From assembly GCA_001683735.1 (NCBI GenBank), contig LUGG01000003.1, positions 1,426,001 to 1,490,000 on the forward strand: DNA of 64,000 nt, written 5' to 3'. The position numbers and the translations under genes are program-made. Source of the DNA: Grifola frondosa. Taxonomy: Eukaryota; Basidiomycota; Agaricomycetes; Polyporales; Grifolaceae. This document shows, piece by piece, positions 1-64,000 of this stretch (positions within the stretch are counted from its first letter, which is position 1; every line of letters begins with the position of its first letter). The notes beneath the pieces were generated by a model. The model was not told where the DNA came from, made no database searches, and worked only from the letters and a program-made list of their open reading frames with translations.

Positions 1-2800
1 GTTTGATGTTTGGTCTAACGCAGGCATAGGATCGATATAGGGAGTTGCTTACAACGATGCGAGAGTTCATTTTTTTGCGAGCGGCCAAGCGAGCGGGCGA
101 GAAGCCGGGGCGGATATGAAAGCGGGATCCTTAGCATTCTATGCCCAGCATGCCCTCAACCGGACATCAATATGGATCCAAATTGGCGTAGCAGGCCGCG
201 CGGTGAACAGTAGGTCATGAATATTCTAATATGAAATGTCGCTGATGGATTGTCAGATATTTAGATGCTCTTTTCCATACGGTGGATGGCAACTTCCAAC
301 AGAACCAAAGAATGAAGCCGATGGATCCCCTCGATTTTCCTCTGATGTTGGGTGCGGCTTACTACGCGAACGAACATGATTTCGACAAGTTCGAAAAGCG
401 ACTCGGTCCAGCACAGAAAGAGGTGAGTGATTGATGTGTGTTTGCGTAAGTTAGCTTACATGGATACGCCAGCCAACGACCTGTCATAAATTTGGTGCGA
501 TGGGATATGGACGATACGGCGGTCGTATTTCGGGGACTGTCGGGCTGTCTTGTGCTCGGCACATGTTCGTGCTCCCTGGCGGAGGCGTTGATTTACAGAA
601 GGGAGAAAGGTACGAGTCGGTACGAGTCGTGCTATTTTAACTGATAGGACGCTGCTGGACAGGTTTGCCTATGTGGATTACGCGATGCTTTCTGGCTTAC
701 AGCGATGGATACTATTATTATTGCACGTCTCGGGTTACGACATCAACTGCCAATATCGCATCCACTTCCTCGAGCGCATGAAGTGGATCGCCGTCAATAT
801 GGCGGACCTGGCTTCCATTAAGGATAAGATATTCCCGAGGACGCTAGCTGCGGTGGGCAAGTTCCACCTACCAGCCCACAATGCACAATGTCGCTACAAG
901 TTTTCGTACTACTGGCTGCCCGGCGTGGGTATGACGGATGGTGAAGCTCCGGAACGAATTTGGGCAACCCTCAATGCGCTCGCCGGTCGGACGAGAGAGA
1001 TGACCTCTGGACATCTCACGATATCATCAACGACCATCATTCCGACATGAACGTGTGACGGGCGCATGCATTGAGTAAGTCCGCCTTGATATCCAGAATG
1101 TGGCGCTAACGTCTGTTGAATGAAGGCGGCACACTTGTGTCAAAATATGTCATCGCCATTGAACAATTAGAAGTAGCTCGCGATCATCTTGCGAAGGTTG
1201 AATCCAGGTTGCGGCCCAGAAGCTTGCTGAATGGAAAGACGTCGAGCACATGGTTGAAGCAGGTTACGGACATCAACAACCACAAGGGGCTGGAGAATCC
1301 TTACGAGCCCCGCCAGGACACTGGTCGGTGCCTTGCTTCACCATCTCTCGAAATCGTTGTTGATGCAGGACATCTAGCGCTTATGCAGACACAACTGCTG
1401 GCTCAGTTAACGGCACGTTCGACAGTATCCGGCAGGACGACATGTGTCCTGATGACTGTGATTGAAGAGGGGATGGCATTGGAGGACCTGAAGTATGTCT
1501 CTTTGCGTTCACGAATCATTTGACGCTTAAGGATTTTAGGATCGAACTCTTGACGGACATTGCGGGCGATGATGGAACGGACAGCATGCGAGGGGATATT
1601 TCGGCCAAGCGAAAACAATTCGTAGAGAAGCTGGATCTTTGGAAGGAACAGTACGACCGGCACGTGGGTCCCCTTTTGGAGGAGGCTGCCGCAGCGGTCG
1701 TTGTGGCTGTCCAAGATGCTGTTCACGCCTCCTTCCCTTTGGCCGCCCCTGACGTCGACGACCCTGCCGATGACGACACCGGGCAAGCGACCACCACAGC
1801 AGGCAAGCGGCGTCATCCGCCAACTCCGCCACCTCGCCCTCCTTTGTGGCACGAAATCGATGCAGTGCGAATTGATCTGCCATCATCTTACGACCCCAGA
1901 GTACAGCGGCATGCCAGCATGGTGTCTGTGGTCGAGGTGGAGAAGACTTTACGCCAAGTTCAGGCGAAAGCAGCTCTCGACGAAGTCAGAACACACATCA
2001 TCACCAACAAAGCCTTCAAAATCCAAAAACACAATGTTTCCGGCCAAAAAGCAACAACCAGAGCAACAAATCAAATCAGAAAGAAACAGCAAGCCATCAA
2101 CGAAGCAGCAAGTAAGTATCGCAGAGCGCGACGGACACTGATTACCCTAGGCATGAAACGAGAAGATCGGACATATCGTGAGCTCAAGCCAGAAGATGTG
2201 CGCAAGTTTACTTTGTATTCTGCCCAACAGCAACTCGGACAGAGCAAGGAGACTCCATCGTGGATATGGGAGAGTTTCTCATTCGTGGAGGAGCAGCAGG
2301 ATGAGAAATATAGGGATTTCTTTGATGACGGTACCGGCCTATGGTTACTTCCGAGTGACAGATTGTTTGACATGTTTCTTAGCGTTGCGGGTTCATTGGT
2401 TCAGATCAAGTGCCCTGAAGCAGCGCTGGGACGAGCAGGTCCGCTTATTGGAGGAAGAGATGCGACGAACGGTGCGCTTCTTCTCGCACTTCAAGAGGCA
2501 CTGGAGCAAGAAGGCCGATGCGGCGGACCAGTTGGGTCTGCCGGGTGAAGCGGCATATGCTCGAAAGTAAGTGCGTTTGCACCTGTTTGCAGGCCTGAAT
2601 TAATGATGAATTAATTCATAGACAGGCTGACCGTTATTTGAGGTTATTAGAAGCCAGATGTGATCATTTCGTGGACAAAGTGGATACGGTGAGTCGACAC
2701 TACTTACCGGAGTGTCTTGACAACACTGAAGATGATGTCAGCGTGGTGCTCTGGCAGATCTGGGAGTGGATGACGGGATGGACTTGGATTAGACACTAAT
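1..2800 (+). mobile_element. KDZ-family transposase, partial and disrupted
   Basis: This is a DNA transposase of the Kyakuja-Dileera-Zisupton superfamily, recognised from conserved blocks. In order these are a DRYRELL..KRAG block near 30-105, a CPACPQP block near 140-165, DALFHTVDGNF near 262-295, the CARHMFVLPGGGVDLQKGER block at 520-610, the YDINCQ..HFLERM block at 737-780, the KFHLPAHNAQC..LPGVGMTDGEAPERIW block at 860-962, and a charged coiled C-terminus to about 2790. Introns can be placed at about 199-258, 611-662, 2569-2621 and 2691-2740. The N-terminus lies left of the window. Reading frame is lost near 115, 136, 1016 and 2385, and a TGA sits at 1056-1058. The copy may be decayed, but several of the breaks are single missing G/C bases like those seen in housekeeping genes here, so its true state is uncertain. 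Terminal repeats were not found. Confidence 0.85.
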
Positions 2801-3378
2801 ATTCGTGATATAATACATGAAATTCACTGCATCTATACTCTTAAGGTACCATGGCAATCAAATTTCTGCGGCATGCCTTGACTTTGCGACGATGGCCTTC
2901 CTCCGCCAGAAACTCCTGCCGAAGGACCCGGTCCCGTAAGGCCGTTAGCTGCGTTCCGTTCGGCAGCGGGCCTTGTGTTGCGGGCAACGTCGAGATGACG
3001 CTCCCACCATCGCGGTTGGTCATCGGAAACGCGGGTGGTTGTGGCGGCATTCCGTTCTCTACGGAGCTGGTCCCTGCCTACCACGCACGGACTGCATGCG
3101 CCCTCCATCGAAGCTGATGCGGCACGCCTTGCTGCCGCTACCTGCCACAGTGCGACACCCGGGCGAGCTTCGTGCGTGCGCCACAACCATTCAGCCCCCC
3201 GTGGAGATGGAAATTAGTTGCGTAGCTTGTTGAGTTTCTTGTAGGCACTATTATTAAGTACTTAGACGGAAATGCATGAAATTTACATCAAAAAATTGTA
3301 TTGTCAAGAGCACACGAGAATTCAAGCCCTTTGTTAAGATGAAAAAGACACGAAAATGATCTGAAGTTCATTGATGAA
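2801..3378. other. Spacer without a supported gene
   Basis: The stretch is GC-rich from 2840 to 3190 and AT-rich after that. Overlapping open frames exist on both strands between 2833 and 3233, but none shows a recognisable domain or splice-site pattern, and they look like shadows of base composition. Confidence 0.5.
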
Positions 3379-3620
3379 GCCGCCTCTAACGTATCGAGAA
3401 CTTGGCGCTCAACAAACCCGACGCGTCAAAAGACAACTTGAGGCCCGGATGCATCTTGCCCTCTGTGGGATGTATCTTTCCCTGGATGGGACTCAAAAAG
3501 GATCTTCAACTGATAGAGCCGCCTTGGGCGCTCAATGAACCCGACGCGTCAATTGGCACTTGAGGCTGGGATGCATCTTGCCCTCTGTAGGATGTATCTT
3601 GCCTCGGATGCATCTTGGAT
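3379..3620. repeat. Tandem pair of about 110 bp units with GGATGCATC words
   Basis: Two direct copies lie at about 3379-3490 and 3517-3620. Both carry GCGCTCAA, then AACCCGACGCGTCAA, then ACTTGAGGC, then GGATGCATCTTGCCCTCTGT (GGG in place of CGG at the left edge in copy 2). They differ by scattered substitutions, so the duplication is not recent. Confidence 0.75.
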
Positions 3621-3679
3621 TGATTCAAAGTGGCAAAGAAAATGTGTATGTATTATATGTAGAATTGAAATAAAATATT

Positions 3680-3754
3680 GGTATATGGTGCAGTTGGAGC
3701 ATCACCCATTTTCAGATTTGAGGTTGTCGGTTCGAACCCGCTAGATGTCATTTT
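3680..3754 (+). repeat. tRNA-derived, SINE-like unit with Pol III A and B boxes
   Basis: An A-box-like TGGTGCAGTTGG lies at 3686-3697 and a perfect B box GGTTCGAACCC at 3729-3739, 31 nt apart as in a tRNA. A TTTT terminator follows at 3751-3754. The acceptor ends do not pair and the T stem is imperfect, so this is not a working tRNA. It fits the head of a tRNA-derived SINE or a decayed tRNA. Confidence 0.6.
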
Positions 3755-3890
3755 ATATCCGGATGCATTTGGGCATCCGGATGCATCTTGTCATCTGATC
3801 ACTCAAATTAGGCCTTGGTGGGTACTCCATCGGGATGCATCCTGCCGAGGAGCATTATACCGGCAAGATGCATCTTGCGAACTGAATCTC
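3755..3890. repeat. Further GGATGCATC-type repeat words
   Basis: At least four more copies of the ATGCATC word occur here, near 3759, 3779, 3833 and 3868. Some are adjacent to GGCATCC, which makes short inverted pairs. They continue the word seen at 3379-3620 on the other side of the tRNA-like unit. Confidence 0.6.
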
Positions 3891-3956
3891 TACCTTGCGA
3901 TCGTGATGAATTCTGATTTTTTTCCTAGCCTACAAAGCCAAGGAGCCCCTACTACA

Positions 3957-6900
3957 ATGATAGCCATTTGCGGAGGTATCCATCATTCATGCGTTTTCTC
4001 TAGACGTAAATTCACGATACGTATTTGCAGCTACCGGCGCTGGCAAATCCTCGATCTTGAATGCGATCCTCGACGGTGAGCGGTGTCTGTTTTGGGAGCG
4101 GTTGATCTTAACGCTAAATGTTGCCATGTAGACAACATCGTTCCAACGAGTGGCATGCGAGGTGCGTTACAAAACATTTTTGGCTAAATTATTCTGACAG
4201 TTGGTTCCGTAAAGCTTGCACTGCCGTGGTCACCGAAATTGGTTACCATGCAAGGAAGACCATAGACGCTGATGTATCTTTCCTTTCCGAGCAGGAATGG
4301 CGAGAAGAGCTCTCTGTTCTTCTCGACGACCTAGTGGATGAAGATGGACATCTCAAGCGCAGTACGGATTTGCGGAGTGATGCCGGCATCGCCTGGTCGA
4401 AGGTGAGAGTTTTTAACATTGCATGATCATATTGTACTCACTCGCAGTTGTGGGCAGGTGCATGCGGTGTATCCTTCAATATCGCAGGAACAGATGGTGA
4501 AGTTAACCATTGATCAAATCATCGCTCGTGATCCCAGTACGAGGATTCTTTTCTGCAATTTGTATCTCTCTTCACAGCAATTTTAGAAATTGCGAAGATC
4601 CTTGGTACGACAAAGCATATAACCGCTCCTGACTCGAAGACTTTTGCCAAGGAGATAGGAAAGTACATTGACTCCAAAGACCAAAAGCGCGGCGACAAAA
4701 AGGACAAGTCGAAGTCAAAGGAGAAAAACAAGGAACCCAGTCTCATGGACAAGCTCAGAAAAGAAGTTGGCAAGAAAAAGAAGGACGAGGATGCTGATGG
4801 TCCTGCTTATTGGCCGCTGATCCGTCAAGTGAATGTCCGCTGTTCTTCTCGCGCCCTCTCGACCGGCGCTATTTTAGTCGACCTTCCAGGTGTCGCCGAC
4901 GCCAACGCTGCAAGAAACAACATCGCGAAAGACTACATGAAGAAATGTGATTGCGTATGGATTCTCGCTCCAATTACTCGAGCTGTGGACGACAAGACTG
5001 CTCGAGGTGAGTACAGGACTTATATTGCGCTGCTGTTGAGTGTAACCCATATTTCTTATCAGACTTGATGGGTGACGCATTCAAGATGCAGCTCATGATG
5101 GGTATGTCGGCTACAATCATAACTACTCGGCATCACTGAGTATTTTATTTGCAGACGGGAAGTAAGTATCAGGTTACATTTAAACCGCAATTGCATCCTT
5201 ATATATTGCCTAGCTATGACGCAAACGCTATCACTTTCATCGGTAAGCATTTGTATTGTGATAAGGGATCTTGTATTTTATAACAAACACTGTCTTGCAG
5301 CCACGAAATGCGATGATATTTCTTGCTCGGAGGTTATTCGCGCACTTAACTTGGAAACTGAGCCCGTGCTTGAAGAGATTGAGGAGCAAATTGAGAAATG
5401 CAAAGAAGAAACCCACGAGTGGAAGGGTAAGAAGAGCGAGGCTGAGGCCTCCGCGAAAGGTAAACCGCTTCGTTTCGGCATTTGTTTGAGTTCTCACCTT
5501 CTGCCGCCATAGAAATCGACAAGCAATTGAAGGAGGCCAGAGAGTATCTCAAGGAATATCAGGCCCACCTTGAGGCCTTGGAGAATGACGAAGATTTCAA
5601 GCCTGTTCTGACCGCCAAGGCTTCGAAGGTGAAGAAAAGCGAGCCATCTCAAAGTAAGAAACGGAAGAACACTCGTGGAGGGAAGAAAGCCTCTCCCAAG
5701 AAGAGAAGGGCCGATCATGATGAAGATGACCCCATGGACGAAGACGACGATATGGATGAAGACCTCGACTTCTCGGAATCTGAGAGCGAGAAGAATTCCG
5801 ACGAGGATCAGGATGGCTCTGACGGTTCTCAATCAGGGTCCGGATCTGAAGACGAAGACGCAGAAATGGCAGGGAGCGGTTCCGAAGCGGAGAGCGAAGA
5901 GGAGGAAGTGACGATCGACAGTTTGAAGGCGAAGATTGAGGATACCCGGAATGCCATCAAGGCCGGACGAGTGCAGTTGTCGGAACATCGGAAACAGAGG
6001 AAGGAAGCCAGTGATATGCTCGCCACGCTGAAGAAGAAGCAGGTTAAGGCTCAAAGGGAGAAGAATGCTTTCTGCTCTCTGAAGCGCTCCGAGGTGAGAT
6101 TTCATTCGCATTCATGTTTGTGTCCCGATTGACGCTTCGTTTTTCACAGTTCTCTCGCGACGTTCTCAAAGAAGATTTCCGGGTGGGATTGAAGGATCTC
6201 GATGGTAAGTCCTGAATCCAAAGAATCTGTGACGATTACTCAATCGTCACAGATGCCGCACAAGAGCAACAAAACCCTGATACCTTTGACCCGACCGTGA
6301 ACATTCGAAGTAAGTTTCAACCGCTTCCGTTCCTTGGCATCCATGAACAATCCATATTCTTTAGACTATGATGAAATCGATCTACCCGTCTTTACATGTT
6401 CCTCCAGAGACTACGTCCGCCTGAAAGGTACGCGAATTCTTTAACGTGTCGTTCGCGTTCTAATTTCAGGTTACCCAGGCCAAGTGAAAGGTGACGGCGA
6501 TCCTACGTGTTTCTCGAAGATCGAAGACACATGTATTCCGGAACTTCAAGAATGGTGCCACCAGCTCACTGTCTCTTCTCGCGAACGTGCAGCCCGCAAC
6601 TTTCTCACACATCTCAAGACCTTCTCCAACTCTGTCCGGATATACGTGCAAGGAATTGGTGACGTAACACAGAGCGATCGCGAAGCCATGCGGGAGAAGT
6701 GGGAGTCAAGCATGGCGGAAGATGTGCCCGACTTTATGGATGACGGTTGGGATAGTTCAGATCCCTATGATGACGAGCTGTTGGCAGCCTTGGCCTCGTA
6801 TGGCGGCGGCGGCCTGTTCTCGATGAACAAGCGCCAGACCAAGGTCGACAAGTATGGCGAGCCTGTCGGAGTCACGCCTCGTCTCGTCAAGGTTTGTCAT

Positions 6901-9900
6901 TTCATCCTGTTAATAGCTATTTCCGCCTCACGTTTGCTCTAGGACTTTATAAAGGTCATCGACGATTGCGTCCAAGAGTTGCAGAATCGCTTCAGCGACG
7001 GGCTGGAGGAAAAATGTCAGCTTGGTGCATTGAGCGTACGTGGTGCAGTTCTTCAAGCATCAGCAAAACTCGACACACTCTGATTTGCTCTGGATGACTC
7101 TGTTTCGTCTGAGTATCTGAACCACCAGACCATTCAGACATAACAGAGGTTTCATAAGCCCTCATTGTCTGAAAGCTCTGAAGCCTCTTGATGGTCTTCA
7201 GCAGAAGCTTCAGAGCTTCAGAATTGTCCGGACACAGCTCAGATTTCAGATGGCATTGAGAAGATGTATTTCATACAGACTGCTCAGAGCTTACAGACTG
7301 CCTAAATGACAATTTAGCTACTTCTACATAATGTCCGACAGCACCTCTGCAATCAGCACCAACAGCACAAAGTGCTCCAACACGTACGTGCACCACCTGT
7401 TGACTATGGTATGTTTGCGTCCAACGGCGCAATACGAGCGGCCGCCTAAGCATGCTGTGGTCCCGTGCAGATGAATGCCTCATTCGCACTGGCATTGCAG
7501 TTGATGACGGAGCGCACGACATGGAGCAGCATGTCCACGAAGATCGGGTGAACGACGTATGCAACCCTTGGAAGCGGCCGCAGGCAGCTGCACAACCGCA
7601 TACACGTCGATCCCGTTTGCCTAGATGGTGGTAAACTTCACGCTGTGGAAGATCAGTGAGTAGGCAATGATGCGCGAGAAGACGAGATCGTACGCAGTGC
7701 ACATGTAGAACATCTCTGCAGCGCGGGAGTCGAGCACGGCCTACCGGCGCCACTCGACCATCGTGTTTGCGAGCATAAGCTTCAATGCACGCTACGAGCT
7801 GCTGAAGACGCCCGTGCAGTATGGTTGGTGTTCGCCGTCTGTAGTGTATGAGCTGATGCCAAATGTGTAAGCCTACCTCTCGCCAGATGCGTTGAGTGTG
7901 ATGTCCATGCATACCGGGCGTGCGACACACGGAGAGTGGACGAGCATGTTGAGTAGGTGATCCTGACGAGGTCGAGTACCGCGTCCGTTGGCATGGGCAC
8001 AAGGCGTTCGAGCACATGCTGCATGCCGGCCAATGCGAGTTTGTGGTAAACCGAGGGTGGGCACAACGCGAAGCCAGACACCTTGTGGCCCTCAACGAGG
8101 TCCGCCAGTTGGCTGATAGGTGTCTCGAATACACCATCGACACCCTCTGCAGAGGGCATGCCAACACAGGAGTCAAACAGGGAAAAGCGGGGCTTGGGGA
8201 GTATCAGAGTGAGTGCGGCAGCAGCCTGCGGTCGGAGGTCACCAAATAGCGCGTGTCGGCGAAACGATACAGCGGGAGGTCTACGAGATAGACGCGAGGG
8301 CGTTGAAGACCATGCGATATCATTGGCAATGGGCAGTGCATACAGCCCAGCGAGGGCAGCACAAAGCACGGCGAACTCGGAGGCATTCTTGCGTAGCGAG
8401 GGGAGGAGCAGAGGTGCACCCGCGTGTCCCTGGAGGCAGCGCAGCATCGGGAACATCATGGGGTGCGGACCGATGTCGATGCACGCTGCGACAGTCTTAA
8501 ATTCGGGGCCGCGCACAGCGACCAGCCGCAGCGCATCGTCCAGTTTCAGCACCCAGGCGGTGACCTGGGCCGCGTACTTACCAAGACTGCATCATCCACA
8601 AGCTACCTGATCCTAAGTCCAGAAAAAGGAGAAACACACCTATGGCCCGCCACGGCATCGGGCTTCACGCCCCACTCGATCCAAAGCGATGCAAGCGCAT
8701 GTTCAAGGACGAACACTGTGCTCTGGAACGCCCGGGATGCCTCTGCGCTCTCCACATCCACCTCTCCTCCCAAGCTCTGCACCCATCCCGACGTACTGCC
8801 CGCCCTGCCCGCTGAATGCAAACAACGCCTTCGCCTGCTCCCCGCCCTTCTGCGGCACGACCGCCGCGGTCTGCACATCATGCAGGTTCGTGAGGAGCTC
8901 CGCGGCGGAGCATCCGGTGACTGCCATGCGGTGCCGGAGGAGCTTGCGCCATGCAGTGCTGGCGTATGCAACGTCCGTGAGCACGAGTGCATCATGCGGA
9001 GTGCCCTCAAGTTGAGCAATGAGTGTCGCACGCCGCTGACCCGCAGAACTAAGGCCGCTGGAAAAAACAGCAAGATGCTAGCGGGAGGAATCATCGTGAC
9101 GAAAGGTGGGAGAGTGGAGGAGGGAACGAGGTATACGATGCAGCCCAAGACTTGTGGTACAGGTGAGTACTGAGTGAGCGTGAGAGTATCAATCAAAGTT
9201 GAACTTGAACGTTTGAACTTGCGCGCTTCGAAGTTCCCAGTACTTCTGGTGGCTGCCGCATCACGTTCGAGTTCACTTCCACCTTCACGTTAATGGTGTA
9301 TACAACTCCTTACCGCCTCGCTGCCCTCCCCTCCGACATTCGCCCTCCCGGATATCAGCACGCTCTATGTCTCTGTCGCCGTGTGCTCCACAGGGCAGTA
9401 TCTGCGGTTCTTTGTGACGAACGACACCTCCATCTCGCAGCCGGGGCCGGGAGACGTGGACGACTCGAGTGTGTTTGAGATCTCGCTGGGCGCGGAGGGC
9501 GTTGGGACTTGGAACGGGACCGCTACGCATGGCGGCGTCCTTGCGATCTACAACAGCCCGGCGGGGGCATCGTTCCAAGTCGGTATTTCCGACGTCCGTG
9601 AGTACCTGTTCCGCAAGAGGACTAAGGAAGGCCACTGAATGTCTCTCAGAGGATATCTTCAATATCACAGATATATATCCCCTCCTTGGAGGTACCGCAT
9701 CTAATCAAGCACTGCCCTTCTCCCCTCCCTTCTCTCCAATCACATATGCGTCCCCGACCTACCCAAACTACACGCTCCCGCCCGCAAACCTCACCTTCCC
9801 GCCTGCCCGTTCTTCACCCCCAGATTATAGCCTGCACATCGTGCAGACCTCCTCTTCCTCGCTGTCAACTATGCCCCGCACTGCCTGCGCAATACGCAAT

Positions 9901-12130
9901 TTGCGCACGGCAAGCGCCACACTGGTCAGCGCGTCGTCGAGCCAGGGCCTGTGGCTGCACGATGACGATGGCTGGCTGTGGCAATGGCTCATCGGAGGGC
10001 TCACACCACTCACGAACTATACGGCATTCGCCATGCAGGACCAGACGAAGATGAGCCGGCCAATAAACTTCGTCACAAAATCCGGTACGTCTCATCTTCC
10101 GGATTGCGCCTCGCCGACCAGCTGACGCCTTACCCCAGCGGCCTTCATATGCCCTATCATGACTTGCTCCCATTCTGCCCGTCGACTGGCTACGTGGTAC
10201 CCCTTCCTGCGCCGCCTGACCCAGCTAGGGGGCACACCGCACAAACGATCCCTGCAGATACGAGCGTGACTATGCTCGTGATCCTCGCGGACTTCACGAC
10301 GCTCACCATGCTCGCATGCGGGCGCGACGAGTACAGCCCGCTCGTATCCTGTGCGGAAAACCCACATTCTCCGTCTATGACACTACACGCAGAATCGGTT
10401 TCGACCCCATTTACCGCCAGGCCTCGCACGCGAGCAGAGCATCGTGCAGTGCCGGGAGAAGGAGGAGGAGAGCAGCAGCAGTGACGAGGAGGACGTGCGT
10501 GGCACATCCGTCATCGAGAATGCGAACATCGACCCGCAGCTCCGCAACCAGGGCCATGTCGTCGGCAAAGGTCGTCTGCGTGCCGAAACACGACGCGCTC
10601 CAGCACCCACCGCGGGCACTCGCCGTGCACTACCAGTTCCTGGCAGGGCTCCCCGGCACGCGCGCGGCTGCACATGACCCCCACTCCGACCCCCGTGCCC
10701 GTGCCTGTGCCCGTGTCCGCTCCCGCTGCTCTGCGCGCCGCCGTCTTTGGTCAGACTATGTTCGAGCAGCCGATGCGGAGCTGGGTCCACTTACTTTTAC
10801 TTAAATGTTCATTTTGTGCTCGGTTTTAATTTCTTCAGTCTGTGAGCTCTAGTTGATCTGATTCGGATCAGACAACTCAGAGTGACCAGACAAATATTCT
10901 TGGTGGTCTAAACAGTCTAGGATGTCTTGCTGATCTTATGGTATAAGTGCCGAACTTTTGGTCTGACTGGCTGATGGCTCTGGCCCCTCTGTGATGTTTC
11001 TGGACTTGACTGAACTGCAGATATGTAGTAGTACAGTACCTTGTTCTGAGCCATCTTAAGTGTCTGAATCCATCTGATGTTGCTGTGAGATCTGTTTGGT
11101 CTGAATTAAGACACTTCAGACACATTCAGATGAACTCAGATGAAACCGAGTTTTGCTGATGAAGTGACCATGATGAGGTGTTGATACGTCATTTCATTCA
11201 GGCCGCTGCCGCCGCCCTTCAGACTTCAGACACATTCGCAGCGTCGATGTATTGGAGCACTTACCGTGCCAGTAAGCCGACTTCCTTTCCCTATTGATTG
11301 AAGTATTGTTCCTAATCGCAAATCAGCTCTGCGGCGCCATGGCTCCTGGCGACAGGACCTCAACGTCGAGCTGACGAATCCCTTCACGCGCAACATCGCA
11401 AGCTCGTGGTCCAAAGTGTTCGAAGCGGACCTCTTCGCCTCGTTCGAGAAGGCCGCCACGAGCGCGATCAACAAGCTGCTCGAGGACGTGGAGAAGTCCG
11501 CCGCGGTGGGCTTGAAGGAGCGCGCCAAGGGCCAGGGGAGCTGTGCCTCGAGGAGGCGCGCTCGCGCTGAAGAAGACGCTCGACGTCGTGCGCGAGACGA
11601 TGAACACGGAGCAGAAGGAGGTCAGCCGCTGCCTCGCGCCGCATGTGCAGAACCAGCTGGTGGATGGGTACGACCGCGCGATGGAGGAGCGCGGGAGGGG
11701 CAGCGTCGCCCGCCAGAAGGTGCGCCTCGTTTTTCGTGCGGTTTGCAGATGCTGATGCATGGGTGTAGGCGGTGTTCCATGACTATGTGGACGATCTCAA
11801 GGACGAGATCTTCACGGGCGCTGCGGACGTGCTTCTGACTCGCTTGGCGAAGGCAGCGGAGGCGGTGGGTAAGGCCCTCGAAGATGCCCTTGAGGAGCTC
11901 GCCAAGAAGGTGCGTCGTGGCGTGTATCTTCTGGTGATTTGTCCGTGGTGCTGATCGTGGCTGTGGCTGTGCAGATCGAGGTCAGTATCGCGGTGCTGTG
12001 GGAGGGCCAGCGCGACGACCCTGCGCAGGTGAAGGCGCGCGAGGAAGTCGTCCGCACTGTGTGCGAAATCATCGGGCAGGTCCAGATATGGTCGCAGGCC
12101 GAGGAGTTCGGGCGCGCTGACGCCGTCTGA
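3957..12130 (+). CDS. Dynamin-type (nuclear, SLIP-GC-like) large GTPase, interrupted by a transposon in an intron
   Basis: A large P-loop GTPase of the dynamin/SLIP-GC type. Visible exons are 3957-3975, 4031-4075, 4132-4161, 4215-4402, 4458-4536, 4578-5006, 5063-5101, 5155-5161, 5214-5242, 5301-5459, 5513-6093, 6150-6204, 6253-6309, 6365-6427, 6470-6891, 6943-7035, 11202-11271, 11327-11719, 11769-11909 and 11975-12130. The G1 motif is GATGAGKSS, the G3 region is VDLPGVAD, and ATKCDD is the TKxD base-specificity motif. A Lys-rich, then very acidic insert (about 5640-5920) with a nuclear-signal-like PKKRR suggests nuclear location. The ATG sits directly before the P-loop; an in-frame PSLQSQGAPTT stretch preceded by a TAG acceptor at 3928 suggests an earlier exon lost among the repeats. 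Two apparent 1-nt losses (about 11536 and 11566) break frame in the last third. Whether the gene still works is unclear. Confidence 0.8.
7058..7072 (+). repeat. Left terminal inverted repeat
   Basis: CATCAGCAAAACTCG, an exact inverted match to 11147-11161. It is preceded by the target duplication AAG. Confidence 0.9.
7320..9060 (-). pseudogene. Captured fragment of a non-reducing polyketide synthase (linker, AT, PT)
   Basis: Reading on the minus strand from about 9060: a KS-AT linker (MLTDVAYASTAWRKL), then the acyltransferase start FSGQGGQYVGMG, then WIEWGVKPDAVAGH, where the nucleophile motif GHSxG should follow. The motif is missing. The match resumes with LDDALRLVA and jumps to DIGPHPMMFPMLR, so most of the AT core is deleted. 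A product-template domain follows with HKVSGFALCPPSVYH (carrying the expected catalytic His), then ISSYTTDGEHQPYCTG, AYDLVFSRIIAYS and DANGIDVYAVVQLP, spread over different frames. A TAG lies near 7741. KS, ACP and TE domains are absent. This piece cannot make a polyketide. The parent is probably an orsellinic-acid-type basidiomycete synthase elsewhere in the genome. Confidence 0.85.
9295..10400 (+). pseudogene. Captured fragment of a Mid1-type stretch-activated calcium channel subunit
   Basis: Blocks matching fungal Mid1 appear in order: STLYVSVAVCSTGQYLRFF then VTNDTSISQPGPG (9355-9455), GTWNGTATHGGVLAIYNSP (9508-9560), the loop LLGGTASNQALPFSPPF (9684-9735), TYPNYTLPPANLTFPP (9755-9805), LWLHDDDGWLWQWLIGGLTP and NYTAFAMQD (9950-10045), LPFCPSTGYVVPLPAP (10162-10215) and ACGRDEYSPLVSCA (10314-10360). 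The Cys-rich C-terminus is unreadable past about 10400. Frame changes occur between blocks, some at plausible introns. Mid1 normally acts at the plasma membrane with Cch1; this copy lacks a clear start and end and sits in a transposon, so it is treated as a captured remnant. Confidence 0.8.
11147..11161 (-). repeat. Right terminal inverted repeat
   Basis: The exact inverted match of 7058-7072, followed by the target duplication AAG at 11162-11164. Confidence 0.9.
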
Positions 12131-12961
12131 GCCTGCCTGTCGAGTCGCGTTTCCAAATAAAGGATCCGCCCGGTATGGTGTTTGCGTTGAAAGTTATTGT
12201 ATTAATCCGCGGCAGAGAGCTGTGTTCGTAGACCCCCTCCTATGTTACGGTGTGGTATGTTCCTTTCCTGTTGTTTGCTTAAGATTCGAGGTTCCCTATT
12301 GTTGTCTGTTATTGCACGCCGCGGTCGTTGAGTGACTTGTTCTGCGTTGTACTGTATGTTCTTCTGATGATTCTATTCCGAGTCCTGACGTTCTGGGTCT
12401 CGTGTTCACTGCAGCAGTGCTAGTGCTTTGTTCGTTCTTAGTGTGTTCTATTTCGTCTATACATTATTGGTATATAGTGGTCGCGTAATCTGTGTACCTT
12501 AGCAGGACAGTTTTCAGCACCATAATATCAGCATACCTGTTTTATCGTAGTGTCTGCCTCAGTTCTAGATGTGACTTGCGGCGAGAAAACGGGAATGCGG
12601 ATAGTACATAAGATTAAGCAGTAGATTCGTTGATAAAAGCAATGGTATAGGTAGGATAGCAAATTGGGCAGCAGAGCGGGAACGACTAATGTAACAAAAC
12701 TTGGGCTACACAGGGAATAATTATCCAACAGAGAGCATAGGAGAGTCGTACAACGAGAGCTAGTAGAACGCGCATGAGGCATAGTCATCAGTCGTGAGCA
12801 TAATACGGGGTTATCGTAACAGTCTCCAATAACAACTCGGAAACGCAGAGAACATAAGAAAGCAAGGATAATGATAGTCCAGGTTCGCACGAGGTAAATT
12901 TTGGAAACGACCAGCGATGGCACGACCAGCGCAGTGGATAGAAGTCCAATCGGACGACCGT
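12131..12961. other. 3' flanks of convergent genes
   Basis: T-rich downstream sequence of the GTPase gene and of the minus-strand gene ending at 12962. No gene is supported. Confidence 0.5.
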
Positions 12962-13612
12962 TCAGACCCTGTAAATAGGTCTGCCACGCCAGTCGACGGT
13001 GCGGCCCGTGCGCGGGTCTCTGTAGTCGGCCCTACGGGAGGGCTCGTGGTGCATCGATGGACCAAAGCCGAAAAAGTGACGGAGGCGGTCGCCGACGGAG
13101 GGCTCGTCGTAGGAGTAACGACGGTGTGAGGGGCGGTGGTGCCCGCTGTCCGCCTGCGCGCGTCCCACGTCAACATTGCGCAGACGCGAGTGTGAAGAGG
13201 AGCGAGGACGTACGAAAGCTGCGGGCTGGTGGTGCCGGGTGCGCGCGTCGACGACCTGGACGGGGCGGCGCGGAACGGAGTGCGAGCGGTGGTGAGTGGA
13301 CGACGTGGTGTAGCGCACGGCGGGGTGCCGTATTGGGCTGCGGCGGGGGCGGAGGAGGCGTAGTAGACACCGCCGTTGCCTGTGCTATACTGCTGTGCGT
13401 AGCTGGGGCTAGTGTGGTGCACATATTGCGGGGCAGCGTAGGTGTAAACCGGTGCCGCCGTGGCCATGGTTATGGCCGTGGTTCGAGGTACTCCTGCGGG
13501 TGTCCCTTGGGGAAGTGTAGACAACTTGGGGTGCGGGTTGATAGGACTGGGAGTGAGAGCGGGCACGGTGGTGGCCCGAGGGGGAGTGGCCCGAAACGTA
13601 ATAAGTTGGCAT
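12962..13612 (-). CDS. His/Tyr/Ser-rich small protein with a VDWRGRPIYRV C-terminus
   Basis: Function unknown. The start is taken at 13612 (MPTYYVSGHSPSGHH), because a TATA-like CTATAAATC lies about 85 bp upstream on this strand and the upstream codons look like 5' leader. The N-terminal part is rich in His, Ser and Gln (NHGHNHGHGG), the middle is Tyr/Ala-rich (APQYVHH, GGVYYASS), and the C-terminal half holds SHSVPRRPVQVVD, then GDRLRHFFGFGP and a conserved-looking end DPRTGRTVDWRGRP. The N- and C-terminal pieces are in the same frame and the middle piece is in another, so two compensating frame breaks (near 13460 and 13325) or unrecognised splicing are needed. Small proteins with this ending are, from memory, common in Agaricomycetes. 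No enzyme motif is present. Confidence 0.6.
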
Positions 13613-13769
13613 GCTTAAGTTGAGCAGGGGTAGTAGTTGTGCTGCTGGTGGGGGGAAAGTTGGGATGATAGTAGATGCGGGGGACGGGGGATTTATAGAT
13701 GTGGGAGTGGCAGTGAGATGGGTGGAGAAGAAGGGGAATGACTCTGCATCCATGGTGAATTGGACGAGA

Positions 13770-15764
13770 GGGAAAGAAGGGCGTGACTTATGCCGTCATC
13801 CCGGAGCTCTTCTTTTCTAATCTCAGATCGCTCAGCGCTCGAAAACTCGCAGATCCAATATTTTGCCTCCTCCATCCTCCACTCACCTATCAGTTGTGGC
13901 GTCACACTGCAATCTCCATTTCTTTTGCGCTGCCTCTCCCCGAGGATTTTCTGGCAGCAAACACCGCATCACAATTCTCGGCCTTAATTCTGGCTGCGGC
14001 CAAGATAGTGCACCGGACGTCCAATCCCGAGTTCGTCTCGTCGGCGACGAGAGCAGACTCGCCAAAGTTTCAACTTTCTTCCAGATCTCACCCCGATGCT
14101 TCCGCGCCCCCATTCGAACGAGTCATTCTCCCGCAAGCTGTACACGCATATGTGTTTCACGTCCTCTATCATCCGACCTGCTGTGCAGCCCGCCCTTAGG
14201 TTAGACTCTGCGTATCAATACCACAACGTGTTTATGTCCACCACTATCGCATCGAAACATGGAGCGCACTTGGAGCGCAGTGTATGTTTTGGTGTTCGCG
14301 CAACACGCGTTTGCGTGCAGGACTCCCGATCGATCAAGTTGATGCGCCACTCGCCCCGCACACACTCCGTCTGGTATGTCTTTATTGTCCGCAGTAAGTA
14401 GTACTCACAGCCGCGAAGTGCAGCACTGGAGTGGCGTCGCTCCCCCATGAGGTCGCGCAGGCCAGTGGCAGTGGCTCGGGCGCTCCACTGTCCAAACGAT
14501 CACCCCTACCATGGTCATTTCTTACCGTTTCTCGCATCCCCGAAGACTCCGATACAGCAACAACACGAACTGTCCGCTGGAGGATTTCTTACGTTGTTGG
14601 GCAGTAAGACGTTACATCGTGTGAAATTATTCTAATGATTTTCTACTTAATGACTAGATTGACATCAGGTTTATCATGATGCTTGAAGTCAAATTTGTCC
14701 GACAAAAAAATCAGGATTGAAGCACAAAAACCTCGAAATTGTCCAGGAAAATTCAGGCAAAAGGGGGTCCAAAATCCCAAAATCTGTCCCAAAATTCATC
14801 AGGATCCTCTCCCATTATCGGTCGTATCTCCGACTGCCCTCTTCGGCATAGTCTGCAAAACTTTAACGGGTGTATACACTCTATGCCGACGAGGGCGGTC
14901 GCACGCCACATGCCCTCTCCCACCACGAGGGCGTCTTGGGACCGCATTCGAAGAAGACTGCCCCTGGCTCTTCCGACCTTCGAGGAATCTTATTCTCGTA
15001 GACGCCGCCAGCGAGGTGATGGGACTGCGCGTACGTACGTGTACGCTTCGTCTTAGCACCCTCTTCGGAACTTCGTGCGAGATGATCAAGAACCTCGCTC
15101 CATGCCGCGGAGACCCGCCTTCCAACTGCGACATAGCTCGGCTCCCACATATTAAATGTGTGGCTCGAACCACTTGACCTACCGCAACAGTCAACTGTGG
15201 TTGCACGTGCCAAGAATGCAAACTCAATCCACCGACGGCGCTCTGAGCAATACATTATCTTAGTGCTCCTTCACGTCGTACCCAGATGTCGATATGTGCC
15301 ATGAAACAATTATAACTCTACGCAGCACTGAGAAGATAGCAGACAAGATCGCGCCACCACCAGATCAGCACCACACCATTATCACAGCTGCACCAACACC
15401 CTGACATTCGACTGACTAAGTATCCAGTAAATCACAAGCTAAACATGTCTGCACTGCTATGTAATCTACCCTTCTACCGATCTTCGTGCGGAGCCTCTCC
15501 ACTTCCTAAATCCAAAGACACAACTGCCACCCCAAACGCGGCCTTCCGCCGCGATCTTGTCAAATCGCAGCGTATCTCGAAGTCCACGTACGCAGACTGC
15601 GGAGCGACGTGGAGGGGATCGAAGCATGACGCGCTGGTCCACATACACGCAAGACAGACTCGGGATGTTCATTTGTCAATGAGTGAACCCTAGTACCGTG
15701 GCGGCGATGGCGAGACCCTGAAACCGACCGCATTACTCAGCCGCCGCACAGTTCGCAGGGCCCT
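13770..15764. other. 2 kb stretch without a supported gene
   Basis: Open frames up to 164 codons occur on both strands, but none shows a known domain or a consistent exon chain. An AT-rich, A-tract-containing segment lies at 14635-14790. The stretch could hold a degraded element or lineage-specific sequence; nothing firmer can be said. Confidence 0.4.
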
Positions 15765-17251
15765 TTACTCCATATCCGCGAAGTCACCCTCGTCGAGGTC
15801 CGCAGGCTGTAATATGCCCAAGTCAGTCGTTTGAATAGCGGATGAAGGGCAGGCGAACAGATCTCCATGGGAGATAGATGGACGTAGCTAGCGTGGTGCA
15901 AACACGACCGATAGAGAGCAACAAAACCCACCTCTTTGGGCTCCTCGTCCTCTCCGTACTGCATAGTATAGTCAATGTGGCTCAGCACCGTCTCTATCGA
16001 GTCTGGGTTCGTGAGATCGAGCGGGAGGAATGACACCAGCGGGTGGTCCTCGATCTATGCAACACATCATCCAAAATCAAACCAAAATGCGCATGTCAGT
16101 GGCGCACCAGCAGATGTGGCGGAGGAAGAGACGCACGAGTTGGACGATCGCCTGATTTAGTGCGTGGAAGCGCGAGTTGCGCTCGGTCTGCGCCTCATGG
16201 CTGCCTGGAGCTGAAACGAGGAGGAGGGGATCGGGGTCGAGGAATCTGGAAAGAATAGATGGGACGTGAGTTCGATTCAGTAGGGTGGATGATGTAACAA
16301 GGCGGGAAAAGTCGGAGAGCAAGGCACAAGAAACGGGGAGATAGCGTTCAATAGAGAACACCAATCAGTATTCTGAATGCGATGTCAAACTCAAAGTGAA
16401 GGCCGGTGGCCGAACTGTGTGAGCCAATCATGGGGGACGCTGAAGCTCACCTTGCGATATCCTTCCGCGTACGTATGCCATTCCGTCCGCTCCCAGAGTC
16501 CTCCGAGTTGCTCGTTACTAAATCCATCTTTGACATTACGTTGATCCAGGGAATTTCTAGGTTAACCATTGCAGACATTGCAGATAGCACACCACTACAG
16601 CAAAAGTAATTTGTGGTATCAGGGGCGACGGCAAGAGAAATAAAGCATATAGCGTACCTAAAGAACTTATATTTGTCTTCCATGAACTGCGATTCGATTA
16701 GGTAGACGCCGCACGTGCGGAGGCCAAGGCGGTTGAGCTGTCGTACAAGTGTGGGGAGGAAGGGATGATGCGTATAGAGCTCAATCTGACCTGGTGAAAC
16801 GACACGTTCACGTTCAGTACACCGCACTATATCGCACTAGGGGTCAGTGAAGCGGGCTAGATGCTCACCGGGACAGTCAAAAATAAGATAGTCATCGTCG
16901 TACCCACCGAGTTCTTCCTCGAGCCAGTCCATATTCTGCAACAAATACCTACAGTGAATGTGTCAGCGCTCTGCGATATCCCCCCCCTCCACCGACAGCA
17001 CTCACTCACTCGAAGCAATACACAAGCCCGCCGTTCGGGCCGTATCCTAGTTCATCCATGACGTCGTCGAGGCTGATCAGGTCGCGGATATCGATCGCGG
17101 GCTCGTACTCGAATGCGCTGCTGTTCGCAGCGGGGTCGAGGTTCACAAGGTGCCCCGTGCGCTTCGCCGTGCGCAGGTGCGTCATGAGCGCGGAGGAGAA
17201 CGTCGACTTTCCCGCACCCGCGGGGCCCGTAACGAGAACGGCGTAGCGCAT
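15765..17251 (-). CDS. GPN3: GPN-loop GTPase 3
   Basis: A small GTPase of the GPN family, which works with GPN1 in assembly and nuclear import of RNA polymerase II. The first exon reads [20 protein letters not shown] (P-loop), then the GPN loop [13 protein letters not shown]. The next exons give [15 protein letters not shown] (G3), then [18 protein letters not shown], then SKMDL (the base-specificity region), then FLDPDPLLL. The last exon is the acidic tail DEGDFADME. Six or seven exons with short introns fit; one intron of about 190 nt lies near 16250-16450. The start at 17251 is immediately before the P-loop, as usual in the family. All parts expected of a full-length protein are present. 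Confidence 0.93.
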
Positions 17252-17601
17252 GGTGCTGATGCTGACGAATGGGTAAGAGGCGTTTATGTTTTTTGCACAC
17301 TGTGGGGCGAGCCATCATGAACGATCGCCGGCGGCAATTTCCGCGGCAAACGCCGGAGCAATTGGGTTGTGGCACTAGACTCTCGCGCTCGAAGCGACAT
17401 ATACACCTGCTGTAAGTCATACAAAAATTCACGAAAGAAAGGTTTACAGAGACATTCACACTTCAGAGGTTGGTCTCCAAGCGGCCAGCTGATGCTTCTA
17501 GTTTCTAGTGTGATTGAAACTCCGCCCCGCGTCGCACGGCTGAAGGCCGAAATCCAACCTGAACATTCAACTTTACTATTGCTGCACTACGGTAACTAAC
17601 A
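17252..17601. other. Divergent promoter region, GPN3 and kinase-like gene
   Basis: A 350 bp spacer between two divergent starts. No CACGTG box is seen, unlike most promoters in this window. Confidence 0.5.
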
Positions 17602-19035
17602 ATGGACGTGACCAAAGACGGTGCAGCGTCCTTACCAGATGTAGGCTTTTATTTTGGTATTAGCTCTGCCGGTAATTCATCCATCCTGTGCAGATACCAA
17701 ATCGTGATGCTTTCGACGCGCAATGGTTTCTCACAGCACCAGAGCACGCATTCGATGCACGAAGTTTTTGGACGGCTTACCGCCCATGGCTTGCGGAACG
17801 TGGATATACGCTGTTTGACATGGTAATCAACAAAGAGGATGGTGTCCCGTTTTGGGTACCACCCTCAACCGCAGTGTCCGCACCTGTACCGTACGCCTTT
17901 TATCACCGCGACGAAAGCGTGCCGACTGCTCCGTGGCAGATACTATGGGTTCAGGTACATCTTCTGATTCTGTTTGGCATAGTTAACCACATGTTTCGCG
18001 TTTCCAGGCTCGTTTCGCTTACGGCCAGGATAGGCAAGGTCGAAACATCGCAATTAAAGTCATACAGTCAGACTCCGAAGAAGAACACATCTATAACCGC
18101 CTTCTACAATGTCCCGACCTTCAGCATCCGGATACCTTCGCGAATGTATTACCTCCTCTCTGTATATTGAGACTCCCGCATCAGCTGTCATTCGTCGTTA
18201 TGCCTATGTGAGCTCACACTGAAATATTGTTGTCATCTAATCAAATCATGTGCAGGTGGGGAGACCGAATATTACTAGGTGAAATTAGGACTGTCAAGGA
18301 TGTTATGGATTTCATAACAGATTTACTGCGAGTGAGTCAGCCCGACTCGAACTATACTGCATTTTGACGCATAATGCGTAGGGTCTCACCTTTCTTCACG
18401 AGCAAAGGGTTGCACACGTGTATGTGTTTCAGCTTCCACAAATAAACTGTATTGTGACTAAGTCTCTTGAAATCATAGGACATCAAACAGACTAACGTCA
18501 TGGTGAATTATTTCAGCGCGCTACATGTTCACCAGCGCGATCGTCTGGTACCCGTGTTGGAGGAGCATCGCAGCTCATCTCAGGCCCGATATTGCCTCTT
18601 CGATTATAATTTATCGATTCGCTTCCCGCTCGGGATGCCGCTTGAGAAGTGCCGGTCTCCATCCACGGAAGCATTCAGAGGATGGGACACATATCATCCC
18701 TGGGATGTCTACCAGGGCGAACCTGAATACAACCCATTTGCTTTTGATGTGGCGTGCTTAGGAAATCTCTTTAGGTTTGCATTTGCTGTAAGTACTAAAA
18801 ATTTTTGGTCCCACTGCAGATCACCACCTGTCCCAAAAAGTATGCAATTCTTACATTGGATCTGTTCGTTCGAGACTGGTGCGTGGTTCGTCGGCTATGT
18901 ACGGAAGACACTTCGAGTCTAGGTTGCATTTGTTTCATTCCCCCTTCGCTGGCAAACTCATTGTCTGTAGACTTGGCTGGAAGCTGCATGATGAATACCC
19001 AGGCGTTCTTTATCATATTCTACTCCTCTTTTTAA
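17602..19035 (+). CDS. Divergent protein-kinase-like protein (basidiomycete family)
   Basis: A protein-kinase fold of a family expanded in Agaricomycetes; substrate unknown. Exons are 17602-17640, 17694-17954, 18008-18207, 18256-18331, 18382-18417, 18479-18789 and a last exon from about 18823. Readable motifs are RFAYGQDRQGRNIAIKV (the Lys of subdomain II), LSFVVMPMWGD (hinge side), LLRGLTFLHEQRVAH followed by DIKQTNVMVNY (catalytic loop), and YCLFDYNLSIRFP in place of a DFG loop. Across the intron at 18418 the catalytic loop reads H-D-I-K, one residue short of the usual HxD. This may be a lost base or a pseudokinase. The C-terminal exon does not resemble the family end, so the 3' boundary is uncertain. 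Confidence 0.75.
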
Positions 19036-19079
19036 GAAACAATGGCACCGTCATAAACAAACAATTATAGTCGAATTTA

Positions 19080-19407
19080 CAGCGGAGGCAAATTGTTCTG
19101 GCAGACTTGGCTCGCGGGTAGTATGAAGTCTAAAGAAATGTCCCAACTGCGGCTAGGCATGAGACAACATGAACAGTCAGCAGCTCACTGCAGCTTTACC
19201 TTATAATAATAATAGCGACAAGAACATCAAGCTCAAACCTCAAGCTATAAGGCGGTTCCAACTTAGAGGAAGCCGATTCTTGTCAAAACGGCACGTGACT
19301 GAAACTGCGGGTATGATGAGGTCGTGACTGCCATCGTGTAGTACCCAAGCTTTGCAAGTTACCGCGAGGCCCTTGTCTATATCACTGCTTCGCTGCGATT
19401 CTCTACG
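19080..19407. other. Spacer with the IVY1 promoter
   Basis: No gene is seen. A CACGTGAC box lies at 19292-19299, about 110 bp before the IVY1 start. Confidence 0.5.
19292..19299 (+). promoter_or_regulatory. CACGTGAC E-box upstream of IVY1
   Basis: A perfect CACGTGAC about 110 bp before the start codon. It is a candidate site for a bHLH factor of the Cbf1/USF type. Confidence 0.5.
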
Positions 19408-21221
19408 ATGCCCCGTGTCCGCTCTCTCAGAACTCAGACACTCTCTCCGAATCGCGATGTATCGCCTTCACCCCCCTCACCCACCTTCTCAGAAACGACT
19501 AACGCATCTGTATTGAATTTCGGCTCAAATGGCCCACAGAAGATTATAACGCGATCCAATCTGAAGGCAAGCTTGCAAGCTTATGAAGACGTGAGCCCAC
19601 CCATATCAGTCATATCACACAGTGTTCTGAAGAGCTCTTATCGCGCAGCTCCTCAACAGATGTGCTGCCTACCGGGCTGCGCTCCTAAACATGTCTCGAG
19701 CCACCGCCGGATTTGCAGATGCAATGCAAGCATGCGCATCGTGAGTCCATGTCCAGATTCTTAGCGCCTGCTGACATGGTGTTACTCGAAGGCTAAAGGG
19801 ACCTAGTTACGAATCCGGGACGCGTATGCAAGCTGCGTCCGGTCTCCATCATCTCATGAGCAATCACTTCCACGTTATGGCGAGTTAATTTGCTTTGTAC
19901 TAGAAGCAATGGAGGCCTCATACGTTATCTTCAGGCGGAGACACTTGACAAGCAATTCGAGAAACCATTGCGCCAACACCTAGAGAACTACCGCACTGTT
20001 GTGACGGTGCGTGTGTGTCATTATTCATTGGCGTCGGTTCCCTAAGTGGCAGTATCTGTGCTTTATTCAGGAGCGGTCAAATTCTTACGAGAGGGCTTTA
20101 CGCGAGAAGAGTAACATTATACGACAAACTGAGATGGGCAATATGAAGAGAAAAGGTCGAAGTGAGTACTCGTAACTTCCTCATTTGGCTTTCTTCTAAG
20201 TCCGGCTCGATAGATTTGCAGACCTTCCGGGAGGCTTTACAAATCCTACAGCGGCAAGTTGACGAACTTGACGAGCTCAAAGCCCAACACTACCAGGAAA
20301 TCATAGAGCATGAGGAGGAAGTCTGGGACTTTGTACAAGGCAAGATTTGCCTCGCAGTTCGCTCCACTATGGACATCTTTGATAGGTTCACCGCTAAAGC
20401 GTACGTGTGTTGCACAGTACTCCGCAGCATCGCTTACTATTATGTTTGTGTTTAGGTCTGATCCCGTTATTGAGCCTATGCTTCAATCCATTCCTGACCC
20501 CTTCGATTCATATGGGCCAACGCCAGCCGAAGACAAGATTTTCAGCATCCTCCCGCCCCTTTCCGTTATCGCAAACGCACCCTCATCTTCCCCCAGCCCT
20601 ATGACTGCGTCCAGCCCCGAGTTAGAAAGCAGCGATGGTATTCCATCTGGCAAGAACTCCTGGTCAGCTACCTCCGGTGGGTTCTTCCCCGACACAAGTG
20701 CCGCTTGGGCAGATGTAGCAGCCTCACCACCGTCGGCATCAGGATCCCTAGCAACGTCTCCGGTGCGCTCTCTATCTCCGCCCGCAGTAAACATGTCTAT
20801 CGCGACGTCTCCTCCCTTTGCGGGTCGGCGACACTCCTTTCCCGTCGCCTCAACATCCGGACATCACACACGCAAGTCTGAATCTAAATTGCGCAGTGTT
20901 CTATCTGTCATTGACGAGAGCCGCGCGAGGAAGAACGGCGACTCCGAAAACTCTGTCACATCACCGCCTTCACTTGTGAATGGGAAAGTGCCTGACAAGC
21001 CTGTCCCAGACGCAGGAGTTTGGGGAACACTGAACTTCACGCTCGCTGAACATGCGAAAGGCACAGCTGGGGAAGCAGATACGACCCCACGGAGTACCCT
21101 GCGGATCCGCGCGCAATCGCCAACATCCCCGACATCTCCTCCAGATGACACCAGGACCCCACATGCAGATCGTAGCCGTAGCCCTCACTCCGATGATACT
21201 GCTGTACCACTCACGACATGA
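19408..21221 (+). CDS. IVY1: Ivy1-like phospholipid-binding protein with a BAR/IMD-type coiled domain
   Basis: In yeast Ivy1 binds phospholipids, Ypt7 and Vps33 on the vacuole membrane and contributes to TORC1/EGO signalling. The N-terminus reads NLKASLQAYEDLLN, then AALLNMSRATAGFADAMQAC, then SGTRMQAASGLHHLMSNHF, then LDKQFEKPLRQHLENYRTVV, then SYERALREKSNIIRQTEM, then FREALQILQRQVDELDELK and HEEEVWDFVQGK. These are the long amphipathic helices of the I-BAR-like domain. The second half (from about 20460) is a long disordered Ser/Pro/Thr-rich tail with repeated SPxSP motifs, likely phosphorylated. Introns lie at 19591-19648, 19741-19791, within 19884-19950, near 20009-20070, 20161-20218 and 20402-20456. 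The start at 19408 is the first ATG of the frame. Confidence 0.88.
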
Positions 21222-21465
21222 CATGGGGACAGTGTCATGCTCGTACGGACTGTCTCGTCATTTCCATGATCATTTTCGTTTCATGCTATGTTGATGTTTT
21301 TTCCGTCTTCCTCATTATTTTGTCATATGCCATTTACTATTGCCAAATTTACTTTGCCTTGGTGTTGTACTACCGCACATCCCCCATGCTCGTATATATT
21401 ATGGACCATACATCTTACCATACAATGTTGTTTCCATATCCAATACCCATGAATATAGCGCAGCA

Positions 21466-24275
21466 TTAATGTGGCCGGATAGAGTATTGTGCGAGGACCT
21501 CTGGGGTGGAGGGTGAGGGGCTCTTGAACAGTAGGTCGGTGCCTGCGGCAGTTTTGGGGAAGGCGATGACGTCGCGAATGGACTCGGTCTTGCAGAGAAT
21601 TGCGATGAGACGATCAAACCCTGGGACGCGATGAGTAAGAGTTATATATGCCAAACGTCGAGAGGCTCACCAAATGCAAAACCGCCGTGCGGCGGGGCCC
21701 CGCACCGAAGAGCATGGAGGAGGTGGTTGAACGAGAACTTCTCTTTCTCAGTCAACTATGAAGGAGAATGAGCAAAGTAGTTCATGTGGAGACGTCACAT
21801 GCCTACCTGGAGAATATGCGTGAACATGTAGTCTTGCATCGCCGCATCGTGCACCCTCACGGAGCCACCGCCGATCTCAACGCCATTCAGCACGAGGTCG
21901 TAATGCTGTCCTCGCACCTGCAGGAGTGCATAAGCACATTATTGCACGGAGAAGCCAAGTCCATACCTCGGCGATTTTTCCAGCGTACATCTTTTCTATG
22001 TCCTCCCACATGGGTGCAGTGAATGGATGGTGTGAGCTGCTCCACCGCCCATGCGCCAAGAAGTCTTTGTCGTCGTCTGCGTGCGTGAAGAGCGGGAACT
22101 CCGTCACCCAAAGGAATTTAGGGTCGCTGGCAAGCGTAAGATCGCCAAGACGCTGTGCTGTATCTGCAAGGGCGAGACGAAGGCGTCCTAATGGAGTCCA
22201 GCCTCCCTGTGGCCACACGTTCTAATTAATACCAAATCTTCCTACGACGAAGTAGCTTCAGATAATTACCTCCGCCTTTTGCCGGCGCTTCGCGAGCCAG
22301 ATTGTTCCACCCTCTGTTAATCCGAGTGCATTGTTGACGTCGAGGTTTCCAAGATTTTGCTCGGATGCGCCCAGTAGCTGCTGCACAATTCGACTTTTCG
22401 AAAGCCAAGCCGAATCTGAGCCGCCTGCAACCTCGATGCGATCCTTTAGGCAGTCTTGAATGAATTTGTATTGAGCCATCACAGAGAATGTACACTTACT
22501 ATGATGCCATCATGGCGGACTTCTTTGGCCGCACGGAGGAAGGGGCTCGGGCTGGACTTGCAGCGAGGCACTATAAGCGCTTCAACGGTCTCCTCACGCT
22601 CCTCAAGAACTGCACGGAGAGGGTTGGGAAGGTTAGATGTAATATTCTCGATCTGTAACAACGATTAATGTTGAATCCCATTATTGTTCAGAAAACCCCT
22701 CACCTCAAAGCCAAATCTCAAGTCTGGTTTATCAGATCCATATTTAGCCATCGCTTTCTGGTAGGTCATCACCCTGAATTTTCTGTCAAGTTGAATCCCT
22801 TCCGCTTTCTCCCAAATCCGGCGGATGAGCATCTCGACGACGTCACGCACTTCATGGCCACCAATTCTCCACTGATCGACAACTGTAGAAGAAGCTTCCC
22901 CCGAATCTCCCTTGTTTTCATGCACAGGTTCTCCCCAACTAACCCAGGCCATTTCCAGATCAACCTGAGTGAACTCGGGCTGTCTGTCTTTGCGTCCATC
23001 TTCGTCGCGGAAGCATCGGGCGAGTTGATAATATCGGTCGACCGCTCCCGAAGCGACGAGCAACTGTTTGGGCTGCTGCGGAGATTGAGACAGTGCATAG
23101 AAGAGCGGCTGTGCCACTGATGCTCCAGGTATGGAAGTTGCCTTGATCGCATCCGACGTGTCCGCATATATCGATGAAGTCCTTGTGCGAGTCGGTACAA
23201 GGAATTCACGAGCACCCTCTGGGGTGGAGTTCAATAGCATGGGTGTTTCTACCTCTACGAAATCTTATGAAACAATGCACGGGTGTCAGTGGACGGTGAG
23301 TGGGGCCATCAATAAAACCGACCTCTATCATGGAGTGATGACCTGATTAAGTGAGCGATGTCACTTCGCTTCCTCAGGTTGCGTGTGAGTTCATCCCGGC
23401 GAAGGTCGAGGTAACGATACCGTAAACGCAGATCTTCATTGGCCTGGAGGATCAATGTTTAACACCAACGTATGATGAGAAAATGAAATCCCCTACTGTA
23501 TTGGAGTATGCGTACCAGGTTCTGGGTGTCGAAAGGCATGAAAGGCATATTGCGGTCAGCGGGGTTGAGGAGAGTGAATGTGTTCACGACAACTTCAACT
23601 TTCCCAGCAGCATACTAGTGTGGTGTGCATGGTTAGAATTCCGTCAAGTACATAAATCGAACTCATTACGAGAGAACGTTGGCTCGATCGTTGGAAGATT
23701 CAAAGACAGACATACTTCGCGTTGTTGCGACTCTGGCCGCATCCGTACAATACCCTCAATCAACACAGTAGACTCTTCTGGGACCTCTCGCATTGCTGCC
23801 AATAGCTCAGGACCACACACGCGGGCATCTACAACCAATTGTGTAGTTCCGAATGAATCCCTTATTCCGAGGAAGGAAAAGTTCTTGTTCACTTTCCTGT
23901 TGCAGTTACTAAGAATGTAGGAAGCGAGTGAGCGAGCATGCGCACCTCTTCGGAACTAGCCAGCCTGTAAGCACTACTTTGTGATCTACGTCCTCCGGAA
24001 TCAAAGAACCGCATGTATGCGTGCGCCGCGGAAATGGTGCTTTCCTATCGTGTGAGAAGAGAAACAAGAGAAATTAATTGCTGCAGACACCTACCACAGT
24101 AAGCCGCAGATGCTGCTTGAGAAGTGACTGTGGTCGTCTCGCCAGTGGATATGTCCGCTGGCCACGATGTAATTGTAGCAGCCCTGAAATTCCTGGACGC
24201 GATGGAAAGGGGATTGAGATATGACCGAGATAAGGACGTCAATGTGCGCGCGACGAGGCGCGGCGTGCTCAGCAT
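21466..24275 (-). CDS. MSD1: Aspartyl-tRNA synthetase, mitochondrial (class II)
   Basis: Charges mitochondrial tRNA(Asp) with aspartate. The N-terminus [19 protein letters not shown] is basic and Ser-rich, a typical presequence. It is followed by [19 protein letters not shown] and LTGWLVPKR (OB-fold start). Class II motifs are visible: motif 1 region ending [12 protein letters not shown], motif 2 [14 protein letters not shown] followed by [11 protein letters not shown], and motif 3 [15 protein letters not shown]. The bacterial-type insertion (GAD-like) lies between KPDLRFGFE and [10 protein letters not shown]. The end [15 protein letters not shown] followed by [10 protein letters not shown] is as expected for bacterial-type AspRS. 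The gene has many short introns. A CACGTGG box lies about 105 bp upstream. The length matches the family, at roughly 650-700 residues. Confidence 0.93.
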
Positions 24276-24377
24276 TGTCGCATAAATGCTGAGTACAGTA
24301 ATGCAGCAGACTGGCCCGGGATGATTGTCCGCAATCGTCAACGGCGAACGCAAACAAAGTTTCAAACTTCGTGCAAT

Positions 24378-24383
24378 CACGTG
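24378..24383 (+). promoter_or_regulatory. CACGTG E-box upstream of the mitochondrial AspRS gene
   Basis: TCACGTGG centred about 105 bp before the minus-strand start at 24275. Confidence 0.45.
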
Positions 24384-25637
24384 GCAGACGTCGATCGGGA
24401 TCTGGTCAACTTCTTCGATCGACCCTCACTTTTCTGTGAGTCTCTGATGGCACCGTCATATGTACTAAGTAAAACATTCAGTTGTCGCGCTAACCGTGGT
24501 CTTTTCCAAGTACTTTGTCCCCAACCATCACATCACTGCACGGCGGATGTAAGGCAGGATTCTACCGACATTAATTGAATACATATCTTCTTTGCGTACA
24601 GTAAGTCCTTGAATCACATCCTAGTCGATTTATATTTTGATTAGGATATGGGCTAAAAGGCACATTTGATGAGAATGTTGAGTTCGTCCTCGAACAATGG
24701 ATGTTCGCAGGTCGTTGAAATAATTTTTATGCTTGTGGCCAAATTCGAGCTTCCGTCTTTCGGCAAAAGCAGTGTCTCCTTCCAAGCCTGCCATGTTTGT
24801 GGTTGCTTCCAAATGCCTCTGATAGAAGGCTCTCCGAACCTGCAATATATGGCATCCCCAATCTCTTCCGCGGCCCTATTGAATACGCTGCGCAATTTGC
24901 ACCGGTTTCGGCGAAAAATTGTCACAAGGGATCCTTTGGGCCCCCCTTCCTTTTGGTCCAACGACAAATCGAGTGCTGACGCCGTTTGGAAGGAATAATG
25001 TTGGTATTGTCTTATGTATGGTTATCTCGTGATACTGCCAGAAACTACTTTTCATGCCAGGCGCGCTCCAAGGGGAAAGACAGAGCAAAAGAGGTATATG
25101 ATGGTCAGGAGAAGGCATGGAGGTAAGCTTTCCTGGTTTCCAACCTAGGTGATATATTTCTGACGAGCGGTTCTATGAAATGACGGGAAACCGGTGGAGA
25201 ACAACACTCCGTCTCTTCGTACATCGATCAGCCCCTCGTCTCGTGTCAACTGTGCTCACGGTATGCACAGTCCCATGCAATACAAAAGACGTTAACTTAA
25301 CCACTGGCGTACATACAGTCTTCATCTTAGTCTGCATCCTGTCCATGCATCTTGCCGACATTCTAAGTTATTAATAGGAACATGCAAGTATTTCGGCGTA
25401 GACTTTCGGAGGGATTTTAATGCACTTACAATCTTTGAGGCGAGCCAAAGCTTTCGTGTACGCACAAGGACACAAAGAAGGCCACAAGAACAATCAAGAA
25501 ACATGTTGAGTCTGACAAACGGCAGGAGAGTCTAATGTACTAAGATCAAAATACGCAGGCATCCCGCCCAAAGTTACAATCAAATACTGAAATACAGAGC
25601 AATGCGATATGGGCGTCATCAGTCCATTTTTTTAAAA
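24384..25637. other. 1.25 kb without a supported gene
   Basis: A minus-strand open frame at 24653-24967 (105 codons) has a coding-like composition (SLVTIFRRNRCKLRSVFNRA, CEHPLFEDELNIL), but no start context, domain or exon chain could be found. It may be a remnant. The rest is AT-rich and featureless. Confidence 0.4.
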
Positions 25638-26511
25638 TTAGTATCCCCGACCCCTACCCCTGACGGAGGCAATGAGTTAGAGTTTACAATGAGTTGTGAA
25701 ACGGCCTCACCGTCCCCGCGCTCGGTAAGGGCTGTACCCGTATGAACCCCCGCGATACCCCCTCGGTATCCGCCTCGATAGCCACCTCTCCCTCGACCGC
25801 GGTTAAACCCCGGAAGGTTTGTTCGTTTGGCAGTAACCTACCTCAAGGATCTGAAATGAGAGGAGGGGGTGTAGTCAAGGTGCATACCTTGATTAAGCGT
25901 GCGCGGAACAAGGATTCGTTCATGGCTACCGCAGCATCCACAGACTCGGTCTCTGCGAACTCAACATACGCATAACTGGAAGAAGTATCTCAGTGTCACC
26001 CTACCTGAAGCCGATGAGAACAAACGTAACGCACCCTTTGGGATGACCCGTAAACTTGTCGCAAATGATAGTCACACGGTTGATGGTTCCGCACGCCTGG
26101 AAGTGTGCCTGAATCTCCTCCGGTGTCGCAGCATAGTCAACCTGCAGATGAATAGACATATTAGTCACAGAAAAATACTGTCAGCACCAAATGCTCACGT
26201 TCCCGACGAAGACACTCCTGCTGTCCGCGGCCATCTTGTCTTCCTCCGTGTCCATCGGGACAGAGGTATCGCCTGCTTGAGATCCCGCATGCTCCTCTTT
26301 CTCCGCCGCCGCCTGCATTTCTCGGAGCACGCTGGCCTCCTTCTCCATTTCCTCCACTCTTTGCTTCATGGCCAAAAGCTCCTGTGACCGTGTGGAGTGT
26401 TCAATTCCCAGTACATAACAGAACACCAGTACGCACTTCATCATCGAGTGACGGGTCCGAAACAGAATCCGAGACAACATTTGAGGGCGTTGTCGCCGCA
26501 ACGTCAGCCAT
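25638..26511 (-). CDS. PAB2: Polyadenylate-binding protein 2 (PABPN1-type, nuclear)
   Basis: Binds poly(A) in the nucleus and acts in 3'-end processing and exosome-linked RNA turnover. The N-terminus [16 protein letters not shown] is followed by a coiled coil ([16 protein letters not shown]). A single RRM then runs from [12 protein letters not shown] (RNP2) through [16 protein letters not shown] to [15 protein letters not shown] (RNP1), with a C-terminal linker [17 protein letters not shown]. The tail is RGG/GYR-rich and should end in repeated RG pairs and GY before the TAA at 25638-25640. To read that tail, the C5 run at 25758-25762 (G5 on the coding strand) must gain one base. Without it the protein continues in a non-homologous frame. 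Four introns fit. It shares a 126 bp promoter with the MYND gene. Confidence 0.9.
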
Positions 26512-26612
26512 GGCAGGCAATGACAAAGGCTAGAGGTACAACCACAGTACTTGGTGGCAACAGAAAGTTTCGTCGACAAATGTGACCGCTGGATTTGTGA
26601 CGTATATACTTC

Positions 26613-26620
26613 CACGTGAC
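26613..26620 (+). promoter_or_regulatory. CACGTGAC E-box in the PAB2/MYND shared promoter
   Basis: The only strong motif in the 126 bp between the two divergent starts. Confidence 0.5.
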
Positions 26621-26637
26621 ATTCGCGTTCTGTCACA

Positions 26638-28164
26638 ATGCCACAGACGCGTCACGGTCACTCGACGCGAGGTTGCCCGGTCACTGTTGCAGTCACCCTT
26701 TACTACTCGAGAACCCCAAACCCAGAGAGCTACGAAATGAACAAACGTATGGGCATGGAAGGCATGCTTGGAGTGGGGGGAGGTATGATATCGAAGGAGG
26801 CTCAGAAGAAGTGTGTAATCTGTTTCTACTTACTACTAGTGTTGATGGCATCCTGCAGCCTCGAGAAAGCTGAAGATCTGTGCCGCAAACGAAGGCCAGA
26901 GAAGGCGCTGCCATATCTTGAGAAGGCAATGGAGGGTGGAAACAATCTTGATGCGATCGTGCAGATGGCCTTCCTCATGCCCACCATGGACATGTCCGTG
27001 AAGCTCCTCGAAGAGGCAGAGGAAAAAGGTGTCTGACCATTCAGAGCACATGAAACTGCTGCACAGGACTAACTGCTGAACGATCAGGCCGCGCACAACT
27101 GATTCGCGCACTGGGCCCGAAGTGTTTCGACGACGACGGTGACTGCGTCGAGCATTTCTGGGGTCTCCTCGAGACGCGTCCATACATGCGAGTGCTGCAG
27201 GCGCTGGTCCGGCTCGCCTTCGAAACCAAAGACTATTCCAAATCTGCGTGTGTATCTCGTCTTCCGACATGCTTACATTATCACTTACTCATTGCAGGAA
27301 CACGATCATTGAGATGCTGCGTCTGTGTCCGGGCGACAACATGGGCCAGCGCGATTGGCTGGGCTCCGTTCTCATGAAAGCCGGTCGCTCCGTAGACGCA
27401 CTCTCGTTCGCGCAAGCGTGGCTCCAGCCTGAGACTGTGAAGACAGGCGCCCCGCCCAAACGCGGCGGCTGCACCTTCGCGTCTCCGAGTAAAGAGCCCA
27501 TGCGGCAAGAGCGCGTGGACAGCCTCAGCGAATGGGGCCCAGCAGAAATCATATACACCGGAGCGCTCTCTTCATTCAAGCTTTGGGGCGACTGCGAGCT
27601 TGCGCGGCAGTATCTCAAAATTGGCGCACGTCTGAACCCACATATTCTGCTCAAGATACTTGCGAAGGTCGACCAACCACGTGCGCTATTTTTTTCCCTC
27701 TCTAGCAGATGCATATCTGACCCTTTAATGCAGGCTCGCTGAATAATTCTCCGCGTGCGCTGAACAGCCCCGAGTCGGCGCAGGACTACCTCTGGCTCAC
27801 GCAAGATCTTTGGATGGCGCCTGACATCTGGGCGTGGGCGGACAGCGACGCCGAGGCCAAATCATCTGTACTGAGGACGTGCTCGCGCGCGGACTGTGGG
27901 AAGCTCGAGGATAAGGTCGCGGAGTTCAAGCGCTGCGGCGGATGCAAGGAGGTCGTGTATTGTGGACCGGAGTGTCAGAAGCAGGACTGGAAGGAGCATA
28001 AGCCTCGTATGTCTCTTCCCACTCCACCCTTCCCTCATGTGCCTCCTAACGTATTCCCTCTTGCAGAGTGCCAGGCCCATAAAAAGCAGAAGGAGTTCCT
28101 TCGCATGATGAGGCAGGGAAAGCAAGCACCTGCCAGTGGGATGGACTCAGCATTCTTTGGATGA
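26638..28164 (+). CDS. MYND-type zinc-finger protein with a TPR-like helical N-terminus
   Basis: Function not known. The N-terminal two thirds are helical and repeat-like (RRPEKALPYLEKAMEGGNNL, FLMPTMDMSVKLLEEAEEKG, LVRLAFETKDYSKSANTIIE, WGDCELARQYLKIGARLNP), resembling tetratricopeptide units. At the C-terminus a MYND finger reads CSRADCGKLEDKVAEFKRC then GGCKEVVYCGPECQ and WKEHKPQCQAHKK, with the Cys/His pattern complete. MYND domains bind proline-rich peptides and are often joined to TPR regions in fungi. Introns are near 26812-26866, 27031-27086, 27247-27298, 27680-27732 and 28007-28066. The start at 26638 leaves only 17 bp after the E-box; a second ATG at 26737 (MNKRMGMEGMLG) is an equally good start. 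Confidence 0.85.
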
Positions 28165-28855
28165 GCCGACCAGTTCCCTCCACCACAAATCCATAATGGA
28201 CTTGCATATATTCCTGTAACTGCAACGCCTCAAGATCTGCGCATCCGGAATGCTCAGTTGTTATATATGGCTCCCTCAATACGGCCGGATCATTGTGCCC
28301 ATTGCAACATGTCGGGACGAAGGAAAAAAGCAGTGATGCTCGACGAAATCTCATTAGAGACTACTACCGCGACACTGCTGTATCATACACCTGTAACTAA
28401 TGTGTATGTAAATATGACATTGCTACTTATGTAAATAACAGGACATGTACCTATGAAATAATATGCAACGTGTTATAACAAGCCAGGGGAAGGGTATGGT
28501 ACGGAAGATTCGAAGACAACAGACCGGATAACGAGAATACATACGGTAGGCGGTAATGCAAGACAAGAGAACGGGACGAATCCAATGGAGGATACGTATA
28601 AGTTACGCGATGAGCACGACAATAAGCTGACGAAGAGCGAAGCCAAGATACAAATAGCATGAGAAGAGAGCGAGACGGATATTACCGGAGTACTTTTTTT
28701 ACTTGATCGAAGACGAAGGCAACCATCCGGGGTACCTTCGCGGACAATGCTGCATGGGGTTCGTGGGCGCATCGTAAGAGAATCGAGGAGTCATGCTGCC
28801 GGCTTCGAACCGTCGTCACACGACAGCTCCAAGCCCCAGGCACAGCGCCGGGGTG
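28165..28855. other. 3' flanks of convergent genes
   Basis: Spacer between the MYND gene stop and the minus-strand F-box gene stop. No gene is supported. Confidence 0.5.
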
Positions 28856-30013
28856 CTAATATGACCAGTCCAAGAAGGCGCCATCAAAATCGTAATCCCT
28901 GTTCCCATCGAGCTCGTCTGGCTCTGCGAGCTCCACGGCGCGAGGGGTGATAGGCGGTGACAACCACTCCTTCTCCACGGACGGTGAGAATGACGAGGAA
29001 GGAGATTTGGGGCGCGAGGCCCAGTGCATTCCGGAAAGTTCAAAGACGGCGAGAGACGGGAGAGTAGATAGCGTCGAGGCGATACGCGTGTAAAATGTCT
29101 TGTAATGATAAAGATGCAGCGTCAGTGTTGTGTTATCCCCAAGTGAATTTGTGAAACGCACCATGTCTGGCGCCTCCCAGAACGCGGCAGTCGTCATCAA
29201 ACGCAAACACACAAGGCCGGGGTATGCGAGAGCAAGAGCCTCCAAAACTTGTGCAGGAGGCGCGCTCGTGACGGCGCTCAGCACCTGGACATGGGCCTGC
29301 GTGTCCATCTCGCCATCCGGGTGCACAGTGTGCCCGCTAAAGCTGATGGTTTCTGAGGTGCGCGTAGACACGACAGGAGGAGGAATATTGTCGAGTGAAA
29401 GGTCGTCCAAGAGATGCAATGTCGTGAGAGGTCGGGAGGCAAGAATGGGAAGAAGGGATGCAGGCCCCGTATAAGAGACCAACCGTGGAATATGAGTTGG
29501 CAGAAGCGAGTCAACGATACTGGGCAGGACAGGAAGTTGCAGAGAGCGCAATCCGGGTGTGCGCGCGATGAACCCCAACACAGATGCGTCGAGAGGGAAG
29601 GCGCACACGAATTGCTCGAGGAAGGGATAGAGCGTACCCTGGAGTTGCCCGCCATTGGAAAGAACCCAACTAGCAGATGCGTCAATGAGGAGGGTGAGGT
29701 CCGTGAGGTGCATCATACTAGCCAGTGCGCGCTGAAGGTCGACATAGAAGGCACGGAAGACAGGATCCGTGTCGTCGAGTGTAATGGAGAATGTGCGCAC
29801 GAAGCGAGCAAGATCAGGGCGGATGGCGAGGGTGTTCACCACGGAGAGGTTCCGAGCGTAGGCGGACACGGAGAGGTGGCGGTAGAGCAGACGGGTCGCA
29901 CTCGGATTGATAGCTGCGCAGGTGCGCGCGACGGAGGCGAGAGTCGGGAGGTGAGGAGCGAGGGGATCGAGAATGGCGTCCAGGAGCTCTGTCGGAAGGG
30001 TGGTGAGTGTCAT
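28856..30013 (-). CDS. F-box protein with leucine-rich C-terminal part
   Basis: A putative substrate receptor of an SCF ubiquitin ligase. It is a single exon of about 385 residues. The F-box is at the very N-terminus (LPTELLDAILDPLAPHLP, then VARTCAAINPSATRLLYRHL). The rest has scattered LRR-like strands (LRSLQLPVLPSIVD, LTTLHLLDD, LVCLRLMTT) and ends with a Ser/Pro-rich, acidic tail. The open frame extends upstream to 30247, but the start is placed at 30013 because this ATG lies directly before the F-box and a TATAA sequence sits about 55 bp upstream. The substrate cannot be predicted; such genes are numerous in Agaricomycetes. Confidence 0.85.
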   Translation of the reverse strand: MTLTTLPTELLDAILDPLAPHLPTLASVARTCAAINPSATRLLYRHLSVSAYARNLSVVNTLAIRPDLARFVRTFSITLDDTDPVFRAFYVDLQRALASMMHLTDLTLLIDASASWVLSNGGQLQGTLYPFLEQFVCAFPLDASVLGFIARTPGLRSLQLPVLPSIVDSLLPTHIPRLVSYTGPASLLPILASRPLTTLHLLDDLSLDNIPPPVVSTRTSETISFSGHTVHPDGEMDTQAHVQVLSAVTSAPPAQVLEALALAYPGLVCLRLMTTAAFWEAPDMVRFTNSLGDNTTLTLHLYHYKTFYTRIASTLSTLPSLAVFELSGMHWASRPKSPSSSFSPSVEKEWLSPPITPRAVELAEPDELDGNRDYDFDGAFLDWSY

Positions 30014-30436
30014 TGCTGTGCAGCGCGATAGTGAAGTTGAAGAAAAGCTGGTGGTGTTGCAAGGGATTATAAAGGGGACAAGATAGGGTAAATTGTCGAA
30101 GGATGTTGGAGATGAGAGGAGTGTTTTCGGAGATGAAAGAGGAGGAGAGAAAGGAAATGGAACCAATCGAGGGGAAAGGGCAGAATTAGATAAAAGAAGG
30201 CTGGACGCTGGACGGAGGCGAGGCTGGCGCAGCGCAGGCACCGCCATCCAGCATGTGCCCGTTCAGTCTCTGACTCAACCGTAGACTGAAGAACTTCCAA
30301 GAAAAATCTCCAAGAACCCTCCAAGAACTATTTCCCAGAACTCTTTTCCTCGCTGCCTGTTGGCTGCCTTCGGAGGCCTTCGTTCGCAGTCCGACTGCCC
30401 TTATATCCACTGACGATCAACCCCATCCCGGTCCCA

Positions 30437-30444
30437 CACGTGAC
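30437..30444 (+). promoter_or_regulatory. CACGTGAC E-box upstream of the F-box gene
   Basis: Perfect motif, but about 420 bp from the F-box gene start, farther than the other cases. Confidence 0.35.
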
Positions 30445-31117
30445 AGTCCCGGTCTCTCCAGCAGCGTCCAGCTCTCCTTCTCAATGTCCGCCGTCCCCGC
30501 TCGTTCCTCTCTTCTCACCTTTGTTTCCAGTGCCCAATCCCTCAGCCCTCGTATGAAGACTTCTCCACAGTCGATTTTGCGCTCAATCGAGGCGCCTCGG
30601 AGAATATTTCTGGACCAGCGCATGAGCGCATGCATCACAGTGATATGACGTTTTGATACGCACCATCTACTCGATGTTCGCAGCAACATCTGCACCGATA
30701 TCTGTACGTCAGGAACCTCGGCTTCCCGATACCTGTGGCAAGACTTTCCTTGCCTACGTCAGCGCTCGCACGTTATGCCCGACGCCAGATAGCGTGATTA
30801 GTCTTCTTGTTGCCCTGGGACTGCCGTACATAATTGTCATCGAATTGAGGGTTTTCACGTTGTGCATTCTTCCATCACCATGCTCTGCCAAGGTTGTAGT
30901 GACTATTAGGCAGGATTACGAGTTATGCATATATCAGAAAGCCATTATCGGAGAATAATTTGGTGCAGACCGGCAGTCGCCAGAGCATGTAGGCATGAGG
31001 ACTTTTGGCCTTGCATGAGAACCATCTTGAACGCATGAGTAGCCGCAGATCATGTTAAAGCATAGGCTCGAGTAATTACACAACGGTGGTGAAATTTAGA
31101 GACTTGATACCAGAAAC

Positions 31118-31131
31118 GCGTCGACGCGTCG
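31118..31131. promoter_or_regulatory. Paired ACGCGT (MCB-like) boxes
   Basis: ACGCGT occurs at 31118-31123 and 31126-31131, followed by another ACGCG at 31135. In yeasts this word is the MluI cell-cycle box bound by MBF; a role here is inference. Confidence 0.4.
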
Positions 31132-31159
31132 AACGCGCCTTCAGCGCTTATTCGTTGAT

Positions 31160-31167
31160 CACGTGAC
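31160..31167 (+). promoter_or_regulatory. CACGTGAC E-box upstream of bL19m
   Basis: TCACGTGAC located 57 bp before the start codon. Confidence 0.5.
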
Positions 31168-31223
31168 CCCATTTACTGAACTGTTTTCGCAAAGTCTGTT
31201 ACGGTGAGAACACGCTCACCGCC

Positions 31224-31748
31224 ATGCTGCTGAACTCGATACGAAGATGTGCAAAGAGGTCGATGTCCACGACGGTCCAGCCGTACCCATTCTCTAATGT
31301 TGCCATCATCCCTCCCCCTCATACAACTCCACCTCCAGAGCCCCTCCGCCTTGGCAAAGGTCTCATGTCATACCTCACACAAACACTCCCGAGCCCTGAG
31401 AAGCTAAAGCTCCTTGCTCTTTTCTCCAAACGACACCCATCGCGCATTCTTCCCGGATCTGTTCTTACTGTCACTCTGAACCATGCACCAAACACGTTCT
31501 CCGGGGTGCTCATGTCGATTCGGCGGCGGGGATTAGACACGTCGTTCCTCCTTCGCAACATAATCAACCGCACGGGTGTGGAGATGCAGTTCTCTGTATG
31601 TTCGCCGCACGTAACGGGCATCCAGGTTCTTCAGCGGGCAGGCGGCAAGGGCCCGAAGGACGCAAGGAGGATGCGCAGGGCGAAGCTGTTCTACCTCAGA
31701 GATGCGCCAGACAAGATGACGGCCATCTCCGCGGGTATGCGGGGATAG
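31224..31748 (+). CDS. IMG1: Mitochondrial large-subunit ribosomal protein bL19m
   Basis: A structural protein of the mitochondrial large ribosomal subunit, called Img1 in yeast. It is a single exon of 174 residues. The first 30 residues (MLLNSIRRCAKRSMSTTVQP) form a basic presequence. The bL19 core follows: RHPSRILPGSVLTVTLNHAP, then FSGVLMSIRRRGLDTSFLLR, then GVEMQFSVCSPHVTGIQVLQ, and a basic end (DARRMRRAKLFYLRD). All parts of the beta-barrel expected for bL19 are present and nothing is broken. Confidence 0.9.
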   Translation: MLLNSIRRCAKRSMSTTVQPYPFSNVAIIPPPHTTPPPEPLRLGKGLMSYLTQTLPSPEKLKLLALFSKRHPSRILPGSVLTVTLNHAPNTFSGVLMSIRRRGLDTSFLLRNIINRTGVEMQFSVCSPHVTGIQVLQRAGGKGPKDARRMRRAKLFYLRDAPDKMTAISAGMRG

Positions 31749-32989
31749 ACGGGTATGTGTGACGATACCCTTTATGTCTTACTTAAGGCGACTGACTTGC
31801 GATTCGACGCTCGTAGATGGCGTGTGGGAGCGGACTTCATATCGGTCCTGCTGCGTGCTATGAACAGGAAGCACCATTTGCTTGCAAGTGGACTGATTGC
31901 AGTCAGGAGATCGCAGACGGTCCCGCGCTCGTGTCGCCCCAACATGTGGAAGTCCGGTGACTGTATTCGGCGTCAGACACGTTCTCGGGCTTTTCTTCTT
32001 TGCTACTAAACAGGTCTATGTATCGATGAGACTTGCAAAGTTATCTCGGCATTCCCAACTTTGGACACATTCTCAAGTTCTTCCTGAGCTCGTGCCTCAA
32101 TATCTTCCCTCTGTGAATATCAACTACTGCGGTCTAGCGCAGAACGCGATACGCCTAGTCATTTCGCGTCTGCACGACTCGGACGTCTCGCAGCAGCACC
32201 GCTCTAGTTGCAAGGTTATGTCACTGGAATACGTGTCTTAACGTAACTCTCGTGTCGCGAGACCTCTCAAACGCTTCGCGATGTCCGTCCAACAGGCTGA
32301 TCGATGAGTAGGTTCGAGCTTTACAAGGAATCTCAGTAGAGTTTACTGCATTGAATCTCTGTTTGAAGTCAGAACTTGGAGTGATTGGAGACATCTCAGG
32401 TCTTCGGAACGTGGGCGCGGGGCTCTCTGAATAACCCGCCTATCCTTGTTCTCCGCATACTCGGACATGCAGCAACCTGTTCGGAGATCGCTTGTTAGCT
32501 TGCCGGAAGCAGCTGCGAGATACTCTACCCACCGTCTCTTCTGCCGCACAATGAGGTGGGCCTTCTCTCCCGCTTCCGTATTTCTGTATCTCGGAATGTC
32601 TGTCAGTGTCAGTTGTATGGCGAGGCGGTGAGAGATTCGTGCCGGACAGTCCGTGCTCCCGTTGAGAGTAGCGTAGCGCGCATGGAGTGATGGTCTATAA
32701 GTAATAACAAATCCTGTGCATTGACGGTCAAAAGGACCCCGAGTCTGCCGACCGACGATCTGGACAACTACCACGGCATTGTGAACAGCGAGAGATACCG
32801 ACGAGTTGAAGGGAATATTGGACGTCGGCGGCGAGGAGCCCCAAATCAGTTGAGCTTACATACGCTTGCGGCGCCACACTTCACTGCGACTCCAGTCAGG
32901 CACGCTCCCAAACAATCGCCGCGTGCGATCTTCGTCACAGTTTCTGCTTTGCCGTCCTTCATATACCACCACCACCACCATCCCTGGCC
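31749..32989. other. 1.2 kb spacer without a supported gene
   Basis: Short open frames on both strands, none with a recognisable product. The last 200 bp before 32990 are probably promoter and leader of the transcription-factor gene, including a CCA/ACC repeat at 32966-32981. Confidence 0.4.
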
Positions 32990-35900
32990 ATGACAGAGGC
33001 CCGCACGACTCCAGACAGCAACGACAACCCCACTATGACTCACACCTCCAAGAAGAAGCGCATCGACGACCAGGCCCTCCCCGCTGACATCGGCCTCAAG
33101 CCCGTCCAGCTGCAGCGCAGGAGGGTATGGCGTGCATGTGAATCTTGCAGGTGTGTCGCAGATCAAATACCATCACCTCGAGTTTTCCTCAGATCTCATT
33201 TGCGGCTTCTATCTCAGGCGGAAGAAGATCAAGTGCGACGGCATGGAGCCCACCTGCTCGCAGTGCGCAACATCCAAATCCCAGTGTACCTGGTTGCAGA
33301 CGAAGGACAGGGCGGCGCTGAGCCGACAGTGAGCTCCTATATTCTTCTCGGCCATGAGCGAGTTGTGTGAGCTGACAGTATGCAATAGCTATGTCCAAGA
33401 GCTCGAAGCCCGGCTTCTGCACATGGAGTCCCTATTCCACCAGGTCGCCCCCATCCTCGAGCAGGTCGGGCAGGCTACCGGCCTCGACCTGACTAACCTC
33501 ACATCCCCAGCCTCCGCCGGCGCACCCGGATCCGTCCCCAATGTGCTCCAATCTGTATTGCCGAAGATCAAGGAAGCTGCGGGACAAGACAACGGAAGCG
33601 TGCCGTACATGAACGGAGCTGCGCCAATTAAAGTCGAGGACGACATCTCCGACTCATTCGGCCAGCTCGCCCTCGACGAGCATGGTCATATGCACTGGAT
33701 CGGGGGTTCGTCGACAATGTCGCTTATTCAATCCTTCCGCGCAATGACCTCCTCCCCGTTACACCGTGTGTCGCCGATGGAGGAGGACCCTCTCGCACCC
33801 GGGCCGAGCGTCAACAAACTGTACTTCCCTGCCAGCGTGTTCTTCGGGAAAGTTAGGGCTTTACCCAGTCCCGAGGAGGTCGAGTATCCGGACCGTGATC
33901 TCGCGGACAAGATGGTGAGCGGGTGCTGTATGTTGTGATTACGGTGTGCTAACTTCCATATTAGGTGGATGCATATTTTGCACGATTCCACTTCCTCATG
34001 CCAATCATCGACAAACCGTCATTCATGCGACAGTACACGTTTCTAATGGATCATCGGAACGATTCTACTCTCGCCAAGAAACAGACTGCTTTTATTGCGC
34101 TTGTATGCGCTGTATTTGCAGTTGCGGCACGCCTCGTGGATGATCCACGCTTATCGAAGGCTGATAACCTGGACGATGCCGGGATGGGCATGGTTTATTA
34201 TGAACGGTAATCTTATTCAGTTGCGATGATCTGTGGCATCCTACTAACACCGTATTCAATTAGAGCGTTAATTTTACACTACATCAGCCACGTATCCATG
34301 CAGGTCGAGCATGTACAGTGCTTCCTGCTAATGTCCTCATTCTTATGTTCCGTCAACTGTCTACCGCAAGCTTGGCTCCTTGTCGGTCAGGCGGTGCGAT
34401 CCGCTCAAGATATAGGTCTTCATGTGCGTATCACCCTGAATCAGTAGTCTAATTGGCTCACTTCTTTCTCATCTAGCGATCTCCCCGTCGACTGCTTATT
34501 TCTCCTATCGAGAAGGAAACTCGCCGCAAGATCTGGTGGGGAGTGTATACCCTTGATCGGATGTTGGCACTTGCCCTCGGACGTCCTCTAGCTATTGAAG
34601 ACGCCGATTGCGATGTTGAGCTGCCGGTAGAGATTGACGACGAGAATCTCCCGGAGTATTTCTCAGGCGCGGCGATATCTCGCGACTCGCCGTCGTTGAT
34701 GCGCGGATACGTGGAGCTGATCTCACTCTACAAGATCGCTGGACAGGTTTTGCGCCAGGTGTACGCACTCGACAAGTGCAAGGACAATCTCGAGTTAGAG
34801 AAGCGCACAGAGCTGCAGCGCGCGGTGGACTCGCTCGACAAGAGTCTTACAAAGTGGTGCGACGACCTGCCGAGTATCTTCAAGTCGAATCCTATCACCG
34901 AGAAGCAGGTCACGATGGCTGCTGTGCTGTGCAGCCATTACTACTCTATCCTGACGACGTTGCATCGAAACTTCTTACCTGTTCGGCGCGACCAGCCGAT
35001 TGCCCCCCGCTCGACGGCGAAGGCCGTCTCCACCGCCCGAGCGTGCGTCCGCTTGGCACCTTCTATCAAGGCCGTAGTTCCCCGAGCCACCATCTCGCGT
35101 TTTTCATTCAGAATCTTTTTAGCTCTGCGGTCATCATATTACTCTACGCAATGCACGCCACGGACCCAGCAGCCTCCCACGCTGCCATGGACGAGGCTAG
35201 GAGCTGTCTGACAGTGCTGGAGACGTGGGAGGGGCACTGGCCTGGGGCGCGGAAGTGCAAGGAGCTACTCGAGGATCTGACCGCGACGGCGAGCGAGGCA
35301 ATTAGGGCTGCCGCCGGTGGCCATGTGAGGGTGTCTTCCAACGCATCATCCTCGGCATCCACTGCATCGGTTTTATCGGATGGGAGGATGTCCGCGCCAA
35401 TCTCGGTCTCCGTCTCGGAGAGGCTCATCAAGAGTAGGCCCCGGAGGAACCGGTCGCGTGATGTTCGTCTGTCTCCTCGGCAGGCGCAGGCGATGCAGTT
35501 TCGTCCCGACTGTGAGTGCTATTCTAAGACTTTTTGCGCATACACATGATATTCATGGTCGGCCCTAGCACTCCGTGCGAGGTCGACGTCCCGCAAACGG
35601 CCCCATGATGAGGACCTATTCTCAGATCCATACGCTATTGGTCTGCCAAGCTCATACCCCGGCCGATCGAACCTCAGTGCACACAGCTCTCCTGTGTCCG
35701 TGAACAGTCACCCATCGCCTCCTGGACAATCACTGGATGCCCAAGAGCCAAGTCCCCAGCTGGCATCCTCATCTTCCTACGGCCCATTGAACATCCCCCA
35801 GTCTCCGGCTGCTCCAGTGCCTCACGCGCATTTCGACTATGACTATGGCTTGTCCCAGAGTCCATCCGAGAGGTGGAATGGCACTGGGGGAGACGCCAAT

Positions 35901-36263
35901 GGGCTGAAGTTTTTCCCTTCCGGGTCGCAGCAGCAATCTGCGACGACGTTCAACAATAATACGTTCACGTCGCAGCTGCCTACGTTGGACACATCATATC
36001 TTGGGTACGACGGTACGGACTTGGGCTTTGGTGGCTTATCGAGCACGCCGCCATCTGCTGGCTTCGCTGGACCCGGACTGCCTTTCCGCGGGCTGGATTA
36101 TATCCGGAACTATAATCCAGGTGGAGGCGGATATCCTGTGGGTGGTGATCAGGATCAGTGCTGGCAGACGTTCGATTCTGGTGCTTTTGGGTACGATCCA
36201 GATATCCCATTCACCCTAGGCGATTTCTCTGGAGATGGACAGCACTGGCATGATGGACAGTAG
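32990..36263 (+). CDS. Zn2Cys6 transcription factor with a fungal-specific regulatory domain
   Basis: A Gal4-type DNA-binding regulator. The binuclear cluster is split by an intron: WRACESC joins to KKIKCDGMEPTCSQCATSKS and QC, giving six Cys with correct spacing. A coiled dimerisation helix follows (YVQELEARLLHMESLFHQV). The Fungal_trans domain starts at about 33960 with DAYFARFHFLMPIIDKPSF, followed by AWLLVGQAVRSAQDIGLH, and ETRRKIWWGVYTLDRMLAL with GRPLAIEDADCDVELP. The C-terminal 250 residues are Ser-rich and then Gly/Tyr/Asp-rich, a likely activation domain. Around 35080 the frame shifts at a C4 run; one added base restores AVVPPSHHLAFFIQNLF. The domain layout resembles XlnR-like regulators, but the target genes are unknown. 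Confidence 0.87.
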
Positions 36264-36689
36264 TGGCTGTGCTGTGACGCCTTTGGTCTGGATAATATTT
36301 GTAGGACTATGTTAACGTTGACGGTTTTGATTTTCATGACATGTATTTCCCCCTGTATCTGTATTCAAATTCCCGATTCTCTCAGTTTATAGCCACTAAT
36401 TGCACCATATGATTGACTATGAATGTCCTTTACTATGACCTCTGTAATTCTCTACTTTGTTCTTGTCTATTCTCTCCTACTTTCTGTTTCGCTCAGTAAT
36501 GAGAATTTTGCATGTAACAGTGTTGGTCTGTGTCGGTACTGCCGAAGTTCCGCGAGTCGCGACGCGTTCTGGTGATCACAGGTGATCGTATACACGGCCG
36601 GGATCTTCATATAGCCGACCGTGCTGCTAGTTATTAGTGCGGGGTCACCCCAGGTTCTACCTGCAACGTAACTTGAACAACCCCGCCAT
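36264..36689. other. Spacer: 3' flank and promoter
   Basis: T-rich downstream sequence of the transcription-factor gene and the promoter of the acyl-CoA dehydrogenase gene. No gene or E-box is seen. Confidence 0.5.
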
Positions 36690-38731
36690 AATGTCCTACC
36701 ACCCCATCGTTGAATATACCTCGCCGTCGTCATGGGCAATGGTAGGCACTTGAAAGTTCGCGCCAATAGCATTCTACTAAACCGCAGCAGGTGGAGGACA
36801 AGATTTCTCCGTTTGCAAAGGACACTCTTGCCAAGCTCATCCGTTTCATGGAGGTAAGCTTCCTTGCTGCTATCGACCTGCGTGCTCCAGACGTTTGCAA
36901 TATAGGACGAAATTATGCCGGCGATCAAAGTTGCGCATGCACAGTTGCCCACCGATCCTGCGACGCGCTGGAAGACAGTCATTCCCGTCGTCGCCGAGCT
37001 CAAGGGTAAAGCTCGTAAGCTAGGACTGTGGAACCTCTTCCTGAGCAAGACTCATTATCCCGAGTTCGGCGTCCCGCTCACGAATCTGGAGGTGCGGATA
37101 TTACGCAACTCGGTTATAAGCACTTTGTTTAGGAATTTATTTTCAGTATGCACTCATGGCCGAAATTCTCGGACGCGGCGGACAGCTGGCTTCCGAGTCT
37201 GTAAACTGCGCTGCTCCTGATACCGGCAATATGGGTCTGTGTTGCGCGTTTTGCCTCGTGTACGCGAGAAATTCATGTTAACATCTAGAGGTTCTGGCGA
37301 GATACGGATCCCCGGCACAACAGAAGAAATGGCTGGTTCCTCTGCTAAATGGCGAAACCCGCTCGGCGTTCTCCATGACCGAGAGATTTGGTACGTCCAA
37401 TCTTCTCTGACATGCGGCATGGAAATAATAGTTTTCACAGTTGCTTCTTCCGATGCCACAAATATCCGGACCACCATACGCCAGGAAGGTAATGAAATCG
37501 TGATCAATGGTCATAAGTGGTACGCGCCATAGTTCTGATTTTGCAGAATCTCTAATAACATTTATATAGGTATATCAGTGGCGCTGGCGATCCTCGATGT
37601 GCCATTCACCTTGTATTGGGAAAAAGTGATCCTAACAACTCGGACAAGTACAGACAGCAGAGCATTGTGATTGTGCCTCCTAACACTCCCGGAGTCAAGG
37701 TCATCCGTGCTATGCAGGTTTTCGGATACGACGATGCACCTGAAGGCCATTGCGAGGTCATCTACGGAGAATGTTCGCGTTCCTCTTGAAAACCTTGTTT
37801 TTGGTTGGGGTAAAGGGTTCGAGGTAATATTCTTATATTCTTGTTTTCACTCTCGTTCATCTGTGTGTTTTTAGATTATTCAAGGCCGCTTGGGTAGGTT
37901 TTCATATCTAATGATCCGCATCATCTCTTCTCACCCAATCCGTTAGCCCTGGACGAATCCATCACTGCATGCGTTCTATTGGCGTTGCCCAATATGCGCT
38001 GGATCTCATGATTCAGCGTGTGACTGACCCTGCGAAGAAGACCTTCGGGAAGTATCTGTATGAGCATGGTGAGTATTCATGGCATATAACGTGGCGTGTT
38101 AACATAGATTCCTTCGATTAGGTACCGTTGTTGCCGACATTGCAAAGTCTCGTGCTGAGATTGAATCTGCGAGGCTTCTCGTCCTGAGCGCGGCATTGCA
38201 AGTATGTACTATTTCTAGTTTCAGAGGCTCTCGCTCATTTATGACACGCAGATCGACAAAGCCAAGGCAAAGGGTGCCCTTAAGGAGATTGGGATTGCCA
38301 AGGTAGGTGTATGCCGTTGATTTCTCCAACAACAGTACTGATGTTCTCTCAGTTCGTGGTACCTACTATGGCGTGCCAAATAATCGACCGTGCTATTCAA
38401 GCGTATGGTGCCGAGGGCGTCAGTCAAGACACGCCACTCGCAAAAATGTATGCTCAGTTAAGAACCTTGCGCATTGCCGATGTATGTCGCATCTCGAGTT
38501 CTAATTTCGCGGACGCTAATAATGCTTTGCGTTCGAACAGGGTCCGGATGCTGTACGTGGTCCCCTACGACACGGGTAATCCTTCTCACTGAACTTTTTC
38601 CGCAGGTGCACATCCAGCAGATCGGGCAGAGAGAGTTGAAGCGCGCCCCTGCACTCACCCAACGCACGGCGGAGATCAAGAGGAAGGAAAGGGAGCTCGA
38701 GCAACGACTCGGTATCAAGGCTTCTCTCTAA
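36690..38731 (+). CDS. Acyl-CoA dehydrogenase, ACAD10/11 type
   Basis: An FAD enzyme that introduces a 2,3-double bond in acyl-CoAs; this branch is peroxisomal or mitochondrial in other eukaryotes. The order is an N-terminal helical domain ([20 protein letters not shown]), [20 protein letters not shown], then [36 protein letters not shown] (FAD-side loop), [14 protein letters not shown], then [14 protein letters not shown] and the C-terminal helical domain ([10 protein letters not shown], then [20 protein letters not shown] and RIADGPDAVH). No kinase-like ACAD10/11 N-terminus is fused. There are about 14 exons. At 37892-37894 a GGG run before a donor needs one more G to give LGPGRIHHC, another apparent lost base. 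The start has a good ATG at 36690. There is no clear peroxisome signal at the end (IKASL; the last three residues ASL are SKL-like only at the final position). Confidence 0.9.
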
Positions 38732-39089
38732 CTTAAATCCGACCTTCCTTTACGTGCAAGCTTGGCTTCGTGTGGAGTAGGGATCTTCTATATTTACAAC
38801 TGGGAATGTATGAGTACGGAATTGAAAACTCTGGACGTGGATCAGAAATCACGATCAGCGGTGGCCAAAGTTCGAGCGAGAATATGTACAAATTTCATGG
38901 AGCTTCTCTTTCAGCCCTGGCTCGGCTGCTGCTTCTCGTAGCTGGCGCTCTCTTAAAAATTCTTCTGTACAACACAAGAACTCGAGCCAGTGCTATTAGT
39001 TGACTCTTGAGTGAGAGACTACTATAGAGCAAAGCTCATCCTATTCTTGCGCGGGACACGTGACTTCTCTATTCTTGCTTTCGTCCCTC
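38732..39089. other. Spacer with the promoter of the next gene
   Basis: No gene is seen. A CACGTGAC box lies at 39057-39064. Confidence 0.5.
39057..39064 (+). promoter_or_regulatory. CACGTGAC E-box upstream of the gene at 39090
   Basis: 26 bp before the ATG at 39090. Its position overlaps the earlier ATG at 39060, which argues for the later start. Confidence 0.5.
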
Positions 39090-39608
39090 ATGTCGACGAG
39101 CAGCGTCCTCCGGGCATCCCTCCGTCGCGCGGGGTCATCATCGTGTAAACGATACTCTTCTACAAACGCAGCAGCCTCCTCCTCTGCGAACTCACCGGCG
39201 GATACCGTCTCCCTTCCCGCAGCAAAAATGCGCGCTCTCGTCACCCTCTACCAACAGTCTGGGGACTACATCACCCCGGAAAACCTTGATGAGGCTATTG
39301 ATGCCGCGTTCATCCACAACCCGTCTGCCAATTTTACCTCGCTGAATCCCGAGGAGAGCTATTTCGCCCTTATGGACCGACTACATGAGCGGCAGATCCT
39401 GCCACGGGTCGGCGAGGCGAACAGCGTGTCGCCAGTATCGAGCAACCGGAGTAGTGAGACTTGGAGCGAGTATAGGTCAAATAGGGAGATGGAGGTCATC
39501 AAAACGCTATATGGTGTAATTGGGAAAGGGAGGCCCGGGTGGGACGTGCTGCAGGATGAGAAGGAGAGGGTCAAACGCCATCTGGAGATGGATAAGGCGA
39601 GCTCATAG
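39090..39608 (+). CDS. Small mitochondrial-type conserved protein
   Basis: Not assigned to a known function. It is a single exon of about 172 residues. The N-terminus (MSTSSVLRASLRRAGSSSCK) is rich in Ser, Arg and Ala with no acids and looks like a mitochondrial presequence. The middle has KMRALVTLYQQSGDYITPEN, then LDEAIDAAFI and YFALMDRLHERQILPR; the end is charged (REMEVIKTLYGVIGKGRPGW, then DEKERVKRHLE). The start is chosen at 39090 rather than the in-frame ATG at 39060 because an E-box covers the latter. Confidence 0.65.
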   Translation: MSTSSVLRASLRRAGSSSCKRYSSTNAAASSSANSPADTVSLPAAKMRALVTLYQQSGDYITPENLDEAIDAAFIHNPSANFTSLNPEESYFALMDRLHERQILPRVGEANSVSPVSSNRSSETWSEYRSNREMEVIKTLYGVIGKGRPGWDVLQDEKERVKRHLEMDKASS

Positions 39609-40514
39609 GAGTATCGTACGTGTTATTTTTGCGTTACTAGTGGTTATCGGGCTAATACTCTGATAGGTGTGATGGTTGTGCCATTGCTATAGGATGCTAT
39701 TACACCATTAATTCTTTGGTGACATTGTCGTTAGCCCTCAATTGTATGAGACCAAGAGCTTTTGGCATGTTTCCTCATAGAGTCGCAGAAATGGAATTCG
39801 CGTCTCCGGCACCTCCATTGCGTATGATGTAGGAAATGGCCACCCATTTCTTTGAGCTTTCACTGCGACGTACAACAGTAGTATTTGCCGGGGCGGGAGG
39901 CGCAGAGGACGCGGGAATATTGTTCCTGCATATCTAACATCCTTGGCTGAGTCGTGTTCTGTAATCCTTGTGCAGGGGATGAATCCAACGTGGTGGCCGT
40001 TCATTCTGGGTAGCTGAGGTGAATATCGCACCAACATGGAGGACGTGTGGCAGTAACCCTGGACATGTGGTACTCGGAACACGAAGCTCTAATTTGACAG
40101 TAAATTTCAGTGCCAGATACGAGAAGGACTCGTGGAAGGCCCTCTGCGTACTTTATGGTAAATTCAGCATACTGCACGGGTGAATATTGGAATGCCCGCA
40201 GAGTGCCTCCGTTGGCGGTGTTGAGAATGAGTCATCCTTCACGCAGCAGACAATCTGGTACCGTGCCTTTGAAAGCACATATCGTTGAGTAATCCAGTCA
40301 TGATGACTGAGAGTGACTCAGAGCTCAGCACATAAACACAGCAGTATTTTCGAATGTGCTCGAGCAGCCACAGTGGACCCGATCTGATCTCAGAACTGTA
40401 CTTTTTCAGCCGATCTTACTTCGCAGCTACACAGTAACTTCAAACCACCGACATTACTTTCCCTCTTCACTTTCCTCTTCCCTCTTATACAACCACCAAA
40501 ACAGCCGCGTAGAC
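39609..40514. other. 0.9 kb spacer without a supported gene
   Basis: One minus-strand open frame (39738-40082) has no recognisable product. Nothing else is seen. Confidence 0.4.
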
Positions 40515-41242
40515 ATGGCCAAGTCGACCCGCTCAAAAATAAAACGCCATTTCCGCGCCAAGAAGCGTACGGAGGGGATCTATGCAGCGACAGAGGCCGC
40601 GAGGCTTAACAGGCTGCACCAGAAGCTGAAGGCACTCACCACCATCCCCGTAGATGGGAGTGCGCCGCTGGAGGAGGAGGTCTGGACCGGTTCTCGGGCG
40701 AGGATGAGGGCATGGACGCAGGTTGGTGCTGGTTTGCTCGGTTTGGTCTGCTGGACCCGCACGATGTCACCGCTGAGCGCATGGCGCTGTTCGACGACAG
40801 GTGTGGGGGAGGCAGTAACGACGGCGGCAGTACTCTTAATCATCTGTTCCCGGGCCTTCCGCTGGGTTCTGGCATAGATGGTTGACGCACCTCTTTTGCA
40901 GATGTTCCTGCTGGAGAAAAAGGCGCAGACGGAGTAGGTTCGCATTCACAACATCATCTACCTTGTCGGACACGGTCTCATTCTTTCCCATTCACTCTAT
41001 AATCCCGGATTGCTTTTCATTGTTTTGTTGTACATTAGACGCGATGGATCTCGACGACGGCGCTGCAGGTCCTTCGACTTCAGATTCCTCGAACCGGATA
41101 TCGACGCATGGCCCGGGGGTCTCGTAGGGAGGAGTGGAGGTTGTCAAAAGGATTGTCAGCGCGGCCTCCGAGGAAGGGCATGAACAGGCAGGGAACCCTA
41201 GCAGCACGCCGGAAATCGGGGCGGTCACAGCGCAGACGATGA
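40515..41242 (+). CDS. LLPH-like (DUF2423) small nucleolar-type protein, exon structure uncertain
   Basis: The N-terminus MAKSTRSKIKRHFRAKKRTE followed by GIYAATEAARLNRLHQKL is the signature of the DUF2423/LLPH family, small basic proteins linked to pre-60S ribosome assembly. The family C-terminus is found at about 41090-41242 as REEWRLSKGLSARPPRKGMN and RQGTLAARRKSGRSQRRR, then TGA. An exon beginning near 41041 (AMDLDDGAAGPSTS, then RISTHGP) leads into it. A frame change is needed at the G5 run 41115-41119. The middle (40680-41040) has more than one possible splicing path and a third frame that also looks coding. Both ends are secure; the internal structure is not. Confidence 0.7.
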
Positions 41243-41751
41243 GTTTATCCCCTCCCCTTTTTTCGCACTATTGTATACGTTATTGCATCAGGTTGTATGG
41301 ATCAAACATTGTTGTTTGCCAGTGTATGAACATAAGTTTCAGAGATTTTGATTATGAAAGAGCGGAGTAGGAGAGAGTGACTCGTGTATATACAGGTAGG
41401 ACGGGGGCTACAATTTGAAGAATATCTACACTATAGTGCACAACGGCAGGCTAGGCCGGACGTCACCCTGCCTATCCATCTTCATTCGACCTTGGGTGAC
41501 ACTTTCGTAGGGTATGATTACCAACAGCTGTTGGGAGGGTATTACTGACGTGAGGTATCTCTCGCGAATGTGAGAGCACGAGCAAACAGAAAGATAGACA
41601 ACTCCATTCTCACTATCCACGCATCTATTCCGTTCGCCAGAACACTTTTTTCTTCATCCACCTCAAACCGCGTTGCCAACCAAAGACGCACCCTTGGTCG
41701 AATGATCGGATGTGTCGTCGTCGACTAGATCGCTCCCCTTTCCCGGGCTCG
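41243..41751. other. 3' flanks of convergent genes
   Basis: No gene is supported between the LLPH-like stop and the minus-strand membrane-protein stop. Confidence 0.5.
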
Positions 41752-43486
41752 TCAGTGCCGGGGAGGGCCTGCACCGAACCCAGCCTCGTTAGCTTCGACG
41801 GTCCGCTGACGCCGCAGAGCGCGCGGTGGGAGCTCGGTGAGAGGGACGTACACGAAGTCTTCCATGATGATGTGGTCCGTCGTAACATGCACTTCCGGAC
41901 GGAGGGTAGGGTAGCGCGGGGGCTTGGGCATGCGCATCCCGCGCGGACTCATAGGAGACGCAAGCTGGGAGGTGCTGTGCACGTATACGTCTGGATTCTT
42001 GCTCAAGTCTTGGGCGCAGATTGAAGCTCGGCAAGCCGCAATGGCACTGGGAGAACGGGTGAGTGAGATTCACGGAGGAAGCAGGATTGGCAGGACATAC
42101 GTGAACGTTGCCGCTGGAACCTAGGCAATTGTGAGATGTTGTGATTGTAGACAACTAATGATCAAAGAAAATGGAAAACTTACAGTAGCGATACTAGGCA
42201 GGCATCGCCAGGTATGAGATAAAATATTCGCGTGATAAATAGATGATTAAACTCACATGTTCATCACAGCTACGCATGAACACCGAATAAATCTCAGATC
42301 GCCGTAGACAATTGAACGTGTCACTCACGATTTAAGTTGAGAACATTGAAGATCTGTAGAATGCCAGATAGTTGTCAGTAAAAGTATGATTTATCAGAAG
42401 GTCATACACACAGCAGGTAGAGTGTTGACAAAGAAGGCAGCAATGAAGTACACCAATCCGTCCGTGAATAGTAGTTGCAACGTATTTGAACGGTTGTCAC
42501 GCTTGAATACTAGAGCTGCGACCGTGAATACAAGGATAATCAAGTCGAAACCCATTGCTGAAGATTGAAGTTTTATGTGAGCACGTTGATTCAGGCGGTG
42601 GATTGCGATAACGTACTCATAAAAAGCATGATATTCAAAAACAAGTGGTTGGTCATCGACACGGAGCATGCTCCCTTCGTAGCATCGTACGTCGCTTGGA
42701 CGGTAAACATCCCGCGCCAAAGTAACGCCCAGTGTCCGAGACACAAGACACCGAAGGGAATGACGATCATCAGATTGCGCCCCCAGAGGTCGATTCTATT
42801 CGATTAAAGGCCGTTAAGCACGAGCTGGAAAAGAACAAACTACGCACGTTCTGAGCATAAGGGTCATTGAGGCGCAGAGGATTGCCATATTTCCGGCCCA
42901 CTGTGCCCGCATCTCGGTAAGTCCACACATTGAGGTGAGAACATAATACGTACGGCATTAAATGTATACAATGCTTGACAATTGATCTGCACAGTCTTCA
43001 GATATAATAGCACCATTATAATGGGAAATTACGCATACCGGGCGAGAGATGGTCAGGGATATAACGCTGGGAACTGGGTCAGCTTGGACATCATCGAATA
43101 AAAAGATAGAGTACGTACATGCCTATGAGAGAGAGGAATACACAGTAACGACAGAGGAAGAAGGTAACTAGGAAAAGGTACGGGTGGATCAGCAGCGGTC
43201 ATGCTACAGCCATGTAAACACTAACTCTGGAAGGAAACACGTGAGCATTGTCCGACATACGACCGGGTATAATGTGCTCACCATTGGCCAACTGAATTTG
43301 CGCTGTCCCTTCACGATGGACCACTCAAAGTGTGATGTCTGCAGAATCTCCCAGGCATAGAGGCCAAAACATGCGAAAATGACATTGGTGAAGACGACTA
43401 GAGAGTGTCAGACGGGCCATGAGGTCGGAAGGAGAAAACGCACTGCTGTCCCTCGCTATCTCCTCCTGCGACGTCCAATTAACCAT
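41752..43486 (-). CDS. Seven-span membrane protein of a basidiomycete family
   Basis: A multi-exon membrane protein whose role is unknown. The first exon is MVNWTSQEEIARDS, then after an intron VFTNVIFACFGLYAWEIL and QTSHFEWSIVKGQRKFSWP. Further helices read CRYCVFLSLIGM, TISRPVNCQALYTFNA, GNAAILCASTMLMLRT, MIVIPFGVLCLGHWALLWR, MGFDLIILVFTVAALVFK and LLFTDGLVYFIAAFFVNTLP. The cytoplasmic-type tail has NPDVYVHSTSQLASP and ends LPPRALRRQRTVEANEAG near 41770. About ten short exons are needed. Families with this layout are numerous in Agaricomycetes and are often compared with GPCR-like proteins, but no G-protein contact motif can be named here. Confidence 0.8.
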
Positions 43487-43611
43487 CTTGGCTCTACCTG
43501 CGAGGAAAAGGCGGGAATGGGGCGGGCTGGAGGGAAGAGAAGGGAGGGGAAGACCGAAAATATGCGAACGGAGATGTTATAAAGTTTAATGACATCGGCA
43601 CTGATGCGGTG

Positions 43612-43617
43612 CACGTG
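43612..43617 (+). promoter_or_regulatory. CACGTG E-box upstream of the membrane-protein gene
   Basis: GCACGTGT, 126 bp before the minus-strand start at 43486. Confidence 0.4.
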
Positions 43618-43765
43618 TCGGAGAACAATGAGCTTCCCTCCGACAAACAGGCTTCCCCTTACGTCTTTTCATGAACTTTAGTCGTCCGTGGTTTGTAACA
43701 CCGCTCAAACCCTTCGCCATGGCGACCCCACTACACCACTTGATATTTTTTCTTTTTTCGCCAGG

Positions 43766-44092
43766 CTTCATCTTGTTGAGAGCAAACAGCTGCAGTGGCC
43801 CCGAAATCCTCCTTGGACCTTGGCTGTGTGTGATGCAGAGCACAAACTCAGGTCTATGAATCGGGGCATCACCGATCAGCAGTTTGATCGAGCGCTTACA
43901 ACCGAGTAAGTTCATTACCTTGTTTTTTTTTTTTTGAAAAAAAAGCTGACTCTTTAGACTATACTGAACTTGACAACTATCTTGTTTTGTCCAGGTTTGG
44001 TCTTTTCAAGGATGCACAGTCACCTCCGTGGACTCGACAGGAGAGTATCAGCTGCTACTATAGCCATAAAAGGCAGCTTGATGTCCTGTTTA
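43766..44092 (+). CDS. Orphan exon pair, possible gene remnant
   Basis: Exon-like 43766-43903 follows a good acceptor (TTTTTTCGCCAG) and ends at GTAAGT. A second exon, 43996-44092, follows TTTTGTCCAG and ends at another GTAAGT. Joined, they read in one frame (HLVESKQLQWPRNPPWTLAV, then DQQFDRALTTE, FGLFKDAQSPPWTRQ and HKRQLDVLF). No family is recognised, and neither a start exon nor a stop exon was found. Confidence 0.3.
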
Positions 44093-44510
44093 GGTAAGTA
44101 AATCGGAGCGCTGGTCCGCAGCGTCAGCCGAGTTTCACTGAACCCCGCCCGGATAAAAGCTATGCAGGCAATGCCAATTCACGATGCCTTCCCTGCAGAG
44201 AGTATGCAGCTTCCCAGAGCCTATTTCCGTTGAGATAACAACCAACTCCCGGCTTTGTTGCTGGCACAAGTCCTTCCAATTTTCAAAATGTGTCATACAT
44301 ACGCGGTTTCATTATTTCCAAAAGGCTTTCTAACGCGCGCGTTGTTCCCGCATCGGCCGGCAGGACAAGCGACATCTCGCTAGCCAACGCCACTACATCA
44401 GAAAGACGGCAGTGGGTAAAAACCATGACTCGTCTACCACACCATCCACCAACGGAAATCCAGACACCCAGAAGCACACCACGCGCCGAGGCCTCACGAA
44501 ATCGCGCTCA

Positions 44511-47237
44511 CTAGCTGCACCACACTGCAACTGCCCCGTCAGCGCCCGCGCTGACGAGCCACGGCTGCCGCAGTACCCAGCGCACCGCGAGCACGCCGAG
44601 GCCGTCCTTCACCTGGTGGCCCCGCAGAATCTTGAGCGGGACGATGAGCGGGTTCGTCATAAGGTCATTGTACACACGGGCATGGAATATCTGAATGGAA
44701 CCATCATCTGAAGAAGATGCGAATAACGGGAACGTCGGGTGGAAATGCACGGAGCGCAGCGCGCGGCTGTGGTACCTGGATACAGCATTTTAGTCAGCCT
44801 CACTCGATGAAATGGAAGAACGCCGAGAAAAATGGAAGCTTAAAGAAATGATGGCCGGAACGCGTGCGCGGATGTATGGAACCAAAGGGGCAGAATCGAC
44901 CCACCGAAGAATTTTGTAGGGCTTGTCGCTGAGCTCCAGATCGAACCAACAGAGCTTCCTGTCATATCCACCAACAATGAGATGGTCGCCCGAGGGATGG
45001 ACGTCCATCGACGAGATCCATCGGATCCCAGGAGAGAGCGTCTTGAGCAGTTTTTGCTCCGCGAGGTTGTACAGCCTCACATATCGTTGGGTCTGCATGA
45101 ATGATTAGTGACAGTTGGATTGGACAAAAATGCACACGTACTGCCACAAAGAAATGTGGTTTCGATGGGTGGAAGAGAACAAGCTGCACGGAACCCTTGA
45201 TTTTCTTAAACGGCGCCTGTGAATGCCGTCGCGACAGCTGGTGCATCCAGACCCCGCCCTGGGTCTCGTTGCTGGCTGAAATGCTAGTTAGTACCCCATT
45301 AAAATTCAAGCTATATTTACGTACATACTGTGGCGAGATAGTCGCCTTTTCGATGCCACACGAGTTGCTTAGGCAATCCTGATGACGATGGGAGATTGAC
45401 CGTAAGGATGGGCGCATCTGAGGAAGAAGCAGCAGCCGACACCGAGACCCATTTGATCGGTGACGGTGTAGCTGGTTGAGGTGGAAGTGTAGCAGGAGAA
45501 AGCAACGACTGTGTTGCAGTGAGCGTGGCAGCAGACAAGTTTGGAGGAATCAAGAAATGTAAATGTTCCTCGCTGCATAGAAATTGTCAGAATAGTGCGG
45601 TTGTAAGTTTGAACAATCTGGATCACTCACACGCCCACAACGAAGAAGTTGACATCCGTCCGCGGGCACCACTCGACCGCACCAACCTTCCCCTTGAACG
45701 TCCACCTCTTCACCTCCTTCCCGACAATCACCTCCCACAACCTCACAACTCCGCTCTCGTCACCGCTCACGACCCATGCTCCGTCAGGGCTCACGCTCGC
45801 GCTGCGCACGCGGTGCCCCTCGTGCGCAGCTTGGAGCGCGCGGTACACGGGGAACGGCCGCAGACTATTCGGGCTGGGCAGCTTTGGGATCAGACTGTCA
45901 GGATCGATTCGCAGCTTTACGCGCTGAATGCGCGGCGCGAGGTACAGATCAAGCTGTCGACTGAACCGCTCCTGAATAAACTGGCTGTATGCGGGCACAA
46001 GACGCAGAGCGGAATACTTCTGCGGGAGGAAGTCGCGCTCGCGGTCCTCCTTGTCCGTCTCTTCCCATTGCTTGCGTTCTTCCTCCGTGGGGAGATACTC
46101 TTCGGGAGGGTTGTAGGATTCGGCGTGTGTCGGGAGGCGAGGTTTGGGGGCTGGGAGGGGAGCGGGCTGGTTTGAGGGCTCTTCGTTCCAAACGGAGTAA
46201 AATTGAAGTTGAGTGGAAGCGGTCTTGGGTTTAGAAGGGAGGATCCGGCCCTGTCGAATGGCACGAACGATCTTCATAACCTTCAGGGTCATAATCACGT
46301 CAATGACATCCAGGGTCGCGTCTCTTCAAGCGAAGGCTAACCTTTTGCTTCTCCCATTTACTCGGCACCCACCTCCGTTTGGGCTCGGGGGCGGCGGAGA
46401 GAGGCATAACTTCTTCCTTTCCTTTGCCGGTGAACCATTCCACCGTGGGCTCGTAGGGATTGTACTGGGCGTCCGGAATTTCGTTCTCCTGCAGTCTCCG
46501 AATGATGTCTAGTTCTTGAGGTGTGAGAGGCTTGTCCATCTGCGCCTTCTTATCGAATGCAGTAGTCCTAGTCACAGATGATCAAATGCTCATGATAGAG
46601 AGGTAAAGGTCCATACCATGAAGAAGGATCCTCAACGGTCTCCAGGAACTTATCTAGTTCGTCTCCTCGAGCGGGGCGCAGGACCTTCTTGCCGTTAATA
46701 TCGTAGCCTACATGTGGCAGATCGTCATACCAGTGCATGGGTATATTCCCAACGCGATTGGGGCTCTGACACACATGTGGAAGATAATTAGATGGCACAT
46801 GAGAACACGCAAGATGAATATCGTACATCTTCTGTGGAGGAATCCGAGTCGTAATCTGGCTCGATAGGAGGATACACTCGTTTAGGTTGGCCCGTGATGT
46901 TCGAAACAATCGTCCTGGCTCTTGGAAATATGTGTAGGTCGTCGTCCGTGTCCTCCTCGGATTCATCCTCGTCGTCTTCCTCCTCCTGCTCCTCCTCATC
47001 TTCATCACTATCTTCCCCTTCTTCATCCACTTCGTCCTCATCCTCCGTGTCACTCCGCACGTCAATTTCAGGGAACTCGTCCACCTCCCCATCTGACCCA
47101 TCCTCACCGTCTGTGCCTTCATCGTCACTTAGCATCTCCAGACCGACATTCTGAGGTATTGCCGAGGGAAGGGGGGACTCGTCCTCCGGTGCGGCTTTTC
47201 GTTTTTTGGTTTGTTTCTTCGCATCTGTCGCCGCCAT
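44511..47237 (-). CDS. ERB1: Ribosome biogenesis protein Erb1/Bop1
   Basis: A component of the PeBoW complex (Nop7-Erb1-Ytm1) needed for 27S pre-rRNA processing and 60S assembly in the nucleolus. The N-terminus is Lys-rich, then a very acidic stretch runs from about 46900 to 47130. The BOP1 N-terminal domain reads [20 protein letters not shown], then [20 protein letters not shown], then [27 protein letters not shown] and [17 protein letters not shown]-terminal WD40 propeller follows ([90 protein letters not shown]). The last blade ends [15 protein letters not shown]. About nine exons fit. The length is as expected. Confidence 0.95.
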
Positions 47238-47308
47238 GAGAGTGAAGAGAGTAAATGAGCTTTTAGCTCGACCAATGAACAGAGCCAAACGAAATTTCCT
47301 GGTGTAGC

Positions 47309-47314
47309 CACGTG
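47309..47314 (+). promoter_or_regulatory. CACGTG E-box in the ERB1/ARP4 shared promoter
   Basis: CCACGTGC lies 72 bp from the ERB1 start and about 100 bp from the ARP4 start. Confidence 0.45.
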
Positions 47315-47415
47315 CGCGAATTACTGAGATTAGATCGGGATTCAAGCGCGTCCATTCGACTTGAACCTATCACTTACTCCCGTATTGTGAACACATCTCC
47401 TTTCAATTGCTCATC

Positions 47416-49257
47416 ATGGTAAACTATGGCGGAGGTGTGTATATTTTCATTCCCGCGTGCTTGATTTTGCGTGTTTATTGACTTCCTACGCCACTGCAGA
47501 TGAGGTCTCTGCTCTCGTGATCGACATTGGCACGTCCTCCATACGCGCAGGGTATGCAGGCGACGATAACCCTAAGGCAATCATCCCCACCTCATACGGA
47601 TACCTCCCAGACGCGCCAACAACTACTGAGGACGTGACAATGGGGGAAGCAGGTGCGGAGGAGAACCATTGAAACCCTCGAAAGCCACTGTGAGGCTTCG
47701 CATAGGACAGAATGGCCCTTCCCTCTGGCGCGACGGGATGCGTGTTGAGAACCCCATGACGAATGGATTGAGTGCGTATTTTTGAAAATATGCTATAGCC
47801 TCTATGAGCTGATCGAGGTGCTTACAGTCCAGGACTTTGAGCCTATTCCTCCCCTGCTCAACCATGCATTGTCTGAGGTCATGCGTTGCAGTGCCTCTGA
47901 GCACCCGGTTCTTGTCACCGAAGCACCATGGAATACCGCCGCGAACAGGGAACGTATGGCGGAAATCATGTTCGAAGAGTTCCAAGTTCCCGCGTTCTAC
48001 ATTGCGAACACAGGTGTGCTAAACGCGTGAGTGAGGAAGGCACAGGTATACATGTGGCATCGTCAACATGAACTGTTTTCCAGGTTTGCCGCAGGCAAAG
48101 GCACAGCACTTGTTATCGATGTGGGACAGTCTACAGCGAGCGTGACGCCGGTGGTCGATGGCTTTGTACTCAGAAAAGGTCAAATTTAGTGTTTCCCTTT
48201 ACTGCCGCAGATTTAATGCTTTTCACTCCATGTAGGTTTGCAGTACTCCGCCCTACCACAGCTCGTCCATGCACACGCCAAACACCTCCTCACATCACCG
48301 ACGAACAAACGACCTGGTATCCAGCTGCTTCCCCACCAGCTAATTGCCACAAAAACGGCATGTTTCCTGTCTCTCTCTACACAGTCTGCATGCTGAATAT
48401 ATTGTGGTTGTAAAGCCAGTAGATGCAGGAGCACTGCCCCGCTTCCAAGTACGAGAAGATCGTGTTGCGGGAACGACGGATAGCTGGAAGTTGTGGTACG
48501 AGGCGAGGGAAGTGGACGAGTGGATACAGAGTGTTGCAGGTGTGCTCGATCAAGGCTGGAATGACCAGTACGTCATAATTTTCATACCATACCTTCATGG
48601 ATATGCATCCCTGATTCGATGTAAACAGAGCAGCCCTGGCGCGAGGTGCAAGACATTACGAGTTCCCCACTGGCTACAACTACTACTTTAACGGCATGGA
48701 GCGATACTCCGTCGGAGAGCAATTCTTCACGCATTCTCCTCAGTTGGTTGTGCGTAACACCCCAGTCTTTCTGTTTTCATAATTCTCTGATGCCACATAT
48801 CCAGGCATCCAACCCGAACCTTCCCAAAACCATCCCCGCCCTCGTCAGCGCCTCTATGAATGCGTGTGACCCAGACATGCGCCAAGTTCTGTTCGGGAAC
48901 ATCGTGCTCATAGGCGGAGGGAGCCTCTTCTCGGGCTTCGCGGACCGTTTGCACAATGAGATTGAGAGACAAACTCCACACGTACGTACCCCTACATATC
49001 CCGCGACGCGAGACTTTAATACTGCTACTTCATCAGGCCAAATTCCATGCACCCGGCAACCCCACAGAGCGCCGGTACGGTGGCTGGCTCGGCGGAAGTA
49101 TTCTCGCGAGCTTGGGTACGTTCCACCAGTTGTGGATCAGCAAGGAGGAGTGGCAGGTATGTTGTATTGCTGCCAGTAGGTTGAAGACGTACAAACTGAA
49201 CCGATCCGTCGTCTTCAGGAGCATGGAAAAGCGATCGTCGGTCAGCGGTGCAAATGA
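47416..49257 (+). CDS. ARP4: Actin-related protein 4 (NuA4/INO80/SWR1 subunit)
   Basis: A nuclear actin-related protein shared by histone acetyltransferase and chromatin-remodelling complexes. Exon 1 is MVNYGG; exon 2 gives [20 protein letters not shown] and [13 protein letters not shown]. Later parts are [18 protein letters not shown], then [20 protein letters not shown] and [14 protein letters not shown], then [20 protein letters not shown], then [19 protein letters not shown]. The end reads [20 protein letters not shown] and [15 protein letters not shown]. One base is missing at 47664-47667 (AACC) to keep frame between an acidic linker and [11 protein letters not shown]. The intron 48358-48415 begins with GC rather than GT. 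About eight exons fit. The stop TGA is at 49255-49257. Confidence 0.92.
48358..48415 (+). other. GC-AG intron in ARP4
   Basis: The join PHQLIATKT to [15 protein letters not shown] keeps phase 0 only if the intron runs from GCATGT to GTAAAG. No GT donor in the vicinity gives the same frame. Confidence 0.6.
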
Positions 49258-49967
49258 ATACCTCCCACTTTGTATTAAGAGTATGTATTATTCGGTCAAC
49301 GTATTGGGCGTTGCGCTTCAGCGACTAGAAATCATTTCTTCAATGCGGGGAGGATCTGCTCATCAGCGCTGGGTTGTCCCTTGAAACCATTCACACTAAA
49401 TGTCTCGGGAAGAGGCAACTGAATTGCACCAAGAAATGTACAGGAAACACGCAACGTAAACACGCTGGCCAGGTTGTACCTACGCACGAGGCAGAGTCAT
49501 TTCCCGTCCTCGATGATCGACAACCTGTGCAAAGACTGTAGTTTCTCGACCTGGGGAAGCGCTGCTTCCCTGCGCCGTCCTGTCGCATCGCTGCTGCAAC
49601 CGTGCCGCCCCACCTCGCACTCTTAGGAACATCTCCATCCACGACAAAACCGCACAATTTGCACCACCGCCCGTGTCGCCCCGCGCAATGAGAAGGGGGG
49701 GGGAAGGGGAGAAGTGGGAAACCAGAAAGGAACAAAGGGGAGTCAAGACAATCAAAAAAGGGAAAGGAGGGTGCGGTGTAAATCTGCTACGAGCAACGAA
49801 GTGTCCGGTGCGGATAGTACACACGCATTAAATAATTACGCTAGCTGGCGATATTCGACAGAGACACGGCAGGCAAAAGGAAAGTGGGCACTCGTCAACC
49901 TCGGTTGTATCGTACAAACTCAATATTGGGAACATCTCTACTCTTCACAAGCGGGTAAGACGGATCC
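49258..49967. other. Spacer without a supported gene
   Basis: Includes a G9 tract at about 49696-49704. No open frame with a recognisable product. Confidence 0.45.
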
Positions 49968-51444
49968 TCAGAATGCCTCGACTTCTCTGCGCTCGCGCGC
50001 GTCCAGGAGGGCGCCAATGGCTTTGCGCCGACTCCTGGTGGCGAAGTTCTTCGGCACAAGTTCGTCGTTGTTAGACGGCGGGCCACGGGGCTGCCTGACG
50101 GGCAGACTCACCAGCCGCTGTACCACAACCGTCGAGTCCTGCGGAACAGCGACAGAGATGGTCGGAATCTGGCGGCCGAGGCCGAGACCTTCGTAGAGCT
50201 TCTTGGAAGCCTCCTCTCGTGGTGAGAGTGGGACGTCACCGACAGAAGACGCGGTGTGTGGTGTGCTTGGAGAGGAGTTCGACTTGGACGACACGGAGGA
50301 GCCGTCATCAGCCTCTCCTCCGTCGGAATCGACAGCAATGGCGGAGACCATGGACTGGGAGGTCTCTGAAGTGAAGCGAAGAGGCTGCGGGCGCGCCTTG
50401 GGAGCAAGGCCGGGGGGAGGAGAAACGCGCTCGCCAGGAGGGGGAGTCACCTTGACCATCGGAGAAGAAGCTGCTCGGTTCACGTTCAACATGGAGTTGT
50501 TAACGGGGGCGCGCCTCCACGATACTGCGGTGTCAGATTTGGAAGGAGCAGCACCATTTATATTGTTGGAGGCAGGGCTTCCCAGTGAAGTGCCGCCACT
50601 GATAACGGTTGTGTAGTTCGGGGTCGACGGTTGCTTCGCGCCAGTCGAGGCGAAGTCATCGTCGTCTGAGTCGTACTTCCCTGACGCCATACGACTGCCG
50701 AACTTGCCACCGAGGGCAGCAGTCATCGGAATATGGTCGTCCGCACCAACGCCGAGTTTCGATCGGAGATCCTGGTTGGAGCGGCGCAACTGAGCCTGAA
50801 TGGTGGCGGTGCGCAGGTCAAACCCAGTGTTTGTGGGTCCTGCAGTAGCAGGAGGGGCAAACCCAGGAGTGCGCCTAGTAGCCTGCTGAACTTGGCGCTG
50901 ACGCTGGGCAGCAGCCTGCGCTTGCGCGGCGAAGAGCTCAGCCTGATACTGCTGGGCTTGGAGGGTCTGACAAAGATATAAATCAGCACTCCACGACGAA
51001 AGGCGAGCAACAATCATCCTCGCGACAAAACCAGATACATCGGACTCACCTGTAACCTTGCAATTTCCATCTGCATCATCTGTAGCTGCATAGCTTGCAG
51101 CTGATTTTGAGCGACTGCGGGAGAGTAGAGCGGATTGAATGCGTTCATCGCCTGCTGCTGGGAGAACCTGTTCGCAGCGCCATCCACGGCCGCGGTCACT
51201 GGCTGCTGCATACGGCCGGCGTTGTGATTGATGTACAGGTTCTGCGAGACCATATTTGACAGCTCTCTTCCTCTTCCGATGAGTACAGCGCATCACTGTG
51301 AGTGGCGGATGCGAAACGAGGGACGTGGAAGGAACCGCCTGGAGCAGCGGTGTGGGGAATATTGCCAGAGGCAGAGCGTACGCCTCCGGTGCGGAGACCT
51401 GCAAGGAGTGAAGCGCGAGGGTTGGGGGCAGGTGTGGTAGCCAT
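49968..51444 (-). CDS. Gln-rich low-complexity protein
   Basis: Function unknown. The start at 51444 gives MATTPAPNPRASLLAGLRTG, then an acidic YSSEEEE motif. After an intron comes a long Gln/Met/Ala-rich helix (QNQLQAMQLQMMQMEIARLQ joined across an intron to LQAQQYQAELFAAQ). The second half is Ser/Pro-rich with short conserved-looking blocks (LRRSNQDLRSKLGVGADDHI, ALGGKFGSRMASGKYDSDDD, SPREEASKKLYEGLGLGRQ) and ends in NFATRSRRKAIGALLDARER. The style suggests a cytoplasmic RNA- or polarity-related scaffold, but no domain is recognised. Three exons are visible. Confidence 0.75.
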
Positions 51445-52100
51445 TGTGTGCAAAGATGGAGGTACAGATGGTTGGACGGAACCCGAGAAAAAAATAAAAT
51501 GCAAGTCTGGGGCGACGGCGAATAAATGAGAAAGAGTACAGCTTGCGAACAGGGAGAATAGATCATGTCAGATCGACAAAAATGGTCGTGACGGAAACGG
51601 AGGGACGCTTACCTGACGAGGCCCTTGCGCTGCGGTTTGGCTCAAAGGTAGCGATGGACACGCCTATCTCTCTCTCTAGAGTGAATAAATGGGGCGATGG
51701 ATTGGCAAGTTTTGCAGAGCGGTCTGCGTGGGTTGAAAAGGCGGATGGTCGATTAGAGTGGTTGGCCGAGAGAAAATTGAACTTTGGCGCGTATATAAAG
51801 ACGATAGAGAGATATATATCCAAAATTGAAGAGACAGAGACAGAGACAGAGAGACAAACGGAAAAAGAGGCCACCAAGAGGTCTGAGAGAGAGAGACGAC
51901 AAAGAGATCTCCTCCACAGCCGCGCCTCCGACTACTCATCCATCCCGGTCCAGACCCCGGCCACCCCGTCAAATATCGTAATCCACGCCCCCGGCACTGC
52001 AAACAATAAGACCTCCGAGACGCCTCGATCCAACAAGCTCGAGCGAGCCCACTGAGTGCCCACTGCTTGCATGTTCATTGTCTACACCCTCACTGGCACC
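51445..52100. other. Promoter/leader region with GA-rich tract
   Basis: Purine-rich on the plus strand, with an AGACAG microsatellite at about 51826-51856 and GA repeats at 51881-51894. On the minus strand this is a CT-rich leader, common before fungal genes. The plus-strand open frame through it (51543-52055) is composition-driven and not called a gene. Confidence 0.5.
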
Positions 52101-52811
52101 TCATAGGTACTTCTTCGCACTCGCCCTCACCCTGGTGTCAAACACGGTACTCCGTATAGGAGTGTGTGCAGTGTGAAAGGGATTCAGCATCGTCTGATGG
52201 CACATCAGTCAATTGACCTCCGGACACTGCTGATGGAGATGCGACACTCACCTTCAAGTACAGCTCCCAAACATCGGAGAAGAATGCCTTGATCCCATCG
52301 TCGTTGCGAGATTCATGTAGCAACACAAACTTCATGTCTACGAAGAGAACTCAATCATGACGGACCTCAGCCATTGTTGCCCCAGCGTACTTCCGGGCGT
52401 CACGAAGGCAGACACTGTCCACTCGTTGAATTTGTCCGCGGATTTCAGGTACCTGGAAGTTACACACGCTACAGGCGACCGGGTGACGTGGAGGTAAGAA
52501 AGGGGAGACGAACATGACATTGTCCTTCCGCATAACCTCCTCGATCGCATCGAGACTCGCATTCGCGATCATCTGTATGACATGCCTGTCCCTCCTCCTA
52601 CCCTGATAGCTCCTCCTTGTACATGGTGTGGTTGAGACGCGCTAGAAGCACCAGACAATGCAGTTAGAGTCCCAGCAAATGCAGAGGTCGACCAACTCGG
52701 AAGATTCGATGCCAAAGGTGACGATGTAGCCTGCGATGGCTTAGAAGAATAGTGTGTCAAGCTATAGAGTGGAGTATCTGACGGAGAAAGCAGAAACAAA
52801 TGGTGTGACAT
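52101..52811 (-). CDS. TRS20: TRAPP subunit Trs20 / sedlin (TRAPPC2)
   Basis: A core subunit of the TRAPP vesicle-tethering complexes at ER exit sites and Golgi, with a longin-like fold. The N-terminus MSHHLFLLSPSDTPLYSLTH has a basidiomycete-type insertion (Ser/Ala-rich, about 40 residues). The conserved core follows: IANASLDAIEEVMRKDNVMY, LKSADKFNEWTVSAFVTPGS, KFVLLHESRNDDGIKAFFSD, VWELYLKTMLNPFHTAHTP and IRSTVFDTRVRASAKKYL, then stop. The Asp equivalent to human D47 lies in the conserved helix region. Four or five exons fit. It shares a 198 bp promoter with the rhomboid gene. Confidence 0.9.
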
Positions 52812-52930
52812 GTCCGGGAACTTGACTGCTCAGCGTTCAGCTGATTTCTGAGCCGCGTCGAACACAAAATTAACAGATCGTCGTCCGTCTTGAAACTTCG
52901 AGGCTGCCGACGCGACGCGTACACGCGGTG

Positions 52931-52938
52931 CACGTGAT
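52931..52938 (+). promoter_or_regulatory. CACGTGAT E-box in the TRS20/rhomboid shared promoter
   Basis: 120 bp from the TRS20 start and about 72 bp from the rhomboid start. An ACGCGT word lies just upstream at about 52916. Confidence 0.45.
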
Positions 52939-53009
52939 ATAATGAGTTGCAGCCAAGCAAGTTAAAACAACTGCGACGCGTTCCTCAAGGCGTGGCCCGA
53001 GCGATCGCC

Positions 53010-54278
53010 ATGAACTCGCTTTTTTGTCAACTTCCGCGTACTTTTACAGCACCATTTCATACTCTGTCAAGGACACGTCCCCATCAATGCTTTTCCCACT
53101 CAAGAATATGTGTTCCTTCCCCTCATCATGCTCTCATTCGTAGTCTCGCCAACCAACCGACTGCAGCTCTCAAATTTACCGCATCTAGGACGTCATACGA
53201 TGCACCCCCTACGCCTTCGCTGCTAAAATTTCTGTCCAGCAGAATATGGAACGCAACACACAAGAGCATATCCCGTGTATCTGCTCGTGGCGAGCACCAC
53301 CCGTTCCTCGAGGAAGTCCACAAGGTCCCTCGCAAGATTTCTGGCAGCGTCTTCGACAGCGAATCAATTCTGTGCCTGGGTCATACATGTTTTGGGGCAT
53401 TTTGGCACTTAATGGGGCCGTATTTGTATGCTGGAATATTGCCCGGGGAGTCTACGTGCGTGTTTATCGGTTCTAACGAAGTGCCAATTCGATCGATCAG
53501 GTGTAGGAAAGCTCAAGAGACCCCAGCATGTACATCTGGATGCGCAACAACTTCACTGTTAGCTGGACCAATGTCAAGTCCGGTCGGATGTCCGTGGTGT
53601 TTGCTTTTCGTATCCTCGTTCATCGACACTGACCGCGAGGCTCCCGTTAGATGGACGTTGTTGACATCCTGCATATCACACGAGGATTTGATGCATGCCA
53701 TATTCAACGTCATGGGATTCTACTTCATGGCACCTCCCGTCATATCCCTGTTGGGCAACGTGGGCTTCCTCGCGCTCTACCTAGGATGTACGTCGTTGCG
53801 CAACATTTATGCCGCTCTGAGTCTCACAGACTTTGATGTGTAGCTGGCTTGGTATCCAGTCTGACCAGCCTGTACTGGCATACCAGCGTCAAAAATCATC
53901 CAAATTACAATTCTCAGGCGCTAGTGGTATGAATTCTCTTCTCGTTGTCTACCTTGGAGATCATGAACCTAAATTATTTGCCGCAGGGGCCATCTACGGC
54001 GTGATATCCTTCTTCGCCTGCGTCGCACCAACGACGCAGTTCTCTTATTTTTCATCATACCAATGCCTGCATGGGCTTGTGTCACAGGCATCTTCTTGTG
54101 GGATAGCTATAGCGCATACAAAGAAAAGGTCCGTCTTATTTTGCGAACTCCGCTGAACGCAATTTTTCTGATGGGTGTGCATGTCGCTTAGCGTGCTACT
54201 ACTGACACGGCTGGCCACGTTGGGGGTTTGCTGGCTGGCGCGTTGTTTTTCCTTGGGAAACGATTCCGAGTATTCTAG
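53010..54278 (+). CDS. Rhomboid intramembrane serine protease (mitochondrial PARL/Pcp1-like)
   Basis: Cleaves transmembrane segments; the PARL/Pcp1 group acts in the inner mitochondrial membrane. The N-terminus (MNSLFCQLPRTFTAPFHTLS) is presequence-like. The core reads VPGSYMFWGILALNGAVFVC, then PSMYIWMRNNFTVSWTNVKS, then WTLLTSCISHEDLMHAIFNV, then LYLGSGLVSSLTSLYWHTS, the catalytic GASGAIYG across an intron, and TDTAGHVGGLLAGALFFLG with the catalytic His. Two single bases appear lost: at 53917-53918 (GG should be GGG) directly before the Ser motif, and near 54041 (TTCTC for TTCCTC). With these restored the protein is complete. As written, the catalytic Ser falls out of frame. Confidence 0.88.
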
Positions 54279-54401
54279 ATAGATGCTTGGAGGTTCTTTG
54301 TGGTATGAGATAGCTAGATGGGCGGCACTCTACTCATCAAGAGCACAATACAGAGGCTATGGAAAAGATGTATTAGGAGACGGAAGATACTGTAGTTCAC
54401 A

Positions 54402-55610
54402 CTAAGATATAGGGTCTGGCACTCCGATCTCCTTGACAGCGTAGTAGCTGAAAAATAAAATCTTCAAGCAAAGGGCAAGGCCAACATGCAAAGCAGCGAG
54501 CAGGATGATGATGAGACGGACAGGTTTTGCGTCGGCCTGCAAGGTCGTAAACGTGAGATATAAACCGATACCTTCTGGGACATGGAAAGGACGTACGGAA
54601 GCAAGCACCGGGTACACATTGGCGGCGAGGAACCACCCCGACACGATGAATGCGATCCCAACAAGTATCCATCGCACCAGCGGCACGGGGATCACGCACA
54701 ATAGCTGCGCGAAGAATAAGTGGCGGGCGCGCATAACGTTAGACATTGCTCACCGCCACGGGGATCCACACGAACTGAGCGTATCCCCACACCGACACTG
54801 CCTCGACGACGCTCCACTCACCAACGCCGAGATAGCGCAGCCCGAGCCACAGCAGCACGGGCACGCCAAGACCGTATGAGTACACGAGCGCAACAGCAGT
54901 AGACAGCAGCCCGAAGTCGTACTCGATCACGGCCGGGGAGGAGTCACCTGGGTGCGATAGATATGCAGCTATGGAGGAAGCGAGCGAGGAAAACACAAAG
55001 AGCGAGAAGATGAGCGTCGTGAGTGTCCAAAATGGCCCGTAGAGGTCCACGGAGGGCGTAAGGTGCGCAGAGATGTAGGAGCGGGAGAAGGGGAGAAACG
55101 TTGTGTAACAGCGGCGCAGAACCTGGTGCGGTTGCATGAGGCGACAGAAGCAAATCTTAGAGCAGTAAAACCACTCACTAATTTTGTGTCAACGTCAAAG
55201 TATGGTTGGTAGTATTCTAATGTCCAGAAACCAGAATTTCGCGACGGTCCACCGTCTGGGATGTATCCTAAACCACATAAAGCTAAGGTAAGATCTACAC
55301 CAATACAACAGCAAGCCGTGCAATTTCCATTGCTTGCCGTGCGCATATAGTAGCTACACTCGAGCAGTATTGTTCCCGACATTTCCACCTTGATTGGTCG
55401 CCCGCGCATCGGTTCCCAGGAAAGCTACGAACCGTAGAGGTCAATTCCGCGGTATGTATAAACGATCCCACATACATTGGAATTGAAGACCATCCGGGCC
55501 TTCTTCCATTCTCTAAGGAGAAAGCGGACTATCGTCAATCATGAGGACCCATCATGGCAGAGGAGGCGCGGTCGACGAACCTCGTCAGACTCTATTGCAA
55601 CGTACGCCAT
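54402..55610 (-). CDS. Yip1-family Golgi membrane protein (YIPF1/2-like)
   Basis: A multi-span protein of the Yip1 family, which interacts with Rab GTPases in the early secretory pathway. The start at 55610 (MAYVAIESDE) is followed by small exons, then FWTLEYYQPYFDVDTKL, a signature of the YIPF1/2 branch, then VLRRCYTTFLPFSRSY. Membrane segments are LTTLIFSLFVFSSLASSIAA, then FGLLSTAVALVYSYGLGVPV, then SVWGYAQFVWIPVA, then PLVRWILVGIAFIVSGWFLA, then IIILLAALHVGLALCLKILF. It ends GVPDPIS. About five or six exons fit; the two N-terminal introns are less certain. Confidence 0.85.
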
Positions 55611-56291
55611 CCTTTCCCAGCGCAGATCACGGTCACGCTAGATAGGTTGAGATTTGTGTGCAAGTCTTGTGGAACAGCACTTACAAGCTAGACTCGCCGT
55701 GGATTCTGGAAGAGAGTGAACGTTAGCGCCCGTAGTGTCTCGTGTCGCGGATGGAAGCTTCCCTTGCGTGCGGACTATCATGTAATCAATTCCTCCACCC
55801 TATATAAGCTGCAGAACCTATCCCAATCATCACTGAAACCAATCCATTGTCGGTATTGGCTGGTTCTCCATGGAGGCTCCCGCTGTTAGGACTAATTAAT
55901 GCCAGAACGGTTGTTGAGGTGGCAAGCCTGAGCTCACGCAGGCCGCACCTCTTTCCATTGATTTGGAAAGAGGTGCGGTCTTCGTGAATTCAGATATGGT
56001 CCGTCTCCCTCTGTCAGTCAACCATTCGAAACCTGACTCTTTGGTATAGTCGTGTTTGTTCATTATGCTTTGGTGAGTGAATATTCTCATCGTAAACTAT
56101 CAGATCCTGAATGCTCCTTCTAGAGTCCGTGCAATCACAACGCCACTGATGCAGCAGATTAATATGATGTTTTTAAAATCTATGCTATGCAATGATACAC
56201 ACATGAACAATGCTACAGAAACGAGAAAGCGATGATCGGAGTCTCCTTGAAACCTGGTCCGTCTCGTAAAGATCAAGAAAGCACATCAAGT
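55611..56291. other. Spacer with a perfect hairpin
   Basis: No gene is supported. It contains the 15-bp-stem inverted repeat listed separately. Confidence 0.45.
55943..55978. repeat. Perfect 15-bp inverted repeat with 6-nt loop
   Basis: CCGCACCTCTTTCCA and its exact reverse complement TGGAAAGAGGTGCGG are separated by TTGATT. It lies about 330 bp upstream of the Yip1-family start and 350 bp beyond the PCH2 stop, outside any gene called here. Confidence 0.8.
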
Positions 56292-58305
56292 TCACTCTAG
56301 CCTCTTTCTCTCCGTAGCCTGGCTGTCGATGACTCGTTCCATCGCGTTCAGCCATATCTCGACGTCCGTCCCACCACTGGCTCGTACATGCGCTATATCA
56401 TTGCTTTTCTTTGTTTTGCTCGTCCCATTGACTTGAATGGATGGCGCATGAGAAGCTAGTGTCGGTAAAATTCCAATATAGCGTGCATGAGCCAGGACAG
56501 GGAGTCGCCTAAGTGAGCGACCTGACATTCCTTGATCCTGAAAATGTAGTTGAGCACGATTTAATCGGTGTCAGGCAGTATTGAATTTAAGAACGGGAGA
56601 CTTACTTTGCATTTCTGTGAGAGACCAAGCAACCTGATGGCCACATTTTTTGACCGTTCTCGAGAAGCATGACTCTGCCCACTGGCGGCGGTTGTCTGGG
56701 ATGGTGTTTGAGATTCTTGAGAGGAAGGGTTAGAAATAGGGCTAGTTATGCTAATCTGCACCGTATCCGCTGGGAATGTAGGAGATCGTGAAAAATTTGC
56801 GGTACGTTCGTATAGCTGAGCTTGTGCAAGGCTCGGTACATCCTGATACAAATTATTACAATAAAATCCGGGAGCAAGTACCGGATGTGCTCACCACGTC
56901 GGATACAATTCCTTTCCTGACTAACTCTGAGAGACAACCCCGTAGAATCTCGTAGATGGCTTCCCGGGGAGGCAGGTCAACATATTGGACAATGTCTGCA
57001 CGGTCGACAAAGGCAGAATCTACGAGGAGGATTGAACACGTCTTGTTCTGCAGCTCGATTATAGTGCAAAACTCACCGATAGCTTTGGCAAGATTGCTGG
57101 TCGACATTACAAGGCAGTTCTTCTTGTGCTTGAGTTTATCCAACTGTGTCAATAATGCATTGACAACCTATTTAATAAGCAAGGCCTAACTCATGAGTAT
57201 ACGACACAATGCGAGCAGGATGATCGTACACGAAGAGCGTCAGAGGGTTCTGTTCCTGCCATGGCTCCTGCCCGAGCCGCTGTTAATGATTCGATCTCAT
57301 CTGTATTATCATAGTCAGACGCACGAGGTCCATATATGCTATCAAATAATTGTCATACCAATGAGCACGATAACGAAGGTATCCTCATCTTCGATCATGT
57401 CCATCACACTGCTGAAGAGTCTTTGCACGAGCTTGCCAGACTCGGAGAACCAACGCGAAAAGAGAGAATGTGAATTAATTTCCAGCAGCCTCGCATTCGA
57501 ATATCTTGAGAGGAGGAAGATGTGGAATAAGAAATTGAACATTGATCCATGTCAAAGGCAGGACACTCACCGGTGAGATAGTCGTATGGATAGTTTCTGC
57601 GCAAGGGCTCGACAGAGAGACGTCTTACCCGTTCCTGGAGGACCATGCAGCAAAACGACACGGTTCCACGACACCACGTTGACTAAAATAGTTTTGTACA
57701 GCCTTTCAATCAAGAAACATTTTTGGATTGACTCACAGTCGACATCTGCATCACTGAAAACAACCGTAGCATATATGTAGTCCAGTAATTTTGACTTGAC
57801 GTCATCCGCGTATATCAAACTCTCCCAGAGACCTTCCCAAGAAAGACTTGGTAGCTCACAGACGCTTGCAGCCATGACATCCTCTCCTTCACCCCTACTG
57901 CTTCCACTTGCGAACTCTTCAAAGGCGTCAGTGTCCGACGGCTGGTAAACATGGATCTGCAGAGCTATCTGTTCAATTGGCAGAGAGGCAGAGGGGCAAG
58001 AGCATTCCGATGCAATGATACGGTCAATGGAGGACGCGAGGAGCGGCACGTCTTCCCAGCCTTGAATTAGTGATGGCAGATAGATGTGCGACAGGGAGGA
58101 GGTGAGATACGCGTGCACTGTGTTGCGGATAGTGTCAAAGCGCGATGTAGCTTTCGGAGATACGCGGACTTCGACTGAACATAATATTACGGCTTTGCAT
58201 GGAGGGGGAAATTGATTGGAACATACTGTGTACGGGCCAAACTGTCAATGGTCTCGCAGGACCTGGCGACGGCGGAGCCATATTGAAATCTTGTTCGTTG
58301 TCCAT
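56292..58305 (-). CDS. PCH2: Pachytene checkpoint AAA+ ATPase Pch2/TRIP13
   Basis: A AAA+ remodeller of HORMA-domain proteins in meiotic checkpoint and spindle assembly control. Exon 1 ([20 protein letters not shown]) is spliced to [20 protein letters not shown]. The N-terminal domain leads into [20 protein letters not shown]. The Walker A motif is [20 protein letters not shown]; Walker B is FVIVLIDEVESLTAAR; sensor and Arg-finger segments are [20 protein letters not shown] and [20 protein letters not shown] Ser-rich insertion separates this from the C-terminal [18 protein letters not shown], typical of the family. It ends TERKRLE. About 11 exons fit. Its promoter is shared with the Rdx-family gene. 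Confidence 0.92.
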
Positions 58306-58542
58306 GACTAACACTAAGAGCGTATTTGTTCAAACAACAGTTAGTAGCCTTCTCAGGTTGATGGCACAAGCAGTTTCGCAACCACAAGAGTACAAGGAGG
58401 ACCGAGGTGGCACGTCGCGTCACAAACGCGTTTGTCGCGTGTTTCGTCACCGTCTCGTGACCGTTCAGGAAACGCAAGTCTGACGAACTTCAGAATTTCC
58501 TTCCACGACTATTTCTCTCTCATATCTCGAACAGTGTCGAGT

Positions 58543-59157
58543 ATGGCGGACCCAGGCAGCTGTGTAGACTGTCTTCCAGACAGCCAAACGGAGTCGTATG
58601 AGCCGCAAGTGCCAGCCAAACCCCATGATCCTCTCGATCCGTCCACTTTCATCCCGCCGTCGCCGCTGCCCACTCCCAGCATCACCATCGAGTTTTGTGA
58701 TAGGGTGAGCCGGGTCCAATAGCACTATCACATACGTACAAATGTCGCTGATTGTGATGGATCGTCGCAGTGTCGGTGGTGAGCAGACTCTAGATCCGTG
58801 TATTCGCACAAGGCAGCCTTGACGATGTGAGAGCAGGCTTCACAGAGCCACATGGGTATCTACGGAGCTTCTTCTGACCTTCCCCACGCCTGCCTTGAAA
58901 GCAATATCTATCCTCCCGCTCAATTCTGAAGAGACCAGTGGGCGATTCCGCGTTTGGTTGTCCTTGGATGGGCAGGAGCCGTGCTTAGTGTGGGACAGGA
59001 AGACCGAAGGAGGCTTCCCAGAGTTGAAAATACTCGTATGTATCTTCTTCGCCATTTTCATATATCCTAGTTCATCGTCGTGCGGTACTGTTCGCAGAAG
59101 CAGCGCATACGCGACCGGATTCAACCTGGCAAATCTCTGGGGCACTCGGACAAATGA
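58543..59157 (+). CDS. Rdx/SelW-SelT-SelH-type redox protein
   Basis: A small thioredoxin-like fold protein of the Rdx family. Exon 1 (58543 to about 58704) encodes a Pro-rich N-terminus and TPSITIEFCDR, exon 2 is only CRW, exon 3 is LHRATWVSTELLLTF, then LPLNSEETSGRFRVWLSLDG and LVWDRKTEGGFPELKIL, and the last exon is KQRIRDRIQPGKSLGHSDK before TGA. The redox motif is CDRC (CxxC), with Cys in the place of selenocysteine, as expected in fungi. Exon 2 is about 8 nt of coding sequence between two introns, so the splicing is unusually tight. The start is the ATG at 58543. Confidence 0.88.
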
Positions 59158-60326
59158 AGCCATGTCTGTATTACCACATGCTCGATGTACCGCTAGCATG
59201 TGTGAGATATCTATTTCAAGTATTGCTTACCATTGGTGTCCTCCGCCTTTGCCGTAAGAGGACCGTTTCGTAAGTGCGGCAGTTTTTAAGATGGTCGATG
59301 GTATTTTCTATTATCTGATCTAAGTCGTCAAGACGCGGCGAGCAATGGATCGCGTTAATCCTGTAGCGACGTCCAGAACTTCGACAGCTGCGGTTACGCC
59401 GGGTTCTGAACTTACCAGTGGATCCAACATTACGGACGGTGAGTAACCATCTAAAGATTCTCATCGATTTCCGTCTTATACCGCTCTAAAGGCTAGAGTC
59501 TGAGGCGGTCTCGGTGCAAATTACCGAGGAGTCTTCCACGCAGGTACGCACAATCCCCATTCATACAGGGAACCGGAAGTCTCGGCGATGAAGGACAATT
59601 CGGTGCAAAGAAACAGCTATTCAATTTAGCTGCTGACGTTGAATGGAATACGAATTCTACATAGTGCACCTCCGGTGATAACACTCACTATTTGCGCGTA
59701 ATTGGAGACCGGTTTGTTCTGCACGCGAAGCCGCATGATTCCTGAAGATATACTTCCATGCTCTTTTCCGCAATATCCCCCAAACTAGGCTTATCTCGGG
59801 TCCCACCTCTGACTCCACATGCACGTACGACGGATCACCCATCTCGACATACGACGTACCGCACTAGAAATCATGTCGAGCGGACAGAGCGCGCGGCTTT
59901 CGTGACTTGACCTCTTGCGGTGATCGCAGACCGCACTACGCACGTTTGTCGCCCATGGCGCAAGCATCATATTCTCCGGCGATTCAGCGAACCACTTGTG
60001 ATTGGCTCCTTTCCCCGCAGCATCGTCAGACTGTGGGGAGGCGTACATAATCGCTGGCATCTGCTGCTTCATCTTAGCCCAGATAAGGCCGCCTTCGCAG
60101 GGAAAGTTGCGCGGATGCAGACACGGACGCGAACATCTTCAAGTCCGCAACTTGCACATTTATGGAAAGCGATAATTGAGTACGGAGCGTACCAAGAGAC
60201 AATGAAGGTGTCTGTCTATTGCCACTCCACCCCCATATGCCTGCCACATCTTATACAAACGCTATTTTACAATGTCCAATGATGCAGCTACTTATCTACT
60301 TATCGTTAGTCCGTCCTCAACCTCAG
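59158..60326. other. 1.2 kb spacer without a supported gene
   Basis: Several open frames under 121 codons on both strands; none shows a domain or exon chain. It may include the 3' flanks of both neighbours. Confidence 0.4.
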
Positions 60327-61751
60327 TCAACCGCCCGGACCAGGGCGCGTGACCAGGACTGCCAAGTCAGTCCCCGCGTGCAATAGCACGGGGCGGCTCA
60401 GCGGGCACTCGACCATGTGCTCCTCCACGTCATGGCTGCCCTCCCCCTCGCCGCTAAGGAACGCGACGCGCTCCTCGTAGCTGGCCTCAAGTGCGTCCTC
60501 GTCTTCCAGCTCGTCGTCCACTGCCTTGCGCGTGATGTACGATAGATAAATGAATATCGCGACGCACAATGTGATGCCTGCGATCGTGGAATAGTGACCC
60601 AGCGCGTTCTCGTCCGCGTCCGCAGATTCGCCGTTCGCGTGGGTAACATGGTAGGTCCCAAAAGAATGGATCGAGCTTCCGATGCTCGTGTGGATGATGA
60701 GCTTGGGGAGCGAGAGCGCGGTGCAAATCGTGTACGTGCGCAGGGTAAGGCTGGGAGACGCTGCAAGAAGACAATTCATGACGTTGTAAGGGTAGGGGGC
60801 GAGGCGAATGAGAAAGAGAAGTTTGGGGTTGTTCTCGATGGCTCGTACGACGCGCTTGATAGTGGTTGTACACGATAACCAGCGCGAAATGGATGCCCGA
60901 AAGAAAGTGCGAGATAATACAAATACAGCTAGCGCCCCAAGAATGGATGCGCAGTACGAAATGATCGCACCGGTCCAGGGACCGTAAGTGTATCCCGATA
61001 GGATAATGAGCGTGGAGTACAGGGGAATCGGAGCTGCGCATTGATCAGCTGCGGATGCCAGGAGTTTAAAAAAGGGGAAACGTACGGAATGTGGTGAGGA
61101 AAATGAGAGTAAATATCACAGCGTAACCTAAATATTCGTCGGACTGCAACCAATGTGACAGTTCATCTAAACCTGAGGGTGTATACGTCTTAGTACACGT
61201 ATATGCGCGCGCGAGGGAGAGACATAGTGATGCGAACCTTGGAAAACCTCAACCTTCCAAAAGCCTATCGCTGCGAGAAATGCGAGCGTCGAAAGAGCGT
61301 ACAGTATTATAGGGATCCAGGGTTTGATTAAATTAGTTATCCGTAGTCCTCGCGGACGCGTATACGATGGTGTAGTAGTAGTGCAGTTGGATGCGACGGA
61401 GGAGGTCATCGCGGGGTAAGGAGGTTGCAGCCGCGCGTGTTGCGCGTTAGATGATGGCTGTGAATGTATACAAGGGGGTATCGAAGATGTCGGCGTCGTC
61501 GTATAGGGATAGCCGAGGGAAGGTCGAGACGTGTCGAGAGACGCGGATCGCTTGGGCAGGTCGCTCAAAGTTGTGGGCTGCTCGGCCTTTTCGTTATAAA
61601 CATCCTGGAGGCGAACATAGCGGTAAGGATACTGTGATTGGCGGTGTGGATGCGGAGAGGATGGGGAGGGTCGCACAGGAGTAGAGGAGGATAGGATATC
61701 GAGGAGACGCGAGGGCTGTCCGAGACGAGGCGGCATAGTATGCAAATCCAT
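60327..61751 (-). CDS. TVP38: TVP38/TMEM64-type (VTT domain) Golgi membrane protein
   Basis: A member of the SNARE-associated Golgi / DedA-VTT family. The long N-terminus (about 140 residues) is Ser/Pro/Thr-rich and probably cytosolic. Membrane segments then follow: IIKP-type start WIPIILYALSTLAFLAAIGF, YAVIFTLIFLTTFPPIPLYS, TLIILSGYTFGPWTGAIISY, ASILGALAVFVLSRTFFRA, then the VTT signature LFLIRLAPYPYNVMNCLLA, then LPKLIIHTSIGSSIHSF and ITLCVAIFIYLSYITRKA. The tail is acidic (DDELEDEDALEASYEERV). Three or four exons fit, with introns near 60855-60890, 61035-61085 and 61145-61235. A full-length fungal Tvp38 is present. Confidence 0.9.
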
Positions 61752-62430
61752 TGCACGGTTGGAATCCTGTCCAAAGGGTTTTCTGTAAACAGAAAACGGT
61801 AAGCGGATGGCGGGCCCCAGGCAGGAGGGGAGGGGGAAATGGATGGTGGTGAGGGGCCTGAAGGAGACGAAAGTAGGAGAGACCGCTAGCGATGGTTATA
61901 GCTTTTCATCTTTCCCACGGCATTTGAGTATGCACTAGTCGCTCCCGTGTCCCGCCAAATGCCACACATCAGTGATGCTTGCATGAAGCTCGAACTTTCT
62001 CAAGTCTATACTGCATTGTATAGCTTATGCATTGCATAACTTATGCACTGGCTCTCTTGTTTGCCTGGCAGTTCTTTTCAAAAAGCAGAAGCCTGATTTC
62101 GTTAAGAACGCTGCACTTGATCGTCGCGAAGCCAGGAGTTGAATTCGAACAGATTCGTGTCAGCTGCTCTTGCTACGAAATACGAAACGCCCGCCGTGGG
62201 CGCACAACTCTCAACATCTGTCAAGATAACGGTGCCTCGCCTTGCCTCTCGTGGAATCATTCAGGGCTGGGTTTCATGATACAGTTGCTCACCTGTGCTC
62301 GTCGCTCGATTTGCTCAGAATCTCAGACAGTCAGAGCATGTGCACACATGCACGTGCCACGCGTAGAACCTGCACGCGTGATTCTCGTACCGTACACCTC
62401 TGTCGTTGACCATAGCGTCACTCCCACCGG
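61752..62430. other. Divergent promoter region
   Basis: No gene is seen. A CACGTG box lies at 62351-62356, 75 bp before the next gene. A short inverted TTATGCATTGCATAA word occurs near 62026-62040. Confidence 0.45.
62351..62356 (+). promoter_or_regulatory. CACGTG E-box upstream of the gene at 62431
   Basis: GCACGTGC, 75 bp before the start codon. Confidence 0.4.
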
Positions 62431-62833
62431 ATGTCTTGCGCTCGTCTTCGTATCTCATGGCGACAACATGCTCGGTTGCCTCCCGTAGCTCGGTCGCGCC
62501 CATACAGCTCGGGTAGCGGGTCTCCCAGCTCGCCGTCCCCCCATGCTCACTTTTACTCAAACCTTGTCCCGGGCATGATCCCGGTTGCGCTCCTGGGCTC
62601 TGCCGTCTATCTCGTGAGCTTCCCGTAACCTTAACTCTAGCTATGAACAAACATCGCCACAGGGCCTACGTCTGCTTCAAGCCACCCTGTCTCACGAGAA
62701 ATACTTGGACGAAGCGCGAGCACATGTGAAAGAGCTGGAGGCTGAGGTGCTTGCTCTGCAAAATGAGAAACGCTCAAAAGCGGTAGCGGTAGGGGAATCG
62801 CATGGTAGTAAATCGAGCTGGCGATTATGGTGA
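62431..62833 (+). CDS. Small mitochondrial-type membrane protein with coiled coil
   Basis: Not assigned a function. Exon 1 (62431-62613) encodes MSCARLRISWRQHARLPPVA, an Arg-rich, acid-free presequence, a Ser-rich linker, and HFYSNLVPGMIPVALLGSAV, a single membrane span. Exon 2 (62663-62833) completes the span (GLRLLQATL) and gives a charged coiled coil (HEKYLDEARAHVKELEAEVL) with a basic end. The intron GTGAGC..CACAG joins in phase 0. Such single-span proteins with a coiled coil are often small inner-membrane or assembly proteins; that is inference. Confidence 0.7.
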
Positions 62834-63016
62834 CAACGGTACGCAGTAAGTACTACTGGACCGGCAAGTGAAGTTTACCTTCGTGCGGCATGCAGGATTC
62901 GATCCCCTAGCTCTTATTTACAAAAAGAAATTAAATCTATCCGGACGAATACAAAACATGCAGTCAGCGATGGGTCAGCAGAGGGTATATACAACAAAAC
63001 GTTGGACAGTTGCTGG

Positions 63017-63975
63017 TCATGAGTGGACCCCCTTCAACAACGATGTTTTATGACGATCAAATAATTTCGCCGTACTACCAGAGTACATGTCAGAGGCGAA
63101 CGCAGAGGGTAAATGACAAAATGGCCACTCACCTAAGAGCTGCGGATGCCAGGCCAGTGAAAGTCTGAACCTGACCCCTGGCGCGACGCACATTGAAGAC
63201 ATTATATGCTGCTCATTTTCGTCAATGCCCAGCAAGTTTCGCAGATCACAAACGAAATTGCAAACTCACAGACATAAACGAGGTCCATCAACAGTTTTAT
63301 CCTGGTAATTTGTATCCAATAGTCCTGTCTTTGCAAACGAGCGAGCTCCTTCTCATCGATCTTGTTCGCGGCGGGATTGGACTTGGAAGTGGCGCCCGTC
63401 ATAGACTCGGTATACAGCCGCGATTCAACTGCATGACGTGTTATCGGCTCACAGTGAGTAACAACGATGTAGTCAAATACGCGCGAAGTCTAACCTTGGT
63501 GTTGCAAGTCGAGGATCACATTCCGCTCCACGCTATTCTCGACCAGGTTCACGAGCGTGCTGGCGAACCAGCACCAATCGGCCAAGCGCCCAGCCTGTTC
63601 GCCCGCTCGCGTCCCAACAAGCCCGAGGCGAGAGAACGTATATGCATCATCGGCCAACCCGTTGACGAACTCGAGTAGGACGGGTGGCGACGCGTGCAAA
63701 AATGTGTGCAGCAGTGGCTTTGGCTTCTGCTTCTGCGAGCCGGTGGAGAAGGGCACAGATGAGTGCTCAGCCAGAATAGCAGTCAGCGGGGGCAGCCAGT
63801 TGAATAGAATGAGACATTTCCTGGGGAAAGCGGGTGTCAGCTGTAGCATTCATGCACAGTGATATCTTAACGAGAACCTAGTTAATGAAAATCCAGCAAT
63901 GGCGGATTGAAGGCGCTTCATAAGCTCGGCCTCCCAGGGCCTTCGCCCCTTATGCCGTAGGCCGGGGCTCGCCAT
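63017..63975 (-). CDS. PEX11: Peroxisomal membrane biogenesis protein Pex11-type
   Basis: Shapes and divides peroxisomes. The start at 63975 gives MASPGLRHKGRRPWEAELMK, then after an intron KCLILFNWLPPLTAILAEHS. Core blocks are PPVLLEFVNGLADDAYTFSR, then LGLVGTRAGEQAGRLADWCW, then ASTLVNLVENSVERNVIL, then VESRLYTESMTGATSKS, then DEKELARLQRQDYWIQITRI and KLLMDLVYV. The last exons read YNVFNVRRARGQVQTFTGLA and STAKLFDRHKTSLLKG before TGA at 63017. The resemblance is to the Pex11C/GIM5-like branch rather than to yeast Pex11 itself. Five exons fit, and the gene appears complete just inside the window edge. Confidence 0.85.
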
Positions 63976-64000
63976 AATGGTAGTATGGAAGAGCAGATAC

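Follow-up and report, generated by a model that had tools for sequence, protein, structure and literature searches.

How inverted-repeat transposons acquire pieces of host genes is debated, and the known cases are mostly from plants and animals; the plant Pack-MULE and Pack-CACTA elements, for example, are inverted-repeat elements that contain captured host sequence. The locus described here raises the same question in a mushroom. Positions 7058-11161 of a 64,000-nucleotide stretch of Grifola frondosa contig C3 (hereafter, the window) form a bounded DNA transposon of 4,104 bp, which contains fragments of host genes whose parental copies lie outside it: a MID1 gene on contig C7, a polyketide synthase gene on C44 and a forkhead-type gene on C8. 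In the following sections, we ask where this cargo came from, what could have moved the element and whether the cargo is likely to be functional. Since one 39-Mb fungal genome holds the donors, copies of the element, differently loaded sisters and a transposase-bearing relative, the order of capture, the breakpoints and the decay of the captured copies can be read directly.

Boundaries and terminal sequences

By sequence reading, the element is flanked by an AAG target-site duplication, with the left copy at 7055-7057 and the right copy at 11162-11164. It is bounded by 15-bp terminal inverted repeats: the left repeat, CATCAGCAAAACTCG, lies at 7058-7072 on the plus strand, and the right repeat, its perfect inverse, lies at 11147-11161 on the minus strand. 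The termini thus have the form CATCAGC..GCTGATG. Inside them, TCTGA/TCAGA words are clustered in the left end (7058-7465), which is common to many related elements, and in the right end (10776-11161). When each 300-bp end was compared with 500 dinucleotide shuffles, the first 300 bp contained 11 such words against a shuffle mean of 2.8 (maximum 7) and the last 300 bp contained 10 against a mean of 2.7 (maximum 8), that is, about four times the shuffle level. The middle 3,504 bp, with 4 words against 7.0 expected from 50 shuffles, are not enriched.

The element thus has inverted repeats and a target duplication, and no transposase gene was found in it: the 8 of its 39 open frames that were scanned gave no Pfam transposase, and no match to PF18759 lies inside it among the genome matches listed. 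A preliminary description of this locus had given the length, the perfect 15-bp ends and the AAG duplication, all of which are exact in coordinates and sequence, and had reported dense subterminal TCTGA/TCAGA words and the lack of a transposase, with which the above counts and scans agree.

Cargo from three donor genes

The cargo comprises a polyketide synthase piece on the minus strand, followed by MID1 and forkhead-type pieces on the plus strand. The first piece (7466-9044; element positions 409-1987) aligns in three parts, at 82.6, 85.4 and 83.1% identity and with internal deletions, to a gene on C44 (L049) that has ketosynthase, acyltransferase, dehydratase-type (product-template-like), acyl-carrier and thioesterase domain matches. 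We read L049 as a native non-reducing polyketide synthase gene, although, with a match of just 82-85%, the actual donor may have been another, paralogous gene. This piece is followed by a spacer (9045-9289), which, as judged by sequence matches, is common to other elements of the family; among the matches listed, it occurs in other elements only and no native donor was seen.

The second piece (9292-10357, plus strand; element positions 2235-3300) is 91.9% identical to the native MID1 gene (L046, C7:962186-963257), which encodes a stretch-activated calcium channel component and is the sole PF12929 gene above the cut-off. The captured copy has neither the start nor the last part of the gene, but it keeps both donor introns, at 9598-9649 and 10085-10138 on the plus strand. 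MID1 was therefore captured from DNA, and we reject an RNA-mediated capture.

The third piece (10361-10771, plus strand) aligns in two parts (element positions 3304-3366 and 3366-3714, at 93.7 and 86.3%) to a gene on C8 (L055) that has a Forkhead match at 2.6e-8, and the 777 bp of L055 that lie between these two parts are absent from the element. Together, the three donors account for 3,056 of the 4,104 bp, and the ends, donors and spacer explain all but 9 bp. No good end (at most 2 mismatches) was found in 9.5 kb around the native MID1 gene, nor around the native polyketide synthase gene. The preliminary description had recognized fragments of two genes on opposite strands and had proposed aligning them to non-reducing polyketide synthase and MID1 genes of the same genome. 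This alignment identified L049, L046 and the MID1 introns; the strands stand as described, while the number of donors has to be corrected to three with the addition of the forkhead-type gene.

Insertion site

When the two flanks are joined with one AAG removed, they form a 59-bp intron with GT..AG ends across which the reading frame remains open, and a reading frame upstream of it has a Dynamin_N match. From the splice sites, the open frame over the join and the upstream domain, we infer that the element sits within an intron, now spanning 7036-11201 on the plus strand, of a dynamin-family GTPase gene.

Copies and relatives in the genome

The genome searched consists of 39,061,742 bases in 64 contigs, and the element counts given below are lower bounds. 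The 15-bp end occurs 360 times with at most 2 mismatches, as compared with 47 times for a reversed control pattern. The preliminary description had regarded a lack of other copies with these ends as evidence against its reading; the search that it proposed found a sister insertion at C6:1951249-1955297, as well as further relatives. The sister is 97.3% identical to the window element, lies in other flanks and has exact boundaries and its own 2-bp duplication.

Another copy, on C9 (a contig of 509,523 bp), has flanks identical to those of the window, and C9 matches window positions 1-6900 and 5556-12661 at 99.9-100%; a second, separate jump is rejected on these grounds. The near-identity holds between window 1-12661 and C9 from 496077 to the end of the contig, which falls near the position equivalent to window 13446. 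C9 is probably allelic to the window contig or a duplicate of it, and its end may represent a second haplotype that the assembly left unmerged. The upstream part of the window (1-3893) is itself a repeat that has, besides C9, five copies at 98-99% (on C50, C14, C15, C7 and C32), and parts of it have weaker matches (66-71%) in many more places. A 360-aa frame of this repeat gave no Pfam match.

The trio of cargo pieces is thus present at more than one insertion, namely the C3/C9 site and the C6 site, and also in a relic on C2. This decayed locus (L051, C2:63.6-66.9 kb) retains polyketide synthase, MID1 and forkhead pieces in the window order at 78-89%, and no element end was found with at most 4 mismatches in the 10 kb fetched. 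The polyketide synthase stretch is more widespread, being partly common to 12 of 20 loci besides L033 and L034 (L035-L043, L045, L050 and L051). Apart from L051, all of them (11 loci) lack a MID1 match and have at least one recognizable end, and several hold pieces of other host genes. At four of the loci (L035, L042, L045 and L050), a further common insertion is nested within the polyketide synthase part, with L035 and L042 alike up to about 6 kb.

These loci bear on the possibility that ordinary segmental duplication or rearrangement joined the gene pieces and that the pair of ends merely encloses them. The C2 relic, which keeps the order of the pieces with no recognizable ends in the sequence fetched, is what such a process could leave behind. 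However, the boundaries are exact and the flanks different at C3 and C6, the C6 insertion has its own duplication, and 11 further loci combine the polyketide synthase part with at least one end and no MID1 match. We consider this explanation extremely unlikely, and the C6 insertion already largely refutes it.

The 3-bp duplication of the window element differs from the usual 2 bp of its relatives. Among 12 other elements, whose ends were partly placed by hand or accepted with up to 3 mismatches, ten have 2-bp duplications and two have none. An automatic pass over 15 sites, including the window element, gave 2 bp in seven, 3 bp in one (the window element) and none in seven, six of which are 200-bp elements. 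MITE-like elements of about 200-220 bp that have the same 15-bp ends were seen at C1:268790-268999, C3:1272359-1272578 and other places, several of them having no clear duplication.

Order of capture and decay of the captured copies

Shared breakpoints order the captures. The MID1 piece has the same left breakpoint in the window element, in an element on C16 (L047) and in a near copy of the latter on C2 (L048), and the forkhead part of L047 begins at the window breakpoint but is a longer piece. The MID1-forkhead join was therefore made once, and the window copy subsequently lost the 777 bp; the identical breakpoints lead us to reject independent MID1 captures in L047 and L048. The polyketide synthase part, which many elements combine with differing second halves, was probably captured earlier. 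The 2.7% divergence between the C3 and C6 insertions postdates both the polyketide synthase capture and the MID1-forkhead join.

The fate of the cargo was assessed from the MID1 copies. The number of sites apart is 50 for the native gene versus the four element copies, 30 for the window and C6 copies together, 8 for the window copy alone and 68 for L047/L048. The corresponding coding changes, given as synonymous to nonsynonymous, are 22:7, 11:14, 2:6 and 24:40. The synonymous share is thus 76% (22/29) for native MID1, 39% (13/33) for the window and C6 copies and 38% (24/64) for L047/L048, where a simple neutral count gives an expectation of 28%. The native gene looks conserved, and the captured copies look far closer to neutral, though somewhat above 28%.

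This comparison is relevant to the idea that the cargo is kept for a function, either because it yields antisense or small RNA that damps the native polyketide synthase or MID1 gene or because it adds a chimeric exon to the dynamin-family gene. The position of the element within a host gene intron, the partly open MID1 frames and the slight excess of synonymous changes over the simple neutral expectation are compatible with this idea. It is nevertheless unlikely in our view, because the window and C6 copies fall well below the native gene in their synonymous share, the MID1 piece has lost its start and last part, and the polyketide synthase and forkhead pieces are internally deleted.

Family assignment and proposed mobilization

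CACTA/EnSpm elements in the strict sense have a terminal CACTA/CACTG motif, which is absent from the window element, whose ends start with CATCAG. Helitrons have neither inverted repeats nor a target duplication, and both are present here. A better match is PlavakaB, for which the accessible text of Kojima 2025 (PMC12730594) gives CATCA..TGATG termini and target duplications of 2 or 3 bp; the termini and the AAG duplication of the window element agree with this definition. The lineage is further characterized by a B-clade transposase and by C(2)C and H(3-4)H motifs.

A transposase-bearing element with the matching type of end lies at C5:971774-991234 (19,461 bp). It has a 2-bp AT duplication and a match to PF18759, the Plavaka transposase domain, at 1.5e-32, and its ends resemble those of the window element at 79% over 251 bp (right) and 76% over 127 bp (left). 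From the coordinates of end and PF18759 matches, C19:718063-733647 and C6:~49680-68772 are candidate transposase-bearing elements as well. PF18759 has at least 154 matches in the genome. In a rough control using 46 transposase loci selected by hand among the PF18759 matches listed, 18 have an exact 15-bp end no more than 20 kb away, whereas 2000 random placements gave 5.5 on average and 13 at most.

On the basis of the termini, the duplications and the PF18759 match in the C5 element, we judge the window element to belong to the PlavakaB lineage, a relative of CACTA. What weighs against this reading is that seven of the 15 automatically paired sites have no duplication, that the window copy has 3 bp where 2 bp are usual and that its ends resemble those of the C5 element only in part. 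That it is instead a true CACTA/EnSpm element is very unlikely. The inverted ends, the 3-bp duplication and the repeated subterminal words are CACTA-like, and Plavaka transposases are described as related to those of EnSpm in the part of PMC12730594 available to us; on the other hand, the ends begin with CATCA rather than CACTA/CACTG, most relatives have 2-bp duplications, and the domain found in an element with matching ends is that of Plavaka. The preliminary description had proposed a Pack-type element and a search for an autonomous CACTA-like partner. The Pack-type architecture is borne out by the inverted repeats, the duplication and the donor fragments, and a transposase-bearing element with such ends exists; the family is now refined to PlavakaB, and the transposase domain identified in the C5 element is PF18759.

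Gene capture elsewhere in the family

The transposase-bearing element on C5 has a mosaic of its own. About 4.2 kb of its 4.7-kb cargo (C5:972372-977086) is matched at 84-95% by nine genomic stretches, which we compared as putative donors with about 100 bp of flank each; a 411-bp part has no match among these nine. Among the stretches, L062 is a gene of the trehalose-phosphate-synthase type (glycosyltransferase family 20), which the captured frame matches weakly. It is one of six donor-stretch frames that were scanned, and the other five (L056, L057, L059, L063 and L064) gave no Pfam hit. In addition, captured frames match the glyoxal oxidase and coproporphyrinogen oxidase families, their fetched counterparts being L061 and L060.

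One donor, C6:1398931-1399675, is split into three successive pieces, between which 0 and 9 donor bases are missing; the inserts that separate the pieces match C36 and C8 plus C12. Later captures therefore landed within an earlier one. Five junctions in this cargo show overlaps of 1-9 bp between neighbouring matches, and at two of these five both matches come from a single donor; apart from the 411-bp part, the remaining junctions leave 4-52 bp.

A kinase-bearing stretch has an 89% counterpart over 1.6 kb on C1. Host sequence is also found in other elements of the family. L041 contains an adaptin piece with a 94% counterpart on C5; the fetched sequence of L041 stops short of the right terminus, and its far end resembles the right part of L036. 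L043 contains a MIF4G piece with genome matches at 73-97% and an EF-2-like piece, recognized by reading its frame and with no Pfam hit, that has 88-92% matches on C18. L037 contains pieces that flank the trehalose-phosphate-synthase-type stretch on C5 sampled by the 19.5-kb element, which suggests that cargo may pass between elements or that it was captured once and then split. A long array of short repeated units is common to the 19.5-kb element (L053 from 7425 into L054) and L041 (4422-8528).

Proposed mechanism

Taken from sequence comparison, our main reading, to which we assign a probability of about 0.9, is that the window element is a Pack-type PlavakaB element that would be moved in trans and whose passenger DNA would result from repeated filler or template-switch capture. 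A Plavaka transposase supplied by larger elements with matching ends would recognize the TCTGA/TCAGA-rich ends and move the element by cut and paste. The cargo would be gained stepwise, as copies of DNA from elsewhere in the genome fill breaks or sites of stalled replication inside the element; the donor pieces would thereby come to lie next to each other, be shortened by internal losses and in some cases be nested in older cargo. Most of the cargo would then be decaying passenger DNA that has no protein function.

For animal Pack-TIR elements, the accessible text of PMC8277862 attributes single-copy cases to gap filling with template switching and multicopy cases to fork stalling. The abutting and nested donor pieces seen here would fit gap filling, and end joining of free DNA may also be a capture route: with overlaps of 1-9 bp, gaps of 4-52 bp and the 411-bp stretch, the junctions form a mixture in which template switching is indistinguishable from end joining.

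A broader reading, which we put forward tentatively and at slightly less than even odds, is that PlavakaB acts as a general gene-shuffling engine in this polypore. Transposase-bearing elements would repeatedly fill breaks in their cargo with copied host pieces and hand the mosaics on to smaller non-autonomous elements, thereby producing nested chimeras from dozens of genes. The maitake case details how fungal transposons can shuffle parts of genes. It also calls for caution, because what looks like part of a polyketide synthase or other gene in a mushroom genome may be cargo of a transposon and not a gene.

Comparison with known systems

In the openly licensed literature, we found no description of a Pack-type or gene-capturing Plavaka element, nor of an equivalent in Grifola. 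PlavakaB, as far as it is covered in the accessible text of PMC12730594, resembles the window element in its CATCA..TGATG termini, its 2-3 bp duplications and the Plavaka transposase in related elements; its families are described there with or without an accessory TET/JBP gene, whereas here many host gene fragments are found instead. Pack-TIR elements share inverted repeats and captured host sequence with the window element, and the part of PMC8277862 available to us discusses their breakpoints in terms of gap filling and template switching. However, Pack-MULE, Pack-CACTA and Pack-TIR elements belong to another superfamily and kingdom, and here the transposase-bearing C5 element also bears a host-gene mosaic. 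The Helitrons of Pleurotus ostreatus (PMC4289320, accessible part) are, as here, mushroom transposons with extra genes, but they are rolling-circle elements.

The closest fungal precedent is a hAT element of Pyrenophora tritici-repentis that has transduplicated a histone H3-like gene (PMC3538342). According to the portion of that paper on which we draw, it is likewise a fungal DNA transposon with an extra gene between its terminal inverted repeats and a short non-autonomous form, and its authors present it as the first fungal example. It differs in being a hAT element of an ascomycete that contains an H3-like gene and a central frame of unknown function, whereas the element described here is a Plavaka element of a basidiomycete with several fragmented donors that are traceable in the same genome. 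Gene capture by a fungal DNA transposon is thus already in print.
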